From contig JAPLFD010000017.1 of assembly GCA_026390835.1 (NCBI GenBank), forward strand, positions 62,001 through 126,000: a stretch of 64,000 nucleotides of DNA, written 5' to 3'. Position 1 is the stretch's first letter. Every line of letters starts with the position of its first letter. Below are positions 1 to 64,000 of this stretch, piece after piece. The notes under the pieces were generated by a model. It did not search any database, was not told the origin of the DNA, and saw nothing but the letters and a program-made list of their open reading frames with translations. This stretch comes from Sphingobacteriales bacterium (lineage in GTDB: Bacteria > Bacteroidota > Bacteroidia > Sphingobacteriales > Sphingobacteriaceae). Made by a program: the position numbers and the translations under genes.

Positions 1-49
1 CAATACCAACTCTGCCGATATTAATGTATTGAATAAATTAAAGTGGTAA
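1..49 (+). CDS. nuoK: NADH-quinone oxidoreductase subunit K, C-terminal end (partial)
   Basis: Only the last 15 codons are in the window. They read NTNSADINVLNKLKW and end in TAA at 47-49. The gene would encode the small membrane subunit NuoK of the proton-pumping NADH dehydrogenase (complex I). The call rests mainly on position, because nuoK directly precedes nuoL in the standard nuo operon and the stop lies 11 bases before the nuoL start. The visible tail is too short to prove the family alone. Confidence 0.75.
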   Translation, partial: NTNSADINVLNKLKW

Positions 50-60
50 ACCTAGCATAC

Positions 61-1974
61 ATGATAAATTTAGTTTGGTTAGTTCCTGTTTTCCCCTTAA
101 TAGGTTTTCTTATTAATGGCTTGGGCCGCAATTTTTGGTCGAAAACACTTGTATCTTGGATAGGTAGTGTAGCCATCTTGGCCTCTTTTGCGCTAAGCCT
201 AGGCATCTTTTTAGAACTGAATGCATCGGATGTAAAATCGTTCACCGTTCCATTATTCGATTGGATTCAGGTAGGCGCTTTACGCATTCCGTTCTCCTTT
301 TTAGTAGATCCTTTGAGTAGCATTATGTTGCTTATAGTTACGGGAATAGGCTTTTTAATCCATGTATATTCTGCAGGCTACATGCACAACGATGGCGGTT
401 TTGCTAAATTTTTCGCTTACTTAAACCTCTTCATCTTTTTCATGCTTTTGCTTGTTTTGGGCAGTAATTACGTGGTCTTATTTATTGGTTGGGAAGGTGT
501 AGGCTTGTGTTCCTACCTATTAATTGGTTTCTGGTTTACCAATGCAAACTACGCCAGTGCCGCCAAGAAAGCATTTATAATGAATCGTATTGGCGATTTA
601 GGTTTTCTATTAGCAGTTTTCTTTATCTACAGCACTTTTGGCAGTGTAGAATTTGCCAATGTGTTCCCCCAAGCTGCTTTATTACCTTCAGGAAGCACCA
701 TTTTAGTAGTAATTACGCTCTTGTTATTTGTGGGAGCCACCGGTAAATCGGCACAATTGCCTTTGTTTACCTGGTTACCCGATGCCATGGCTGGTCCAAC
801 ACCTGTATCGGCCTTAATTCACGCTGCTACCATGGTTACAGCTGGTATCTATATGATTGCTCGTTCGAATATTTTATTTACCCTGGCGCCACTCACTATG
901 GATATTGTGGCCATTGTGGGTTTAAGTACAGCCATTGTCGCTGCTTTAATTGCCATCACCCAAAACGATATTAAAAAGGTATTGGCTTACTCTACCGTTT
1001 CGCAATTGGGCTATATGTTTTTAGGTTTAGGCGTAGGTGCCTATACCGGAGCTTTTTTCCATGTAATTACCCACGCCTTTTTTAAAGCCTTGTTATTCTT
1101 AGGAGCTGGTTCGGTAATTCATGCCATGCACCACGAACAAGATATGCGCAACATGGGCGGCTTAAAAGTGAAACTGCCTATTACTTTTTTCACCATGTTG
1201 ATGGGAACCATTGCCATTTCGGGCTTGCCTCCGTTTTCGGGTTTCTTCTCAAAAGATGAAATTTTAGCTCATGTGTACGAGCACAATCCAACCCTATGGG
1301 TAATTGGAGTGATTGGCGCCATGTTAACCGCTTTTTACATGTTCCGCATGTTGTTCTTAACTTTTTGGGGTTCGTTCCGTGGTACTAAAGAACAAGAAAA
1401 ACACCTGCACGAATCACCAAAATCAATGACCATCCCGTTGGTGGTATTGGCTATACTTTCGGTGTTTGGCGGATTAATTGGCGTTCCTGAAGTGTTGGGA
1501 GGCCACCACTGGTTAGCTCAATTCTTAAGCCCGGTGTTGGTGTATACCAAAGCCGTATCTGGAGAAGCAGTACCATTAGATCATGCTACCGAATACCTGT
1601 TAATGGGCATTTCTGTGGGTGCAGCATTGCTGGCTATTGGTATTGCCTATGTAACTTACGTAAGCCGAAAAGTATTACCTATTAGCGATGCAGAAAATCG
1701 TTCGTTTTTATCCAAGCTTTCGTATCATAAATTTTATATTGATGAAGTGTACGAAGCGCTCATTACCCGTCCATTAGATGCTATTTCTACCTTCTTTTAT
1801 AAGGTAGTTGATAAATTGGGTATTGATGGTTTAGTAAACGGAGCCGGAACTACGGCTAAGGAGGCCAGCAAAACCTTACGCCTTATTCAAACAGGAAACG
1901 TAGGCTTTTATATTTTTATGATGGTGGCCGGCATTGTGGCCCTATTGATTTACGGATTTTACTATTTAGCATAA
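61..1974 (+). CDS. nuoL: NADH-quinone oxidoreductase subunit L
   Basis: NuoL is the largest antiporter-like membrane subunit of complex I, driving proton translocation in the inner membrane during quinone reduction by NADH. The 637-residue product is almost entirely hydrophobic helices. It carries the family motif HAATMVTAGIYMIARS in the middle and ends in a long amphipathic section (HKFYIDEVYEAL and onward) followed by a last membrane helix, as expected for the lateral helix HL of NuoL. The frame is open from a GTG at 43, but that would overlap nuoK. The ATG at 61 gives the usual N-terminus MINLVWLVPVFPLIGF, so I chose it. nuoM follows 3 bases after the stop. Confidence 0.96.
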   Translation: MINLVWLVPVFPLIGFLINGLGRNFWSKTLVSWIGSVAILASFALSLGIFLELNASDVKSFTVPLFDWIQVGALRIPFSFLVDPLSSIMLLIVTGIGFLIHVYSAGYMHNDGGFAKFFAYLNLFIFFMLLLVLGSNYVVLFIGWEGVGLCSYLLIGFWFTNANYASAAKKAFIMNRIGDLGFLLAVFFIYSTFGSVEFANVFPQAALLPSGSTILVVITLLLFVGATGKSAQLPLFTWLPDAMAGPTPVSALIHAATMVTAGIYMIARSNILFTLAPLTMDIVAIVGLSTAIVAALIAITQNDIKKVLAYSTVSQLGYMFLGLGVGAYTGAFFHVITHAFFKALLFLGAGSVIHAMHHEQDMRNMGGLKVKLPITFFTMLMGTIAISGLPPFSGFFSKDEILAHVYEHNPTLWVIGVIGAMLTAFYMFRMLFLTFWGSFRGTKEQEKHLHESPKSMTIPLVVLAILSVFGGLIGVPEVLGGHHWLAQFLSPVLVYTKAVSGEAVPLDHATEYLLMGISVGAALLAIGIAYVTYVSRKVLPISDAENRSFLSKLSYHKFYIDEVYEALITRPLDAISTFFYKVVDKLGIDGLVNGAGTTAKEASKTLRLIQTGNVGFYIFMMVAGIVALLIYGFYYLA

Positions 1975-1977
1975 GCG

Positions 1978-3441
1978 ATGAACCACTTATTACTTATTAT
2001 ACTTTTTCCGGTAGCACTCAGCTTAGTCGCTTTAATAAAAGGAACGAGCGTTAAAAAATGGGCATTTGGTGCATCTTTATTACCATTGTTCTTTACTACG
2101 CTTGTATTAAGCGTGTTTAACCCGAACGGTGGCACCCAATTCTTGGTAGATTTCCCTTGGATAGCCTCTCAAGGCATCCGTTTTACGCTAGGCATTGATG
2201 GAATTAGCATGTTATTGGTTTTATTAACCAATATTTTGATTCCGCTTATTGTATTGGCTAGCACCAAACACGAATACGATAATCCAAATGCTTTTTACGC
2301 CTTGCTATTTTTTATGCAGGCGGGTTTATTGGTAGTGTTTACCGCTTTAGATGCCTTTTTATTTTATGTAGGTTGGGAAGCAGCCCTTATTCCTATTTAT
2401 TTTATTTGTGCACTTTGGGGTGGCGCAAATCGTATACAAGTAAACCTTAAATTTTTTGTATACACCATTTTTGGTAGTTTGTTGATGCTTATAGCCATCA
2501 TCTTTTTACACCTGCAAACCCCAGGAAAAACCTTTGCTATTCAAGATTTTTATGCCCTAAACCTCGATTTACAAACGCAAGGCTGGGTATTTTTAGCCTT
2601 CTTTATTGCCTTTGCTATTAAGATGCCCATTTTCCCATTTCATACTTGGCAGCCCGATACCTATACCGAGGCACCTACCGCCGGAACCATGTTGCTGTCG
2701 GGTATCATGTTAAAAATGGGTATTTACGGTGTTATTCGTTGGTTAATTCCCATTGCTCCGCTTGGTTTTAATCAGTGGGGACCTATTGCTTTAGCCTTAT
2801 CTATTATTGGTGTGGTGTATGCGGCTATTATTGCCTTTACACAAAAAGACGTAAAACGCTTGGTTGCTTACTCTTCTATTAGCCACGTGGGGTTAATTGC
2901 CGCTGGTATTTTTGTATGGAATGTACAGGGTTTGCAAGGTGCTATGATACAGATGTTGAACCACGGAATTAATGTGGTTGGTATGTTCTTTGTGTTAGAT
3001 ATCATCATTCGTCGCTTGGGTACCCGTGAAATGAGTGCTATGGGTGGTATTGCTAAATCGGCACCACAATTAGCCATTACTTTTTTAATTGTGTTATTGG
3101 GTTCGGCGGCTTTGCCATTAACCAATGGCTTTATTGGCGAATTTTTATTGTTGATGGGGCTATATCAATACAATGTGTGGGCGGCGGTTATTGCCGGCCT
3201 AACCATCATTTTTGTTGCAGTTTATATGCTGCGTGCCTACCAACACATCATGTTGGGAGAAAGTACTAAAGCTACTGCTTCGTTTACCGATTTAGATTTT
3301 ACCGAAAAAATGGTACTCTATACCATTTGCGGCTTAATTATTTTAATTGGGGTGTTTCCGCAACCTATTTTAAACCTTACCGAACCGGCCGTTAACTCTT
3401 TATTACAAGTAGTTAACGCAAAAATTATAGCCATATACTAA
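1978..3441 (+). CDS. nuoM: NADH-quinone oxidoreductase subunit M
   Basis: NuoM is the second antiporter-like membrane subunit of complex I. The 487-residue protein has about 14 predicted membrane helices. It keeps the conserved glutamate in VGWEAALIPIYF (E134), which is needed for proton transfer in this family, and the lysine-containing stretch AFAIKMPIFPFHTWQPD. The LVAYSSISHVG segment is also typical. It starts 3 bases after nuoL and ends 1 base before nuoN, so the three genes form one tight operon. Length and motifs are normal for the family. Confidence 0.96.
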   Translation: MNHLLLIILFPVALSLVALIKGTSVKKWAFGASLLPLFFTTLVLSVFNPNGGTQFLVDFPWIASQGIRFTLGIDGISMLLVLLTNILIPLIVLASTKHEYDNPNAFYALLFFMQAGLLVVFTALDAFLFYVGWEAALIPIYFICALWGGANRIQVNLKFFVYTIFGSLLMLIAIIFLHLQTPGKTFAIQDFYALNLDLQTQGWVFLAFFIAFAIKMPIFPFHTWQPDTYTEAPTAGTMLLSGIMLKMGIYGVIRWLIPIAPLGFNQWGPIALALSIIGVVYAAIIAFTQKDVKRLVAYSSISHVGLIAAGIFVWNVQGLQGAMIQMLNHGINVVGMFFVLDIIIRRLGTREMSAMGGIAKSAPQLAITFLIVLLGSAALPLTNGFIGEFLLLMGLYQYNVWAAVIAGLTIIFVAVYMLRAYQHIMLGESTKATASFTDLDFTEKMVLYTICGLIILIGVFPQPILNLTEPAVNSLLQVVNAKIIAIY

Positions 3442-3442
3442 T

Positions 3443-4825
3443 ATGAACGCCATCATCACCCTATCCATTTTAGCTCTTTTGGTATTATACCTTGGGGTAT
3501 TTAACGCCAAAAAAGCGGTACTACCGGTTACACTAGTTGGGCTGGTTGCTGCTTTGGGTCTTACCCTAGCCGAATGGAATACAAACGCACAGCCAATTTT
3601 TAGCGGCATGATGTTGTTCGATAATTTTGCGGTGGCTTTTTCGGCCATTTGTATCGTAGCTACGGGTTTAATTTTATTAATTTCTAAAGCCTATTTCGAG
3701 CGCATTAGTGAACATTTATCTGAATATTACGCCATTATATTATTTGCCTTAGCGGGAATGCTGGTTATGCTTTCTTACCACAATTTATCGATGTTATTTA
3801 TTGGTATCGAAATCATGTCGGTGAGTTTATACATTTTAGCAGGTATAAAAAAGAAAAGTGCAGCATCTAACGAAGCCTCTTTAAAATACTTTTTAATGGG
3901 TGCGTTTTCAACTGGCTTTTTACTGTTTGGCATTACCTTATTGTATGGCGCTACAGGTTCTTTCGATTTAGAGGTAATTAAAAACTACGTTTTGGCTGGT
4001 GCTCTTACTGGTTTATCGCCGATGTTTTATATTGGTTTATTGTTGCTTTTAGTGGGTTTAAGTTTCAAAATTGGAGCAGCACCTTTCCATTTTTGGGCTC
4101 CAGATGTATACGAAGGATCGCCAAGTTTGATTACCGCCTTTATGAGTACCGTGGTAAAAACTGCTGGTTTTGCTGCTTTCTTACGCATCTTCCAATTTTG
4201 TTTTGCTCCACTTCACGATTTTTGGTTGCCGGTAATTTTAGTAATTACCGTGGCTACGCTAGCGGTAGGAAATATTACCGCCATTTATCAGCATAGCTTT
4301 AAACGCATGTTGGCTTACTCGGGTATTTCGCATGTTGGCTATTTATTATTTGCGGTGGTTGCGCTAGGTGCAAGTTCATCCAATACTGTTTTTGTGTATG
4401 CTACGGCTTATACGGTTTCTACCATTGCTGCGTTTGCGGTGTTTATTTTAGTGAAAGAACAAACCGGTTCCGACCAGTTTGAGGCCTTTAAGGGTTTGGG
4501 GAAAAGCAATCCATTTTTGGCTTTCTGTTTAACCATTTCCATGCTATCATTAGCGGGAATTCCGCTTACAGCCGGGTTTATTGGTAAGTTTATGGCTTTT
4601 TCACAAGTATTAGCCGAGTACCATATTGGCTTGAGTATAGCTGCTGCAGTATTGGCCGTAATGGGTGTTTTCTATTATTTAAAGGTGGTAGTAGCCATGT
4701 ATTTTCAACCTGCCGAGCGTAAAACCATTGCGGTACCTACCGTTTTTAACTGGGTATTGGCTTGTACCACAATCATTAGTGTTTTGATTGGAATTTATCC
4801 TAATTTTATTTCTAATCTGTTTTAG
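3443..4825 (+). CDS. nuoN: NADH-quinone oxidoreductase subunit N
   Basis: NuoN is the third antiporter-like subunit and normally the last gene of the nuo operon. The 460-residue product is polytopic, with the conserved segments GLSFKIGAAPFHFWAPDVYEG and RMLAYSGISHVGYLLFAV that define the family. It starts 1 base after nuoM. The next gene (dedA-like) begins 37 bases downstream after a short imperfect hairpin (4826-4844, TCTACA/TGTAGA) with no clear U-tract. Complex I may therefore end here, although read-through cannot be excluded. Confidence 0.96.
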   Translation: MNAIITLSILALLVLYLGVFNAKKAVLPVTLVGLVAALGLTLAEWNTNAQPIFSGMMLFDNFAVAFSAICIVATGLILLISKAYFERISEHLSEYYAIILFALAGMLVMLSYHNLSMLFIGIEIMSVSLYILAGIKKKSAASNEASLKYFLMGAFSTGFLLFGITLLYGATGSFDLEVIKNYVLAGALTGLSPMFYIGLLLLLVGLSFKIGAAPFHFWAPDVYEGSPSLITAFMSTVVKTAGFAAFLRIFQFCFAPLHDFWLPVILVITVATLAVGNITAIYQHSFKRMLAYSGISHVGYLLFAVVALGASSSNTVFVYATAYTVSTIAAFAVFILVKEQTGSDQFEAFKGLGKSNPFLAFCLTISMLSLAGIPLTAGFIGKFMAFSQVLAEYHIGLSIAAAVLAVMGVFYYLKVVVAMYFQPAERKTIAVPTVFNWVLACTTIISVLIGIYPNFISNLF

Positions 4826-4862
4826 TCTACAATTTTAATGTAGATTTACAGATAGAGAAGCT

Positions 4863-5525
4863 ATGCACCAATTTTGGGAGTTTATTCAGCAACTAATTAA
4901 TCCCGTAGAATTACTCCGAGAAGGAGGATTTTATGTACTTCTTTTTGTGATTTTTGCAGAAACTGGCCTATTTTTTGGTTTTTTCTTACCCGGTGATTAT
5001 TTATTGTTTTTAGCCGGCATGTTCGTAGCCACCGATCGATTAGATGTAGGCATTATAACCCTCATAGTAGGTTTAATTGCTGCCGCTATTTTAGGAAATT
5101 TTGTAGGTTATTGGTTTGGTCGAAAAACTGGCCCGCTACTTTACCAACGAAAAGATACTTTTTTCTTTAAACAACGTTATTTAAGAGCGGCCGAAGCTTA
5201 TTATCAAAAACAAGGAGCATTTGCGCTAATTATGGGCCGATTTATTCCTATTGTGCGCACTTTTGCTCCCATTTTTGCTGGCGTGGTAGGCCTAGATTCT
5301 AAGAAATTTGCATTTTATAATGTTTTGGGAGCAGTTCTATGGATTTCATCCTTAACTTTGTTAGGTTATTTCTTGGGTCGTAAATTTCAGCAGCAAATTA
5401 ATGACTATTTATTTTACATCATTGTAGGGTTCATAGTGATTACAGCGCTTCCGCTAGTATGGACCTATTTAAAAAATACCTTTTCCGGTGATGCGGCCGG
5501 AAACGATACCGAGGAAACAAAATAA
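4863..5525 (+). CDS. DedA family (VTT domain) membrane protein
   Basis: A 220-residue polytopic inner-membrane protein of the DedA/SNARE-associated (VTT) family. Some relatives act in undecaprenyl-phosphate or phospholipid recycling across the membrane, but the role of this copy is not shown. Visible signatures are [15 protein letters not shown] (31-45) in the first re-entrant segment and [16 protein letters not shown] (125-140), which contains the paired arginines conserved in the family. It ends with a short acidic tail ([11 protein letters not shown]). It lies between nuoN and ppa, 2 bases before ppa, suggesting co-transcription with the genes downstream. Confidence 0.9.
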
Positions 5526-5527
5526 TT

Positions 5528-6073
5528 ATGAGTACAGACGACCATCCCTGGCACCAAGTATCTCCCGGCGACCATATCCCCGATTTGGTAAACGCCATTA
5601 TTGAAATTCCTAAGGGGTCTAAAGCCAAATATGAAATTGATAAAGCATCGGGTTTAATTAAATTAGATCGTGTTTTGTTTTCATCGGTTATGTATCCTGC
5701 AAATTACGGCTTCATTCCACAAACTTATTGCGACGATAAAGACCCACTAGATATTTTAGTACTTTGTTCGGTAGATGTATACCCCTTAACCATTATCGAA
5801 GCCAAGGTAATTGGCGTAATGCACATGGTGGATCAGGGCGAACAAGATGATAAAATTATTGCCGTTGCCAACCACGATATGTCTGTAAATTACATTGATG
5901 ATTTAAGCGAATTACCGCCGCATGCCATGACAGAAATTGTTCGTTTTTTTAAAGATTATAAGGCCCTAGAAGATAAAAAAGTGAGTATTGAGCATTTATT
6001 AGGCAAACGCTACGCACATAAAGTAATCGAAGAGAGTCTAGCCTTGTATCAAAAAACCTTTTTAACTAAGTAA
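5528..6073 (+). CDS. ppa: Inorganic pyrophosphatase
   Basis: A soluble family I pyrophosphatase that hydrolyses PPi to two phosphates and so pulls biosynthetic reactions forward. The 181-residue length is normal. The metal-binding signature is present as D70, D72 and D75 within [11 protein letters not shown], with a lysine where the pattern usually has a small or acidic residue. [12 protein letters not shown] (56-67) is the other diagnostic stretch. The ATG at 5528 follows dedA by 2 bases, and the CNNM/CBS gene begins 4 bases after the stop, consistent with one operon. Confidence 0.96.
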
Positions 6074-6077
6074 TTAT

Positions 6078-7403
6078 ATGGGATTCCAGATTTTTTTAAC
6101 TTTTTTCTTAGTCTTTTTAAACGGTTTTTTTGTGGCAGCAGAATTTGCCATTGTAAAAGTTCGTGCCTCTCAAATAGAGATTAAAGTAAAAACAGGCAAC
6201 CGCATTGCCCGGATAGCAAAACACATCACCCAGCATTTAGATGGCTACTTAGCCGCTACGCAATTGGGTATTACCCTAGCTTCTTTGGGTTTAGGTTGGG
6301 TTGGAGAACGGGTAATGGAAGAAGTACTTCATAACCTGTTGCTAACTTTTGGCGCTAGCCCCGAAACCATAGTTTCTTTTTCGGGAACCGCTGCCCCAAT
6401 TATTGCCTTTACGTTAATTACTATTATGCACATTGTATTTGGTGAGTTGGCTCCAAAATCTTTTGCCATACAACGCCCAGTGAATACCACACTTGGTATA
6501 GCCTTGCCTTTGCATGCATTTTATTTAGTTTTTAGACCATTTATTTGGTTGTTAAACGGCTTTGCTAACCTCATTCTAAAATTGTTCGGTATACACACTA
6601 GCGCAGGTCACGAGGCGCACCATAGTTCCGAAGAGTTGCAATATCTTCTCGATCAGGGAAAAGAGAGTGGAGCTTTAGAAACCAATGAGCACGAACTAAT
6701 TAAAAATGTATTCGACTTTAATGAACGTGTGGTTAAAAATATCATGGTACCTCGAACTAAAATTTCGGGTATTGAATTAGAAACACCTACTGCCGAAGTT
6801 TTAGACTATATCATCAAAGAAGGCTATTCTCGTATTCCGGTATTTGAAGATACCATCGATAAAATAGTTGGTATTATCCACGCAAAAGATGTGTTGCCCA
6901 TTTTAGTGGAACAAAAGGAAGTGCTTATTGCCGATATTATTCGCAAACCTTACTTTATACCAGAGACCAAAAAAATTAACGATTTAATGAGTGAGTTTCA
7001 GCAAAAACGCATTCAAATTGCCATTGTATTAGACGAATTTGGCGGCACCGCCGGTATGGTTACGCTAGAAGATATTGTAGAAGAATTGGTGGGTGAAATT
7101 CAAGATGAGTACGATGAAGAAAAACCAATCGTAGAAAAAGTATCTGCTGGCGAATTTATTGTGAATGCAGCTGCTAGTGTATACGATGTAAACGAATACT
7201 TGCCCCACGATTTGCCTGAAGATGGCGATTACGATACCATGGCCGGTTTAGTTGGCGATGTGTTTGGTAAAATACCTGAAGTGGGCGAACAAATGGAATT
7301 TAATGGCTATACGCTTACCGTATTAAAAAAGACGGAACAAAACATTGAATCTATTCGTTTACAATTGGTTATTAACCCCGATGATGTAGTGGATTTGCAT
7401 TAA
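6078..7403 (+). CDS. Hemolysin/CorC-type CNNM transporter with CBS pair
   Basis: A 441-residue membrane protein of the HlyC/CorC (CNNM) family, whose members move Mg2+ or other divalent cations. Domain order is a DUF21 transmembrane region (about 1-175, with the signature FGELAPKSFAI at 121-131), a CBS-domain pair (about 218-340, starting near NIMVPRTKISGIE), and a CorC_HlyC C-terminal domain (about 350-435). In Bacteroidota a homologous protein is sometimes annotated GldE. That name is reserved here because the characteristic neighbour gldD is not visible. It sits between ppa and rsmE with 4- and 5-base gaps. Confidence 0.88.
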   Translation: MGFQIFLTFFLVFLNGFFVAAEFAIVKVRASQIEIKVKTGNRIARIAKHITQHLDGYLAATQLGITLASLGLGWVGERVMEEVLHNLLLTFGASPETIVSFSGTAAPIIAFTLITIMHIVFGELAPKSFAIQRPVNTTLGIALPLHAFYLVFRPFIWLLNGFANLILKLFGIHTSAGHEAHHSSEELQYLLDQGKESGALETNEHELIKNVFDFNERVVKNIMVPRTKISGIELETPTAEVLDYIIKEGYSRIPVFEDTIDKIVGIIHAKDVLPILVEQKEVLIADIIRKPYFIPETKKINDLMSEFQQKRIQIAIVLDEFGGTAGMVTLEDIVEELVGEIQDEYDEEKPIVEKVSAGEFIVNAAASVYDVNEYLPHDLPEDGDYDTMAGLVGDVFGKIPEVGEQMEFNGYTLTVLKKTEQNIESIRLQLVINPDDVVDLH

Positions 7404-7408
7404 ACCCT

Positions 7409-8110
7409 ATGCATTTATTTTACACACCCGATATTACGCTACCCGATTATATACTTTCTGAGGAAGAAAGTAAACACGCCATTCGGGTTTTGCGCTTGCA
7501 GCTACATGACGAAGTAATTTTGGTTGATGGCACTGGTGGGAAATATACCGCCCAAATTACCGATGCCAATCCGAAAAAAACCATTCTGCAGATTACCCAT
7601 AGCCAGCAAGAATTTGGCAAACGCAACCATTATTTGCATATAGCCGTAGCGCCTACCAAAAACATAGAACGTTTAGAGTGGTTTTTAGAAAAAGCTACCG
7701 AACTAGGCATTGATGCCATTACGCCCATTATTTGCGACCGTTCCGAGCGCAAGGAGGTAAAAACAGAACGTTTAAACAAAATTATTACCTCGGCTATAAA
7801 ACAATCGATAAAGGCGTATCATCCGCTATTGAATGAAGCAATTTCCTTTAAACAATTCATTCAACAAGGGTTAGAAGGTGCTGGTTTTATTGCCCATTGT
7901 ATGGAAGGTGAGAAACCGCTCTTAGCACAGCTTGTTAAGCCAATGGGCCATTACACCATACTTATTGGCCCCGAAGGCGATTTTACGCCACAAGAACTAG
8001 CCGCAGCCCAAGCAGCTGGCTATACCGGTATTAGCTTAGGCGAAGCCCGCTTACGTACAGAGACAGCAGCCTTGGCGGGCTGTTTTGAGATTAATATGCT
8101 GAATCGTTAA
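7409..8110 (+). CDS. rsmE: 16S rRNA (uracil1498-N3)-methyltransferase
   Basis: RsmE methylates N3 of U1498 in 16S rRNA using S-adenosylmethionine. The 233-residue product has the normal layout: an N-terminal PUA-like part, then a SPOUT domain with the deep-knot motifs LIGPEGDFTPQE (185-196) and SLGEARLRTETAAL (209-222). These form the SAM-binding trefoil knot. The AVAPTKNIERLEWFLEKATELG segment typical of the family lies in the middle. It starts 5 bases after the CNNM gene. Confidence 0.95.
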   Translation: MHLFYTPDITLPDYILSEEESKHAIRVLRLQLHDEVILVDGTGGKYTAQITDANPKKTILQITHSQQEFGKRNHYLHIAVAPTKNIERLEWFLEKATELGIDAITPIICDRSERKEVKTERLNKIITSAIKQSIKAYHPLLNEAISFKQFIQQGLEGAGFIAHCMEGEKPLLAQLVKPMGHYTILIGPEGDFTPQELAAAQAAGYTGISLGEARLRTETAALAGCFEINMLNR

Positions 8111-8130
8111 CTTCGTATAAAACCCAGGCT

Positions 8131-8631
8131 ATGTACCAACTAAAAGTAAACGAAAAATTCAATTTTGAAGTAAACGAAATACAAGGTGCTTGGACAGTTA
8201 ATGGCGCTCAAATTGAAGTCGATACCTTAGTGATTAAGGACAACCTATTGCATATGTTGCATCAACATACTTCTTACCGAGTAGAAATTGTCTCGTTCTC
8301 TAAAGAAGAAAAAACGGCTAGTATTAAAGTAAATGGACATAGCTATAGCATAGCCATTAAAGACCGGTTCGACGATTTACTGCATCAATTGGGCTTAGAT
8401 AACCTGCAATCTGCTAAAGTGGCCGAATTAAGAGCGCCCATGCCAGGTTTGGTACTTTCGGTGTTGGTAAAAGAAGGCGATGTGGTTAAAAAAGGAGATA
8501 ATATACTCGTGTTAGAGGCTATGAAGATGGAGAACATCATTAAATCGCCGGCCGATGTGACCATTAAATCTATTAAAATTAAGCCCAGCGATAAGGTAGA
8601 AAAAAACCAGGTGCTTATACAATTCTCTTAG
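8131..8631 (+). CDS. Biotin carboxyl carrier protein (acyl-CoA carboxylase biotin subunit)
   Basis: A 166-residue protein whose last 70 residues form a biotinyl domain. It has the MPGLV start (104-108) and the biotinylation motif EAMKMEN, with K132 as the predicted modified lysine. The N-terminal 95 residues resemble the linker domain of acetyl/propionyl-CoA carboxylase carriers of Bacteroidota. It would shuttle carboxybiotin between a biotin carboxylase and a carboxyltransferase, but neither partner gene is in this window. It is 20 bases downstream of rsmE and is followed by a weak terminator. Confidence 0.9.
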   Translation: MYQLKVNEKFNFEVNEIQGAWTVNGAQIEVDTLVIKDNLLHMLHQHTSYRVEIVSFSKEEKTASIKVNGHSYSIAIKDRFDDLLHQLGLDNLQSAKVAELRAPMPGLVLSVLVKEGDVVKKGDNILVLEAMKMENIIKSPADVTIKSIKIKPSDKVEKNQVLIQFS

Positions 8632-8634
8632 CAT

Positions 8635-8670
8635 AAAAAAAGGACCTCAATTGCTCGAAATCCCTTTTTT
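8635..8670. terminator. Weak bidirectional terminator between biotin carrier gene and gldJ
   Basis: AAAAAAAGGA (8635-8644) faces TCCCTTTTTT (8661-8670), giving an A/T-rich stem with one mismatch or bulge and a T-run on either strand. It lies between two converging genes, where a bidirectional terminator is expected. The stem is imperfect and the loop is long, so confidence is modest. Confidence 0.45.
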
Positions 8671-8687
8671 AAAAGCGAATTACATGA

Positions 8688-10358
8688 TTATTTCTTTGGC
8701 TTTCTGAATTGTGGTTTGCCACTCTTGCTGGTAACCTGCGGATCGCCAACTAAGGTCATGACACAACGGAAACCAATTTCGGCACTAGACTCATCTTCTT
8801 GCATAAATCTGCGGGTGGCCGGGTTTAACCATGCTGCCCTATCGTTCCAAGAACCGCCTTTAAACACTTTAGATTTATTATTTACTAAACTAATACCTTG
8901 GTCATACAATGCCTGTGCTCCATCGTTTACACCGGCTTGGTTTACGGAGCGTTTGTCTGGATCAAATCCGGCAGCGGTAGTACTTTGTCCAGCTGGAGTT
9001 GGTGTACTTGATCCTGCTGTTGTTGCAGCTAATTTTGTTTGTTGCTCTTGAAATTCCTTATAAGATAGTTTTTTGCTGCTTACGGCAGCAGTTGTTGCCG
9101 CTCTACCCGATTTATCCGTCACCACCTTTCCACTTGCGTCACGTTTTACATCAACATACTGGTTACCTCTGTGTGGGTTGAAGTCATCAAATTCTTCATA
9201 AGATAATTTGCGGTAGGTATCTCCGGTCCATTCGTTTACGTTACCCGCCATGTTGTACAATCCAAAATCATTTGGCACATAACTTTTAACGGGTGCAGTA
9301 ATGGCGGCTTTATCGTTTAACCAACCCCCGGTACCCATATTGTCACCACTACCCCGTTTAAAGTTGGCCATAATTAAACCTTGTGTTTTCTTTTTGGCCG
9401 AGCGTACACCCATACCATTCCATGGGTAAATTTTTCCGTCTTCAATATTTTCATAACTGGTATTACCGGCTAAGGCCAAGGCAGCATATTCCCATTCTGC
9501 CTCAGTGGGTAAGCGATATGGCTCTTGTAAAATACCATCCTCAACCCGTACATGATTAGGAGGAGCAACCCCTTTTTGCACCGCTAGATTTTTTAAATTT
9601 TTACCTTTTTCTGGGTTACCTTGCCCATTTAAGTAGACCGTGGTGTTAAACGGAGTTGTTTGTGGTGTTGTGGGATTTGGTTGAACTGCAGGAGGCGCTG
9701 GTGTTCCAGTTGTAGTATTTGTTTGTCCCGCTGTAGCTGTTGTTGTAGCAGCATTTGGTTTTTTATAGGGCTCTAAATAACCTTTTTTACGCAAGATATC
9801 TTCGTTTACACGATCGGTTCTCCACTTGCAATATTCTTGGGCCTGTACCCAGGTTATGCCTACTACCGGGTAATCTTGGTAGGCCGGATGGCGTAAATAA
9901 TTGGTAACCCAAGGCTCGTTATACGAAAGCGGTCTGCGCCACACCAAGGTATCGGGTAAAGCTTCGTAGTATAACTCAGCTCTTGCCTCCTTATCTGCGA
10001 TGTTTGCCGGATCCTTTAACCAATACAGGTATTCCATCCAATCTAAATTCGAAACTTCCGTTTCATCCATATAGAATGAATTAACCGTTACTCTGCGTCT
10101 GGTATTATCATTTTCAAAACCAAGATCTTGGTTTAAGCTACCGCCTATTACAAAAGTTCCCCCTTCAATAGCAATTAGGCCAGGCCCAGGGCCTCTTTTT
10201 ATTTTACTAGCTACTTTAATGCCAGCATTCTTGTAGCTTTTTCCTGTTTTAGAGGAGGTATCGCTACTTTTTGATTTTAATTTTGAACACGCACTTAGCC
10301 CTATACTGAGTATTAAAATGCCAAATACCATGTATTTTTCTAATGTATTTCTTTTCAT
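8688..10358 (-). CDS. gldJ: Gliding motility lipoprotein GldJ (SUMF1/FGE-fold, T9SS-associated)
   Basis: GldJ is an outer-membrane-associated lipoprotein needed for type IX secretion and gliding in Flavobacterium. The 556-residue product has a lipoprotein signal (lipobox LSAC, lipidated C24), the GldJ start GPGPGLIAIEGGTF (56-69), and a formylglycine-generating-enzyme-like fold with MDETEVSNLDWMEYL (97-111), YRLPTEAEWEYAA (281-293) and MAGNVNEWTGDTY (370-382). At GGSWND (501-506) the active-site cysteine of true FGE enzymes is absent, so it should be non-catalytic. Thr/Ala/Pro-rich inserts at about 202-239 and 443-464 interrupt the fold. It is transcribed away from porV. Confidence 0.92.
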   Translation of the reverse strand: MKRNTLEKYMVFGILILSIGLSACSKLKSKSSDTSSKTGKSYKNAGIKVASKIKRGPGPGLIAIEGGTFVIGGSLNQDLGFENDNTRRRVTVNSFYMDETEVSNLDWMEYLYWLKDPANIADKEARAELYYEALPDTLVWRRPLSYNEPWVTNYLRHPAYQDYPVVGITWVQAQEYCKWRTDRVNEDILRKKGYLEPYKKPNAATTTATAGQTNTTTGTPAPPAVQPNPTTPQTTPFNTTVYLNGQGNPEKGKNLKNLAVQKGVAPPNHVRVEDGILQEPYRLPTEAEWEYAALALAGNTSYENIEDGKIYPWNGMGVRSAKKKTQGLIMANFKRGSGDNMGTGGWLNDKAAITAPVKSYVPNDFGLYNMAGNVNEWTGDTYRKLSYEEFDDFNPHRGNQYVDVKRDASGKVVTDKSGRAATTAAVSSKKLSYKEFQEQQTKLAATTAGSSTPTPAGQSTTAAGFDPDKRSVNQAGVNDGAQALYDQGISLVNNKSKVFKGGSWNDRAAWLNPATRRFMQEDESSAEIGFRCVMTLVGDPQVTSKSGKPQFRKPKK

Positions 10359-10385
10359 TTTTGGTGCTAATTAAGCATTGAGTTG

Positions 10386-10418
10386 CTAAAATAAGTTATT
10401 TATACTAAATCACCAAAA
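10386..10418 (-). promoter_or_regulatory. Predicted promoter of gldJ
   Basis: On the minus strand TTTTGG (complement of 10413-10418) is followed after about 20 bases by TATTTTAG (complement of 10386-10393). This fits the Bacteroidota pattern TTTG-N17..23-TAnnTTTG with one mismatch in the -7 box. The start codon at 10358 is 28 bases from the box. No experimental support. Confidence 0.5.
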
Positions 10419-10530
10419 CGGCCGGCGCTTTATTAAGTCTCAAATTGTCTAAATATTTTTCTTTTGCGGCCCAAACTAAATTGTTGTGATTTTTGTATCT
10501 TGTAACATAATTTTAACAAATTTTTAGCCA

Positions 10531-11718
10531 ATGAGCCATTTTAAGCGTTGCTTTACTTGCTTATTCTTATGTCTTGGTATTAGCCTACAGGTTAGTGCAC
10601 AAGGTATTGGATCAACTACCCTAGCCGATGGTAAAAAACCCAACAGCATTCAAACGGCCATGTCTTTTTTGCTTATTTCGCCCGATGCGAAAGCTGGTGC
10701 CATGGGCGATGCCGGCGTTGCCACTACTCCTGATTTGTATTCCATGCATTGGAATCCCGCTAAGTTGTCGTTTCTAGAAGGCTCTTCCGGCGGGTCACTT
10801 TCGTATTCTCCTTGGCTAAAAAACTTGGTTCCCGATATCAATTTTGCTTATTTAACGTATTATAAAAAATTGGCCGATCAAGGTGCTTTAGCAGGCTCTG
10901 TCCGTTATTTTTCTTTGGGCGATATACAATTAACCGATATCAACCAAATCGATTTGGGAACTTATAGTCCCAACGAATTTGCAATTGATGTAGCTTATTC
11001 TAGAAAATTTGGTGAAACTTTTTCTTTGGGCACAGCTGTCCGCTATATTCGCTCTAGCTTAAGTAATGGGCAATTTTCTGCCAGCGACGTGTTGCGTCCA
11101 GCTTCGGCCTTTGCTGCCGATGTATCTGCTTATGGCACCAACCCTACCACCATTTTGGGTAAAGAAGCACAACTAAGTTGGGGTATCAATATTTCTAATA
11201 TTGGCACCAAAGTAAGTTATGCCCAAGGTGGATCCAAGTATTTTCTACCCACCAATTTGCGTGTAGGTATAGCAAGCAGTTTGGAAATGAATGATTTTGA
11301 TAAACTAACTTTCACAATAGATCTGAATAAATTATTGGTGCCTACTTCGCCCGAAATCGATGCCAATGGGAATATTATTGCGGGTAAAGACCCTAACCGT
11401 TCTATGGTCTCGGGTATTTTTGGTTCCTTTTCAGATGCTCCGGGGGGTTTTTCGGAAGAATTGAGAGAAATTAATTATGCGATGGGCGCTGAATATGTAT
11501 TTAATGATCAATTTGCTTTACGTACGGGCTATTTTTATGAGAATCCCGCCAAGGGCGATCGTCAATTTATAACGGTAGGAGGTGGGTTTAAAACGCAGAA
11601 AATGGGCATTGATTTCGCGTATATTTTAGCTAATCAGCAAAAAAGCCCCATGGCAAATACACTCCGATTTTCCCTCAGTTATAAATTTTCGGAGAAATAT
11701 AAATACAATTTCAATTGA
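10531..11718 (+). CDS. porV: Type IX secretion system outer-membrane protein PorV (LptO)
   Basis: PorV is a FadL-like beta-barrel that binds T9SS cargo at the outer membrane, links to the SprA translocon and delivers substrates to the PorU sortase. The 395-residue protein starts with a signal peptide (cleavage near VSAQ, residue 24). It then carries the family hallmark SPDAKAGAMGDAGVATTPD and YSMHWNPAKLSF near residues 50-80. The rest alternates in a beta-barrel pattern and ends LRFSLSYKFSEKYKYNFN. Its stop overlaps the ispF start (TTGA). porU, which lies between gldJ and porV in Flavobacterium, is not here. A TATCTTG sequence at 10496-10502 may be a promoter variant. Confidence 0.92.
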   Translation: MSHFKRCFTCLFLCLGISLQVSAQGIGSTTLADGKKPNSIQTAMSFLLISPDAKAGAMGDAGVATTPDLYSMHWNPAKLSFLEGSSGGSLSYSPWLKNLVPDINFAYLTYYKKLADQGALAGSVRYFSLGDIQLTDINQIDLGTYSPNEFAIDVAYSRKFGETFSLGTAVRYIRSSLSNGQFSASDVLRPASAFAADVSAYGTNPTTILGKEAQLSWGINISNIGTKVSYAQGGSKYFLPTNLRVGIASSLEMNDFDKLTFTIDLNKLLVPTSPEIDANGNIIAGKDPNRSMVSGIFGSFSDAPGGFSEELREINYAMGAEYVFNDQFALRTGYFYENPAKGDRQFITVGGGFKTQKMGIDFAYILANQQKSPMANTLRFSLSYKFSEKYKYNFN

Positions 11719-12194
11719 AAATACGTGTAGGTTTTGGCTTCGATGTCCATCAATTAGTTGAAAATCATCCTTTTGTATTGGGTGGTGTAAATTTAGAACA
11801 CCATGCCGGTGCCTTTGGCCATTCGGATGCAGATGTATTGGTACACGCCATTTGCGATGCCCTGCTAGGGGCAGCTAATTTAGGCGATATTGGGCATCAT
11901 TTTTCTAATACCGATGCCCGTTGGAAAGGCATAAGTAGCTTATTGCTCTTGCAAGAATGTGTGAAATTATTGGGAGAAAAAGGCTGGTCTATTGGCAATA
12001 TCGATGCCATGATTTGTTTAGAAGCCCCCAAAATTAACCCACATGTGCCGGCTATGAAAATGCATATTGCTAAGGCTGCTGGTATTTCTGAACAAGATAT
12101 TTCTATAAAAGCCACTACCAATGAAACTATGGGTTTTGTGGGTAGAAAAGAGGGTATTGTGGCGTATGCCGTTTGCCTTATCGAAAAAGCTTAA
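11715..12194 (+). CDS. ispF: 2-C-methyl-D-erythritol 2,4-cyclodiphosphate synthase
   Basis: IspF makes the cyclic diphosphate intermediate of the non-mevalonate isoprenoid pathway. The 159-residue length is standard. Zinc ligands are visible in GFGFDVHQL (D10, H12) and the later HSDADVLVHAICDALLGA segment. The C-terminal KATTNETMGFVGRKEG motif is also typical. The only start giving the canonical N-terminus MKIRVGFGFDVH is TTG at 11715, which overlaps the porV stop as TTGA and implies translational coupling. It converges on the small FeoB-associated gene with a 4-base overlap. The MEP entry gene dxs is also in this window (40020-41948). Confidence 0.95.
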   Translation: MKIRVGFGFDVHQLVENHPFVLGGVNLEHHAGAFGHSDADVLVHAICDALLGAANLGDIGHHFSNTDARWKGISSLLLLQECVKLLGEKGWSIGNIDAMICLEAPKINPHVPAMKMHIAKAAGISEQDISIKATTNETMGFVGRKEGIVAYAVCLIEKA

Positions 12195-12346
12195 TCTTTT
12201 TTAGGTTCTATACGAGAAAAATCGGCAGCACATTTGCACGAAGTCCCACAGCTATTTTTAGCTGTAAAATTGCGATACAGCATACGGCCTAGGTACGCTA
12301 ATGCTATAAAAAATACGGTAATTACGGCTATTTCTTGTACGTTCAT
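12191..12346 (-). CDS. FeoB-associated Cys-rich membrane protein
   Basis: A 51-residue protein with one N-terminal membrane helix (VQEIAVITVFFIALAYLG), a basic stretch RMLYRNF, and a short Cys-rich tail with C33, C37 and C39 in NSCGTSCKC. This matches the small FeoB-associated Cys-rich proteins of Bacteroidota, thought to help ferrous-iron transport. No feoA or feoB is in the window. It overlaps the end of ispF by 4 bases, tail to tail. Its ATG at 12346 lies 7 bases beyond a perfect -7 box, and the gene is divergent from typA. Confidence 0.82.
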   Translation of the reverse strand: MNVQEIAVITVFFIALAYLGRMLYRNFTAKNSCGTSCKCAADFSRIEPKKD

Positions 12347-12352
12347 GGGTTG

Positions 12353-12360
12353 CAAAGGTA
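12353..12360 (-). promoter_or_regulatory. Predicted -7 box of the FeoB-associated gene
   Basis: The minus strand reads TACCTTTG, an exact match to TAnnTTTG. The box ends at 12353 and the start codon begins at 12346, so transcription would begin at or within a few bases of the ATG. No convincing -33 TTG was seen. Confidence 0.55.
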
Positions 12361-12433
12361 ATGTATTTGCTAGTTTTTAATTGTCATCGCAGTCTAAAAT
12401 ACCCCTCTGCAGAGTTTTACGGTTTTAAAACCC

Positions 12434-12441
12434 TACCTTTG
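12434..12441 (+). promoter_or_regulatory. Predicted -7 box of typA
   Basis: TACCTTTG exactly matches the Bacteroidota -7 consensus and lies 26 bases before the typA ATG. With the following C it is the same nine bases (TACCTTTGC) as in the divergent promoter at 12352-12360. The -33 region shows only a weak TTTT. Confidence 0.6.
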
Positions 12442-12467
12442 CAAAAATTTTCTTTTAAAACAATTCA

Positions 12468-14276
12468 ATGCAAAAAATTAGAAACATTGCCATTATTGCC
12501 CACGTTGACCACGGTAAAACAACTTTGGTTGATAAAATTTTACATTCTTGTTCCATTTTTCGTGACAACGAGCAAACAGGCGACCTCATATTAGATAACA
12601 ACGATTTAGAGCGTGAACGTGGTATTACCATCGTTTCTAAAAACGTTTCGGTACAATATAAAGACGTAAAAATTAACATTATTGATACACCTGGTCACGC
12701 CGACTTTGGCGGTGAAGTAGAGCGTGTATTAAAAATGGCCGATGGGGTATTGTTATTATGCGATGCTTTTGAAGGCGCTATGCCTCAAACTCGTTTTGTA
12801 ACCCAAAAAGCTTTGGCTTTGGGCTTAAAACCTATTGTGGTTGTCAATAAAGTAGATAAAGAAAATTGCCGCCCAGAAGAGGTTTACGAACAAATTTTCG
12901 AGTTGTTCTTCAACTTAGAGGCTACCGAAGAGCAGTTAGATTTCCCGGTAATTTACGGTTCTTCTAAACAAGGCTGGATGAGCACCGATTGGAAAACCCC
13001 AACCACCGATATTTTTGCCCTTTTAGATGCCGTAGTAGAAAACATTCCACCGGCACCTATTAATGAAGGAACTTTGCAGATGCAAATCACTTCTTTAGAT
13101 TATTCATCTTTCGTGGGTCGTATTGCCATTGGTCGTGTACACCGTGGTTCTATAAAAGAAAACCAGCCCGTTACCTTAATTAAGCGTGATGGTAAAATAG
13201 TAAAATCGAGAGTAAAAGAATTATACACCTTTGAGGGCTTAGGTAAGGTGAAAACCACCGAAGTGCGCTCGGGCGATATTTGTGCCGTAGTAGGTATTGA
13301 TGGTTTTGATATTGGCGATACCATTGCCGATTTTGAAGCTCCAGAACAATTACCGGTTATTAGTATTGATGAGCCAACCATGAACATGTTGTTTACCATT
13401 AACAACTCTCCGTTTTTTGGTAAAGAAGGTAAATTGGTAACCTCACAACGCATTAGAGATCGTTTGTTAAAAGAGATGGAAAAAAACTTGGCCTTAAAGG
13501 TTTTAGATACGCCATCTCCAGACTCTTGGTTGGTATACGGTCGTGGTATTCTTCATTTGTCGGTTTTAATTGAAACCATGCGTCGCGAAGGCTATGAAAT
13601 TCAAGTAGGCCAGCCACAAGTAATTATTAAAGAAATTGATGGCAAGAAATGTGAGCCGATTGAAACGCTAATTGTAGACGTTCCGGGCGATGTTTCTGGA
13701 AAAGTAATTGAATTGGTTACGCAGCGTAAAGGGGAGTTGTTGGTAATGGAGCCTAAAGGCGATTTGCAACACTTAGAATTCGAAATCCCTGCTCGTGGTA
13801 TTATTGGTTTACGTAATAACGTTTTAACGGCTACTGCCGGCGAAGCCATTATGGCTCACCGTTTCAAAGCCTACGAGCCTTGGAAAGGAACCATCCCTGG
13901 TCGCTTAAATGGCGTATTGGTTTCTATGGAAAAAGGAATGACCACGGCCTATTCTATCGATAAATTACAAGATCGAGGACGTTTCTTCGTAGATCCGGGT
14001 GTAGATGTGTACGAAGGCCAAATTATGGGCGAACACATTCGCGATAACGATTTAGTAGTAAACGTGGTTAAAGGAAAAGCACTAACCAACATGCGTGCTT
14101 CTGGTACCGATGATAATACTCGTATTGCACCAGCCATTAAATTCTCTTTAGAAGAAGCTATGGAGTATATACAAGCCGATGAGTACATAGAAATAACACC
14201 AGTGAGTATGCGTTTACGCAAAATTTATTTAACAGAAAACGAACGCAAAATCAATGCAAAGAAATTTGCCAATTAA
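12468..14276 (+). CDS. typA: Translational GTPase TypA/BipA
   Basis: TypA is a ribosome-binding GTPase related to EF-G, involved in 50S assembly and stress or low-temperature adaptation. The 602-residue product begins with the G1 loop AHVDHGKTTL (11-20). It then has RGITIVSKNVSV (switch I), DTPGHADFGGEVER (G3) and NKVDKENCRPEEV (G4), followed by the EF-G-like domains III and V and the C-terminal TypA domain with GTIPGRLNGVLVSMEKG. Length is normal. It stands alone between a divergent small gene and a strong terminator, so it is probably monocistronic. Confidence 0.97.
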   Translation: MQKIRNIAIIAHVDHGKTTLVDKILHSCSIFRDNEQTGDLILDNNDLERERGITIVSKNVSVQYKDVKINIIDTPGHADFGGEVERVLKMADGVLLLCDAFEGAMPQTRFVTQKALALGLKPIVVVNKVDKENCRPEEVYEQIFELFFNLEATEEQLDFPVIYGSSKQGWMSTDWKTPTTDIFALLDAVVENIPPAPINEGTLQMQITSLDYSSFVGRIAIGRVHRGSIKENQPVTLIKRDGKIVKSRVKELYTFEGLGKVKTTEVRSGDICAVVGIDGFDIGDTIADFEAPEQLPVISIDEPTMNMLFTINNSPFFGKEGKLVTSQRIRDRLLKEMEKNLALKVLDTPSPDSWLVYGRGILHLSVLIETMRREGYEIQVGQPQVIIKEIDGKKCEPIETLIVDVPGDVSGKVIELVTQRKGELLVMEPKGDLQHLEFEIPARGIIGLRNNVLTATAGEAIMAHRFKAYEPWKGTIPGRLNGVLVSMEKGMTTAYSIDKLQDRGRFFVDPGVDVYEGQIMGEHIRDNDLVVNVVKGKALTNMRASGTDDNTRIAPAIKFSLEEAMEYIQADEYIEITPVSMRLRKIYLTENERKINAKKFAN

Positions 14277-14293
14277 TTTCTCGGTTTCTTACT

Positions 14294-14335
14294 AAAAACA
14301 GCGCTCTTCGAATTGCCGGAGAGCGCTGTTTTTTT
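14294..14335 (+). terminator. Rho-independent terminator after typA
   Basis: A strong hairpin: AAAAACAGCGCTCT (14294-14307) pairs with AGAGCGCTGTTTTT (14320-14333), with a 12-base loop, and a T-run continues downstream. The stem is perfect over 14 pairs and lies 18 bases after the typA stop. The A-run at the foot means it could also work on the minus strand. Confidence 0.88.
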
Positions 14336-14350
14336 ATACATTTGTTTTGA

Positions 14351-15673
14351 ATGAAAATACCAGCACTACCAGGTTTTGAGCAGGCAGCTTTTCAGAAGTA
14401 TGTAAAAAATACTGGCTGGCTGCTAGTAGGCAAACTTTTAAGTTTGGTAGTGGGCTTTATCATAGCCCGTTATTTGGGCCCCTATGCGTTTGGCGATTTA
14501 AGCTTTGCCGATGCCTTTGCCGCTCTTTTTGCTGCAGTGGGCACACTTGGTTTAGATAGTTTTATTATTCGTGAGATTATACAATATCCCGATAAACGAG
14601 ACGAAATTTTAGGCACCTCTCTAGTTATGCGTTTAACTGCCAATGCGGTACTAATTCCGCTGGCTATTCTTACCTATTTGGCTTTCCGCCAATTATCTAC
14701 CAACGAAACAGAGGTGTCTTTAGCGCTCTTAATTGCTTTATGTAGCTCGGCGGCTTTATTTAAGTCTTTCAATATTATCGATTCGTATTTTCAGTCGCAA
14801 GTTGCCTCTAAATATGTGGTGCACGTACAAAATGTATGTTTGCTGCTTTCCACCGGTGTTAAAATTGCTTTAATTTATAATCATGCACCGGTACTTTATT
14901 TTGCCGGAGCCTTGGTGTTTGATAGCGCTATTTTAGCTCTTGGCCTTCTGTTTATTTACAAGCGTAAACAGTTACACCTACATACCTGGACCTTCAATTG
15001 GGCACGAGCAAAATCGCTTATTCAACAATCATGGCCATTGATTTTAACCGCTGTAATGATTTCTATTTATATGAAAATAGATCAAGTGATGTTAAAATCG
15101 GCCGGTAGTAAAATTGTGGGTATTTACAGTGCAGCTGCCCGCATTAGCGAATCGTGGTATTTTATTCCCGTGGCTATAGTCACCTCGGTATTTCCGGCCA
15201 TTATTCATGCTCGTAAAACCGATATAGAACGCTACCATAAACGCTTACAAAATTTATACGATTTACTGGTTGGAATCAGTTTGCCGGTAGCCATTTTAGT
15301 GAGCATTTATGCCGATAAGATTATACACCTCTTATACGGAAATCCGTATCAAGGAGCAGGGATTTTGTTATCAATTCATATTTGGTCGGGTATTTTTGTG
15401 TTTTTGGGCAGTGCCAGTAGCCAATTTTTATTAGCCGAAGGATTTACATTAATTTCCTTTTCGAGAACAGCTTTTGGGGCCTTAATAAACGTAGTGCTTA
15501 ACCTATGGCTTATTCCCATCTACGGCGCTTTAGGGGCTTCCATTGCTACCTTAATTGCTTATGCCAGTGCTACGTTTTTTATTCTTGCTATTCCACACAC
15601 TCGTGCACAGGGAGTGAGTATGTTAAAATCACTCTTCTTGATATCCATTATTCAAAAAATAAGTAAAAAGTGA
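14351..15673 (+). CDS. Oligosaccharide flippase / polysaccharide biosynthesis protein (Wzx-like)
   Basis: A 440-residue MATE/MVF-superfamily membrane protein with about 12 predicted helices. It is of the kind that flips lipid-linked oligosaccharides to the outer face of the inner membrane. The N-terminus GWLLVGKLLSLVVGFIIARYLG followed by FGDLSFADAFAALFAAVGTLGLD is typical of this family. It opens a run of methyltransferases and glycosyltransferases, which supports a role in surface glycan export. The stop overlaps the next start as GTGA. Substrate cannot be inferred. Confidence 0.88.
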   Translation: MKIPALPGFEQAAFQKYVKNTGWLLVGKLLSLVVGFIIARYLGPYAFGDLSFADAFAALFAAVGTLGLDSFIIREIIQYPDKRDEILGTSLVMRLTANAVLIPLAILTYLAFRQLSTNETEVSLALLIALCSSAALFKSFNIIDSYFQSQVASKYVVHVQNVCLLLSTGVKIALIYNHAPVLYFAGALVFDSAILALGLLFIYKRKQLHLHTWTFNWARAKSLIQQSWPLILTAVMISIYMKIDQVMLKSAGSKIVGIYSAAARISESWYFIPVAIVTSVFPAIIHARKTDIERYHKRLQNLYDLLVGISLPVAILVSIYADKIIHLLYGNPYQGAGILLSIHIWSGIFVFLGSASSQFLLAEGFTLISFSRTAFGALINVVLNLWLIPIYGALGASIATLIAYASATFFILAIPHTRAQGVSMLKSLFLISIIQKISKK

Positions 15674-16314
15674 AAGCGAAATATTCCAAATTAAGTCTAC
15701 TGAAATGGTCCAAACTCAAAGCTCTTTTGTCTTTTGGAACTAAAGGTTATCTAGCTGATATTGGTTGGATACGTTCTTTTGATACAGGGGCCCCGGTGGA
15801 TGCCGAAGGTGTTTCCTTGCCTTGGGTTACCTATTCCTTTATCGATTTTATTAAAGATAGAATCAACAAAAAACACCTAGTTTTTGAATTCGGTTCCGGC
15901 AATTCTACTCTATTTTATGCCGAACGGGCCAAAGAAGTGGTTTCCGTAGAGCATCATCACGCATGGTTTGACAAAATTAAATCGGCATCGCCAAAAAATG
16001 CGGAGCTCATATTTTGCGAATTAGTACCCAATGGGGCCTACAGTAAAATGCCACTTACTACCCAAAAAAAATACGATGTAATTATTGTTGATGGCCGCGA
16101 TAGGGTAAATTGTTGCAAACAAGCCGTAGCCGCATTAAGTAAAAACGGTGTAGTGGTGCTCGACGATTCGGAGCGTGAATTTTATGCACCGGGTATTGCC
16201 TACCTAAAAAAGCAAGGCTTTAAAGAGTTGGCTTTTAGCGGCATTTCGCCTGGTTTATTTTATTATAAAACCACGTCGGTATTTTACAAAGCCGATAATT
16301 GTTTGGGTATTTAA
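15670..16314 (+). CDS. Class I SAM-dependent methyltransferase (glycan cluster)
   Basis: A 214-residue protein with a Rossmann-type methyltransferase core. The SAM-binding motif I is VFEFGSGNSTLFYAERA, the acidic end of the second strand is VVSVEHHHAWF, and VIIVDGRDRVNCC is the motif IV region, followed by GVVVLDDSER. The start is GTG at 15670, overlapping the flippase stop (GTGA). The acceptor is unknown. Position inside a flippase/glycosyltransferase cluster suggests modification of a sugar or lipid-linked glycan. A 2-base gap separates it from the next methyltransferase. Confidence 0.8.
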   Translation: MKAKYSKLSLLKWSKLKALLSFGTKGYLADIGWIRSFDTGAPVDAEGVSLPWVTYSFIDFIKDRINKKHLVFEFGSGNSTLFYAERAKEVVSVEHHHAWFDKIKSASPKNAELIFCELVPNGAYSKMPLTTQKKYDVIIVDGRDRVNCCKQAVAALSKNGVVVLDDSEREFYAPGIAYLKKQGFKELAFSGISPGLFYYKTTSVFYKADNCLGI

Positions 16315-16315
16315 T

Positions 16316-17086
16316 ATGGCAAATTCGTTCATTAGTATAGGTGTAAAAGCCGCCTACGATGCCTATTATCAGGCGCATGATGAACAATGGCGTTTATTGG
16401 GCGCCCGCTACAAAGCTCAACATATTGTTAGCGTAAGCAAGGGCCATGCCTTTAAAAAAGTATTGGAAGTGGGTGCCGGCGATGGCAGTATTTTATACTA
16501 TTTAGATCAATGGAAATTTGCCCCCGAATTGCATGCGCTAGAAATTTCGAAGAGCGGTGTAGCCCATATTCAAGCTAAAAATATTTCTTCTTTACACTCT
16601 GTACAAGAATTTGATGGCTATCACATTCCTTTTCCCGATGATAGTTTTGATTTGGTAATTTTGGCCCATGTTTTGGAACATGTTGAACACGAACGTTTGT
16701 TGCTACGGGAGTTAAAACGGGTGGCAAAATACCTACTCGTTGAAGTACCCAAAGATTACCGATTTGGCGTAGATACCCGAATGAAACATTTTTTAGATTA
16801 CGGCCATATTAATATGTATACGCCAACTTCTTTACGTTTTTTACTCCAATCGGAGGGTTTTCACATCGTGGCCGATGAATGCTCCTTGATTCATCCGGAG
16901 GTAAGCAAGTTCAATGCCTTAATCAATCAAAAAAAATCACCAAGCGTGTTTGCAAAGCTTAAAATTGAGGTAGAATATCGATTAAAAATACTTTTAGGGG
17001 TGTTGGGCGGTAAGAAACAAAAAGAAAAATGGGCCAATGCCTACACGGTTTTGTGTAGCAAACAACATGATTTAGAAATATTTTAG
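16316..17086 (+). CDS. Class I SAM-dependent methyltransferase (type 11-like)
   Basis: A 256-residue protein with motif I VLEVGAGDGSILYYLDQW, then HIPFPDDSFDLVILAHVLEH, the post-II/IV signature of the methyltransferase type 11 group, and LKRVAKYLLVEVPKD. Relatives in glycan clusters methylate sugars or lipid carriers, but no acceptor can be assigned here. It starts with ATG 1 base after the preceding stop and is followed 1 base later by a glycosyltransferase, so all belong to one operon. Confidence 0.82.
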   Translation: MANSFISIGVKAAYDAYYQAHDEQWRLLGARYKAQHIVSVSKGHAFKKVLEVGAGDGSILYYLDQWKFAPELHALEISKSGVAHIQAKNISSLHSVQEFDGYHIPFPDDSFDLVILAHVLEHVEHERLLLRELKRVAKYLLVEVPKDYRFGVDTRMKHFLDYGHINMYTPTSLRFLLQSEGFHIVADECSLIHPEVSKFNALINQKKSPSVFAKLKIEVEYRLKILLGVLGGKKQKEKWANAYTVLCSKQHDLEIF

Positions 17087-17087
17087 G

Positions 17088-17999
17088 ATGCAAAAGCTAG
17101 CCCCCATCGCTTTATTTGTATACAATCGGCCGGAGCACACCCGCCGTACCCTTCAGTTTTTACAGCAAAACGAGTTGGCAGCCGATTCCCATTTATTTAT
17201 TTTTTCTGATGGCCCTAAAAATGCCAAACAAGCTGAAAAAGTAGCCGAAGTCCGGGCATTAATAAAACAAGTGGACGGTTTTAAGTCGGTAGAAATTATT
17301 GAGCGGAGTACCAATTTAGGCTTGGCCAATTCGGTAATTCGTGGCGTTACCCAGCTGATGGAAGAATGTGGGAAGGCGATTGTTTTCGAAGACGATTTAA
17401 TTACATCTCCCTATACCCTGCGCTATTTTAACGATGCCTTGGATAGATATGAAAAAGAAGAACAAGTGATGCACATCGGGGCCTACATGTATCCTTTGCC
17501 TATTGCCGAATCGGAGCAATTACCCGAAACCTTCTTTTTTAGAGCGGCAACTAGCTGGGGTTGGGCAACCTGGTCCAGAGCATGGCAGCAGTTCAATCCC
17601 GATGTAGAAGCGCTCATGGAGCAATTTACCGCCGAACAAAAACATCAGTTTTCTATTGAAGGAAACATGAATTTTTGGAAACAAATGCAAGAGCTGAAGG
17701 CTGGTAAAAATAATTCGTGGGCTATTCGCTGGTATGCCTCCATCTTTTTAAAGGGAGGGCTTACCCTTAATCCGGCACATTCATTGGTGAGTAATATTGG
17801 CCACGATGGTAGCGGCGTGCATTCGGGTATCAACGAAATTTACAATGTGTCCATCCATCCACAGCCTGTTAAACACTTTCCGGATCTTATTGCAGAAAAT
17901 GCGGGTGCCTATGATCTCATTAAATCCTTTTTGAAAAATAGAAAAGGTAATTTATGGCAACGGGTAATGCGTTATGTGAACCAGCGTTTGCAGGCTTAA
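17088..17999 (+). CDS. Glycosyltransferase (GT-A fold, GT2/GT13-like)
   Basis: A 303-residue protein beginning LAPIALFVYNRPEHTRRTLQFL, the nucleotide-sugar-binding start common in GT-A glycosyltransferases. The acidic metal-binding motif is in GKAIVFEDDLITSPYTLRY. The segment FFRAATSWGWATWSRAWQQF is found in a Bacteroidota group annotated as glycosyltransferase or sugar transferase. Donor and acceptor are unknown. It is the last plus-strand gene of this sub-operon and its 3' end overlaps the convergent methyltransferase by 4 bases. Confidence 0.8.
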   Translation: MQKLAPIALFVYNRPEHTRRTLQFLQQNELAADSHLFIFSDGPKNAKQAEKVAEVRALIKQVDGFKSVEIIERSTNLGLANSVIRGVTQLMEECGKAIVFEDDLITSPYTLRYFNDALDRYEKEEQVMHIGAYMYPLPIAESEQLPETFFFRAATSWGWATWSRAWQQFNPDVEALMEQFTAEQKHQFSIEGNMNFWKQMQELKAGKNNSWAIRWYASIFLKGGLTLNPAHSLVSNIGHDGSGVHSGINEIYNVSIHPQPVKHFPDLIAENAGAYDLIKSFLKNRKGNLWQRVMRYVNQRLQA

Positions 18000-18748
18000 C
18001 GTTTTTCTGCTACCACTAATATGTAGGGCGATAGAGCTTTGCTTTCAAAGGGGAATACCTTACTCCACACCTTACCCACTAGCCAAATTGCCTTTACAAA
18101 CAGTTTAGCCAAGGTAGACTGGCTGTCTTTTTTTTCCAACCACACACTAAACTTTCCGTAATAGCCGGACTCTTCTACTACTAAGCCTAATTCTTCTAGC
18201 AAAGAGCGCAATAATTGCGGATCCATACACGCTAGTTCGTGTTTATCGTAGTTTTCTTTATCGAATGTTTTTTGTACCCAGCCATTCATCCCTCTAAAAT
18301 TAGGGAGGGTAATTACCAAAGTGCTACCCGCCTTCATAAACTGTACGTGCCGAGCCAAAATGTCTCCGGTATCTTTAAAATGCTCAATCAATCCGCACGA
18401 TAACACTAAATCATAAGAGCTAGTGGGTGTGTAAGCGAATAAATCAGTTTCTATAATTTCTATGTCCGAAGGCGCTAATGCGTTGGCTTGGCAAAGCTGT
18501 TTAATAAGGCCCGGATGAATAAAATAATCGAGTAAAGTTGCCTTGCTAATGCCGAGGTGCTTTTTCAAAAAAACAGTATAATAGCCCGGAAATCCACCCA
18601 ACTCAATGGCGCTTTCAGTCCCTTTGGCATCCGAAATACGTTTAAAAATTTCGTGAAAAAGATAATTTTTTGGTATGGAACAGGCAATATCGGTTTTCGA
18701 TTCCCAATAGCTGGTCCAAAACGCTCGGTCGGTTAATGCATTAGCCAT
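17996..18748 (-). CDS. Class I SAM-dependent methyltransferase (minus strand)
   Basis: A protein of 250 residues if it starts at the ATG at 18748 (MANALTDRAFWTSYW). An in-frame ATG at 18793 would add 15 residues. Motif I is AIELGGFPGYYTVFLKK. YDLVLSCGLIEHFKDTGDIL matches the catalytic-region signature of small-molecule methyltransferases, followed by LVITLPNFRGMNGWVQK. It is the only gene of the glycan cluster on the minus strand. It converges on the glycosyltransferase before it with overlapping ends and diverges from the GT4 gene after it. The acceptor is unknown. Confidence 0.78.
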   Translation of the reverse strand: MANALTDRAFWTSYWESKTDIACSIPKNYLFHEIFKRISDAKGTESAIELGGFPGYYTVFLKKHLGISKATLLDYFIHPGLIKQLCQANALAPSDIEIIETDLFAYTPTSSYDLVLSCGLIEHFKDTGDILARHVQFMKAGSTLVITLPNFRGMNGWVQKTFDKENYDKHELACMDPQLLRSLLEELGLVVEESGYYGKFSVWLEKKDSQSTLAKLFVKAIWLVGKVWSKVFPFESKALSPYILVVAEKR

Positions 18749-18805
18749 GGTGCTAAAATAAACATTATTGAGTGCTTTAAACAGGGTTAACAAGGTATAA
18801 ATATG

Positions 18806-18813
18806 TATTTTTG
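18806..18813 (+). promoter_or_regulatory. Predicted -7 box of the GT4 gene
   Basis: TATTTTTG exactly matches TAnnTTTG. It ends 6 bases before the TTG start at 18820, so an mRNA made from it would be leaderless or nearly so. No clear -33 TTG was found at the normal spacing. Confidence 0.45.
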
Positions 18814-18819
18814 ATTGTT

Positions 18820-20073
18820 TTGAAAGTTGTACACCTAAATAGTTACGAAAATAACGGAGGAGCCGGTCGTGCCGCTAGCCGTTTAGTGGGCGCTTTGCAA
18901 CAAGAGGGGCTAGATGCTAGCCTTTGGGTAAACTATTCTTTTGAAGCCCAGCCTTGTCAACACAATTTTTCTAAGGGTTTAGTACCAAAATTGTTCACAG
19001 CTATTCAAATTATTTTAGAAAGAATACGCACTAAAATGAGGATAAAGTCTGTTAAAACACCTTTCTCCATTCCTTTTTTCGGGAAAGATATTAGCCGACA
19101 TTTAGCTTTTAAAGAAGCCGATATTATTCATCTTCATTGGATCAATCATGCATTTTTACGCCCGAAAGATCTTGCCAAACTGCAAAAACTAAACAAGCCT
19201 GTTGTCTGGACTTTTCACGATAGCAATGCCTTTACCGGTGGTTGCCATGTGCGCTACGCTTGCACCCATTTTGAGCAGGCTTGCGGAAACTGCCCGATTG
19301 TAAAACAGCCTGGCCCCCACGATCTTTCTCACCACATCTGGAAGGCTAAAAAGCAAGCCTACACCGGTTTAGAGCTTCAGGTAATTGCGCCTAGCCAATG
19401 GATGGCGCAATCGGCTAAACAAAGTTCGTTGTTCGCCAAATCGCCTATACATACCATCCCCAACACACTAAATACGTCGGTTTTTGCTCCTTCAGATAAA
19501 GTACTTGCTCGTGAGAAACTAGGTCTTCCGGCAAATGCCTTTTTAATTTTGAGTGGCTTTATGCCTTCGGCAAACGATAAGCACAAAGGCGCCGATTTAT
19601 TGGTAGAGGCCCTACGTATTTTCGGTCAAAGCAATAAAGCCGAATTGGTAGTTTTCGGCAATCGTGCGGCTGGTGATTTGCCCGATTTTAAGTTTAAAAC
19701 TACTTTTTTAGGAACCATTACTGAGGAAGAAAAGTTAGCACTCTGCTACGCCGCCGCCGATGTATTCGTAACGCCATCTATTGAAGATAATTTGCCGAAT
19801 ACTGTTTTAGAGAGTTTAGCATGCGGTACCCCGGTAGTGGCTTTTACTACCGGAGGCATTCCCGATATGGTTGTCCACCAACAAAATGGCTATTTGGCAA
19901 AGGGTGCTTCCCCAGTAGAATTGGCCAAAGGCTTGGCTTGGGTTAAAAACCATGCGGATAAAGCGGCCTTATCTGAAGCAGCTAGGCAAACGGTACTAGA
20001 TAACTTCTCCGAATCGGTGGTGGCGCAACAACACATCAAATTGTATCAATCTATTCTTAAAAGTCGTGCATAA
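18820..20073 (+). CDS. Glycosyltransferase family 4
   Basis: A 417-residue GT-B glycosyltransferase. The N-terminus KVVHLNSYENNGGAGRAASRL holds the GGAG acceptor-side loop of GT4 enzymes. The C-terminal half carries TPSIEDNLPNTVLESLACGT and PVVAFTTGGIPDMV, with the conserved Ex7E arrangement for the nucleotide sugar. A Cys-rich patch (CHVRYACTHFEQACGNCPIV) in the N-terminal half recurs in one GT4 subgroup. The frame is open from 18811, but the TTG at 18820 gives the natural N-terminus. It overlaps the next gene by 8 bases. Confidence 0.88.
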   Translation: MKVVHLNSYENNGGAGRAASRLVGALQQEGLDASLWVNYSFEAQPCQHNFSKGLVPKLFTAIQIILERIRTKMRIKSVKTPFSIPFFGKDISRHLAFKEADIIHLHWINHAFLRPKDLAKLQKLNKPVVWTFHDSNAFTGGCHVRYACTHFEQACGNCPIVKQPGPHDLSHHIWKAKKQAYTGLELQVIAPSQWMAQSAKQSSLFAKSPIHTIPNTLNTSVFAPSDKVLAREKLGLPANAFLILSGFMPSANDKHKGADLLVEALRIFGQSNKAELVVFGNRAAGDLPDFKFKTTFLGTITEEEKLALCYAAADVFVTPSIEDNLPNTVLESLACGTPVVAFTTGGIPDMVVHQQNGYLAKGASPVELAKGLAWVKNHADKAALSEAARQTVLDNFSESVVAQQHIKLYQSILKSRA

Positions 20074-20818
20074 ACCTACACTCTCCATCATTACCATTGT
20101 GTACAATAACGTTCGCGATATTGAACGTACCATGCTTTCTGTGCTCAATCAAAGCTATGACCACATAGAATACATTGTGGTAGATGGCGCTTCCACCGAC
20201 GGCACCTTGGAGATAATCCAACGTTATCAGGATAGATTAGCAAAAGTAGTATCTGAAAAAGATGCCGGCATTTACGATGCCATGAACAAAGGCTTGGCTT
20301 TGGCTAGCGGCGATTATGTATTGTTTATGAATTCGGGCGATGAATTGTATGCCCCAGATACCGTTGAAACCGTATTTGCCACGGCCCCTAATGTTGATAT
20401 TTATTATGGTGAAACCGAAATGTATAACGAGGCTTGGCAAAGTATAGGCAAACGCCGACATAGTGCGCCCGAAAAATTTACCTGGAAAAGTTTTCGTTTT
20501 GGGATGACTATTAGTCATCAAGCTATTTATATCCGCAGAACCTTAACCGAACCGTACGATAGGCAGTATGAATTAAGTGCAGATATTGATTGGATTTTAA
20601 ATGCGGCCAAAAAAGCCAAAACTTCGGTAAAAGTATCGGGTTATGTAGCTAAGTATTTAGTGGGCGGTATGTCTAAAAAGCGCCACCGAAAAAGTTTAAA
20701 TGAGCGTTTTGCTATTTTTACGAAGCATTATGGCTTACTACCTAACTTGTTTAACCATGTAGTAATTGCAGCAAAACTTTCATTTTATTACCTCCGCTAC
20801 GGCCGAACGAACGATTAA
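20066..20818 (+). CDS. Glycosyltransferase family 2 (WcaA-like)
   Basis: A 250-residue GT-A enzyme with the family 2 signatures LSIITIVYNNVRDIERTMLS at the start, YIVVDGASTDGTLEII (nucleotide binding), and GDYVLFMNSGDELY containing the metal-binding acidic motif. It resembles colanic-acid-type transferases that add a sugar to a lipid-linked glycan. The GTG start at 20066 overlaps the preceding gene by 8 bases, implying coupling. A strong terminator follows immediately and closes the glycan cluster. Confidence 0.88.
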   Translation: MHKPTLSIITIVYNNVRDIERTMLSVLNQSYDHIEYIVVDGASTDGTLEIIQRYQDRLAKVVSEKDAGIYDAMNKGLALASGDYVLFMNSGDELYAPDTVETVFATAPNVDIYYGETEMYNEAWQSIGKRRHSAPEKFTWKSFRFGMTISHQAIYIRRTLTEPYDRQYELSADIDWILNAAKKAKTSVKVSGYVAKYLVGGMSKKRHRKSLNERFAIFTKHYGLLPNLFNHVVIAAKLSFYYLRYGRTND

Positions 20819-20820
20819 TA

Positions 20821-20852
20821 AAAAAAGCCCCCGAATTTTCGGGGGCTTTTTT
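20821..20852. terminator. Bidirectional rho-independent terminator
   Basis: A perfect stem: AAAAAAGCCCCCGAA (20821-20835) pairs with TTCGGGGGCTTTTTT (20838-20852), leaving a 2-base central gap, so the real loop opens a few A/T pairs. It has T-runs on both strands and lies between the converging GT2 and yfhO genes. Confidence 0.92.
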
Positions 20853-20871
20853 GTGTGTAGTCTATTTAGGC

Positions 20872-23331
20872 TTAAGCCTCTTCCGCTTTGCGGTTTTTGT
20901 AGATAACAACTCCTAATAAAGCCACTAATAAAATAGAGGCTGCTAACGATATTTTTTCTCCCAACATATAAGAAGTGGGCTCGAATTTAAATTCTAGCGT
21001 ATGGTTACCACCAGGCAATGCGGCGGCACGTAAAATGTAATTGGCTCTGAAGTACGGGATTTCTTCTCCATCTACATAGGCTTTCCAGCCTTTATCGTAC
21101 CAAATTTCAGAAAACACAGCAACCATATCTTTTCCAATAGAGTAGGTATAGGTTAAATGGTCTGGACGGTAATTACTTAGTTTAATCGTTCCGTTTGGAT
21201 CGAATCCTACTTTCTTGGTATCTATTAATGATTTGAACTCGTTGCCTACAAATGCTTCTTTTCTTGGATCGAAACTGCTGATGGCGTTCATTTCTTCATC
21301 GGCACTTTTTACAAAGGTTACGTTTGATACAAACCAAGCATTTCCGCAAGCACTTTCGCGGCGTTCCATTTTTTGCGATTTGTTTTGCTCATCGTTACCA
21401 ATAATGTATTTGGTGTTTAGCATATCTAACACATCTTCATTAATAGCCTTGTTAAATTGCTTTTCTAATACTTCTTGGTAACGTTTTAGTTTGGCCGCAT
21501 GGTAACCACCTACTGATTTGTGAAAGTAGCTGGTACTGGCATTGTTAAACGTCTGAATACTCAAATCAAACACCCGGTAATTCAGACTAGTATCTCTTAA
21601 AATAAATTGATCTACCTCACGAGCTTGAAATTGCTGGGTAAGAACTGTCTGATCAACAAAATTATCGTTATTTAAATAGCGTTTATCTACGTTCCACATA
21701 TCCACCAATATGATTACAGCCAACAAAGCGGTAGCTGTTCCAGAACTCAGTTTTTGCTTTATTAGTGCCCATACCAATGCGGCTCCAATGGCTACAAAAA
21801 TGAGCGATCTAAATACATCGCTACGAGCCAAGCTTATGCGGTCGGTTACTAATCCTCTAGCAATACTTTCGGCAAAGTTGCGGTCGCCACCGGTCCCCTG
21901 GGTGAGTTGTTCAATGAATTGGGTATGTTCGGCTGTTTGGAAACTAAAAAATAAACTCGGAGCAGCTGCCACTACCAATAATAGCCCAAGCGTGCTATAG
22001 GCAACATATTGAAATTTCTTTAGTAATTTTTGTTTGTCTTCTTTACTATCTATAAGCTCTTGTACAGCCAATATAGCTAAAATAGGAACTAAGAATCCGG
22101 CAATGACCAGAATAGATTCTACCGCTCTAAACTTATTATATAGTGGAAAATAATTAAAGAATAGATCGGAAACCAAAGGCCAATTTTTACCAAAGGCTAA
22201 GAATACGCTCAATAGGGTAGCTGTAAAAATCCACCATTTGGTGCGACCTTTTACTACAACTAAGCCCAGTATAAATAAGAAGCAAATAATGGCTCCAAAA
22301 TAGAATGGTCCGGAGGTGAATGGCTTTTCTCCCCAATAAGAAGGCAGTTGTTTGGAAAAAGCTAAGGCTTGTTCCGCCGCCACACCTTTATCGGTTAAAG
22401 TTTTTACCACTGCACCATCTTCTGGTAGTGGGGTATTGCTGGCACCTCCATAAAAATTAGGTACTAAAAAGGTAATATTTTCGCCCACACCCTGGCTCCA
22501 TTGGTAGGCATATTCTTTATCTAAACCATTACTTGGCGCCAATTGGTTGGTGGTTAAATTTGATTTTCCACGGATAGATTCTTTACCATATTCGTAGGTG
22601 GTCCATAGCATGCTTGCATTTACGGCAACAGCCAATACGAGAGCCGCCACTAAATAGGCAGCAGGCTTTAGCAATTCTTTTACGGTTTTGGTTCTAATGG
22701 CGTGTACCAAGTCAAATCCTATGAAAACTAAAATGGCTATAAACAGGTAATAGGTCATTTGGATATGGTTTGACCTAATTTCTAAAGCTAAGGCAATAGC
22801 CGTTATGGCGACACCTAGGAGGTATTGTCTACGCATCGTAAGGAGTATCCCCGCTAATATTGGGGCAAAAAATGCCAAAGCCAATGCTTTATTGCTGTGG
22901 CCGGCCTCTATAATTATAAAGTTATACGATGAAAATGCAAAGGCAATGGCGCCAGCTGCGGCCAACCATGGTTTTACCCGCAACACCGAAAAAAGGAGGT
23001 ATGAACCTAATAAATACAATAAAACGGTATCTATAGGGTTAGGAAATACGGTTTTCAAAAACGAAATCACGTAGGTAGTAACGTTGTAGGGATATTGTAC
23101 CCAAATTTGGTAAGAAGGCATTCCGCCGAACATCGAATTTGTCCAGAGCGGCGCTTTACCATCAAGGGCCTTAAAGTCCATGATTTCTTTTTGCATGCCT
23201 TTTGCTTGCAAAACATCTTGTTGATACAATCCTTTGCCTTGTATGGCTGGGCTAAAATACACCAAGCACAACAATAGGAAAATGCCAATAATTAGTAAAT
23301 GATTGGCGTTGCGTTTAAACCAGTTGCTCAT
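20872..23331 (-). CDS. yfhO: YfhO family membrane protein
   Basis: An 819-residue polytopic protein. About 12-13 helices fill the first 530 residues, with extracytoplasmic parts after the second helix (FGGMPSYQIWVQYPYN) and near the end. The C-terminal domain DMVAVFSEIWYDKGWKAYV to ALPGGNHTLEFKF is the YfhO hallmark. Members are GT-C-like and some take part in glycosylating lipoteichoic acid or other surface polymers. The substrate here is unknown. It is preceded by its own -7 box overlapping a hairpin and ends at the shared terminator. Confidence 0.88.
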   Translation of the reverse strand: MSNWFKRNANHLLIIGIFLLLCLVYFSPAIQGKGLYQQDVLQAKGMQKEIMDFKALDGKAPLWTNSMFGGMPSYQIWVQYPYNVTTYVISFLKTVFPNPIDTVLLYLLGSYLLFSVLRVKPWLAAAGAIAFAFSSYNFIIIEAGHSNKALALAFFAPILAGILLTMRRQYLLGVAITAIALALEIRSNHIQMTYYLFIAILVFIGFDLVHAIRTKTVKELLKPAAYLVAALVLAVAVNASMLWTTYEYGKESIRGKSNLTTNQLAPSNGLDKEYAYQWSQGVGENITFLVPNFYGGASNTPLPEDGAVVKTLTDKGVAAEQALAFSKQLPSYWGEKPFTSGPFYFGAIICFLFILGLVVVKGRTKWWIFTATLLSVFLAFGKNWPLVSDLFFNYFPLYNKFRAVESILVIAGFLVPILAILAVQELIDSKEDKQKLLKKFQYVAYSTLGLLLVVAAAPSLFFSFQTAEHTQFIEQLTQGTGGDRNFAESIARGLVTDRISLARSDVFRSLIFVAIGAALVWALIKQKLSSGTATALLAVIILVDMWNVDKRYLNNDNFVDQTVLTQQFQAREVDQFILRDTSLNYRVFDLSIQTFNNASTSYFHKSVGGYHAAKLKRYQEVLEKQFNKAINEDVLDMLNTKYIIGNDEQNKSQKMERRESACGNAWFVSNVTFVKSADEEMNAISSFDPRKEAFVGNEFKSLIDTKKVGFDPNGTIKLSNYRPDHLTYTYSIGKDMVAVFSEIWYDKGWKAYVDGEEIPYFRANYILRAAALPGGNHTLEFKFEPTSYMLGEKISLAASILLVALLGVVIYKNRKAEEA

Positions 23332-23349
23332 ATTTTCTATTTAAGATTT

Positions 23350-23357
23350 CAAAAATA
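23350..23357 (-). promoter_or_regulatory. Predicted promoter (-7 box) of yfhO
   Basis: The minus strand reads TATTTTTG, a perfect TAnnTTTG match, 18 bases upstream of the yfhO ATG at 23331. A TTG on the minus strand (complement of 23380-23382) lies 22 bases further upstream, a permitted -33 spacing. That TTG falls inside the hairpin at 23373-23394. Confidence 0.6.
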
Positions 23358-23372
23358 GAAAAAAGCAGCGTA

Positions 23373-23394
23373 GTAGCATCAATCTAGATGCTAC
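23373..23394 (-). terminator. Hairpin after DUF4834 gene, possible terminator
   Basis: GTAGCATC (23373-23380) and GATGCTAC (23387-23394) form a perfect 8-pair stem with a 6-base loop, 17 bases beyond the DUF4834 stop. On the minus strand a T-run (CTTTTTTC) appears only about 8 bases after the stem, so termination would be weak. The element overlaps the yfhO promoter. Confidence 0.5.
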
Positions 23395-23411
23395 ATTCTG
23401 AGATTATTGAT

Positions 23412-23660
23412 TTAGTCGATTTCTTCGAAATCTACGAATTCGCCTGCTGAATCTTTTTTAGGTTTTTTGCCTTTGGGTGGCACGTAATCTACATGAATAC
23501 TGCCCTCAGGTTGTTTAGGGCGGCCTCTTTGTGCTTGCTCGGCTCGTTTTTGCAGCTTAGCAAGCATACGTTTCAATACTAAAGGTAGGGCAATTCGGAC
23601 AACAATGCGGAGGAGCCACAGAATGAGAAAGAGGTAAAATAAAAACCGTAATACTTCCAT
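23412..23660 (-). CDS. DUF4834 family small membrane protein
   Basis: An 82-residue protein with one N-terminal membrane helix (VLRFLFYLFLILWLLRIVV), a basic juxtamembrane stretch (KRMLAKLQKRAEQAQRGRPKQ) and a conserved tail SIHVDYVPPKGKKPKKDSAGEFVDFEEID. This matches the DUF4834 family of Bacteroidota, whose function is not known. It lies between ywbE and yfhO and has its own predicted -7 box, so it may be transcribed separately from uvrB-ywbE. Confidence 0.82.
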   Translation of the reverse strand: MEVLRFLFYLFLILWLLRIVVRIALPLVLKRMLAKLQKRAEQAQRGRPKQPEGSIHVDYVPPKGKKPKKDSAGEFVDFEEID

Positions 23661-23678
23661 TTGTTATAAATCAGTTTA

Positions 23679-23686
23679 CAAATTTA
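23679..23686 (-). promoter_or_regulatory. Predicted -7 box of the DUF4834 gene
   Basis: The minus strand reads TAAATTTG, an exact TAnnTTTG match, 18 bases before the start codon at 23660. No clear -33 TTG is visible. A hairpin (23697-23714) occupies that region. Confidence 0.5.
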
Positions 23687-23696
23687 GACGATTTCT

Positions 23697-23714
23697 GCTG
23701 AAAAATGTTTCAGC
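23697..23714 (-). repeat. Short perfect hairpin downstream of ywbE
   Basis: GCTGAAA (23697-23703) and TTTCAGC (23708-23714) form a 7-pair stem with a 4-base loop, 9 bases past the ywbE stop on the minus strand. There is no following T-run, so it is a weak terminator or mRNA-end stabiliser at best. Confidence 0.4.
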
Positions 23715-23723
23715 TAGCCCGTT

Positions 23724-23921
23724 TTAGTCCTCAATAATTTCGATTACTCGGCCAACTTGTCCATCTTCTAAACGTACTTTAATACCTCTAGAATGAAAAG
23801 ACGAACTGGTGAGCAGGTCTTTTACCACTCCTCGGGTGCGGGCGCCTGTACGTTGGTCTTTTTTTAAGATGATGTCTACTCCCAAGCCGGGGTACACATC
23901 GTTGCGGTTTTGTCCGTTCAT
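23724..23921 (-). CDS. ywbE: YwbE family protein
   Basis: A 65-residue protein that matches the YwbE family along its whole length: NRNDVYPGLGVDIILKKDQ, then RTGARTRGVVKDLLTSSSFH and RGIKVRLEDGQVGRV. It has an SH3-like or KOW-like beta-rich character. The function of the family is not established. Its start codon overlaps the uvrB stop by one base, so it is translated from the uvrB mRNA. Confidence 0.88.
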   Translation of the reverse strand: MNGQNRNDVYPGLGVDIILKKDQRTGARTRGVVKDLLTSSSFHSRGIKVRLEDGQVGRVIEIIED

Positions 23922-25954
23922 TAACTTTTATCCTTTAAAATATTCTCTAAAGCAAACATTTCGTCGCGGAGTTTGGCTGCTTGCAAGAAATCCATGTCCT
24001 TGGCGGCAGCATTCATTTCTTTCTTGGTTTTGTCTATGGCTTTTTGCAAATCGGCCTTGCTCATGTATTGCACAATAGGGTCGGCGGCAAGGCTGGCCAA
24101 CATATCGCTTTCTACATAAGCTTTGGCTACGCCGCCGGCAAAATCCATTACCGAGGTTTGCTCCATAATAGATTCACGAGATTTACCCACCGTAGTTGGG
24201 GTAATACCGTGTTCTAGGTTATAGGCAATTTGTTTATCACGACGACGGTTGGTTTCATCTATAGTAATGCGCATGCTTTTGGTTACGGTATCGGCATACA
24301 TAATTACTCGGCCTCTATCGTTACGGGCTGCTCGGCCAATGGTTTGTATTAGTGAGCGTTCGGAACGTAAAAAACCTTCTTTATCGGCATCTAAAATAGC
24401 CACTAAGGATACTTCGGGTAAATCCAATCCTTCTCGTAATAAGTTAATGCCAATCAGCACATCAAATTCGCCGAGGCGAAGGCCACGCAAAATTTCTACT
24501 CGTTCTAAAGTTTTTATTTCGGAGTGAATGTAGCGCACTTTAATACCGAGTTTTTGCATGTATTTACTCAACTCTTCGGCCATGCGTTTGGTGAGTGTGG
24601 TTACTAAAATTCGATCGCCTTGTTTCACGGTTTTATCTACTTCGTCTAATAAATCATCCACTTGGTTTATTAGCGGACGCACTTCTATAAGGGGGTCTAA
24701 TAAACCCGTTGGGCGAATCACTTGTTCTACATATACACCCTCGGTTTTTTCTAATTCGTAATCGCCGGGGGTGGCACTTACATAAATAGTTTGTGGGGCT
24801 AAGGTTTCAAATTCGTTAAAATTTAGGGGGCGGTTATCCATGGCGGCCGGCAAGCGGAAGCCGTATTCTACCAAAGATAATTTTCGGGAGCGATCGCCAC
24901 CGTACATGGCCCGCAATTGGGGCAGGGTTACGTGGCTTTCGTCAATCACCATCAAGTAATCATCCGGAAAATAATCTAACAAACAGAAAGGGCGTACTCC
25001 GGGTTTGCGCCCGTCGAAAAACCGAGAATAATTTTCAATGCCACTGCAATAGCCCAGTTCCCGCATCATTTCTAAATCGTAGTTTACCCGTTCTTCTAAT
25101 CGCTTGGCTTCTAGGTGTCGGCCTTCGTCCAGCAATTGCGCTTTGCGCATTTGTAGTTCTTCTTGAATTTCCCAAATTACTTGGGTGAAACGCTCTTTGG
25201 GGGTTACAAATAAATTGGCTGGGAAGAGTGCCAAATGTGTTGTTTTCTCAATGGTTTTACCCGAAGCAGGATCTATGGTGCTTAGTTCTTCAATTTCATC
25301 GCCAAAAAAAGATACCCGATAGGCTACATCTAAATACGCCGGATAAATATCTACCGTATCGCCCTTCACTCTAAAGGTTCCCCGTTGGAAATCGCTTGTG
25401 GTACGGGAATATAAAATTTCTACCAAGCGGTGTAAAAATGCATTTCGGCTGATGACCGTGCCCACCGCAAAGCGAAAAATAGATGCTGCAAAATCATCGG
25501 GATTTCCCATACCGTAAATACAGGAGACAGAAGAAACTACAATTACATCTCTACGTCCCGACATGAGGGACGATGTAGTAGCCAAGCGCAATTTTTCAAT
25601 TTCTTGATTAATCTGTAAATCTTTCTCTATGTAGGTATTGCTCGTGGCAATGTAGGCCTCGGGTTGGTAATAATCGTAGTAGGATACAAAGTAGTTTACC
25701 GAGTTTTCTGGAAAAAACTGCTTAAACTCTCCATACAACTGAGCCGCTAAGGTTTTGTTGTGGCTGAGTATAAGTGTAGGTTTTTGAGTTTGCTGAATAA
25801 CGTTGGCAATTGAAAAGGTTTTGCCCGATCCGGTTACCCCAAGCAGGGTTTGGTAATGTTCCTGTGCTTGCACTCCTGTTACCAATTGGCGTATAGCCTC
25901 GGGCTGATCGCCAGTGGGCCGATAGGCAGAAGTGAGCTTGAATTCCATCGGCAT
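23921..25954 (-). CDS. uvrB: Excinuclease ABC subunit B
   Basis: UvrB is the damage-verifying helicase-like subunit of nucleotide excision repair. It receives DNA from UvrA and positions UvrC. The 677-residue product shows Walker A TGSGKT (41-46), the beta-hairpin YYDYYQPEAY, Walker B region DESHVTLPQ, helicase motif VI QTIGRAARN, and a C-terminal UVR domain (DFLQAAKLRDEMFALE) that contacts UvrC. Two starts are possible, 25954 (MPMEF) and 25948 (MEFKL). A near-consensus box TATATTTA overlaps the first ATG, which favours 25948. ywbE overlaps its stop. Confidence 0.97.
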   Translation of the reverse strand: MPMEFKLTSAYRPTGDQPEAIRQLVTGVQAQEHYQTLLGVTGSGKTFSIANVIQQTQKPTLILSHNKTLAAQLYGEFKQFFPENSVNYFVSYYDYYQPEAYIATSNTYIEKDLQINQEIEKLRLATTSSLMSGRRDVIVVSSVSCIYGMGNPDDFAASIFRFAVGTVISRNAFLHRLVEILYSRTTSDFQRGTFRVKGDTVDIYPAYLDVAYRVSFFGDEIEELSTIDPASGKTIEKTTHLALFPANLFVTPKERFTQVIWEIQEELQMRKAQLLDEGRHLEAKRLEERVNYDLEMMRELGYCSGIENYSRFFDGRKPGVRPFCLLDYFPDDYLMVIDESHVTLPQLRAMYGGDRSRKLSLVEYGFRLPAAMDNRPLNFNEFETLAPQTIYVSATPGDYELEKTEGVYVEQVIRPTGLLDPLIEVRPLINQVDDLLDEVDKTVKQGDRILVTTLTKRMAEELSKYMQKLGIKVRYIHSEIKTLERVEILRGLRLGEFDVLIGINLLREGLDLPEVSLVAILDADKEGFLRSERSLIQTIGRAARNDRGRVIMYADTVTKSMRITIDETNRRRDKQIAYNLEHGITPTTVGKSRESIMEQTSVMDFAGGVAKAYVESDMLASLAADPIVQYMSKADLQKAIDKTKKEMNAAAKDMDFLQAAKLRDEMFALENILKDKS

Positions 25955-25968
25955 AAATATACGAAGCC

Positions 25969-26002
25969 TTGAGGTACAATTTTAGCTTGAACAATAAATT
26001 TG
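25969..26002 (+). promoter_or_regulatory. Predicted promoter of the YjjG-type HAD gene
   Basis: CTTG (TTG at 25969-25971) is followed after 23 bases by TAAATTTG (25995-26002), an exact -7 match at acceptable spacing. The start codon is at 26046, giving a leader of about 35-40 bases. It lies in the 91-base divergent gap shared with uvrB. Confidence 0.55.
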
Positions 26003-26045
26003 CCCTAGCTTTTCGTTTACAGGCATTATTTCTGCAGTTTTGTAT

Positions 26046-26744
26046 ATGGCCCAACGCTACAAACACCTCTTTTTTGATCTCGATCATACCCTTTGGGATT
26101 TTGACCGAAATGCCGAAGAAACCCTCCAAGAACTCTATCAAACCTATAGCTTAAAAAAATTAGGTTTGCTTTCAGCGGACTTGTTTATTGAAACCTATAC
26201 CCATAACAACCACCAACTTTGGGCCGATTATCATTTGGGCCGTATTAGTAAAGAAGAATTACGCACCACTCGTTTTAGCAAAACTTTTTTGGATTTGGGT
26301 TTAGCACCTGAATTGATTCCACACCAGTTTGAAGACGATTATGTACGCATTTGCCCAACCAAAACTAATTTATTCCCCGAGGCGCATGAAACGCTGAGTT
26401 ACTTGCAAGATAAATACGTGATGCACATCATCTCTAACGGATTTAAAGAATCTACCGAGATGAAAATTGAATTAACAGATTTGGCCAAATATTTCGTTAA
26501 CATTATTATTTCGGAAGAAGTGGGCGTTAATAAACCCGATTCGGCTATTTTTAAGCATGCTGTAACGTGTGCACAAACACAAGTGCATACCAGTTTAATG
26601 ATTGGTGATAGTTTAGAAGCCGATGTGCGTGGTGCCTTGGCTTTTGGTATGGACGCCATTTATTTTAACCCAGAGCGTAAAGAAAAGCCGACAGATATTC
26701 CGAAACAGATACATCATTTAAATGAATTAGTGGAGTTTTTATGA
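26046..26744 (+). CDS. HAD hydrolase, YjjG-type non-canonical pyrimidine nucleotidase
   Basis: A 232-residue HAD-superfamily phosphatase. The catalytic motif is FFDLDHTLWDF, with D11 as nucleophile and D13 as acid/base. Motif II is in HIISNGF and motif III/IV in NKPDSAIF and MIGDSLEADVRGA. The DHTLWDF form of motif I and the overall size match the YjjG subgroup, which dephosphorylates unusual pyrimidine nucleotides and so cleanses the nucleotide pool. A TTG two codons upstream is also in frame, but ATG at 26046 is preferred. The stop overlaps the DinB-like gene (ATGA). Confidence 0.88.
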   Translation: MAQRYKHLFFDLDHTLWDFDRNAEETLQELYQTYSLKKLGLLSADLFIETYTHNNHQLWADYHLGRISKEELRTTRFSKTFLDLGLAPELIPHQFEDDYVRICPTKTNLFPEAHETLSYLQDKYVMHIISNGFKESTEMKIELTDLAKYFVNIIISEEVGVNKPDSAIFKHAVTCAQTQVHTSLMIGDSLEADVRGALAFGMDAIYFNPERKEKPTDIPKQIHHLNELVEFL

Positions 26745-27259
26745 GTATAAACCAAACTGCCTCTCAAATAGTACAAGCTACAGCTAGGTACGAGGCATTT
26801 TTAGCCACCCTATCTGAAGCCGATTTTCAACGGAATCCTGCCGATGGAGTGTGGTCTTATGCCGAAGTGTATTCCCATATTTTTGAGGCAAACTTAATTT
26901 CCTTGCTAGCCCTAGAAAAATGTGTAAAAGGTACTGCAGAAGAAGATAAAAGCGCTTTGCACCCAGCAGTTTGGCTCATCTTGTTTTTGGGTAAATTTCC
27001 TCCCGGAAAAATTAAAGCCCCAGCTCGTATTGCGGCTATGGTTAAAAAAATAAACCCTGCCGAAGCAAAACAATTAATGGTTAATTTTAATCGGCGTTTA
27101 CAAGAATTGGTCCCCCAAGTTTCTCAAGCTTCGCCGAGCCAAAAAGCTAAACACCCTCGTTTAGGCTTGTTAAATGCTAGGCAATGGCTGCGCTTTATTG
27201 AAATTCATACCAAACATCATGAAAAGCAGTTGTATCGGATACAAAAACAATTAGGCTAA
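26741..27259 (+). CDS. DinB-like (four-helix, metal-binding) protein
   Basis: A 172-residue all-helical protein with the DinB/YfiT arrangement of three histidines: H46 in AEVYSHIFEAN, and H156 and H160 in EIHTKHHEKQL near the C-terminus. Such proteins often act as thiol-dependent transferases or nickel/zinc hydrolases, but the family is broad and no substrate can be assigned. Its ATG overlaps the preceding stop (ATGA), so it is co-translated with the HAD phosphatase. Confidence 0.8.
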   Translation: MSINQTASQIVQATARYEAFLATLSEADFQRNPADGVWSYAEVYSHIFEANLISLLALEKCVKGTAEEDKSALHPAVWLILFLGKFPPGKIKAPARIAAMVKKINPAEAKQLMVNFNRRLQELVPQVSQASPSQKAKHPRLGLLNARQWLRFIEIHTKHHEKQLYRIQKQLG

Positions 27260-27321
27260 GTTTTTGCAAACTTAATCTTTGCTTAACCTTAAGTTTAAGT
27301 GGGTATACTTTATTTGTAAGT

Positions 27322-27447
27322 ATGAGTATAGAATTCATTTTTACAAGCATTTGTTTGTTGGCTATTGTGCTATTTTGGTTTAGTCCCTTCGAAATTAAAG
27401 TAGAAGACGAGGCAGACGAATGTTTCTCTGAAACTTCAACACGATGA
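27322..27447 (+). CDS. Unrecognised 41-residue membrane protein coupled to an LpxH-like gene
   Basis: I do not recognise this protein. It has 41 residues: an N-terminal hydrophobic helix (SIEFIFTSICLLAIVLFWF) and an acidic tail (EIKVEDEADECFSE) with a single cysteine. It looks like a single-span inner-membrane peptide, tail probably cytoplasmic or periplasmic by an undetermined topology. The case for it being real: its stop overlaps the next start as ATGA, the pattern used by true gene pairs nearby, and a near-consensus box TTTATTTG ends 5 bases before its ATG. Otherwise it could be a leader peptide. Confidence 0.6.
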   Translation: MSIEFIFTSICLLAIVLFWFSPFEIKVEDEADECFSETSTR

Positions 27448-28289
27448 AGAAAAGAGCGGTTGACCTGGTAGTCATATCAGATGTGCACTTGGGCACTTAT
27501 GGCTGCCATTCTAAGGAATTGCTCAATTACTTAAAATCTATACAACCCAAAACACTAGTTCTAAACGGGGATATTATTGATATATGGCAGTTTAAAAAAT
27601 CGTATTGGCCAGAAAGCCACATGAAAGTTATTCGTCAAATTTTAAAATTTGTAAGCAATGGCGTACCGGTACATTACCTCACAGGCAACCACGACGAAAT
27701 GCTCCGGAAATTCGATGATTTTCACCTGGGGTCATTTAACATAAAAAACAAATTGGTTTTAGAATTGGGTGAAGAGCGTGCATGGATTTTTCATGGCGAT
27801 GTGTTTGATGTAACCATGCAATATTCAAAATGGTTAGCCAAGCTAGGCGCTATTGGCTACGATAGTTTGATTTTGCTAAATAGTTTTGTGAATTGGGTGC
27901 TCACTTTATTGAAAAGAGAAAAAATGAGTTTCTCTAAAAAGGTGAAAGCTAGTTTTAAAGATGCTATAAAGTTTATCAATAGTTTTGAGCAAACCGCTGC
28001 AGAATTGGCCATCGATAAAGGCTATCAGTTTGTTATTTGCGGCCATATTCATCAACCCGAAATAAGAACCATAACTACAGACAAGGGCGAAGTTACGTAT
28101 CTTAATTCTGGCGATTGGGTAGAAAATTTGAGCGCTTTAGAATATCATGATGGCGAATGGGCTATTTATAAATACGACCCCAAAAAATTTGCTGATAAGC
28201 ATCTAGAGGAAGATCCAGAGCTGGAAAATTTAGCATCGAAACTAGATGTAAAAATTTTGTTAGATCAAATGCGCTTTGAAGCGGTTTAA
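27444..28289 (+). CDS. Metallophosphoesterase, UDP-2,3-diacylglucosamine diphosphatase (LpxH-like)
   Basis: A 281-residue calcineurin-like phosphoesterase with the full metal-ligand set: SDVHLG (D13, H15), LNGDIIDIW, LTGNHDEMLR, WIFHGDVFD and CGHIHQPE. Bacteroidota proteins of this form are annotated as UDP-2,3-diacylglucosamine diphosphatase, which makes lipid X in lipid A synthesis at the inner membrane. It is longer than E. coli LpxH, so the exact substrate is not certain. It overlaps the 41-residue gene by 4 bases and is followed 12 bases later by a glycosyltransferase. Confidence 0.85.
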   Translation: MKKRAVDLVVISDVHLGTYGCHSKELLNYLKSIQPKTLVLNGDIIDIWQFKKSYWPESHMKVIRQILKFVSNGVPVHYLTGNHDEMLRKFDDFHLGSFNIKNKLVLELGEERAWIFHGDVFDVTMQYSKWLAKLGAIGYDSLILLNSFVNWVLTLLKREKMSFSKKVKASFKDAIKFINSFEQTAAELAIDKGYQFVICGHIHQPEIRTITTDKGEVTYLNSGDWVENLSALEYHDGEWAIYKYDPKKFADKHLEEDPELENLASKLDVKILLDQMRFEAV

Positions 28290-28301
28290 AAAATTTTATT
28301 T

Positions 28302-29297
28302 TTGAAAATTTTATTTGCCATACAAGGAACAGGCAATGGCCATATTAGCCGTGCTAAAGAAATATTGCCTTATTTGCAACAATACGGCCAAGTAGATGTG
28401 TTGATTAGCGGCACCCAAGCCGATGTTTTTTTAGAGCAACCCATCGCTTATCTATTGCATGGTTTTAGTTTCATTTTTGGCCAAAAAGGGGGGGTAGATA
28501 TTTTGGCAACCATAAAAAAAATGAAGCTTTTTAGGCTTATAGCCGATATTAAACAGCTACCTGTAAAAGACTACGATCTTGTTGTTAATGATTTTGAACC
28601 TATCAGCGCTTGGGCTTGCAAAATACGCAAAGTGCCCTGCATAGCGCTGAGTCATCAATCGGCTTTTCTTTCCCCAAAAACACCAAGACCAACTCAAAAA
28701 TCGGTTTGGGCGGAGCTCATTTTTAAGTATTATGCCCCATGCACCAACCGCTTGTCTTTTCATTTCAAATCGTACGATAATTACATTTACTCACCGGTAA
28801 TTCGTTCCGAAATACGGGAGTTGGAGCCAAAGGATTTGGGCCACATTACCGTTTACCTCCCTGCATATGCCGATGAATTTTTACTCACCTATTTTGAGCA
28901 ACTCCCGGAAGTGCGTTGGCAGGTTTTTTCGAAACATTGCACACAAGCCTATCAGCAAAACAATGTTTCTGTACGGCCAATTAGCAATACGGGCTTTAAC
29001 CAAAGTTTGGCCAATGCCCATGGTTTAATAACCGGTGGTGGTTTTGAGGGCCCAGCAGAAGCCTTATTTCTAGGTAAAAAATTACTACTTATCCCGATGA
29101 AAAATCAGTACGAGCAACAATGTAATGCCGCCGCTGCCGCTAAAATGGGCGTTCCAGTAATTCAGCGTATAGGCCCTGATTTTGTAGCACAACTTAAAGG
29201 CTGGTTGCAAAAGCCTTTTACGTTTAAGCCTAATTTTCCCGATCAAACAAAACAAATAGTAGCCGACCTCATCAAACGTTTCAGCAAAATATCTTAA
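28302..29297 (+). CDS. Glycosyltransferase, GT-B fold (MurG/UGT-like)
   Basis: A 331-residue GT-B enzyme. The N-terminus KILFAIQGTGNGHISRAKEILPYL has the GxGH loop typical of MurG-like glycolipid transferases. The C-terminal half holds ITGGGFEGPAEALFLGKKLLLIP and QYEQQCNAAAAAKMG, which bind the nucleotide sugar. It probably glycosylates a lipid or a lipid-linked acceptor, in keeping with the LpxH-like neighbour upstream. The start is TTG at 28302, the only codon giving the expected N-terminus. Confidence 0.84.
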   Translation: MKILFAIQGTGNGHISRAKEILPYLQQYGQVDVLISGTQADVFLEQPIAYLLHGFSFIFGQKGGVDILATIKKMKLFRLIADIKQLPVKDYDLVVNDFEPISAWACKIRKVPCIALSHQSAFLSPKTPRPTQKSVWAELIFKYYAPCTNRLSFHFKSYDNYIYSPVIRSEIRELEPKDLGHITVYLPAYADEFLLTYFEQLPEVRWQVFSKHCTQAYQQNNVSVRPISNTGFNQSLANAHGLITGGGFEGPAEALFLGKKLLLIPMKNQYEQQCNAAAAAKMGVPVIQRIGPDFVAQLKGWLQKPFTFKPNFPDQTKQIVADLIKRFSKIS

Positions 29298-29325
29298 TAT
29301 TGCTTTGGTTTTTATACAGCCAAAC

Positions 29326-30297
29326 ATGATTAAGCTATTTCGAACCTTTCACCCCTTAAGCGCATTGCCATTATTTGGCCTGGCCTTGTTTTTGCATTTA
29401 TTTAATCGGACTGAAATCGATACTAGCTTAGCGAATACGAGTGTTGTTCCACTCTATCGCCACCTGTTACTTCCCGCAGATAGTACTTTATTTTTACCCT
29501 TTGCAACTAGTAAATGGTTGGGTTTTATCCTCTTATTTTCTCAAGCCTTATTATTTAATAAGGTTATTAATACGCATAATTTATTAGGTAAACCCAGTTT
29601 TCTGCCGGGCTTACTTTATATCGTTTGTACGAGTTTTGCCGATACGCTTGGCGTATTTAGCCCCGTACTTTTAGTGAATTTTATACTAATTTGGTTATTA
29701 AACCAATTTTTGAGTAGCTACCGCAAAGCCGATGCCCGTGACTTAATTTTTGATATGGGCTTACTTATAGGCTTGGGCACTATTTTATATGCGCCTTTCA
29801 TTTTTTTCTTAGCCATTGTATGGCTAGGTCTGCTAATTTTTCGCTCATTTAATTGGCGTGAGTGGGCCATGGCAGTATTAGGACTAGCCACAGTCGCTTT
29901 TTTCTTGGCATTCTACTATTATTGGAATGGCGAATTGTCAAATTGGCTAAGCTATTGGCTACTAACACGAACCGTAAATCCGATAAGTCAACTGCCTTCA
30001 TTGGTTTTAATGGTGGTAGCTTTTATTGGTATTTTGGGGTTAATTCAGCTACGTGCAAATTTTTTTAGAAGCGTTGTTCACATTCGTAAATCTTTTCAAT
30101 TACTCTCTGTTTTATTTGGCATCGTTGTTTTGTCATCGGTACTTGCCTATGGCATTCAACTAAATCATTATATACTGGCAAGCGTGCCGCTTTCTGTATT
30201 GCTGGCCTATTATTTTATGCATGCAAGTAGAGCATGGGTATACGAGTCGCTTTTCATTTTGTTATTGGCTAGTGTGCTATATTTTCAATGGGTATAA
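29326..30297 (+). CDS. DUF6427 family polytopic membrane protein
   Basis: A 323-residue protein, very hydrophobic, with roughly nine to ten membrane helices starting at LSALPLFGLALFLHLF. It has no soluble domain and no recognised catalytic motif. It resembles the DUF6427 proteins of Bacteroidota, whose role is unknown. An in-frame TTG at 29305 would extend the protein by seven residues, but ATG at 29326 is preferred. It lies between the glycosyltransferase and purQ with short gaps. A GC-CTTTG box (29300-29307) is one mismatch from a promoter. Confidence 0.78.
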   Translation: MIKLFRTFHPLSALPLFGLALFLHLFNRTEIDTSLANTSVVPLYRHLLLPADSTLFLPFATSKWLGFILLFSQALLFNKVINTHNLLGKPSFLPGLLYIVCTSFADTLGVFSPVLLVNFILIWLLNQFLSSYRKADARDLIFDMGLLIGLGTILYAPFIFFLAIVWLGLLIFRSFNWREWAMAVLGLATVAFFLAFYYYWNGELSNWLSYWLLTRTVNPISQLPSLVLMVVAFIGILGLIQLRANFFRSVVHIRKSFQLLSVLFGIVVLSSVLAYGIQLNHYILASVPLSVLLAYYFMHASRAWVYESLFILLLASVLYFQWV

Positions 30298-30347
30298 AAT
30301 TTAACGCTTTTTAACAGCTTTCTACTTCTAAATCCCCTTAAATTAAA

Positions 30348-30355
30348 TAGATTTG
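30348..30355 (+). promoter_or_regulatory. Predicted -7 box of purQ
   Basis: TAGATTTG exactly matches TAnnTTTG. It ends 4 bases before the purQ ATG at 30360. With normal geometry the transcript would start on or beside the A of the ATG, giving a leaderless mRNA. The -33 region is poor. Confidence 0.55.
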
Positions 30356-30359
30356 TAGT

Positions 30360-31052
30360 ATGAAATTTGGCGTTGTTACTTTCCCCGGATCTAATTGTGA
30401 TCAAGACATCATTGACGTTCTTAGTAGAATTATGGGTCAGCCCGTAGAAAACTTATGGCATAAAAATCATGAGCTCAAAGGTGCCGATATGATCATTCTT
30501 CCTGGCGGGTTTTCTTACGGAGATTACCTGCGTTCCGGAGCCATAGCCCGTTTTTCTCCCGTTATGCAAGAAGTAATTCAATTTGCCAAAAAAGGCGGAT
30601 ATGTATTGGGCATTTGCAACGGATTTCAAATTTTAACCGAAGCCGGTTTGGTACCAGGCGCCCTTTTGCATAACCAGAACCGAAAATTTATTTGCCGAAA
30701 TATTTATCTTAAACCAACTACTACAAATAGTTTACTTACCGCCGAAATCGATCCCAATAGCGCATTAAAAATTCCAATTGCACACGGTGAAGGCAATTAT
30801 TTTGCCGGTCCCGATGTAATCAAATCTATTGAAGATCAAGATCAAGTATTATTTCGTTATTGCGATGAATCGGGTAACGTAACTCCAGAATCTAATCCGA
30901 ACGGCTCAATGCACAATATAGCTGGCGTATGCAATACCGAGCGCAATGTGTTTGGCATGATGCCCCACCCAGAACGGGCAGCAGATCCTATTTTGGGCAA
31001 CCAAGATGGGGTGGCTATTTTCGAATCGATTTTGAAATCGGTACTAGCTTAA
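30360..31052 (+). CDS. purQ: Phosphoribosylformylglycinamidine synthase subunit I (glutaminase)
   Basis: PurQ is the glutaminase of the FGAM synthetase step in purine biosynthesis, feeding ammonia to PurL with PurS as bridge. The 230-residue class I amidotransferase has nucleophile C86 in LGICNGFQIL and the catalytic pair H203 and E205 in MMPHPERA. The N-terminus VVTFPGSNCDQD is typical. purL and purS are not nearby. coaX starts 2 bases after the stop. Separate PurQ rather than a fused PurLQ is shown by the stand-alone gene. Confidence 0.95.
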   Translation: MKFGVVTFPGSNCDQDIIDVLSRIMGQPVENLWHKNHELKGADMIILPGGFSYGDYLRSGAIARFSPVMQEVIQFAKKGGYVLGICNGFQILTEAGLVPGALLHNQNRKFICRNIYLKPTTTNSLLTAEIDPNSALKIPIAHGEGNYFAGPDVIKSIEDQDQVLFRYCDESGNVTPESNPNGSMHNIAGVCNTERNVFGMMPHPERAADPILGNQDGVAIFESILKSVLA

Positions 31053-31054
31053 TC

Positions 31055-31798
31055 ATGTTTCATCTGGTTATTGATATTGGGAATTCTTCTCAAAAAATAG
31101 CTGTTTTTGAACAGCGTAACTTGTTGCATACTGAAATCACCACGTCGCTCAATAGCCAAAAACTAGCACAAATCTTAGCGCAATATCCCTGTACTCATAG
31201 CATCATTTGTTCTGTAAACCAAGAAATAGCAGCGCTAGAACAGTACTTGGAACAGCAAACTAAATATATCCGATTTTCAGTTGGTACTCCCAATCCTATA
31301 CATAACCAATACCAAAGCCCCGAAACACTGGGTTTAGATCGTTTAGCTGCCATGATGGCTGTTTACGCACTTTTCCCCAAGCAAAATACCCTGGTAATAG
31401 ATGCGGGCACTTGCATCACTTACGACATGCTTGATGCCCAAGGCAATTATTTGGGGGGCAGTATTAGCCCCGGAATTCAGTTGCGCTTTAGAGCCTTACA
31501 TGAATTTACAGGCAGGCTACCTTTTGTATCATTTTCTCCAGCACCCATAGATTTGGTGGGCATCGATACTCCGACATCTTTGCAATCGGGTGTAGTAAAC
31601 GGCGTAACCGCTGAAGTAGAAGGCATCATTACCCAATATCAACAAAAACACGCCCAACTAAATGTGGTGTTCTGTGGCGGCGATGCTAATTTTTTTGATA
31701 ATCGGCTTAAAAATAGCATCTTTGCCAGCAATAGTTCATGTATACCCCACTTGGTTCTAATCGGGTTAAATGAAATTATCCATCATCAACATGAGTAA
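31055..31798 (+). CDS. coaX: Type III pantothenate kinase
   Basis: CoaX phosphorylates pantothenate as the first step of coenzyme A synthesis. The 247-residue product shows the ASKHA-fold motifs LVIDIGNSSQKIAVFEQ (phosphate 1), LGLDRLAAMMAVYALFP, VIDAGTCITYDML and GGSISPGIQLRFRALHEFTG. The reading frame is open far upstream through purQ, but ATG at 31055, 2 bases after purQ, gives the natural start. Its 3' end overlaps the outer-membrane protein gene by 8 bases. Confidence 0.94.
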   Translation: MFHLVIDIGNSSQKIAVFEQRNLLHTEITTSLNSQKLAQILAQYPCTHSIICSVNQEIAALEQYLEQQTKYIRFSVGTPNPIHNQYQSPETLGLDRLAAMMAVYALFPKQNTLVIDAGTCITYDMLDAQGNYLGGSISPGIQLRFRALHEFTGRLPFVSFSPAPIDLVGIDTPTSLQSGVVNGVTAEVEGIITQYQQKHAQLNVVFCGGDANFFDNRLKNSIFASNSSCIPHLVLIGLNEIIHHQHE

Positions 31799-33080
31799 AA
31801 AAATTACATACCTTATACTAGTATTAGTTACTGTTTTGGGAAGTCTTAAAGCCCAAAATACAACTAATTCACCTTACAGCCAGTTTGGACTTGGTGATAT
31901 CAAGCCTATGCTTGTGCCTCAGCAAATAGGTATGGGTGGCATTGCCGTTGGCTTACGCAAAACAGGTGGATATAGTATGATTAACGTAGCCAATCCGGCA
32001 GCCTATAGTGCCATAAATCTTACAACTATGGATATGGGTGCTTCGCTTGATATGAGAACCTTAAGTAAATCGGGGACCTCAGAAAAGCTTACTAATGGTA
32101 CGCTTGGACATTTCTTGGTAGGCGTTCCTGTGAATAAACGTTCAGCCTTAACCTTCGGATTGATGCCATTTAGCGATCTAGGCTATCAATACCGTATGCA
32201 TACGCTAGTTGATACATTTAAGGTAGATCATTTATACAGTGGTGAAGGTGGGTTGTCAAAAGCACATTTGGGTTATGGCTACCAATTTGGTAAGAAACTA
32301 AGTTTGGGATTTAATTTAGCCTATATTTTCGGAAATCTTAAAGTGCGTCAATCTGCAGAATTCCCAGAAGATCCGTATGCATTGGCCACTCGTACACAAT
32401 CAGACAAAAGTTTAGGTGGGCTTAATTTTCAATACGGAGTACAGTACACGTTTAATCCGGCTGCTAAATCTGTTGTTACGCTAGGTTATTCGGGTGCGGC
32501 TAGTTCCCGTATCAAGTCTTCGGGCTCCATAACCAATTATCGTTACCGCTACGATGCGGTTGCACAAGTAGAATCAGAGCCATTAGATACACTTTATTAC
32601 AACCCTGCTGCCGAGTCAAAAATTAATTTGCCCATGAAACAGGCAGTTGGTATCAGTATCTCCCGCCCAGATCATTGGACCGTGGGCGCCGATTTTAGTT
32701 TTACTAAATGGTCTGGTTTAACAGATGGCGGCACCAATGCCGGTTTAAAAGATGCATATAGCGTATCCATGGGTGGTCAGTTTACTCCAGATATTACTGC
32801 CGTATCAAACTATTTTAAATTAATAGATTATAGCCTTGGTTTCAGATACGATAAAACCTATATCAATATTAACAACACCCCGATAAACCAATATGCGCTA
32901 AGTTTTGGCTTGGGCCTACCCTTGCCGGCCAATAGAAGCACATTTTATAAAATTAACCTGGCTGGTGAGTTAGGCAAGCGTGGTAGTCTTAACAATGGTT
33001 TAGTAAAAGAGAATTACCTTACTTTACATTTGGGTTTTGTGATTAATGATAGATGGTTTATTAAAACCAAGTACGATTAA
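31791..33080 (+). CDS. Outer-membrane beta-barrel protein (FadL/PorV-like fold), function unknown
   Basis: A 429-residue protein with a signal peptide (cut near SLKAQ, residue 28) and then NTTNSPYSQFGLGDIKP, a start seen in conserved Bacteroidota outer-membrane proteins. The body alternates short polar and aromatic strands, with repeated YGYQFGKKLSLGFNLAYIF-type hairpins, and it ends in an aromatic-rich strand (IKTKYD). It probably forms a barrel in the outer membrane. The substrate is unknown. It overlaps coaX by 8 bases and is followed 12 bases later by lptC, suggesting a role in envelope assembly. An ATG 7 codons upstream is less likely. Confidence 0.78.
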   Translation: MSKKITYLILVLVTVLGSLKAQNTTNSPYSQFGLGDIKPMLVPQQIGMGGIAVGLRKTGGYSMINVANPAAYSAINLTTMDMGASLDMRTLSKSGTSEKLTNGTLGHFLVGVPVNKRSALTFGLMPFSDLGYQYRMHTLVDTFKVDHLYSGEGGLSKAHLGYGYQFGKKLSLGFNLAYIFGNLKVRQSAEFPEDPYALATRTQSDKSLGGLNFQYGVQYTFNPAAKSVVTLGYSGAASSRIKSSGSITNYRYRYDAVAQVESEPLDTLYYNPAAESKINLPMKQAVGISISRPDHWTVGADFSFTKWSGLTDGGTNAGLKDAYSVSMGGQFTPDITAVSNYFKLIDYSLGFRYDKTYININNTPINQYALSFGLGLPLPANRSTFYKINLAGELGKRGSLNNGLVKENYLTLHLGFVINDRWFIKTKYD

Positions 33081-33092
33081 TCCCAATCAACT

Positions 33093-33653
33093 ATGCGCAC
33101 TCAGTTTGTAAGCACAAGCGCTCTATGTGGCCTGATCTTTTTTTTGCTTGCTTGCGAAAATAACTTAAAAGAAGTAGAGCGGGTTGCCGCTCAACGCATT
33201 ACTATTCCGGTAGATAAGTCTACTGGAGTTGAGCTTATTTATAGCGAATCGGCCACCGTAAAAGCTAAATTACTCACTCCTGAATTGTTGTATTATAATA
33301 CAAATAAGCCCTATTATGAGATGAAAAAAGGTTTAACTATCATCTTTTTAAATCCCCAACAACAAGAGACTAGCCGCGTAGTAGCCGATTATGGCATCCG
33401 TAAAGAACTAGAAAAAACAATGGAATTACGCCAAAATGTAGTAGTTACTACGCAGGATGGAAAAACATTTAAATCAGAAGAACTTATTTGGGATGAAAAT
33501 GCTCGTCGTTTTTATTCCACCAAAATGGTAGCCATTCAAACGGTTACGCAACTCATATATGGTACTAGTTTTTGGTCTAACGAAGATTTCTCATATTATG
33601 AAATTGATCAATCAACCGGAAATTTTGAAGTAGGCCAACAACAAGGATTTTAA
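33093..33653 (+). CDS. lptC: LPS export ABC transporter periplasmic protein LptC
   Basis: LptC anchors in the inner membrane and passes lipopolysaccharide from LptBFG to LptA. The 186-residue protein has an N-terminal hydrophobic segment with a lipobox-like LLAC (C21), so it may be lipid-anchored as is usual for Bacteroidota LptC. It is followed by the OstA-like beta-jellyroll pattern LTPELLYYNTNKPYYEMKKG and VADYGIRKELEKTMELRQNV plus SEELIWDENARRFYS. It lies directly after the outer-membrane protein and before the PpiD-like foldase. Confidence 0.88.
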   Translation: MRTQFVSTSALCGLIFFLLACENNLKEVERVAAQRITIPVDKSTGVELIYSESATVKAKLLTPELLYYNTNKPYYEMKKGLTIIFLNPQQQETSRVVADYGIRKELEKTMELRQNVVVTTQDGKTFKSEELIWDENARRFYSTKMVAIQTVTQLIYGTSFWSNEDFSYYEIDQSTGNFEVGQQQGF

Positions 33654-33735
33654 TCTGTAAATGCGCATACTTTAGGTAAATTTTTCTAAAAATTGTATCT
33701 TGCCGCCTCTTTACAAAAAAATAAAAATTGAACAT

Positions 33736-35847
33736 ATGGGAATTATGGGTTTCCTGCGTAATAAAGCAGGTATTATTATTGTCGGTGTAATTGGCTTATC
33801 TATTGTAGCCTTTTTACTTAGTGATGCTATTCGCTTAGGTAGTCCGTTTTGGAATGCAAATAGCAACCAAGTTGGCGAAATTGCCGGCCAAAAAATAGAT
33901 ATTCAAGAGTTTAATACTAAGGTTGAGCAAAATGCCAACAATTTTAAACAACAAATGGGCTCCAGCAACCTAAACGCCCAAATGATGGCCTATGTGGTTG
34001 AAAATACTTGGAACCAAACCATCTCTGAGATTTTATTAGATAAAGAAGTGAGCCGTTTAGGCCTAGAAGTAGGTAAAATCGAGTTAAACGATATGATTAG
34101 TGGTAAAAACCCTGATCCGCAAGTGGTGCAAGCTTTTGGCGATCCTAAAACTGGTCAGATTAACCTCGATCAACTGAATGCTTTTCTGACCAATCTAGAA
34201 AAGCCCGATGCAGCTCCCGCATTACGTGAGCAGTGGGGTAATTTCTTGGTAGGTCTTACTCAAAATCGCTTGAGCCAAAAGTATTTCAACTTGGTCAAAA
34301 ATAGCGTGTATGTAACCTCCTTGGAGGCTCGTGAAGATTATTCTCAACGCAATAAGTTAGCTAATTTCACATACGTTGCTTTAGATTATAAAAGCATTGC
34401 CGATAATCAAGTTAAAGCAAGTGACGATGATTTTGAAGCATACTACAAGGAAAATAAGTTCCGCTTCAAAAATCCTCAAGAAACGCGTTCGTTCGACTAT
34501 ATCGTGTTTGATGCCAGTCCATCAAAAACCGATTCTGCAGAAATAGCTGCCAAAATAACCAAACTGGCAAACGATTTTAGAGTAAGCGCCAACGATTCTT
34601 TATTCGTTAGCATTAATGCCGATACCAAATCGCCAATAGCTTATGTGCGTACAGGTCAGTTAGACCCTAGCCTAGAAACATTGGTATTTGCTGCAGCTAA
34701 AGGTGCTCTTGTTGGACCTGTATTTAGCAACGGAGCTTACCGCTTAGCTAAAGTATTAGATACCCGTGTGGGCCCAGACTCGGTAAGTGCAAGCCATATC
34801 TTACTAAACCCGGCTACCGAAGGTGGTTTAGATAAAGCAAAAGCAAAAGCAGATTCTCTAAAAAAATTAATTCAAGGTGGTACTAGTTTTGCCAGCCTAG
34901 CTGCCAAATTTGGTACCGATGGTTCTAAAGATAAAGGCGGCGATTTAGGCACCTTTGGCCGAGGCGCCATGGTAGCAGCCTTTGAAGAAGCTGTATTTAA
35001 CGGTCAAGCAGGAGATTTGAAAGTAATCACCACTCAGTTTGGTGTTCATATCATTAAAATTAATGCGCAAAAAGGATCATCTAAAGTGGTTAAAGTAGCT
35101 GTGGTAGATAAAGCCCTAGCTAGTGGTAGCAAAACCCAACAAGCCGCTTATGGCAAAGCTTCCGATTTCTTAAGCAAATCCACCGAAGGCGAATCTTTTG
35201 AGAGTCTAGTTAAAAAATCAGGTCTTAAAAAACAAACAGCAAGCGATGTGCTACCCACACAAGGCGATGTTGCTGGTTTGGAAAACCCACGAGAATTAGT
35301 GCGTTGGGCATACCGTGCCGAAGTAGGTGACGTATCTGACCAAGTTTTTGAAATGGGTGATAAGTTTGTAGTTGCCAAATTAAGCGAAGTGAAAGAAAAA
35401 GGAATTTTGCCACTAGCGCAACTAAAAAAACAAATAGAGCCCTTGGTTATTAAAGATGTAAAAGCGAAACGCCTCCAAGAAAAATTAGAACAAGCACTAA
35501 GCGGAGCAAGCAACATTAACCAAGTAGCTCAAAAACTGGGCAAACCAGCAACCCCAATTCAAAACATTGTATTGGCCAATCCAGTATTGCCAGGAATTGG
35601 TCAAGAGAATATGCTCATAGGGGCTATTTTTGGCTCACAACCCGGAAAATTATCGAAGGTTATTAAAGGAGAAAATGCTGTATTTGCCTATGTATTAAAT
35701 GGATTTGTAAATCCGGCACCCTTGGTAAATACCTTCAAACAAAAACAACAAATTGCACAGTTCATACAACAAAGAAGTTCATCTGATGCATTTAAAGCAC
35801 TAAAAGAAAGTGCTGATATTAAAGATAACAGAGTAAAGTTCTTTTAA
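33736..35847 (+). CDS. Peptidylprolyl isomerase, PpiD/SurA-like periplasmic foldase
   Basis: A 703-residue protein with one N-terminal membrane anchor (AGIIIVGVIGLSIVAFLLSD), a SurA-N-like helical region (about 40-240) and a parvulin domain (about 350-450, with SASHILLNPATEGG, FASLAAKFGTDGSKDKGGDLG and TQFGVHIIKI). A second, degenerate PPIase-like part follows. This is the PpiD layout: a membrane-tethered chaperone near the Sec exit that helps fold outer-membrane proteins. The start at 33736 (MGIMGFLRNKAG) is chosen over an in-frame upstream codon at 33700, because the longer form adds a non-conserved lysine-rich leader. A terminator follows. Confidence 0.9.
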   Translation: MGIMGFLRNKAGIIIVGVIGLSIVAFLLSDAIRLGSPFWNANSNQVGEIAGQKIDIQEFNTKVEQNANNFKQQMGSSNLNAQMMAYVVENTWNQTISEILLDKEVSRLGLEVGKIELNDMISGKNPDPQVVQAFGDPKTGQINLDQLNAFLTNLEKPDAAPALREQWGNFLVGLTQNRLSQKYFNLVKNSVYVTSLEAREDYSQRNKLANFTYVALDYKSIADNQVKASDDDFEAYYKENKFRFKNPQETRSFDYIVFDASPSKTDSAEIAAKITKLANDFRVSANDSLFVSINADTKSPIAYVRTGQLDPSLETLVFAAAKGALVGPVFSNGAYRLAKVLDTRVGPDSVSASHILLNPATEGGLDKAKAKADSLKKLIQGGTSFASLAAKFGTDGSKDKGGDLGTFGRGAMVAAFEEAVFNGQAGDLKVITTQFGVHIIKINAQKGSSKVVKVAVVDKALASGSKTQQAAYGKASDFLSKSTEGESFESLVKKSGLKKQTASDVLPTQGDVAGLENPRELVRWAYRAEVGDVSDQVFEMGDKFVVAKLSEVKEKGILPLAQLKKQIEPLVIKDVKAKRLQEKLEQALSGASNINQVAQKLGKPATPIQNIVLANPVLPGIGQENMLIGAIFGSQPGKLSKVIKGENAVFAYVLNGFVNPAPLVNTFKQKQQIAQFIQQRSSSDAFKALKESADIKDNRVKFF

Positions 35848-35860
35848 GCACCTTATTTCT

Positions 35861-35868
35861 TAACTTTG
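35861..35868 (+). promoter_or_regulatory. Predicted -7 box of the DUF2480 gene
   Basis: TAACTTTG exactly matches TAnnTTTG. It ends 2 bases before the terminator hairpin at 35870-35903. A transcript starting from it would begin inside the left arm of the stem and so would escape that terminator. The start codon is at 35914. No good -33 element was found. Confidence 0.45.
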
Positions 35869-35869
35869 T

Positions 35870-35903
35870 ATCCGGAGTTGATTCGTTCACTCCGGATTTT
35901 TTT
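35870..35903 (+). terminator. Rho-independent terminator after the PpiD-like gene
   Basis: ATCCGGAGT (35870-35878) pairs perfectly with ACTCCGGAT (35889-35897). The loop is 10 bases and a 7-base T-run follows. It lies 22 bases after the PpiD-like stop. Confidence 0.85.
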
Positions 35904-35913
35904 ATGTGTAGAT

Positions 35914-36432
35914 ATGGACATCCAAGTAAATTTTACAAATAAAGTTGCAGAAAGCTCCTTAATTAGCTTAGATCTAGCAAGCTATTATCCGGTGGGCGAA
36001 CGTGTACTTTTCGATATCAAAGACCAACTTTTTCAGGGACTTATGCTTCGTGAAAAAGACTTCAGAGAATTTGTAAAAACACACAATTGGAGCCTATATG
36101 CCAATAAGCATGTAGCGGTACATTGCTCTACAGATGCTATTGTACCTACTTGGGCCTATATGTTGGTAGCTAGCCGACTTGGTCCCCATGCACAAACCGT
36201 AGTTTTTGGCGATTTAGCCGCCCTAGAACTGACTCTTTTTGATAGAGCATTGGCCACAATACCCATCGAAAACTACCGCGATCAACGTATCGTGGTAAAA
36301 GGCTGTGGAGATATTCCCGTTCCTACATCCGCTTATGTTACTCTTGCCGAAAAGTTAACCAAGGTTGCTCAAAGTGTATTTTTTGGCGAACCTTGTTCAA
36401 CGGTTCCGGTATATAAACGTAAAACCATTTAA
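35914..36432 (+). CDS. DUF2480 family protein
   Basis: A 172-residue soluble protein matching DUF2480 of Bacteroidota. It begins MDIQVNFTNKVAESSLISLDLASYYPVG and has REFVKTHNWSLYANKHVAVHCSTDAIVPTWAYMLV in the middle. H, C and D residues in AVHCSTDAIVPTW and KGCGDIPVPTSAY are conserved-looking, but no function is known. The frame is open back to 35866, across the terminator, so ATG at 35914 is the sensible start. It lies between a terminator and the DUF3108 gene. Confidence 0.82.
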   Translation: MDIQVNFTNKVAESSLISLDLASYYPVGERVLFDIKDQLFQGLMLREKDFREFVKTHNWSLYANKHVAVHCSTDAIVPTWAYMLVASRLGPHAQTVVFGDLAALELTLFDRALATIPIENYRDQRIVVKGCGDIPVPTSAYVTLAEKLTKVAQSVFFGEPCSTVPVYKRKTI

Positions 36433-36450
36433 GCATTAACACTTTTTTGT

Positions 36451-37227
36451 ATGAAAAAAATAGTCGCAATACTCTTCCTATTTAGCACGCTTACAGCACG
36501 TGCCCAAGAGTTAAAAAACACGATAGAGCCTGCTTTTCAGATTGGCGAACAATTAAAGTATAAACTTAAATACGGCATTTTTACTGCCGCAGAAGCAACA
36601 CTTAAAATAACCGATTCTGATTTAACATTTGACGATAGGCCGGTATTTCATTTAGTTGCTGAAGGGCGTACATCAGGCACCTTCGATATTTTTCACAAAG
36701 TACGCAACCGTTACGATTCTTACATCGATAAAAAAGAGTTAACTCCCTATTTATACACCGAAAATATTCATGAATCTAATTACCGCCGCTCAGATAAAGC
36801 CCGTTTTTATCAAGAACAAAAGAAAGTAGTGTCAAACAAAGGCACTTTTACCGGTAACGTGCAAACCTTCGATGTTATTTCGGCCTATTATTTTGCCCGA
36901 AGTTTCGATATGACTCAAGTAACCAAGGGCCAAAAATTTACCATGAGCTATTTTTTAACTGATGGCATTTCGCAATTAAATATTGAATATGTTGGTAAAG
37001 AAGTAGTTAAAACGGCTCTAGGGACTTTCAATTGCTTAAAATTTAGTCCTTCTATAGAACCAGGGCGCATCTTTAGAAAAGACAGTAAACTCTATTTATG
37101 GATTACAGATGATAGCAACCGTATACCGGTAAAAGCGCATGTTGAAGTCTTGGTTGGTTCTATCAGCATGGAGTTAACCAGTGCTACGGGATTGAAATAT
37201 CCGCTTCTTGGCAAAAAAGGATCATGA
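36451..37227 (+). CDS. DUF3108 domain protein, exported
   Basis: A 258-residue protein with a signal peptide (cut near TARAQ, residue 19). A beta-rich DUF3108 domain follows, with FQIGEQLKYKLKYGIFTAAEATLKI, SGTFDIFHKVRNRYDSYID and LYLWITDDSNRIPVKAHVEVLVGSI. The fold resembles lipoprotein or LPS carriers of the LptA/LolA kind, but no ligand is established. It is 18 bases after DUF2480 and its stop overlaps the DUF3109 start (ATGA). Probably periplasmic or at the outer membrane. Confidence 0.82.
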   Translation: MKKIVAILFLFSTLTARAQELKNTIEPAFQIGEQLKYKLKYGIFTAAEATLKITDSDLTFDDRPVFHLVAEGRTSGTFDIFHKVRNRYDSYIDKKELTPYLYTENIHESNYRRSDKARFYQEQKKVVSNKGTFTGNVQTFDVISAYYFARSFDMTQVTKGQKFTMSYFLTDGISQLNIEYVGKEVVKTALGTFNCLKFSPSIEPGRIFRKDSKLYLWITDDSNRIPVKAHVEVLVGSISMELTSATGLKYPLLGKKGS

Positions 37228-37790
37228 TAGAAGTGCAACACACCTTGGTTCACGAAGACGTCGTGTCCGAAAATTTTGTGTGTAATCTCAACAGCTGTAA
37301 GGGTGCTTGTTGCATCGAAGGCGATGCCGGAGCCCCTCTCCTAAAATCTGAATTAGCCATTTTAGAAGAAATATATCCGCTTATAAAACCATTAATGACC
37401 GAAAAGGGCATTGAGGCAGTAGAAAACTATGGCACACATGTTATAGATGCCGATGGCGATTATACCACTCCTTGTGTAGATCAAGTGAAAGAATGTGCTT
37501 ATGTAACCTGGGAAAACGGCATTACCAAATGTACGATCGAAAAAGCTTATGAAGCAGGTATAGTGCATTGGAAAAAGCCCATATCTTGCCATTTATACCC
37601 CATTCGTATTACCAAGTACCCCGAATTTGATGTATTGCATTACGATCGCTGGCATATTTGCAGTTCGGCTTGTTCTTTTGGTAAAGAATTGAAAGTACCT
37701 GTATATAGTTTCCTAAAAGAACCCCTTATCCGCTTATACGGAGAGGCTTGGTATCAAGAACTCGAGAAAAAGGTACATTCTGTTCAATAA
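37224..37790 (+). CDS. DUF3109 family Cys-rich protein
   Basis: A 188-residue soluble protein with ten cysteines: C20, C25, C29, C30, C84, C91, C103, C122, C146 and C150. The CxxxxCxxxCC group near the N-terminus ([12 protein letters not shown]) and the later [10 protein letters not shown] resemble the metal-binding pattern of YkgJ-type (CxxxC) proteins, suggesting a zinc or Fe-S site. The family function is unknown. The ATG overlaps the DUF3108 stop, so the two are coupled even though their predicted locations differ. Confidence 0.82.
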
Positions 37791-37825
37791 AACTCTTATT
37801 TTTAAGCAGTAAAATACGCAACCCA

Positions 37826-38689
37826 TTGAAAGGAATTATTTTAGCCGGAGGTTCCGGTACCCGTTTACATCCCCTTACCCTTGCCGTAAGCAAGCAATTA
37901 ATGCCTGTATACGACAAGCCGATGATTTATTATCCGCTTTCTACCCTACTTTCTGCAGGAATTAGAGAAATTCTCATCATTTCTACTCCGCACGATTTGC
38001 CTCATTTCGAAAAATTATTGGGCGATGGAAAAAACCTAGGCTGCTCCTTTTCGTATGCTGAGCAGGCTGTGCCAAACGGCTTAGCGCAAGCTTTTGTAAT
38101 TGGTGCCGATTTTATTGGTACCGATGATGTAGCCCTCATTTTAGGCGATAATATTTTCTACGGTGATAGCATGGCCAGTTTGATGCAAGAAAGCACCAAA
38201 CCCAAGGGAGGGCTTGTTTTTGCCTATCAGGTTGCTGATCCAGAGCGCTATGGCGTAGTAGAGTTTAACGAAAAATTAGAGGCGGTATCCATAGAAGAAA
38301 AACCCAAAACCCCGAAATCAAATTATGCCGTTCCGGGATTATATTTTTACGATAATTCGGTGGTGCAATTGGCAAAAAGCATACAACCCTCTGCCCGTGG
38401 TGAATATGAAATTACGGATATAAACAAGGCCTATTTAGCACAAGGTAAATTAAAAGTAGGTGTATTAAGCCGCGGTACCGCCTGGTTAGATACCGGTACT
38501 TTTGCTTCGCTTATGCAGGCCGGCCAGTTTGTTCAAGTAATTGAAGAACGCCAAGGCTTAAAAGTAGGCTGTATTGAAGAAATTGCCTATCAGCAAGGGT
38601 TTATCACTAAACAACAATTACTAAGCTTAGCCGAGCCATTACTTAAAAGTGGTTACGGTCAATATCTTTTAAAAATAAGCAAGCAATAA
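37826..38689 (+). CDS. rfbA: Glucose-1-phosphate thymidylyltransferase
   Basis: RfbA joins glucose-1-phosphate and dTTP to make dTDP-glucose, the first step towards dTDP-rhamnose and related sugars. The 287-residue product has the nucleotide-binding start [17 protein letters not shown], then [20 protein letters not shown] and [22 protein letters not shown] at 37826 is the only codon giving the canonical N-terminus; longer in-frame options run into the DUF3109 gene. rfbB, rfbC and rfbD are not in the window, so the remaining steps are encoded elsewhere. gmd follows closely. Confidence 0.93.
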
Positions 38690-38709
38690 GCTTGGCTCAC
38701 GATAAAAAC

Positions 38710-39849
38710 ATGAAGAAAGTTGCGTTAATTACGGGAATTACCGGTCAAGATGGAGCCTATTTAGCCGAACTGTTATTAAAAAAAGGCTACGAAGTGCACG
38801 GCATTAAACGGAGAGCATCTTCTTTTAATACCGAACGCATAGATCATTTATACCAAGATCAACATGAAGCAAATGTGCGGTTTAAATTGCATTACGGTGA
38901 TTTAACCGATGCTACCAACTTAATTCGCATTATTCAAGAAACGCAACCTGATGAGATTTATAATTTGGCTGCACAGAGCCACGTAAAAGTGAGTTTCGAG
39001 ACTGCTGAATATACTGCCAATGTTGATGCTGTAGGCCCTCTGCGTATTTTAGAAGCAGTGCGTATTTTAGGTTTAACGGCCAAAACCCGTATTTACCAAG
39101 CCTCCACTTCCGAGTTATATGGCTTAGTACAAGCCGTACCGCAGAACGAAACCACGCCCTTCTATCCACGTTCGCCCTATGCAGTAGCTAAATTATACGG
39201 CTATTGGATTACGGTTAATTACCGAGAAGCCTATGGCATGTATGCCTGCAATGGTATTTTGTTTAACCACGAGAGTCCGGTACGTGGTGAAACTTTTGTG
39301 ACCCGTAAAATTACCAGAGCCGTAGCTAAAATAGCCTTAGGTTTGCAAGACACGGTTTATCTGGGAAATCTCTCAGCTCAACGAGATTGGGGGCATGCCA
39401 AAGATTATGTAGAAGCCATGTGGCGTATTTTGCAACAAGATGTTGCCGAAGATTATGTAATTGCTACGGGCGTAACCACTACCGTTCGCGATTTTGTGCG
39501 CTTAGCTTTTGAAGAAGTAGGTATTGAGATAGAGTTTAGCGGCAAGGGTGAACAAGAAAAAGGCGTAATTATTCATGTGGATGAAGCCAAATGCAACGCT
39601 TTGGGACTTAATGCAGAACAATTTAAGTTAGGTACCACGGTGGTAAAAGTAGACCCAACCTATTTCCGACCTACCGAAGTAGATGTATTGCTTGGCGATC
39701 CATCAAAAGCCAACAAACAGTTAGGATGGAAACCGGAATATGATTTACCAGCTTTAGTAAAAGATATGGTGCTTTCCGATTTACAGTTAATGAAGAAAGA
39801 CGAATACCTTAAAAAAGGGGGCTTTACTACTAATAATTATTACGAATAG
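38710..39849 (+). CDS. gmd: GDP-mannose 4,6-dehydratase
   Basis: Gmd converts GDP-mannose to GDP-4-keto-6-deoxymannose, the precursor of GDP-fucose, GDP-rhamnose and related surface sugars. The 379-residue SDR enzyme has the NADP-binding [15 protein letters not shown] (8-22), the catalytic Y and K in [15 protein letters not shown], and [19 protein letters not shown], the GMD signature (usually PRRGE, here PVRGE). ATG at 38710 is preferred to a TTG at 38692. No fcl partner is adjacent. A strong terminator lies 21 bases downstream. Confidence 0.94.
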
Positions 39850-39870
39850 ACTTAATTGAGTATGTTTAAG

Positions 39871-39899
39871 AAAAAGCCACGAGAAATCGTGGCTTTTTT
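39871..39899 (+). terminator. Rho-independent terminator after gmd
   Basis: AAAAAGCCACGA (39871-39882) pairs with TCGTGGCTTTTT (39887-39898) around a GAAA tetraloop, and a T-run follows. Perfect 12-pair stem. It may also help stop dxs transcription from the other strand. Confidence 0.92.
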
Positions 39900-39915
39900 G
39901 TTTTCATGGATATTG

Positions 39916-39977
39916 TATACCTATAAATACATACGTTTTAATACGTACCTTATTTATAGTACCTAAAAATAGGTATA
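39916..39977. repeat. Nested AT-rich inverted repeats between gmd and dxs
   Basis: Four pairings overlap here. CTATAAATA (39921-39929) pairs with TATTTATAG (39951-39959), and inside it TACGT (39932-39936) pairs with ACGTA (39943-39947). TACCTA (39960-39965) pairs with TAGGTA (39970-39975) around AAAA. Alternatively TATACCTA (39916-39923) can pair with TAGGTATA (39970-39977), enclosing the rest. The gap contains no gene, and both neighbours end here. The role is unknown. Confidence 0.55.
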
Positions 39978-40019
39978 TAATACCAGTACATCTTAAACCC
40001 AGAAATTTTAAAGGATGTG

Positions 40020-41948
40020 CTAAGAAGCGATAGTTGCAGTAGTACGAGCGGTAGCTAATTTTCGGACCGTTTTGGCTATACCCGCGGCATCGTAGCCACA
40101 TTCTGCCCAAAGTTCAGGTTGTTCTCCGTGTTCTACGTAAGAATCTGGAATGCCTAAACGAATGACTTGAGCAGCATACCCGTGGTCGGCCATAAATTCC
40201 AATACAGCCGAACCCATACCCCCCTGAATGCATCCATCTTCTACCGTAATCACTTTTTGGTAGTTTTTAAATACTTCGAGTAAAAGTTTTTCGTCGAGTG
40301 GTTTTACAAAACGGATATCGTAATGGGCGGGGTGTATACCTTCTGCATTGAGTTCTTTGCAAGCACTTATGGCTTCGTTGCCCATATGGCCAATACTTAA
40401 AATAGCTACTTCTTCACCATCACAAATTTTGCGGCCCGTTCCTACTTTAATGGCTTTTAAGGGGCGTTTCCATTCGGGCATAACACCATTACCACGAGGG
40501 TAGCGGATAGAGAATGGACCCATATTTTCTTGTTGAGCGGTAAACATCAGGTTGCGTAATTCTTCTTCATTCATAGGGGCCGAAACCACCATATTTGGAA
40601 TGCAGCGCATATAGGCCAAATCATACGCACCGTGATGGGTTGGTCCATCGGCACCGGCTAATCCACCGCGATCTAAACAAAAAACCACGTTTAGATTTTG
40701 AATAGCCACATCATGTATTACCTGATCGTAGGCCCGTTGCATAAAGCTGGAGTAAATATTGCAGAAAGGCACTAGACCTTGCGTAGCTAAACCGGCCGAA
40801 AAGGTAACGGCATGCTGTTCGGCAATGCCCACATCAAAAGCTCGGTTGGGCATGGCTTTCATCATAATATTTAGCGAACAGCCCGATGGCATAGCCGGGG
40901 TAACACCCATAATTTTTGGGTTTTGCTCTGCTAATTCTACCATGGTATGGCCAAAAACATCTTGGTATTTTGGGGCCTGTGGTTTATCGCTTACCGATTT
41001 TTTTATCTCTCCAGTAATTTTATCAAACAAACCTGGAGCATGCCATTTGGTTTGGTCTTGCTCTGCTAAGGCATAGCCTTTACCTTTTACGGTAACGCAA
41101 TGTAAAAGCTTGGGGCCTGGTATATCTTTTAAATCAGTAAGAATTTTTACCAAATGATTCACATCGTGGCCATCAATAGGACCAAAGTATCTGAAATTGA
41201 GCGCCTCGAAGAAATTGCTTTTTTTAAGCAAGGTGCCCTTGATACTTTTTTCAATTTTTTTCACCATTTCGTGGGCATTCGGCCCTAATGATGAAATTTT
41301 ACTAAGTACCTGAGAAACACCTTCGCGAAAGCTATTATAGGTTTTAGAAGTGGTAATATCGGCTAAATATTCTTTTAAAGCACCCACATTAGGGTCAATA
41401 GACATGCAATTATCATTCAAAATTACCAATACGTTGGAATTCTCAATTCCTGCATGGTTTAGCGCTTCAAAAGCCAAACCAGCGGTTAAGGCACCATCGC
41501 CTATTACGGCAACGTGTTGTTTTTCAGTATCGCCTTGGTATACTGAGGCAACAGCCATACCCAAGGCTGCCGAAATAGAGGTAGAAGAGTGGCCTACACC
41601 GAAAGTATCGTATTCGCTTTCGGAACGCTTCGGAAATCCGCTAATGCCTTTATACATGCGGTTGGTATGAAAATCTTTTCTACGGCCGGTTAAAATTTTA
41701 TGTCCGTAAGCTTGATGGCCCACATCCCACACCAATAAATCTTTTGGCGTATTCAATACATAATGTAAGGCCACACTCAATTCTACTACACCCAAACTAG
41801 CACCAAAGTGGCCACCATTTACCGATACCACATCAATAATATATTGACGTAGCTCTTGGCAAATTTGTTCCAAGTCTTTCTCTTCAAATTTCTTTAAATC
41901 GGCCGGAAAGTTTATTTGCTCTAGTAATGCACCTGCTTTAATGTCCAT
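40020..41948 (-). CDS. dxs: 1-deoxy-D-xylulose-5-phosphate synthase
   Basis: Dxs condenses pyruvate and glyceraldehyde-3-phosphate with thiamine diphosphate to start the MEP isoprenoid pathway. The 642-residue length is normal. NGGHFGASLGVVEL (44-57), the thiamine motif GDGALTAGLAFEALNHAG (150-167) and FCLDRGGLAGADGPTHHG show the transketolase-like fold. The C-terminal transketolase domain holds RLGIPDSYVEHGEQPELW. The start at 41948 gives MDIKAGALLEQINFP. It is divergent from scpA. The pathway enzyme IspF is also encoded in this window. Confidence 0.96.
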   Translation of the reverse strand: MDIKAGALLEQINFPADLKKFEEKDLEQICQELRQYIIDVVSVNGGHFGASLGVVELSVALHYVLNTPKDLLVWDVGHQAYGHKILTGRRKDFHTNRMYKGISGFPKRSESEYDTFGVGHSSTSISAALGMAVASVYQGDTEKQHVAVIGDGALTAGLAFEALNHAGIENSNVLVILNDNCMSIDPNVGALKEYLADITTSKTYNSFREGVSQVLSKISSLGPNAHEMVKKIEKSIKGTLLKKSNFFEALNFRYFGPIDGHDVNHLVKILTDLKDIPGPKLLHCVTVKGKGYALAEQDQTKWHAPGLFDKITGEIKKSVSDKPQAPKYQDVFGHTMVELAEQNPKIMGVTPAMPSGCSLNIMMKAMPNRAFDVGIAEQHAVTFSAGLATQGLVPFCNIYSSFMQRAYDQVIHDVAIQNLNVVFCLDRGGLAGADGPTHHGAYDLAYMRCIPNMVVSAPMNEEELRNLMFTAQQENMGPFSIRYPRGNGVMPEWKRPLKAIKVGTGRKICDGEEVAILSIGHMGNEAISACKELNAEGIHPAHYDIRFVKPLDEKLLLEVFKNYQKVITVEDGCIQGGMGSAVLEFMADHGYAAQVIRLGIPDSYVEHGEQPELWAECGYDAAGIAKTVRKLATARTTATIAS

Positions 41949-42049
41949 TTATGGGTTCAGTTTTCAAAAAAATCGAGTCCACAAAATACAAAAATTTAAC
42001 ACTAAAAATGTCTGTGAATTATATTTTTATTGGAAATGTATTTTTCATG

Positions 42050-42057
42050 TATTTTTG
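42050..42057 (+). promoter_or_regulatory. Predicted promoter of scpA
   Basis: TATTTTTG is an exact -7 match ending 6 bases before the GTG start at 42064. A TTG at 42030-42032 lies 17 bases upstream, a permitted -33 spacing. The transcript would begin at or next to the start codon. Confidence 0.55.
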
Positions 42058-42063
42058 GAATCT

Positions 42064-42831
42064 GTGATAGCTAATACCGAATCTTTTGAGATAAAACTTC
42101 CCAAGTTTGAGGGACCCTTTGATTTGTTGCTCTTTTTTATTGAGCGTGACGAATTGAACATCTACGACATTCCGATTGCCAAGATTACCGATGATTTTTT
42201 GGCTTATTTACATGAGCTTAGTTCCTTAAATATGGAGGTAGCCAGCGAATTTATTTACGTGGCTGCTACTTTGATGCGTATTAAAGCCAAAATGTTATTG
42301 CCTAGACAAGAACTTGATGCCGATGGGAATGAAATTGATCATCGCCAAGATTTGGTTCAAAAATTATTGGAGTATAAACGATTTAAGGAAGTAGCCGAAA
42401 CCTTAAAAACCTTAGAAGATGCCCGATTTTTACAAGAAAAACGAGGGCACATTCCTCAAGATTTAGCTAAAATTATCGCTGAAACCGCTAATCCAGCCGA
42501 GGAATTGGCTTCGCTAGATTTGTATAAACTTTTGCTAAGTTATGAGCGTGTAATGAGTAAATACGAGGTGCGTAGTACCGTTTCTACGCATACCTTGGTG
42601 CAATATCCTTACACTATTGAAAAGCAAAAACAAGTGATTTTAAACTTGTTAAGCATCAATACCAAGCTCGATTTTAAAGCCTTAAAGGAACAATCGGAGA
42701 ATAAAGTGCAGTTTGTGTATAATTTTTTAGCACTGTTAGAAATGCTGCAGCAAGAACTAGCCGATATTCAAATAGGCATGGGATACAATAATTTCTGGCT
42801 AGAAACTAAGGGCAAAAAATCTGAAATTTAG
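42064..42831 (+). CDS. scpA: Segregation and condensation protein A
   Basis: ScpA is the kleisin that bridges the SMC heads and, with ScpB, forms the bacterial condensin for chromosome segregation. The 255-residue product has the kleisin start FEIKLPKFEGPFDLLLFFIERDELNIYDIPI, the middle ATLMRIKAKMLLPRQ and the C-terminal winged-helix part FVYNFLALLEMLQQELADIQ. The frame is open back to 41941, overlapping dxs, but GTG at 42064 gives a normal-length protein and fits the promoter just upstream. No scpB or smc is nearby. Confidence 0.92.
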   Translation: MIANTESFEIKLPKFEGPFDLLLFFIERDELNIYDIPIAKITDDFLAYLHELSSLNMEVASEFIYVAATLMRIKAKMLLPRQELDADGNEIDHRQDLVQKLLEYKRFKEVAETLKTLEDARFLQEKRGHIPQDLAKIIAETANPAEELASLDLYKLLLSYERVMSKYEVRSTVSTHTLVQYPYTIEKQKQVILNLLSINTKLDFKALKEQSENKVQFVYNFLALLEMLQQELADIQIGMGYNNFWLETKGKKSEI

Positions 42832-42884
42832 CTATGCTACATTCGTTTAAATCCGTAATTTTAGCCCCATAATCAACTTATTTA

Positions 42885-44159
42885 ATGAAAAGAGACCACG
42901 TTATTTTCGACCTCATTGCCGAGGAACAACACCGCCAAGAAACCGGGATAGAATTAATTGCTTCCGAAAACTTCGTGAGCCCACAAGTTATGGAAGCTGC
43001 CGGCTCGGTATTAACCAATAAATATGCCGAAGGCTTACCGGGAAAACGCTATTATGGCGGTTGCGAAGTAGTAGATGAGGTTGAAGAAATAGCTATTGAC
43101 CGAGCTAAACAATTGTTTAACGCCGAATGGGCAAATGTGCAGCCGCACTCGGGTGCGCAAGCCAATGCCGCTGTGTTTTTGGCTTTATTAAAACCCGGAG
43201 ATGCCATTTTAGGCTTCGATTTGTCGCACGGGGGGCACTTAACCCACGGTTCGCCGGTAAATTTTTCAGGAAAATATTTTAAACCACACTTTTATGGCGT
43301 AGAGCGTGAAACGGGCTTAATTGATTATAAACAATTAGAGGCTGTAGCCCTTAAAGAAAAACCCAAAGTAATTATTTGCGGTGCTTCGGCTTACTCCAGA
43401 GAATGGGATTACGCTTTTATTCGTAACGTAGCTGACCAAATTGGCGCTTTAGTTTTAGCCGATATTTCACATCCATCTGGCTTAATTGCTCGTGGATTGT
43501 TGGATGATCCACTTCCGCATTGCCATGTGGTTAGTACCACTACGCATAAGACCCTTCGTGGGCCACGTGGAGGTATGATTATGATGGGAAAAGATTTCGA
43601 AAATCCCTTCGGCTTGACCACACCAAAGGGAGAAATTCGCATGATGTCGTCGGTATTAGATGGAGCGGTTTTTCCGGGTACACAAGGTGGACCGTTAGAG
43701 CATATTATTGCCGCAAAAGCTATTGCTTTTGGAGAGGCCTTGAGCGAAAGCTACATGAAATATATTCTTCAGGTGAAAAAAAATGCAGCTGCCATGGCTA
43801 ATGCTTTGGTACAGCGTGATTATCAAATCATATCGGGCGGCACCGATAATCATTTAATGTTGCTCGATTTGCGCAATAAAAACATTACCGGTAAAGTGGC
43901 CGAGGCGGTATTGGGCCAAGCCGGCATTACTGTAAATAAAAACATGGTACCTTACGATGATAAATCGCCTTTTGTTACCTCAGGTATACGTTTGGGTACG
44001 GCGGCTATTACTACCCGTGGCTTAATAGAAAAAGACATGGAAACCATAGTAGGCTTACTAGATGAAGCTCTTTGTGCACCGGATAATGAAGCAAATTTAA
44101 AACGCCTTGCTACTAAAGTATCTGATATGATGGGTGCTTACCCTTTGTACAAAGCCTAA
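42885..44159 (+). CDS. glyA: Serine hydroxymethyltransferase
   Basis: GlyA interconverts serine and glycine while loading one-carbon units on tetrahydrofolate. The 424-residue PLP enzyme has the pyridoxal lysine K222 in [36 protein letters not shown] near the start, [15 protein letters not shown] and [11 protein letters not shown]. Length and motifs are normal. A box TAATTTTA (42856-42863), one mismatch from the -7 consensus, sits 21 bases before the ATG. It converges on comF with a 13-base gap. Confidence 0.97.
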
Positions 44160-44172
44160 TTACTAGCCAGCA

Positions 44173-44880
44173 TTATTCTGCAAAAGCCAAGGCACACACA
44201 CTTACTTGTACCTTGGCTTTTTCTTGTAGTGTTACCATGCAAGCTTCTAGCGTTGCTCCGGTAGTAATTACATCATCTACGAGTAAAATGTGTTTCCCTT
44301 CTAATTCTGCTGGGTTTTTTACTTCAAAGGCATCTTGCAGGTTTTCATAGCGTGCAAATCTCGATTTTTTTGTTTGCGTTTCAGTAAACAAGGCCCTTTT
44401 TAGCACACTATCTACTACCAAACAGCCTAAACTTTTGCTTAAGCCCTCGGCCAAGCAAGCACTCTGATTATAGCCTCTGCTTTTTAATTTTTTAGGATGT
44501 AAGGGTACAGGTATCAGGACATCGGGGCGAATAAATGTGACCGATTTAAGTAATTCTTGCCCATACAATTCGCCCATGCGCACAGCCAACTCTGGGCGTT
44601 TATTGTACTTGATGTTATGGAGTAAGTGTTGTACCCTATTCCCTTTACGGAAATGAAGAAAAGCACCTGCCTGTTTAATGGGCACTCTGCCCCAAAATTG
44701 CTTCACTACTTTATTCTCTTCATCTTTATGAAAATTCGTTTTAGGCAAGCTATATAAGCAGGCAAGGCATATTTCTACTTCGCCGGGGTAAAGGTTTTTG
44801 CCACAAGCACCACATAATTGAGGGAAAAAGAGTCCGAAAAAATCGCGAAGAAAAGTAGTTAGGATATCCATATTAGCCAA
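44173..44880 (-). CDS. ComF family phosphoribosyltransferase-like protein
   Basis: A 235-residue protein with an N-terminal zinc-finger-like set of cysteines (C23, C26, C38, C41 in LCGACGKNL and EICLACLYS) and a C-terminal type I PRTase fold with VDDVITTGAT (201-210). PVPLHPKKLKSRGYNQS is the other ComF signature. In naturally competent bacteria ComF/GntX proteins take part in DNA uptake. Here only the family is certain. It lies 32 bases downstream of rlmN on the minus strand, with a 14-base palindrome in the gap. Confidence 0.9.
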   Translation of the reverse strand: MANMDILTTFLRDFFGLFFPQLCGACGKNLYPGEVEICLACLYSLPKTNFHKDEENKVVKQFWGRVPIKQAGAFLHFRKGNRVQHLLHNIKYNKRPELAVRMGELYGQELLKSVTFIRPDVLIPVPLHPKKLKSRGYNQSACLAEGLSKSLGCLVVDSVLKRALFTETQTKKSRFARYENLQDAFEVKNPAELEGKHILLVDDVITTGATLEACMVTLQEKAKVQVSVCALAFAE

Positions 44881-44883
44881 TTG

Positions 44884-44897
44884 TTTTTAGCTAAAAA
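44884..44897. repeat. Perfect 14-base palindrome upstream of comF
   Basis: TTTTTAGCTAAAAA is self-complementary and lies in the 32-base gap between rlmN and comF. It could be an operator or a chance AT-rich palindrome. No T-run beyond the palindrome itself argues against a terminator. Confidence 0.35.
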
Positions 44898-44912
44898 GGA
44901 TTTTTGTCGAAA

Positions 44913-45959
44913 TTATTGTTCTTTAATGGCTAATTGCCCGCAAGCAGCATCAATATCTTTTCCTCTACTGCGACGAATATTGGTAATTATACCTTGGCTT
45001 TTTAAGTACTCGGCAAAGGCTTCAATTTTATCCACTTCGGCATTTTTAAAATCAGCTAAGGATATGGGGTTGTATTCTATGAGGTTTACCTTGCAGGGTA
45101 CGTGTTTGCAAAAGCGGGCTAATTCTTGCGCATCGCTCAGTTCGTCGTTAAAGTTGTTAAATACAATGTATTCGTAGGTAACCGGGTTTTTGGTTTTGGC
45201 AAAGTAATATTTTAGTGCTTCGGCTAAGGCGCTTAGGCTATTTTGCTCATTAATGGGCATAATTTCATTGCGTTTTGCATCATTGGCCGCATGTAGGGAG
45301 AGGGCCAAATTGCATTTCACCCCGTCATCTCCTAATTTTTTAATCATTTTGGCAATACCTGCCGTAGAAAGGGTAATGCGTTTATACGACATTTTTAGCC
45401 CATCTTCGGCAGTAATGCGCTCTATAGACCGCAGTACGTTGGCGTAATTTAATAAGGGTTCGCCCATGCCCATATATACAATATTTGTGAGCGCAAGGTT
45501 ATATTGTTGCTCGGCTTGCTTGGCAATTAATACCACTTGATCATAAATTTCGTCGGCATTGAGGTTGCGCTTACGGTCCATATAACCTGTAGCACAAAAT
45601 TTACATGTTAAGCTGCAACCTACTTGAGAACTTATACAAGCAGTCATACGTTCTGTGGTTGGTATGAGTACCCCTTCTACTACGTGTTCATCGTACAATT
45701 TAAAACTATTTTTTATCGTTCTATCTTCACTGAACTGTGACCGATGTATTTTAACAGCACGTATCTCAAATCGGTCTTTTAGAGATTCTCTTAACGATTT
45801 TGATAGGTTGCTCATCTCCTCAAAATCCGTGCAGGACTTTTCCCAGAGCCATTGATATACTTGCTTGGCCCTAAAGCCAGGCTCACCGAGTGCAATTAAC
45901 GTTGTTTGCAATTCGGCTAGTGTAAGGCTACGGATGTCGATAGGTTTGGGTATTGCCAT
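44913..45959 (-). CDS. rlmN: 23S rRNA (adenine2503-C2)-methyltransferase / tRNA (A37-C2)-methyltransferase RlmN
   Basis: RlmN is a radical-SAM enzyme that methylates C2 of A2503 in 23S rRNA and of A37 in some tRNAs. The 348-residue product has the cluster-binding C115, C119 and C122 (GCSLTCKFCATGYM) and the mechanistic cysteine C340 near the C-terminus (DAACGQLA). The N-terminal helical part FRAKQVYQWLWEK matches the RNA-binding domain. A perfect -7 box lies immediately upstream of the start. comF follows in the same direction. Confidence 0.96.
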   Translation of the reverse strand: MAIPKPIDIRSLTLAELQTTLIALGEPGFRAKQVYQWLWEKSCTDFEEMSNLSKSLRESLKDRFEIRAVKIHRSQFSEDRTIKNSFKLYDEHVVEGVLIPTTERMTACISSQVGCSLTCKFCATGYMDRKRNLNADEIYDQVVLIAKQAEQQYNLALTNIVYMGMGEPLLNYANVLRSIERITAEDGLKMSYKRITLSTAGIAKMIKKLGDDGVKCNLALSLHAANDAKRNEIMPINEQNSLSALAEALKYYFAKTKNPVTYEYIVFNNFNDELSDAQELARFCKHVPCKVNLIEYNPISLADFKNAEVDKIEAFAEYLKSQGIITNIRRSRGKDIDAACGQLAIKEQ

Positions 45960-45966
45960 GGGTGTA

Positions 45967-45974
45967 CAAACATA
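45967..45974 (-). promoter_or_regulatory. Predicted -7 box of rlmN
   Basis: The minus strand reads TATGTTTG, an exact TAnnTTTG match, ending 7 bases before the ATG at 45959. This allows a leader of only a few bases at most. The nearest -33-like TTTG is about 30 bases upstream, too far for the consensus. Confidence 0.5.
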
Positions 45975-46112
45975 TTAATAAAAAAGTTTAACCTTATAAA
46001 ATCATGCAAACACGTGAAAGAAAACAAATTTCTATTATTTTTACCCGAATTATTAGTACACACAACTCCCCTTTAATTAGCTGCGACCCAAGTAAAGATG
46101 GAGTGAACACTT

Positions 46113-47294
46113 ATGAGCATGCCTAAGTATTTCACTGCAGATTATGTATTACCAGTTTCATCTGCCCCTTTACCCAAAGGAGTGGTAGTTATGAACGATA
46201 TTGGCGAAGTGGTAGCGCTTTACCCACACAACCATGCCGAAGTACTTGGCAAACCGCTACAGCAATTTAAAGGCATATTGGTTCCGGGTTTTATAAATAC
46301 CCATTGCCATTTAGAATTGGCCCATTTAAAGGGTCAGCTTAAAAAGAAAACAGGGCTTATTGAATTTATTAAGGGGGTAGTATCCTTACGTAATTTTGAT
46401 GAAGCTGAGATACATACAGCCATGCAAAAGGCCGACGAGGAGATGTATGCAAATGGCATTGTGGCTGTTGGAGATATTTCAAATACCTTAATTTCTCAAT
46501 CGCTTAAAGAAAAAAGCAAAATTTTTTACCACACCTTTATCGAACTTATTGGTATACATCCAGAACGAGCAAAAGCTATTTTTGATGCCGGAAAAGAATT
46601 AAAAGAAGCTTTTGGTGAACAATCGGTTTCTATTACTCCGCATGCCCCTTATTCGGTAAGTAAGGAATTGGTTCGCTTAATAGAACATTATTGCAAGCAT
46701 AGGCCAAACTTATTTAGCATACATAACCAAGAGAGCGATGAGGAGAACGAATTTTATCGGTATAAGACCGGTAAATTTTTGGATTTATTCGATTTTTTAA
46801 AGCAAGACATTACTTTTTTAAGGCCTCAAGCCCGAAATTCTTTGCAACATTTCTTTCCATCTTTTCCGAAAAATCAGCGCATTTTATTGGTTCATAATAC
46901 GTATACAAGTGCAAAAGATCTCTATTTTGTAAAACGGTTTCCGCAAGAGGTGTATTGGTGTTTTTGTCCCAAAGCCAATTTATATATTGAAAATAGGCTG
47001 CCCAAAGTAGATTTGTTTCTACAAGATCATTTTAAGGTTACAGTGGGTACCGATAGTTATGCATCTAACGATAGTTTATGTATTCTTTCTGAAATAAAAA
47101 CCCTACATGAGTATTTCCCGCACTTGCAATTAACCGAAACTATTAAATGGGCAACACTAAATGGGGCTCAATATCTGGGCCTCGATAGTCGCTTAGGTAC
47201 CTTAGAAAAAGGTAAACAACCCGGGCTAAATCTGATTATGTATACGAATGAACTTTCGTTAACGCCAAGTTCAACCGTTAAAAAGCTAGTTTAA
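46113..47294 (+). CDS. Amidohydrolase family protein
   Basis: A 393-residue metal-dependent hydrolase of the cytosine deaminase/MtaD type. Metal ligands are H64 and H66 (NTHCHLELAHL), H177 (ITPHAPYS), H204 (FSIHNQES), with H261 and D314 in LVHNTYT and VGTDSYASN. The HNQES and GTDSYASN forms suggest an aminohydrolase acting on a purine-like or nucleoside-like substrate. Aminodeoxyfutalosine deaminase is one possibility, but it cannot be settled from the sequence. ATG at 46113 or 46119 could start it. It stands between rlmN (divergent) and the nitronate monooxygenase gene. Confidence 0.82.
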   Translation: MSMPKYFTADYVLPVSSAPLPKGVVVMNDIGEVVALYPHNHAEVLGKPLQQFKGILVPGFINTHCHLELAHLKGQLKKKTGLIEFIKGVVSLRNFDEAEIHTAMQKADEEMYANGIVAVGDISNTLISQSLKEKSKIFYHTFIELIGIHPERAKAIFDAGKELKEAFGEQSVSITPHAPYSVSKELVRLIEHYCKHRPNLFSIHNQESDEENEFYRYKTGKFLDLFDFLKQDITFLRPQARNSLQHFFPSFPKNQRILLVHNTYTSAKDLYFVKRFPQEVYWCFCPKANLYIENRLPKVDLFLQDHFKVTVGTDSYASNDSLCILSEIKTLHEYFPHLQLTETIKWATLNGAQYLGLDSRLGTLEKGKQPGLNLIMYTNELSLTPSSTVKKLV

Positions 47295-47342
47295 GCGTAT
47301 TTTAAATTTGGCAGTTTGCTACGAAAGCATCAACTTTACTAG

Positions 47343-48290
47343 GTGAACGCAATACAAAAACTTTTTGCTATTCAATACCCCATTATACAGGGTGGCTTGG
47401 CCTGGTGTAGCGGCTGGCGCTTGGCTTCGGCAGTTTCTAATGCCGGTGGATTAGGCCTTATTGGTGCCGGATCTATGTATCCTGATGTGTTGCGGGAACA
47501 TATCCAAAAATGTAAAAAAGCTACTAATAAACCTTTTGGGGTTAATATTCCTTTACTCTACCCCAATATGGAGGACTTGGTGGAGGTGATTTTGCAAGAG
47601 AAAATAAACATTGTATTTAGCTCGGCGGGCAATCCGGCTACATGGACTTCTACATTTAAAGAAAACGGCATGACCGTAGCCCATGTGGTATCTAACGTAA
47701 AATTTGCGCAAAAAGCCGCGGCTTGTGGCGTAGATGCGGTGGTTGCCGAAGGCTTTGAGGCTGGCGGACATAATGGTCGTGAGGAAACTACTACACTTTG
47801 TTTAATTCCGATGGTACGAGAGGCCATTGATTTGCCCTTAGTAGCTGCCGGAGGTATTGCCAGTGGAAAATCGATGTTGGCTGCCATGGCCCTTGGCGCC
47901 GATGGTGTACAGGTAGGTTCTCGGTTTGCGGTCGCTACAGAATCATCGGCACACGAAAATTTTAAGCAGGCCGTATTAGCTGCTCAAGAAGGTGATACCA
48001 AACTCCGCTTAAAATCGCTGGTGCCGGTGCGGTTATTAAAAAACGATTTTGCACTTCGGGTAGCCGAGGCAGAAGCCAATGGGGCAAGCCCTGAAGCATT
48101 GGAGGCTTTATTGGGACGTGCTAGAGCTAAAAAAGGCATGTTCGAAGGCGATTTATTTGAAGGAGAGTTGGAGATAGGCCAAGTATCGGCCATGTTAGAC
48201 CGAGTAGAATCGGCCGAGCATATTTTACAAGCTATTTGGCAGGAATTTTTAGCAGAAAAAAATCGTTTATCGCAGCTAGATTTAACTTAA
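47343..48290 (+). CDS. Nitronate monooxygenase / FabK-like FMN enzyme
   Basis: A 315-residue TIM-barrel flavoprotein. FMN-binding stretches are PIIQGGLAWCSGWRLASAVSN at the start, GFEAGGHNGREETTTLCLIP in the middle and PLVAAGGIASGKSMLAAMALG then GVQVGSRF. This family contains nitronate monooxygenases and FabK-type enoyl-ACP reductases, and sequence alone does not separate them with certainty. The histidine in AGGHNG is retained as in nitronate monooxygenases. GTG at 47343 is the start. acyP follows 1 base after the stop. Confidence 0.85.
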   Translation: MNAIQKLFAIQYPIIQGGLAWCSGWRLASAVSNAGGLGLIGAGSMYPDVLREHIQKCKKATNKPFGVNIPLLYPNMEDLVEVILQEKINIVFSSAGNPATWTSTFKENGMTVAHVVSNVKFAQKAAACGVDAVVAEGFEAGGHNGREETTTLCLIPMVREAIDLPLVAAGGIASGKSMLAAMALGADGVQVGSRFAVATESSAHENFKQAVLAAQEGDTKLRLKSLVPVRLLKNDFALRVAEAEANGASPEALEALLGRARAKKGMFEGDLFEGELEIGQVSAMLDRVESAEHILQAIWQEFLAEKNRLSQLDLT

Positions 48291-48291
48291 A

Positions 48292-48570
48292 ATGAAAAAT
48301 CTACACATCCATATTAGCGGAAAAGTACAGGGTGTTTTTTTTAGAGCCAGTACCAAAGCCACTGCCGATTTTTTAGGAATAAAGGGTTGGGTAAAGAACC
48401 TACCCGATGGCTGTGTAGAAATAGCAGCAGAAGGAGATGACTTTGCCCTTGACGAATTTCTAACCTTTTGCAAGCGTGGTCCAGATGATGCGGTGGTAGA
48501 AAAAGTAACGATAGATGAAGGCCAATTGAAAAACTATCGTAATTTTGAATTGCTTAAAAAGTTCTTTTAA
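48292..48570 (+). CDS. acyP: Acylphosphatase
   Basis: A 92-residue acylphosphatase that hydrolyses acyl phosphates such as carbamoyl phosphate. The catalytic arginine lies in GKVQGVFFRASTKATA and the asparagine in GWVKNLPDGCVEIAAEG, both family signatures. Length is normal. It starts 1 base after the nitronate monooxygenase stop and is followed by a flippase gene 17 bases later. The small size and full motifs make this a secure call. Confidence 0.93.
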   Translation: MKNLHIHISGKVQGVFFRASTKATADFLGIKGWVKNLPDGCVEIAAEGDDFALDEFLTFCKRGPDDAVVEKVTIDEGQLKNYRNFELLKKFF

Positions 48571-48587
48571 ACCTATAAATCCGAGCA

Positions 48588-50090
48588 TTGTCAACAGCCA
48601 AAAAATTTGCTAGCCAAACCGCTATATATGGAATAAGCACCGTGTTTTCTAGGGTGCTTAACTTTTTTTTAACGCCCATTTATGTACGGGTATATCCGGT
48701 TAAAGCCTACGGTATTTTTACCACCATGTATAGCTGGGCCTCTATGCTCAATGCCTTGCTTTCTTTTGGTATGGAAACCACTTTTTTTAGGTATTTAAAT
48801 AAAGAAGAGCACCGTAAAGAAGAGGTTTATCAAAATACGTTTTTCTTCATTTTTAGCTTGGCGGCCTCCTTTGGCTTATTTGCGCTACTTTTTGTGAGCG
48901 ATATTGCCGCTTGGATGCAACGCGATACCGCCTTCAGTAATCCCGATTTTGGCCGCTATGTGCAGTACTTTATTTATATCTTAATGCTCGATGCATTAAG
49001 TGTAATACCATTTGCCAAGTTAAGGGCCGATGGCCGAGCCAAACGATACGGCTTGCTTAAATTCTTAAACGTATTGATTTTTGTATCCTTAAACCTCTTT
49101 TTTATTTACTGCATTCCATATATTATTAAAAATCAATTACCAGGAGCTCAATTTCTAGCGTCGTGGTTTAGGCCGGGTTGGGTAGGCTACGTATTTCTAT
49201 CTAATTTATTAGCCAGTGCCACTGTATTATTGCTACTTATTCCCGAATTGCTTCAATTAAAACTTCGTATAAATTGGCGCATGATTGGCCAAATGCTAAC
49301 GTATAGTTGGCCGGTTCTTATTGCCAATATCTCCTTTATTATCAATGAAAATATTGATAAGATTTTTTTAGGTCGCCTATTGCCAGAGGCTATTAGCCAG
49401 CAAGAAGTGGGTATTTACGGTGCTTGCTGCAAGTTGGCCATCTTCTTAAGTATCTTTATTCAGGCTTTTAGGCTGGGGTCGGAACCCTTCTTTTTTAGCC
49501 ACGCTAAAACGGCCAATGCCAAAGAAACATATGCCCGTATTATGCATTATTTTGTGCTAGTGGTATGCCTTATTACCCTCAGTTTAGTGGCCAATATAGA
49601 GCTGCTTAAGTATTTTATTAAAGGCAATGCCGATCAGCAAGCACTGTATTGGTCTGGCTTAAAAATCGTACCCGTATTGTTGTTTGCCTACGTGTTTTTG
49701 GGCGTGTACATGAATTTGTCTATTTGGTATAAACTATCCGACCAAACCCGGTATGGTTTGTATATTTCTGGAGTAGGTGCTGCATTAACCATTGGGCTGA
49801 ACATTTGGCTAATTCCACACTACAGCTATGTAGCCTCTGCCTGGATTACTTTACTAGCCTACCTCAGCATGGCCGTACTATCCTATATACTCGGACAAAA
49901 AAATTACCCCATACCCTATCGTTTAAAACGTAATGCAGCCTATATTTTATTGGCTATGGTCTTGGTTTGGCTCTCCTTTACAGTATTTAATATGAACATT
50001 TTTATAGGTAATGGCTTATTGCTAGCCTATATTGCAGTAATTTATTGGTTTGAGCAAAAAGAAGTAAGGGCAATCTTAAAACGTGTATAA
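48588..50090 (+). CDS. Oligosaccharide flippase / polysaccharide biosynthesis protein (second copy)
   Basis: A 500-residue MOP-superfamily membrane protein with about 14 helices. It starts KKFASQTAIYGISTVFSRVLNFFLTPIYVRVYP, typical of Wzx/MurJ-like polysaccharide transporters, followed by YGIFTTMYSWASMLNALLSFGMETTFFRYL. It differs from the 440-residue flippase at 14351 and is not next to glycosyltransferases here. It may move a lipid-linked glycan or peptidoglycan precursor. The start is TTG at 48588. dut follows 3 bases after the stop. Confidence 0.86.
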   Translation: MSTAKKFASQTAIYGISTVFSRVLNFFLTPIYVRVYPVKAYGIFTTMYSWASMLNALLSFGMETTFFRYLNKEEHRKEEVYQNTFFFIFSLAASFGLFALLFVSDIAAWMQRDTAFSNPDFGRYVQYFIYILMLDALSVIPFAKLRADGRAKRYGLLKFLNVLIFVSLNLFFIYCIPYIIKNQLPGAQFLASWFRPGWVGYVFLSNLLASATVLLLLIPELLQLKLRINWRMIGQMLTYSWPVLIANISFIINENIDKIFLGRLLPEAISQQEVGIYGACCKLAIFLSIFIQAFRLGSEPFFFSHAKTANAKETYARIMHYFVLVVCLITLSLVANIELLKYFIKGNADQQALYWSGLKIVPVLLFAYVFLGVYMNLSIWYKLSDQTRYGLYISGVGAALTIGLNIWLIPHYSYVASAWITLLAYLSMAVLSYILGQKNYPIPYRLKRNAAYILLAMVLVWLSFTVFNMNIFIGNGLLLAYIAVIYWFEQKEVRAILKRV

Positions 50091-50093
50091 GCA

Positions 50094-50528
50094 ATGACGA
50101 TTAACATCATCAATACCTCTACAAATTCGCTACCTAGCTACGAAACTTCCGCTTCTGCCGGTATGGATATACGAGCCAACCTAGCACAAGAAGTGGTACT
50201 AAGACCCATGGATCGTTTAGTAATTCCAACGGGCTTATTTATGGAAATTCCTTTAGGTTTTGAGGCCCAAATAAGACCCAGAAGTGGCTTGGCATTTAAA
50301 CACGGCATTACTGTTTTAAATAGCCCCGGAACTATTGATGCTGATTACCGGGGTGAACTTAAAATTTTATTAATCAATTTTTCCGACAGCGACTTTACCA
50401 TTCAGCATGGTGATAGGATTGCTCAAATGATTATTTCTAAACACGAAATAGTTGCTTGGTGCGAAGTGAAAGAGCTAGGTGCTACTACACGAGGTGCCGG
50501 TGGTTATGGCCATACCGGTGTTTCTTAA
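50094..50528 (+). CDS. dut: Deoxyuridine 5'-triphosphate nucleotidohydrolase
   Basis: Dut hydrolyses dUTP to dUMP, keeping uracil out of DNA and supplying thymidylate synthesis. The 144-residue homotrimeric dUTPase has its five motifs in order: [44 protein letters not shown] and the C-terminal [10 protein letters not shown]. The last usually reads GFGSTG, so the arm is slightly variant. It follows the flippase by 3 bases and precedes the DUF4292 lipoprotein by 25. Confidence 0.96.
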
Positions 50529-50553
50529 TTTATTTTTTCAGACATTTGTGCCC

Positions 50554-51339
50554 ATGATTCTTCGCCAATATCATTTTAGCCTGCTGTTTTTATGTAGTGT
50601 ATTGCTAGTTAGTTTAGCCGGATGTTCGGCTAGAAAAAAAGCAATTGATGTAGATAAACTAGCAATTCAACGTAGCAATGCTGAAAAGTTAGCGGCTATT
50701 GAACAAACGCAAGTGCGTTTCGATAGGTTATCTGTAAAGTCTAAGGCTAGCATAAGTTTAGACGGCAGTTCGAACGATGTCACTGTGGCTATCCGTATTG
50801 ATAATGATAAAAAAATATGGATTTCGGTGACTGCCATAGCCGGCCTAGAAGTTGCTCGAATGCTCATCACAACCGATAGTATTAAAATTATCAATCGCTT
50901 AGAGAGTGTGTACATAAAAAAACCGTTTAGTTATATACACGAGTACACCAATCCTCAAGTAAATTTCGGCACGCTACAAGCCATGCTGGTAGGCAATATA
51001 TGGCCCGAAATTTTTAAACAAACACATGAAATGAGCACTAAAGATTCCCTAGTAAAGCTAATGGGTAATTTGAGCAGCATTCAATACGACATTCGCTTTA
51101 ATGAAGCCTTGAAAATGAATAATCTACACCTGCAAGACGCTACAGCCAAGCAAGAATTGCAGGTAAGTTATAGTGATTTTTGGGATGAAGGCGGACAATT
51201 ACTACCACATGTACTTAAATTAAGTTCGTTGGTTGGCGCTAAATCGGTTCAGGCAGAATTGAGATACACCAAAATAGAAAAGGATACCCCGCTGGACTTC
51301 CCCTTTAATGTTCCCAAACGATTTTCGGTAAAAAACTAA
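50554..51339 (+). CDS. DUF4292 family lipoprotein
   Basis: A 261-residue lipoprotein with signal sequence and lipobox LAGC (C24). The mature part is rich in short beta strands (VKSKASISLDGSSNDVTVAIRI and MLITTDSIKIINRLESVYIKKPF), as in DUF4292, a Bacteroidota family with a LolB/LppX-like fold possibly binding lipids. In this phylum it often precedes an EnvC-like gene, as here. The frame is open back to 50479 inside dut, but ATG at 50554 gives the proper signal peptide. The exact role is unknown. Confidence 0.82.
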   Translation: MILRQYHFSLLFLCSVLLVSLAGCSARKKAIDVDKLAIQRSNAEKLAAIEQTQVRFDRLSVKSKASISLDGSSNDVTVAIRIDNDKKIWISVTAIAGLEVARMLITTDSIKIINRLESVYIKKPFSYIHEYTNPQVNFGTLQAMLVGNIWPEIFKQTHEMSTKDSLVKLMGNLSSIQYDIRFNEALKMNNLHLQDATAKQELQVSYSDFWDEGGQLLPHVLKLSSLVGAKSVQAELRYTKIEKDTPLDFPFNVPKRFSVKN

Positions 51340-51358
51340 TTTTAAATACATTTACGCC

Positions 51359-52621
51359 ATGAAAAAGTTTTTTTATTTCTTGTTTTTCTTTTGCATGGTT
51401 TTAGGTATGCAGGCTCATGCACAAAGCAGTGCCGACCTAAAGCGTAAAAAAGAGGCACTAACTAGAGAGATTGAAGAGTTAAACCGCACGCTGAATAAAA
51501 CCTCATCGAGCAAGAAGTTATCTTTAAAGCAAATACGAGACTTAAATTCCAAAATAAGGCTTCGCGAACAAAAGATTAATACAATCAATTCTGAGATTAA
51601 TCTATTGGATAATCAGATTAATCAAAATACAAAAACCGTTATTAATCTACAATCGCAATTAAATCAACTTAAGAAAGAATATGCTGGAATGCTTCGTTTC
51701 GAACAGCGTAATCAAAGTGCATACAGCAAGTTGATGTTTGTATTTGCAGCCGAAAACTTCAATCAAGCTTATAAACGCTTGAAATATTTGCAGCAGTTTA
51801 CACAATACCGCAAAAAACAAGCGAATTATATTCAGGGCACGCAGCACGAGTTAAACGTAAAAATTGTGGCTCTAGATCAAAATAAAGAAGAAAAAACCAA
51901 TCTTTTAAATGATCAACAGAAAGAAAAGCAAACCCTAGGTAAAGAAAAAAACAGCCAAACCAAGGTGCTTAGCGGTTTAACCAAGCAAGAAAAACAGCTT
52001 AAACAAGAGTTGAGCAAAAAACAGCGGGAGTCTATTCAGTTAAACAGAGCCTTGCAGGCAGCCGTTGCTCGTGAAATTGAGGCCGAACGTAAAAAAGCAG
52101 AAGCTGCAGCAAAAGTTGATGCAGATAAAGCGAAATCGGAAAACAGAACAGCCACAACCAAGCCGGTGGCAAAAGGTTCAAGTATTCTATCGGCAACCCC
52201 CGAATCTGCCAAGCTATCTGCCGACTTTTTAGGTAATAGAGGTAGTTTGCCTTGGCCTGTAACCAATGGTACCATTAGTGAGGGATTTGGTACCCACAGT
52301 TATGGTAAAAATGTGACTATTTCTAATAACGGAGTAGATATTCGTACCAATCCTGGAGCTACTGTAAGAGCTGTTTTTTCCGGAGAAGTGCGCCGGGTAT
52401 TTAGTGTTGGAACTACCTTCGCGGTCATGATTCGCCACGGGGAGTATTTTACCATTTACTCTAACTTAAAATCTACTAGTGTAGCGGCCGGGCAAAAAGT
52501 TTCGGTGAAACAAAGCCTGGGTGTAGTAGCCACCGACCAAAGCGATGACAGTACCGAAGTACACTTTGAATTGTGGAAAGGGGGCACCCCTATGAACCCT
52601 GCTGGCTGGTTAGCGAATTAA
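51359..52621 (+). CDS. EnvC-like murein hydrolase activator with degenerate LytM domain
   Basis: A 420-residue exported protein: signal peptide (cut near AHAQS, 22), a long coiled coil (about 24-250, e.g. LNSKIRLREQKINTINSEIN), a short Ala/Lys-rich linker and a LytM/M23 domain (about 295-415). In active M23 enzymes the zinc site is HxxxD and HxH. Here the first histidine is N323 (NNGVD) and the HxH reads EVH (H402 kept), so it should not cut peptidoglycan itself. That fits EnvC, which activates amidases at the division site. It follows DUF4292 by 19 bases. Confidence 0.88.
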   Translation: MKKFFYFLFFFCMVLGMQAHAQSSADLKRKKEALTREIEELNRTLNKTSSSKKLSLKQIRDLNSKIRLREQKINTINSEINLLDNQINQNTKTVINLQSQLNQLKKEYAGMLRFEQRNQSAYSKLMFVFAAENFNQAYKRLKYLQQFTQYRKKQANYIQGTQHELNVKIVALDQNKEEKTNLLNDQQKEKQTLGKEKNSQTKVLSGLTKQEKQLKQELSKKQRESIQLNRALQAAVAREIEAERKKAEAAAKVDADKAKSENRTATTKPVAKGSSILSATPESAKLSADFLGNRGSLPWPVTNGTISEGFGTHSYGKNVTISNNGVDIRTNPGATVRAVFSGEVRRVFSVGTTFAVMIRHGEYFTIYSNLKSTSVAAGQKVSVKQSLGVVATDQSDDSTEVHFELWKGGTPMNPAGWLAN

Positions 52622-52650
52622 ATTTAATATTTCGCCCGTAAAAAATGTCG

Positions 52651-52658
52651 TATATTTG
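52651..52658 (+). promoter_or_regulatory. Predicted -7 box upstream of the first tatA
   Basis: TATATTTG exactly matches TAnnTTTG and lies 17 bases before the GTG start at 52676. A -33 TTG at normal spacing is not obvious. It suggests that the tatA pair is transcribed separately from the EnvC-like gene. Confidence 0.5.
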
Positions 52659-52675
52659 GGTATAATAATTAGCAT

Positions 52676-52954
52676 GTGAGCGGAAACGTAATCCTTTTCT
52701 TAAACATTGGTACTCCAGAAATGTTGTTTATCTTGCTAGCAGCACTTTTGTTGTTTGGTGGAGATAAATTGCCCGAAGTTGCTCGTGGTTTAGGTAAAGG
52801 TATACGCCAGTTTCAAGACGCATCTGAAGAAGTAAAAAGAGAAATTCATAAAAATATAAACGAGGTGAAGGCCAATATTGAGGAATCTATAGAACAGGAA
52901 TCCCCGGTTGACCAAACGCCTCCAATAGAAAAAGATTCATCATCCTTAAAATAG
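52676..52954 (+). CDS. tatA: Sec-independent translocase TatA/E-type subunit (first copy)
   Basis: A 92-residue Tat subunit with a short N-terminal membrane helix ([17 protein letters not shown]), the hinge [17 protein letters not shown] and an amphipathic helix, then an acidic tail ([19 protein letters not shown]). TatA forms the protein-conducting part of the twin-arginine pathway for folded proteins. The start is GTG at 52676, because the ATG overlapping it (52674) is followed directly by TGA. A second paralogue follows 5 bases after the stop. tatC is not in the window. Confidence 0.9.
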
Positions 52955-52959
52955 AAATT

Positions 52960-53145
52960 ATGTTAAATTTTATAGTATTAGGCCTATTCGGTGCCCCAGA
53001 GCTTTTAGCAATTTTAGCAGTAGTATTGCTTATTTTTGGTGGTAGAAAAATTCCAGAATTAATGCGTGGCTTAGGCAAGGGCGTAAAAGAATTTAAAGAC
53101 GCTAAAGACGGCAAAAACGACACTAACGAGGTCGAGAAAAAATAA
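52960..53145 (+). CDS. tatA: Sec-independent translocase TatA/E-type subunit (second copy)
   Basis: A 61-residue Tat subunit: hydrophobic helix [27 protein letters not shown], hinge [17 protein letters not shown] and a short charged tail [13 protein letters not shown]. It is shorter than the first copy and may be the true TatA or a TatE/TatB-like partner, which cannot be decided from length alone. Both copies lie in tandem 5 bases apart and are probably cotranscribed. The nearby export and cell-wall genes fit an envelope role. Confidence 0.9.
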
Positions 53146-53223
53146 GCCATCGGAAATCTCCGTTTAAACCATTCATTTCTGTGTAGGGTTCGTCCTTTTG
53201 CACAGGCATTTTATTTGGCTAGC

Positions 53224-54372
53224 ATGAAAACTAAAGCATTGCTTTCCGTTTTGTTGTTATTGCAGATAGTTTTACAATCTGTACCTGTCGCTGCTATGTC
53301 TAGCGAAACGAAGCTATTTCCAGATTCGCTATCCGAATTCAGCGCATCTAAGCATCACTTGGCTTTGCTTGGTGAAACAGGTAGAGATAGTGTAAAGCAA
53401 GTAGTTCCTAAAACCTTTAATTTGGCGGTTACGCAATACATTGAGGCTTTAACTAAACGCAAAGAACAGGTAGGTAAAATGTTGGGTTTATCTAACTACT
53501 ACTTCCCGGTTTACGAAAAAGTATTTAAAGAATTCGGCCTGCCCGAAGAATTGAAATTCTTGTCGGTAGTAGAATCGGCACTAAATCCTCATGCAGTTTC
53601 TAGAGTAGGTGCAACTGGTCCTTGGCAGTTTATGTTTGGTACGGCTAAAGCCTATGGGCTTACCATGAATACAGATGTAGACGAACGAAAAGACCCCGTG
53701 CGGGCTAGTAAAGCAGCAGCAACCTATTTAAAAGATGCCTTTGCCCAATTCGACGACTGGTTATTGGCCATTGCCTCATACAACTGTGGTAGAGGCGCTG
53801 TAGCTAGAGCCATTGTAAAAGCTGGGGGTAAAGCCGATTTTTGGGCCATTAGCCCGTATCTGCCGGCTGAAACACGCAATTATGTGCCTAAGTTTATTGC
53901 TACGGCCTACATCATGAGCAATTACCAAAATTATGGTATTAGCCCTTTATCGCCAGGTTTTAATACCCTTACCGATGTGTTTGATGTGGTAAAACCCGTT
54001 TCCTTAGCCGCTGTTGCACGAGCTACCGGAATTGATTTGCAAGAGCTTATTTTGTTAAATCCATCTTATAAAAAATTAATGGTAAAAGGGTCGCCAACCG
54101 CTCCAAAATCTGTGGTTATTCCTACTCAAAACCAACCGGACTATACCGCTTTATACCAAGTGCTTAATGGCACTGCTATTGGGGTTGCTGTGGCAGCACC
54201 AATAGCTAGTACAAGTGCCAAGTTTATCTATTACACCGTAAAACGTGGGGATAGTTTAAGCAGTATTGCAAAAAAATATGCAGGTCTTAGCGTCTTACAG
54301 CTAAAATCTTGGAATAAATTACACAGTTCTGCCCTAAAAGTGGGTATGCGCTTAAAAATCTTTCAACGATAA
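53224..54372 (+). CDS. Lytic transglycosylase with LysM domain (MltD-like)
   Basis: A 382-residue exported protein: signal peptide (KALLSVLLLLQIVLQSVPVAA), an SLT domain (about 95-240) with catalytic E117 in FLSVVESALNPHAVSRVGA and GPWQFMFGTAKAYG, then a C-terminal LysM repeat (about 333-380, YYTVKRGDSLSSIAKKYAG) that binds peptidoglycan. It would cleave glycan strands, making anhydro-muropeptides, during wall growth. ATG at 53224 is preferred to TTG at 53215. A weak hairpin (CAACG/CGTTG, 54364-54381) with TTTTT after it overlaps its 3' end. Confidence 0.9.
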   Translation: MKTKALLSVLLLLQIVLQSVPVAAMSSETKLFPDSLSEFSASKHHLALLGETGRDSVKQVVPKTFNLAVTQYIEALTKRKEQVGKMLGLSNYYFPVYEKVFKEFGLPEELKFLSVVESALNPHAVSRVGATGPWQFMFGTAKAYGLTMNTDVDERKDPVRASKAAATYLKDAFAQFDDWLLAIASYNCGRGAVARAIVKAGGKADFWAISPYLPAETRNYVPKFIATAYIMSNYQNYGISPLSPGFNTLTDVFDVVKPVSLAAVARATGIDLQELILLNPSYKKLMVKGSPTAPKSVVIPTQNQPDYTALYQVLNGTAIGVAVAAPIASTSAKFIYYTVKRGDSLSSIAKKYAGLSVLQLKSWNKLHSSALKVGMRLKIFQR

Positions 54373-54386
54373 CATGCGTTGTTTTT
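54364..54386 (+). terminator. Possible weak terminator after the lytic transglycosylase
   Basis: CAACG (54364-54368) pairs with CGTTG (54377-54381), followed directly by TTTTT (54382-54386). The 5-pair stem is short and includes the last codons of the gene, so it is only a tentative call. Confidence 0.35.
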
Positions 54387-54417
54387 GGCCACTGTATGGC
54401 TAAAAATTGTAATTTTG
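54384..54417 (+). promoter_or_regulatory. Predicted promoter of the malic enzyme gene
   Basis: TTTG (54384-54387) is followed after 22 bases by TAATTTTG (54410-54417), both exact matches to the Bacteroidota consensus. The start codon is 23 bases downstream at 54441. This is one of the best two-part promoters in the window. Confidence 0.65.
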
Positions 54418-54440
54418 CCAACCAATCATAAGTTTCTCCC

Positions 54441-56762
54441 ATGAGTAAAATAAACCGAAAACAAGATGCACTAGACTACCACTCTCAGGGTCGTCCAGGA
54501 AAAATTGAAGTGGTTGCTACCAAACCTACTAATTCGCAAAGAGATTTAGCCTTGGCCTATTCGCCGGGTGTAGCCGAGCCTTGTTTAAAAATTGCCGAAA
54601 ATAAAGAAGATGTGTACAAATACACCGCTAAAGGAAACTTGGTGGCCGTAATTAGCAACGGAACTGCGGTATTGGGTTTAGGAAATATTGGCCCAGAAGC
54701 CGGTAAGCCAGTTATGGAGGGTAAGGGAATTTTATTCAAAATTTTTGCTGATATTGATGTATTTGATTTAGAGTTAGATTGCACCAATGTAGACGATTTT
54801 GTAAAAATTGTAAAAGCCCTAGAGCCCACTTTTGGTGGAGTAAATTTAGAAGATATTAAAGCCCCTGAATGTTTCGAGATTGAGCGTAGGTTAAAAGAGG
54901 AATTGAACATTCCGGTAATGCACGATGATCAGCATGGTACTGCCATTATTTCATCGGCAGCCTTATTAAATGCCTGCGAAATTCAGAGAAAAAAACTCGA
55001 CAAGGTTAAAATTGTGGTTAACGGAGCCGGTGCCGCAGCCATCTCTTGCTCACGTTTATACATGAGCATGGGTGCCAAAAGAGAAAATATTGTTATGGTA
55101 GATAGAACGGGAGTTATTAACCAATCTCGAGAAAACTTAGATCCAACCAAAGCAGAGTTTGCCACCACCCGTAAACTAAACACCTTGGCCGAGGCCATTA
55201 AAGATGCGGATGTATTTATTGGTTTGTCTTCGGCTGATGTATTAACTGCCGACATGCTAAAAAGCATGGCCAAAAATCCTATCGTGTTTGCTATGGCCAA
55301 CCCAGATCCGGAGATTGATTATAATTTAGCTATTAAAACTCGTAAAGATGTGTTAATGGCTACCGGTCGTTCCGACTACCCGAACCAAGTAAACAATGTG
55401 TTGGGGTTCCCCTATATTTTCCGCGGAGCTCTGGATGTACGAGCAACCACCATTAACGAGGCCATGAAAATTGCCGCTGTTAAAGCCATTGCCGATTTGG
55501 CCAAAAAACCAGTACCCGAAGCCGTAAACTTAGCATACAATACCAAAAATCTAAAATTTGGTAAAGATTACATCATACCCAAACCATTAGATTTTAGATT
55601 AATTACAGCCGTATCTCCGGCTGTTGCTCAGGCTGCCATGGACTCGGGAGTGGCAAAATATACCATTAGCGATTGGGATGCATACAGAGAAGACCTTAAA
55701 CTTCGTTTGGGTATGGACGATGCCTTGTTGCGTGCCATTTCTAATAAAGCTAAACTAGATCCTAAACGTGTAGTATTTGCCGAGGCAGATAATTATAAGA
55801 TTTTAAAAGCCGCTCAAATTGTAAATGATGATGGCGTAGCTACACCCATATTATTAGGAGATAAGCAAAAGATACTAGAACTTATTGAGGCCAATGAGTT
55901 GGATATGGAGGGTGTTACCATCATCGATCCGGCAGAAGAAACAGCCAAAACAGAACTCTATGCAGATTATCTTTACCAAAAGCGACAACGCAAAGGTATA
56001 ACCCTATATGAGGCTAAAAAATTATTGCGTGACCGCAACTACTTTGGTGCCTGTATGGTACAATTTGGTGAAGCAGATGCTTTAATTTCAGGTCTCACCA
56101 AAAATTATATACAAACTATCCGCCCAGCATTGCAAGTTATTGGTACCGAGCCGGGCGTAAATAAAGTTGCCGGTATGTATATGATGTTGACTGAAAAAGG
56201 GCCCGTATTTTTTGGAGATACTACTGTAAATGTAAATCCCAGCTTGAATGAGTTGGTTGATTTGACTGTCCTTATTGATCGTTCGGTAAAGAAATTCAAT
56301 ATACAACCTCGTATTGCCATGTTATCGTATTCTAATTTCGGCTCAAACGAAGGAGAAGTGCCCGACAAAACTAGAGAAGCAGTTCGTTTATTGCATCAAA
56401 ACTACCCAGATATTTTGGTAGATGGAGATATGCAAGCAAACTTTGCCATGAACCCAGCCTTATTGAAAGATAATTTTTCGTTTAGCACCTTAAATGGCCA
56501 AGCGGCTAATACACTGGTATTTCCTAACCTTGCCTCGGGTAATATTGCCTATAAATTAATTCAAGAATTAGCTGGCGCCGAAGCTATTGGCCCTATTTTA
56601 TTGGGTATGAATAAGCCGGTACACATTTTGCAATTAGGCAGTTCGGTACGAGAAATTGTGAATATGGTAACCATAGCCGTAGTAGATGCCCAATCAAAAG
56701 CTGAAACTGGTATTGTAGCTAAATCAAAGAGTTTATTTAATCGAATTAGAAAAAGTAATTAA
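54441..56762 (+). CDS. maeB: NADP-dependent malic enzyme with C-terminal phosphotransacetylase-like domain
   Basis: A 773-residue two-domain malic enzyme, converting malate to pyruvate with NADPH production. The N-terminal part (about 1-420) has [40 protein letters not shown] and [20 protein letters not shown], the malate and NADP sites. The C-terminal part (about 430-760) resembles phosphate acetyltransferase ([20 protein letters not shown] and [18 protein letters not shown]). It acts as a regulatory module in MaeB rather than as a proven acetyltransferase. The length is standard for MaeB. ruvA follows 5 bases after the stop. Confidence 0.95.
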
Positions 56763-56767
56763 CGAGA

Positions 56768-57352
56768 ATGTACGCCTACATAGATGGAAAATTAAGTGTG
56801 AAGTGCCCAACTCATGTGGTTCTAGAGGCAGGCGGTGTAGGGTATCATATCAACATTTCGCTGCACACCTATTCTTTATTGCCCAAGCAAGAGCGTTGTA
56901 AATTATACACTTGGTTACATGTTAAAGAAGATGCACACACACTTTATGGTTTTATTGAAGAAGGTGAACGGAAGTTATTTTTGCATCTAATTTCTGTATC
57001 AGGTATTGGCCCTAATACCGGCCGCATGATGCTTTCATCTATTACGCCACAAGAAATTCAGCAGGCTATTGTAAAAGGCGATGTGCCTTTAATTCAGCGA
57101 ATAAAAGGCATTGGCCCAAAATCTGCTCAACGTTTAATTCTCGAATTGCAAGATAAGTTAAAAAAAGAGGGCCCCGATTCGCTCATTTCTATACCGCAGC
57201 ACTATACCACCAAAGACGAGGCACTTTCTGCATTAGTGATGTTGGGTTTCCCTAAAATCAACGCAGAAAGAGCTCTAGACCAAGCAATAAGTGGATCAAA
57301 CGAAAGTTTATCTGTAGAGCAATTGATAAAAATTGCGCTAAAAAGCTTATAA
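56768..57352 (+). CDS. ruvA: Holliday junction branch migration protein RuvA
   Basis: RuvA binds four-way junctions and loads the RuvB motor in recombinational repair. The 194-residue product has the OB-fold start MYAYIDGKLSVKCPTHVVLEAGGVGYHINI, the helix-hairpin-helix pair LHLISVSGIGPNTGRMML and QRIKGIGPKSAQRLILEL, and the C-terminal domain DEALSALVMLGFPKINAERAL that contacts RuvB. Length is standard. It starts 5 bases after maeB and is followed by sprA, an order frequent in Bacteroidota. Confidence 0.96.
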   Translation: MYAYIDGKLSVKCPTHVVLEAGGVGYHINISLHTYSLLPKQERCKLYTWLHVKEDAHTLYGFIEEGERKLFLHLISVSGIGPNTGRMMLSSITPQEIQQAIVKGDVPLIQRIKGIGPKSAQRLILELQDKLKKEGPDSLISIPQHYTTKDEALSALVMLGFPKINAERALDQAISGSNESLSVEQLIKIALKSL

Positions 57353-57379
57353 TTACTTAACCTTTTATCAAAAATAACC

Positions 57380-60300
57380 TTGAGGAAAACCACTAACGTT
57401 TTCTTATTTTTTTTAAGTGTAGTTCTATTTGGAATTTCGCTACAAGGTTTTGCGCAAGGAAAGACTCCAACCCTTACAGATAGTTTAAAACTGCGTTACC
57501 CCATTAAGGATTCTAAATCGCTAGTTTTTGGAAGATCTTTCGGCTTAAGTTTACCCAATCCGGCCAATATAAAGCGTTCTGTAGTATTCAATCCATTTAC
57601 CAAGCAATACACCATCCAGGATAGCATAGGGGGCCAATTTTTTAGAAATCCATATTACTTAACTATCCCGGAATACCAACGCTTCGAAAATAAACAACTA
57701 CTAAAAAATACCTGGCGTGATTTGGCCGACCAATCGGTTTCAGCGGCTCGTCAACCAGGTTTTATTCCGCCGGTAAAAATTAATAGCCGATCTTTTGAAC
57801 GCTTATTTGGAGGGTCTACTATCGAGATTAAACCTCAGGGTTCGGCCGAACTTACTTTTGCTGGCAGGATTAATAAAAATGAAAATCCTTTATTTAACGA
57901 ACGCCAACGTAGGCAAGGTAATTTTGATTTTAACCAACGCATTCAAATGAATTTGGTGGGCCAGGTAGGCGAAAAATTAAAAATAAGCACCAATTACAAT
58001 ACCGAAGCCCAATTCGATTTTGAGAATCAGGTTAAACTAGATTATACAGGTAAGGAAGACGAAATTGTACGTAAGGTGGAAGCCGGAAATGTGAGTTTGC
58101 CGCTTAGTTCATCCTTAATTACGGGTAGCCAAGCTCTTTTTGGACTAAAAACGCAGTTGCAATTTGGTAAATTGGGGGTAACTAGTATTTTCTCTCAACA
58201 GAAATCACAATCGAAGGAAATTACCATTACCAATGGATCGCAGCAAAACGAATTTAGGTTACTTGCTGATAGTTACGAAGCCAACAAGCATTATTTTTTA
58301 AGCCAATTTTTTCGCAACCAATATAATTTGGCCTTAAAAAAGCTGCCTATTATTAGCAGCAACATTAACATTACCAAGATTGAGGTTTGGGTAACCAATA
58401 GGGTGGGTACCACTACCGATTCGAGAGATGTGTTGGCTTTTATGGATTTAGGAGAAAATAGTCCGTACAACCAAGCACAAATTCAAGGGGGTGCAGCATA
58501 TTCTTCATACCCGGCGGGTTTTAGTGGCCCTGGTTTTGCGCAACAATCTAACAATTTATTGCAGACACTGCCGCTTGGAGCCCGCTTAACCAATTCGAAT
58601 GCTATTAACGTATATTTTCAGGCAAATGGCGCTACCGATAATTTTGCTAAACTTACCTATGCCCGTAAGCTAACAGATAAAGAGTATACCATTAGCCCGC
58701 AATTGGGCTATATTTCTTTAAACACGCCGCTCAATGCCGATGAGGTATTGGCGGTTGCTTACCGCTATACGGTGAATGGCACTGAGTATCAGGTGGGAGA
58801 GTTTTCCAATGATTTGCCGGTAAATAATGAGGTTCCGGAGGTGTTGTATGTAAAATTACTTAAAAACGAAATCCTTAAAACCAATTTACCTACCTGGGAT
58901 TTGATGATGAAAAACATCTATTCTTTGGGGGCATATCAAGTATCCTCTTCGGATTTTCGCTTAAATATTTTCCGCTTAGATGAGCAATCGGGCGTAGAAA
59001 AACCACAAATGACCGAGGGGCAAAATACCAATGGCAAGTTGTGGTTACAGCTTACTAATCTGGATAATATTAATCAGCAAAACGATCGGAAGCCCGATGG
59101 CTTTTTCGATTTTATACAAGGCATTACCATTGATGCATTAAATGGCCGCATAACTTTCCCTACGGTAGAGCCTTTTGGTGCCGATTTAGCTGCTCAATTT
59201 ACACCTGCCGAAGCCGCTTTAGTTGCAAAATATGTGTACCAGCCTTTATATGATTTAACCAAGGCGGATGCCCAACAACTCTACCCGCAGCTAAACAGGT
59301 ACATTATTAAAGGCACCTACCAATCGCAAGTAAGTTCAGAGTTTCAGTTAAATGCCATAAACATTCCCGAAGGTTCGGTGCAGGTAATTGCCGGTACCAT
59401 ACCTTTGCAAGAAGGCGTAGATTTTACCATTGATTACAATATTGGCCGTGTGCGAATTTTAAACCAAGCGCTTTTAAATTCTGGGCAACCTATTCGCATT
59501 AAATTAGAAAATAGCGAACTTTTTGGTATGCAACAACGCTCCTTATTTGGTACCCGGTTTGATTATAGAGCGAATAAAAAACTAAATCTCGGGGCTACTT
59601 TATTGAATTTAACCGAGCGTCCGTTAACACCAAAAGTAAACATTGGCGACGAGCCTATATCCAATACCATTTGGGGTTTAGATATGAACTATCAATCGGA
59701 TTCTAGATGGCTAACCCGTATGGTAGATAAAATCCCATTCATTTCTACCAAAGAAAAATCGAGTATTACCTTCTCCGGTGAATTTGCCAAGTTTATTCCT
59801 GGCCATCCGAGTGCGCTTAACTTTGCCGGAACTAAAAATGGCTCGAGTTACTTAGACGATTTTGAAGCTACCCGTTCATTAATTGATTTAAAAAGTGCCA
59901 TTACTTGGCAAATATCGGGCACGCCACAACTTTTCCCCGAATCACAGCAGTTTAACAATTTAGCATATGGCTTTAATCGAGCCCGTATAGCTTTTTACAA
60001 CATCGACCCCATTTTTTATAATCGGAGTGGCGGTGGCACCCCAACAGATGTGAAATTGAATGCCAATGAATTATCCAACCATTATAGCCGAGAGGTATTA
60101 GAAAGAGAAGTTTTCCCTTTTAAAGATTCACCTACGGGGCAACCCATGTTTTTACCTACACTCAATATGGCTTTTTATCCAAACGAACGTGGCCCGTACA
60201 ATTATGCCACAGCCGGATTGAATGTGGATGGAAAACTAGTTAACCCCAAGACTAGGTGGGGAGGTATGTTCCGTAAATTGGAAAGCAACGATTTTGAAGC

Positions 60301-63300
60301 CCTTAATATTGAGTTTGTAGAATTATGGATGTTAGATCCATTTATATACAAGCCCAATGCTGAAGGTGGTGATTTGTATTTCGATTTAGGTAGTATATCC
60401 GAAGATATTTTAAGAGATGATCGAAAATCATTAGAAAATGGCTTGCCCACCGATGGAGACCCCGCCAAAACAGATGCTACGGCTTGGGGTAGGGTGCCTA
60501 AATTACAACCCGTTATTCCAGCCTTCGATAATAATCCTGCAGCCAGAAAATTGCAAGATGTGGGCTTAGATGGATTATCCGATACGCAAGAGCAACAATT
60601 TTTCAGCAGTTTTGTAAATCAAGTAAGCCCGCAATTAAATGCAACTGCTGCCGCAGCTTTGGCTGCGGATCCATCGTCAGATAATTACCAATATTTTAGA
60701 GGAAATGTCTTTTCTGGATCTGCTAGTTCTATTTTAAAACGCTACGAAAAGTATAACGGTACCGAGGGTAACTCAAAAACCCAAGAACAATCTTTGGCTG
60801 AAACGGGTATCGAAAACTCGGCGTCTACTCCGCTGCCCGATGGGGAGGATGTAAATAGGGATAATAACACCTCTAAAGCCGATGAGTATTTTGAGTACAA
60901 AGTATCCATTCGCCCGCAAGACTTACAGCAGGTGGGCAATAATTTCATTTCAGATATCGTGTCAACCAGTGTGAAGTTGGCCAATGGTAAGCAAGAAACC
61001 GTTCGGTGGATTCAATTTAAAATTCCTTTAGCGCAATTTGTTACCAAGGTGGGTAATATTCAAGATTTCAAATCGATACGTTTTGTGCGCTCTTTTATGA
61101 CCAATTTTGCCGATACAACCATTTTACGTTTAGCCAAACTGCAATTGGTACGTGGCGAATGGCGCCGTTACAATGCCGAAAATAATCTGGCTAAAGTAAT
61201 TGCCGATCCGGCGTTAATTAATCCGGGTTTAGACAATTCGAGTTTAGAAGTAAGTGCTGTAAACATTGAAGAAAATGGCAAGAGAACCCCTATCCCGTAT
61301 GTTACTCCCCCCGGAATTATACGTGAATTAGATTTTAGCGGATTTAATGCCAATACCCGTCAAAATGAGCAATCACTTTCTCTTAGAGTGAAAAGCTTAA
61401 AAGATGGTTATGGCAGAGCAGCTTTTCGTACTTCTTTTAACGATTTTAGATCGTATAGGCGTATGGAAATGTTCATCCACGCAGAAAGTGCCAATCTGGT
61501 AAACCCCATTAATGATAAAGCTGTGAGCGCTTTTATTCGTATTGGTAGCGATAATCAAGATAATTATTACGAATACAGTATACCATTAAAAATTACTCCA
61601 CCCAATACCAGTGATGCCAATGCCATTTGGCCTGCCGAGAACAAATTGGATGTGCCCTTAAGTTTATTTCAAATTGCCAAAACGGCCCGAAATAATGCTC
61701 AATTAAACGGCCTACCTTGGCCACCAAATATACCTTTCCAATACAACGATGGGCAAAATACTGTAACCGTATTGGGGCAACCCGATATGAGCAAGGTACG
61801 GGTATACATGCTGGGTGTACGCAATCCTTTAAAAACTATAATAAATGCGGCTGACGATGGTTTGGATAAAGACGCTGAGGTGTGGTTTAACGAATTGCGT
61901 TTAACTGATTTTGATGAACGTGGAGGCTGGGCTGCTACCGCCAGATTAAACGCCAAGCTTGCCGATTTTGCCGATGTATCGGTATCGGGAAGTAGAAGCA
62001 CCAATGGCTTTGGCTCCCTAGATAGGAAGGTGAGCGAACGCAACCGCAACGATCAGTCTATACTTGATGTATCCTCAAGCATAGAAGCAGGCAAATTATT
62101 CCCACAACGTTCGGGTATCAAAATTCCCATGTTTGTGAATTTCTCTCAGCAGGTAAGTACGCCCATGTTCGATCCTCGGGCACCCGACATTGAACTTAAA
62201 AACGCCTTAGATAATTCGCCTAAATCGGTACAACGAGATATTTTAAATGTGGTGCAAGATTATACCACCCGCAAGAGCATCAACTTTACCAATGTGCATA
62301 AGGTGAAAACCAATGCGGAGAGTAAGCCCCATTTGTGGGATATTGAAAACTGGAGCGCCAGTTATGCCTTTACCGAATACAATCACCGCGATTTTATTAA
62401 CCAGCAAAGCATACAAAAAACGTACAGAGCAGGCTTGGCCTATACGTATTCACGGCAGGCCAAATCTATAAGTCCCTTTGCTAAAATAATTAAGAAAAAC
62501 AGTTTAGCGCTTTTGAGAGATATCAACTTCAGCATCTTCCCGTCGGTTCTAAACTTCCGTATAGATGTAGATCGGATGTACTCGGAAAATACGCTTAGAA
62601 ATAACGACCCAAACAATTTTATTCCGGTGCCTACCACCTACAATAAGAATTTTCAAATGTCCCGTTTATACGGCATCAGTTGGAATTTAACCCGTTCTCT
62701 CCAGCTTGATTTTAATGCCACCAATTATGCTATTATTGATGAACCCGAAGGCCGCATTAATGGCTTGAAACGAGATACACTTTGGCAAAACTTAATGCGT
62801 TTAGGTCGTACTACCGATTATGGCCATACGGCAAACCTTACTTACAATGTGCCTATTAGTAAAATCCCGGGTTTTGATTGGATAACCCTTACTTCTCGGT
62901 ATGGAACTACATTTAACTGGAAAACAGAACCCTTATCGAGCATAAACGATCCGAGTATTAACCTGGGCAATAGCATTCAAAATACTCGAATATTTCAGTT
63001 AAACCCATCCTTTAACTTTAGTTCGCTGTATAATAAAATAGGGTTTTTAAAACGGATAAATACCGATGAAACGGCTAACAAATTTTTGAAAGTCATGGTA
63101 AACACGCTTACTAGCCTAAAAAATATCAGTGGTGCTTATACCCGAACACAAGGCACCTTCTTGCCTGGTTATTTACCTAAAACAACAGCCTTTGGTCAAG
63201 ATTTTTCGACTGATGCGCCCGGTTGGGATTTTCTATTTGGTAGCCAGCGTGATATTAGACCACGAGCCACTACCGAGGGCTGGATTACCACAGACCCGCT

Positions 63301-64000
63301 TTTAAATCAACTGTATGTAACTGGCTTAAAAGAAGATCTCAGTTTTAGAGGAACTCTAGAGCCTTTAAAAGATTTGCGAATAGAATTAACCGCACAAAAA
63401 AGTAGCAATTTCAATTATTCTACTACCTTTAAATTTGTAACGGCAAGCAATAGCTTCGAGAACCTGAACCCCATAACTACCGGCGATTACAGCATTTCGT
63501 TCTTTAGTTTTGGTACCGCCTTTAAAAAGGATAAACCCGGAAGTGCTGCCAATTTGTTCCGCCAATTTGAAAATAACCGATCGGTTATTTCGCAACGCTT
63601 GGGGGCCTTAAATCCAAATTCATCGGGCTTGGCCAATGGTTTTTCCGATGGCTATGGTAAGGCTTCGCAAGATGTGGTTATTTCTTCTTTCTTGGCAGCC
63701 TACAGCGGAAAATCTGCCGAAAAAATTAGTTTAAATACCTTTCCTAAAATCCCGATACCGAACTGGAGAATGAACTATAGCGGCTTAAGCAGCTTAGCTT
63801 TCTTAAGTGATATTTTCGCATCTATAGATATTAATCACGCTTATAAATCTACCTATAGCATAAATGGATTTAACTCTTTAGCCCGATACACCGAGAGTAA
63901 TGGCATGGTGAATGTGCGTGATGTAAGCAATAACTTCTTACCTAAATATCAATTTAACCAAGTAACCTTGTTTGAGCAATTTGTGCCTTTTTTGGGTATC
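57380..64000 (+). CDS. sprA: T9SS outer-membrane translocon protein SprA (partial, runs off the window)
   Basis: SprA is the giant 36-strand outer-membrane barrel through which type IX cargo passes. Its known partners include PorV. The frame stays open for 2207 codons to the window end, so the last roughly 200 residues are missing, judging from the usual length near 2400. A signal peptide ends near GFAQG (27). Diagnostic parts include RSFGLSLPNPANIKRSVVFN, FLSKSAEKI-like barrel strands late on, NKNGSSYLDDFEATRSLIDL-type lid segments in the centre and repeated aromatic strands. The start is TTG at 57380, 27 bases after ruvA. Confidence 0.93.
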   Translation, partial: MRKTTNVFLFFLSVVLFGISLQGFAQGKTPTLTDSLKLRYPIKDSKSLVFGRSFGLSLPNPANIKRSVVFNPFTKQYTIQDSIGGQFFRNPYYLTIPEYQRFENKQLLKNTWRDLADQSVSAARQPGFIPPVKINSRSFERLFGGSTIEIKPQGSAELTFAGRINKNENPLFNERQRRQGNFDFNQRIQMNLVGQVGEKLKISTNYNTEAQFDFENQVKLDYTGKEDEIVRKVEAGNVSLPLSSSLITGSQALFGLKTQLQFGKLGVTSIFSQQKSQSKEITITNGSQQNEFRLLADSYEANKHYFLSQFFRNQYNLALKKLPIISSNINITKIEVWVTNRVGTTTDSRDVLAFMDLGENSPYNQAQIQGGAAYSSYPAGFSGPGFAQQSNNLLQTLPLGARLTNSNAINVYFQANGATDNFAKLTYARKLTDKEYTISPQLGYISLNTPLNADEVLAVAYRYTVNGTEYQVGEFSNDLPVNNEVPEVLYVKLLKNEILKTNLPTWDLMMKNIYSLGAYQVSSSDFRLNIFRLDEQSGVEKPQMTEGQNTNGKLWLQLTNLDNINQQNDRKPDGFFDFIQGITIDALNGRITFPTVEPFGADLAAQFTPAEAALVAKYVYQPLYDLTKADAQQLYPQLNRYIIKGTYQSQVSSEFQLNAINIPEGSVQVIAGTIPLQEGVDFTIDYNIGRVRILNQALLNSGQPIRIKLENSELFGMQQRSLFGTRFDYRANKKLNLGATLLNLTERPLTPKVNIGDEPISNTIWGLDMNYQSDSRWLTRMVDKIPFISTKEKSSITFSGEFAKFIPGHPSALNFAGTKNGSSYLDDFEATRSLIDLKSAITWQISGTPQLFPESQQFNNLAYGFNRARIAFYNIDPIFYNRSGGGTPTDVKLNANELSNHYSREVLEREVFPFKDSPTGQPMFLPTLNMAFYPNERGPYNYATAGLNVDGKLVNPKTRWGGMFRKLESNDFEALNIEFVELWMLDPFIYKPNAEGGDLYFDLGSISEDILRDDRKSLENGLPTDGDPAKTDATAWGRVPKLQPVIPAFDNNPAARKLQDVGLDGLSDTQEQQFFSSFVNQVSPQLNATAAAALAADPSSDNYQYFRGNVFSGSASSILKRYEKYNGTEGNSKTQEQSLAETGIENSASTPLPDGEDVNRDNNTSKADEYFEYKVSIRPQDLQQVGNNFISDIVSTSVKLANGKQETVRWIQFKIPLAQFVTKVGNIQDFKSIRFVRSFMTNFADTTILRLAKLQLVRGEWRRYNAENNLAKVIADPALINPGLDNSSLEVSAVNIEENGKRTPIPYVTPPGIIRELDFSGFNANTRQNEQSLSLRVKSLKDGYGRAAFRTSFNDFRSYRRMEMFIHAESANLVNPINDKAVSAFIRIGSDNQDNYYEYSIPLKITPPNTSDANAIWPAENKLDVPLSLFQIAKTARNNAQLNGLPWPPNIPFQYNDGQNTVTVLGQPDMSKVRVYMLGVRNPLKTIINAADDGLDKDAEVWFNELRLTDFDERGGWAATARLNAKLADFADVSVSGSRSTNGFGSLDRKVSERNRNDQSILDVSSSIEAGKLFPQRSGIKIPMFVNFSQQVSTPMFDPRAPDIELKNALDNSPKSVQRDILNVVQDYTTRKSINFTNVHKVKTNAESKPHLWDIENWSASYAFTEYNHRDFINQQSIQKTYRAGLAYTYSRQAKSISPFAKIIKKNSLALLRDINFSIFPSVLNFRIDVDRMYSENTLRNNDPNNFIPVPTTYNKNFQMSRLYGISWNLTRSLQLDFNATNYAIIDEPEGRINGLKRDTLWQNLMRLGRTTDYGHTANLTYNVPISKIPGFDWITLTSRYGTTFNWKTEPLSSINDPSINLGNSIQNTRIFQLNPSFNFSSLYNKIGFLKRINTDETANKFLKVMVNTLTSLKNISGAYTRTQGTFLPGYLPKTTAFGQDFSTDAPGWDFLFGSQRDIRPRATTEGWITTDPLLNQLYVTGLKEDLSFRGTLEPLKDLRIELTAQKSSNFNYSTTFKFVTASNSFENLNPITTGDYSISFFSFGTAFKKDKPGSAANLFRQFENNRSVISQRLGALNPNSSGLANGFSDGYGKASQDVVISSFLAAYSGKSAEKISLNTFPKIPIPNWRMNYSGLSSLAFLSDIFASIDINHAYKSTYSINGFNSLARYTESNGMVNVRDVSNNFLPKYQFNQVTLFEQFVPFLGI

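Follow-up and report, generated by a model that had tools for sequence, protein, structure and literature searches.

A 41-residue open reading frame (ORF), identified in a 64,000-nucleotide stretch of DNA hereafter called the window, is a genuine small membrane protein gene belonging to an uncatalogued family. Judged from its substitution pattern, the amino acid sequence is under purifying selection. The candidate role we favour, at a probability of roughly 0.45, is that of an accessory inner-membrane protein in a putative envelope-glycolipid pathway.

The small gene and its product

The following features were assigned to the small gene, all on the forward strand:

27322-27447 (+): small membrane protein gene, ATG to TGA, 41 amino acids; based on conservation, family alignment and substitution pattern
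27328-27381 (+): predicted membrane helix, residues 3-20; AlphaFold2 with a 41-row alignment
27382-27393 (+): SPFE motif, residues 21-24; family form [SGA]P[FY][ED], in 52 of 53 members counted
27403-27420 (+): acidic stretch EDEADE, residues 28-33; the tail is acidic across the family
27421-27447 (+): C-terminal extension CFSETSTR and stop codon; overlaps the next start, lineage-specific

The translated product is MSIEFIFTSICLLAIVLFWFSPFEIKVEDEADECFSETSTR. The single hydrophobic helix described in the initial annotation was recovered by AlphaFold2, with a mean pLDDT of 87 and 89 for the first two blocks of ten residues; the remainder beyond the helix was poorly determined (pLDDT 54-61). The same annotation described an acidic tail with one cysteine and a stop codon overlapping the next start as ATGA. 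The tail is indeed acidic and carries C34 (a further cysteine, C11, lies inside the helix), but a cysteine after the motif occurs in only 1 of 53 family members, that of the window, and is replaced by W in the nearest relative, G003. The overlap is likewise present, the stop at 27445-27447 sharing ATGA with the start of the LpxH-like gene at 27444, but it is not general. It is the CFSETSTR extension that brings the ORF to the overlap, and among the aligned sequences this extension was found only in the genome of the window (G000) and in G003, the proteins of G004 and G005 finishing in another short sequence. C34 and the ATGA overlap are both local traits.

Family distribution and selection

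When the sequence preceding the LpxH-like gene was first surveyed at 30 related loci, approximately half contained a small ORF with a hydrophobic stretch, an SPFE-like motif and an acidic end. A search profile built from 14 of these matched 186 of 301 family genomes (E 0.05), of which about six weak matches in other, longer frames resemble chance (G092, G154, G174, G257, G275 and G281). Named carriers include Pedobacter, Mucilaginibacter and Solitalea, from which we infer that the host family of the 301 genomes is Sphingobacteriaceae. When the search was extended to a class-wide sample of 198 genomes, six of them from this family, 23 matches were obtained at E 0.02; all four strong ones belong to Sphingobacteriaceae and the other 19 reached at most 25.1 bits.

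The loci examined yielded 55 distinct sequences, their start codons assigned by script. Removal of two doubtful ones, the first lying in a longer frame and the second lacking the motif, left 53. Lengths across the family range from 26 to 42 residues. The 53 sequences share a layout of one membrane helix followed by [SGA]P[FY][ED] and an acidic C-terminus; the one member departing from the motif has NHFE in its place, and the mean net charge from motif to C-terminus is -5.5. In G008 the LpxH-like gene is preceded by a more distant relative that lacks the motif. The initial annotation could place the protein in no family, and searches of Pfam, NCBIfam and PHROGs agreed, none of their families covering it. 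Individual members gave weak Pfam matches, OppC_N in 7 of 41 and YobH among the rest (best E 0.0059); these, and a match of the window ORF to UPF0239 (E 0.25), were judged to be chance. Nothing on this family appeared among the titles and abstract openings listed by literature searches on small proteins.

Purifying selection, for which the initial annotation had suggested a check, was evident in the pN/pS ratios. Values lay between 0.07 and 0.32 in the 60 pairs listed, of 98 pairs with at least 60% identity. For 14 equal-length close pairs, chosen by the authors from those 60, the pooled ratio was 0.15 when read in the coding frame, and rose to 1.03 and 2.20 when the frame was shifted. The small genes of the window and G003 differ by four synonymous and three non-synonymous changes.

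The upstream element

The near-consensus -7 box previously noted before the ATG was confirmed. The box, TTTATTTG, lies at 27309-27316 (+), ends five bases before the ATG, and has one mismatch, at the second base, to TAnnTTTG, the -7 consensus given in PMC9723704 and PMC6847099. The box recurs across upstream regions as one component of a conserved element:

27275-27320 (+): conserved promoter-like element; CTTAAC at 27282-27287, TTTG of the -7 box at 27313-27316; ranked first by the weight matrix

TAnnTTTG was present in 25 of 98 distinct upstream regions; across 200 base shuffles this count averaged 7.25 and peaked at 16. A weight matrix trained on 93 upstream regions, leaving out the genus of the window, gave an approximate consensus of CTTAAC-N7-TAA-N15-TTTG. 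The site in the window scored 18.8 bits, the highest in 64 kb on both strands (next best 9.1), and the element also ranked first in the stretches of G003 (22.5), G002 (13.6), G004 (14.7) and G005 (10.4). The distance from TTTG to the start codon is 14-19 bases in 69 of the 98 regions and five in the window, so the message there may be nearly leaderless; leaderless messages are reported to be uncommon in flavobacteria in PMC9723704 and PMC6847099.

Of ten distinct loci tested that have no small gene, five (L191, L210, L224, L012 and L016) carry the element ahead of the LpxH-like gene itself, with a score of at least 14 bits; L210 has a still better site elsewhere (21.1 vs 19.7). The element may therefore belong to the LpxH-like gene, or to the start of the transcription unit, no less than to the small gene. 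A dyad, TTAACA-N3-TGTTAA, was found at 7, 8 and 4 places in three genomes, compared with 0, 1 and 1 for a reversed control. A regulon was rejected; the 16 of 19 places that were read, which do not include that of the small gene itself in G306, had no obvious shared promoter arrangement, apart from a similarity between three of the places (L292, L300 and L302), each from a different genome.

Gene order and the neighbouring proteins

The usual gene order is YjjG-like, DinB-like, small gene, LpxH-like, glycosyltransferase, DUF6427, glutamine amidotransferase, CoaX-type pantothenate kinase, probable outer-membrane protein (below its Pfam cut-off), LptC-like and SurA-like. The glutamine amidotransferase matches GATase_5 and is presumably PurQ. 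The three genes that follow the small gene in the window are:

27444-28289 (+): LpxH-like metallophosphoesterase, 281 amino acids; Metallophos above cut-off
28302-29297 (+): glycosyltransferase, Glyco_trans_1_3 (PF13528, 113.1 bits, cut-off 25)
29326-30297 (+): DUF6427 protein, from ATG (PF19992, 38.9 bits, cut-off 25); predicted GT-C fold

The LpxH-like protein had been credited with making lipid X, a role that is now doubtful. It is a metallophosphoesterase, as is LpxH (UDP-2,3-diacylglucosamine diphosphatase), and phmmer matched it to solved LpxH chains (best E 3.2e-08). It differs from LpxH in falling below the cut-offs of both NCBIfam LpxH models (58.7 and 49.9 bits against 134 and 190.35) and in being outscored by a second protein of the same genome (92.7 and 79.4 bits over a 231-amino-acid stretch). 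As this better candidate is also below both cut-offs, these may be strict for the phylum. The glycosyltransferase resembles the MJ1255/VC2487 model TIGR00661 below its cut-off (160.7 vs 195.9 bits).

For DUF6427 the ORF list places the start at TTG 29305. Its predicted structure (pLDDT 86.9) gave two best VIA-align matches at Z 19.8 (rmsd 4.7 over 310 of the 323 residues and 4.3 over 305), and by title the 50 structural matches listed are enzymes, or GPI subunits resembling them, of what we take to be the GT-C class. Foldseek returned no match at E 0.001 (best 0.0041). On this model DUF6427 is predicted to have a GT-C membrane core, as a compact version of the fold. In the searched library, full-text search returned no paper on DUF6427 or DUF6341. 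Since DUF6427 models as a GT-C fold, the block would resemble one for envelope glycolipid synthesis; DUF6427, the glycosyltransferase and the LptC-like gene together suggest an envelope glycolipid or polysaccharide pathway.

Linkage was counted in the 80 best-matching named LpxH-like loci, of which the first 58 (66-76% identity) bear labels of Sphingobacteriaceae genera or of MAGs, with one Flavobacterium. In 52 of these 58 the small gene immediately precedes the LpxH-like gene on the same strand. Among the remaining 22 (60-69%), most of which carry Cytophagales or Flavobacteriia labels and one of which is a MAG labelled Pedobacter, no small gene above 12 bits was found, some of these loci having little upstream sequence. 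In 37 of the 52 loci a gap of 62-75 bases separates the small gene from the start of the LpxH-like alignment. The two genes overlap in six, all labelled Pedobacter, by 8 bases in three and by 2 bases in three; the latter are probably also 8, because the alignment starts at residue 3. No fusion of the small protein with a neighbour was found above 6.4 bits in the long ORFs scanned.

Separation of the small gene from its neighbours

Separations were read genome by genome. In G004, G029, G068 and G146 the small gene is directly beside DUF6427 and the LpxH-like gene is elsewhere. No LpxH-like match at E 1e-40 was found in G005, G007 or G031, which have only relatives of 23-26% identity; the small gene precedes DUF6427 in G005 (88% complete), and the glycosyltransferase and DUF6427 in G007 and G031 (99 and 100% complete). 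Conversely, G002 keeps the small gene with the LpxH-like gene and the glycosyltransferase and has a separate DUF6427 block without it, while in G011 it lies with the LpxH-like gene and the glycosyltransferase, and DUF6427 is approximately 19 kb away. The gene downstream of the small gene thus varies by genome between LpxH-like, glycosyltransferase and DUF6427. DUF6427 is nearby on the opposite strand in G027, and in G028 and G074 it is on a different contig of a fragmented assembly.

The LpxH-like gene is present in 265 of the 301 family genomes and the small gene in 186. Of 79 chosen genomes, 77 have DUF6427, many of them without the small gene. As many genomes with either neighbour lack it, the small gene is dispensable to both. 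It is strictly tied neither to the LpxH-like gene nor exclusively to DUF6427.

Several further arrangements were observed. The small gene is inverted relative to DUF6427 in G068 (L109:5144-5248) and co-directional with it in the congener G146 (L066). The LpxH-like/glycosyltransferase pair occupies a different, shared neighbourhood in G002 (L068) and G004 (L063), relatives of the genus of the window; the genes flanking the pair in G002 match RNase Y, Mpo1-like and GDPD families. Weak relatives of the small gene occur in other neighbourhoods at L110:5403-5531 (G090, 29.7 bits) and L111:5093-5200 (G099, 17.4 bits), the genes preceding that of G090 matching a GDSL-type hydrolase family and, below cut-off, a glycine-zipper family.

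Proposed role and alternative explanations

As an accessory protein of the pathway, the small protein would be encoded by the first gene of a transcription unit that would usually run on into the LpxH-like gene, the glycosyltransferase and often the GT-C-like DUF6427. Its helix would lie in the inner membrane with [SGA]P[FY][ED] at the boundary of that membrane, and the acidic C-terminal tail, short and probably cytoplasmic, would dock onto or tune one or more membrane enzymes of the pathway. In the lineage of the window the stop/start overlap may couple translation of the two genes, as a secondary trait rather than the purpose. The location of the C-terminus inside the cell is a weak and ambiguous topology guess, made because basic residues are rare N-terminally (2 of 53 members within the first eight positions) and present from the motif onward (23 of 53). 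An accessory role is favoured by the conservation and selection of the protein, the upstream element, the position ahead of the LpxH-like gene in 52 of 58 loci, the persistence of the small gene beside DUF6427, or ahead of the glycosyltransferase and DUF6427, where the LpxH-like gene is elsewhere or unmatched, the GT-C-like model of DUF6427, and the LptC-like and SurA-like genes in the same block. Against it count the mixed linkage, with G002 and G011 keeping the small gene away from DUF6427, the weak relatives in another neighbourhood in G090 and G099, the many genomes that have either neighbour but not the small gene, the lack of fusions in the ORFs scanned, and the upstream element ahead of the LpxH-like gene at loci that have no small gene.

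That same arrangement in G002 and G011 would suit a protein dedicated to anchoring the LpxH-like phosphoesterase in the membrane or to regulating it, as would the position directly upstream in 52 of 58 loci and the overlap in the window and in six of the 52. The partnership with the LpxH-like protein proposed initially is, in an exclusive form, weakened by the genomes in which the small gene persists without an LpxH-like match (G005, G007, G031) or apart from that gene (G004, G029, G068, G146), and a further 22 named LpxH-like loci showed no small gene above 12 bits; we regard a dedicated anchor as unlikely. Retention of the small gene when either neighbour is lost or moved could also mean that the protein functions independently, in a stress-, membrane- or insertase-related capacity, and is incidental to the block. 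The conserved upstream element and the weak relatives in other contexts in G090 and G099 are consistent with such a function, whereas adjacency to the same block in many genera, maintained beside DUF6427 even after local inversion in G068, is not readily explained by it, and we consider it somewhat improbable.

A translated leader controlling expression of the LpxH-like gene, also raised initially, would account for the position of the ORF as first gene after a promoter-like element and for the ATGA overlap in the lineage of the window. A leader peptide would be expected at a fixed position upstream of one gene and free of selection on its protein. Here the protein is under selection (pN/pS 0.15 in the coding frame), gaps of 62-75 bases separate the genes in 37 of 52 loci, and the small gene persists without or apart from the LpxH-like gene, ahead of other downstream genes and inverted in G068; a leader is accordingly very improbable. 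Short length alone would favour a chance ORF, an explanation to which we attach virtually no credence: it is refuted by the frame-specific substitution pattern, and the 186 matches in 301 genomes and the layout common to 53 sequences, which established the ORF as real, also count against it.

The family, with its conserved protein, upstream element and gene context, can be tested in culturable Pedobacter and Mucilaginibacter. It adds to the little-explored small membrane proteins of Bacteroidota and points to a possible envelope-glycolipid block comprising the LpxH-like, glycosyltransferase, GT-C-like DUF6427 and LptC-like genes.

Comparison with known small membrane proteins

DUF6341 (PF19868) is similarly small, with one hydrophobic stretch, and is found near DUF6427 in other Bacteroidota, lying within about 1 kb of it in 22 of the 34 genomes having DUF6341; in the other 12, DUF6427 was undetected (10) or on another contig (2). 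The placing of DUF6341 beside DUF6427 (L153-L172 and the DUF6427 places) parallels that of the small gene here. In those 22 genomes, however, DUF6341 is on the opposite strand to DUF6427, whereas the small gene is co-directional with DUF6427 in the genomes where the two adjoin (G004, G005, G029, G068 and G146), except in G068; in the window two genes lie between them. DUF6341 also has a longer N-terminal part and often YW after the helix. PF19868 did not match the window ORF up to E 1, nor anything in the genome of the window at E 0.001, and hhalign gave a probability of 5.3% over 8 columns, a comparison of low power with such very short profiles. Homology to DUF6341 is unsupported by profile comparison.

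Ost4 and Dpm3 are small single-helix accessory subunits of GT-C enzymes. No sequence relation to subunits of this type was found, no PDB sequence matching the family profile at E 1, but the small protein resembles them in size, in its single helix and in being encoded near a GT-C-like protein. A more specific proposal, which we consider a long shot, is that it is a dedicated regulatory subunit of a bacterial GT-C glycosyltransferase, DUF6427, and of the LpxH-like/glycosyltransferase pair in an undescribed envelope glycolipid pathway of Sphingobacteriaceae; if so, it would correspond, in bacteria, to the very small subunits of Ost4 or Dpm3 type.
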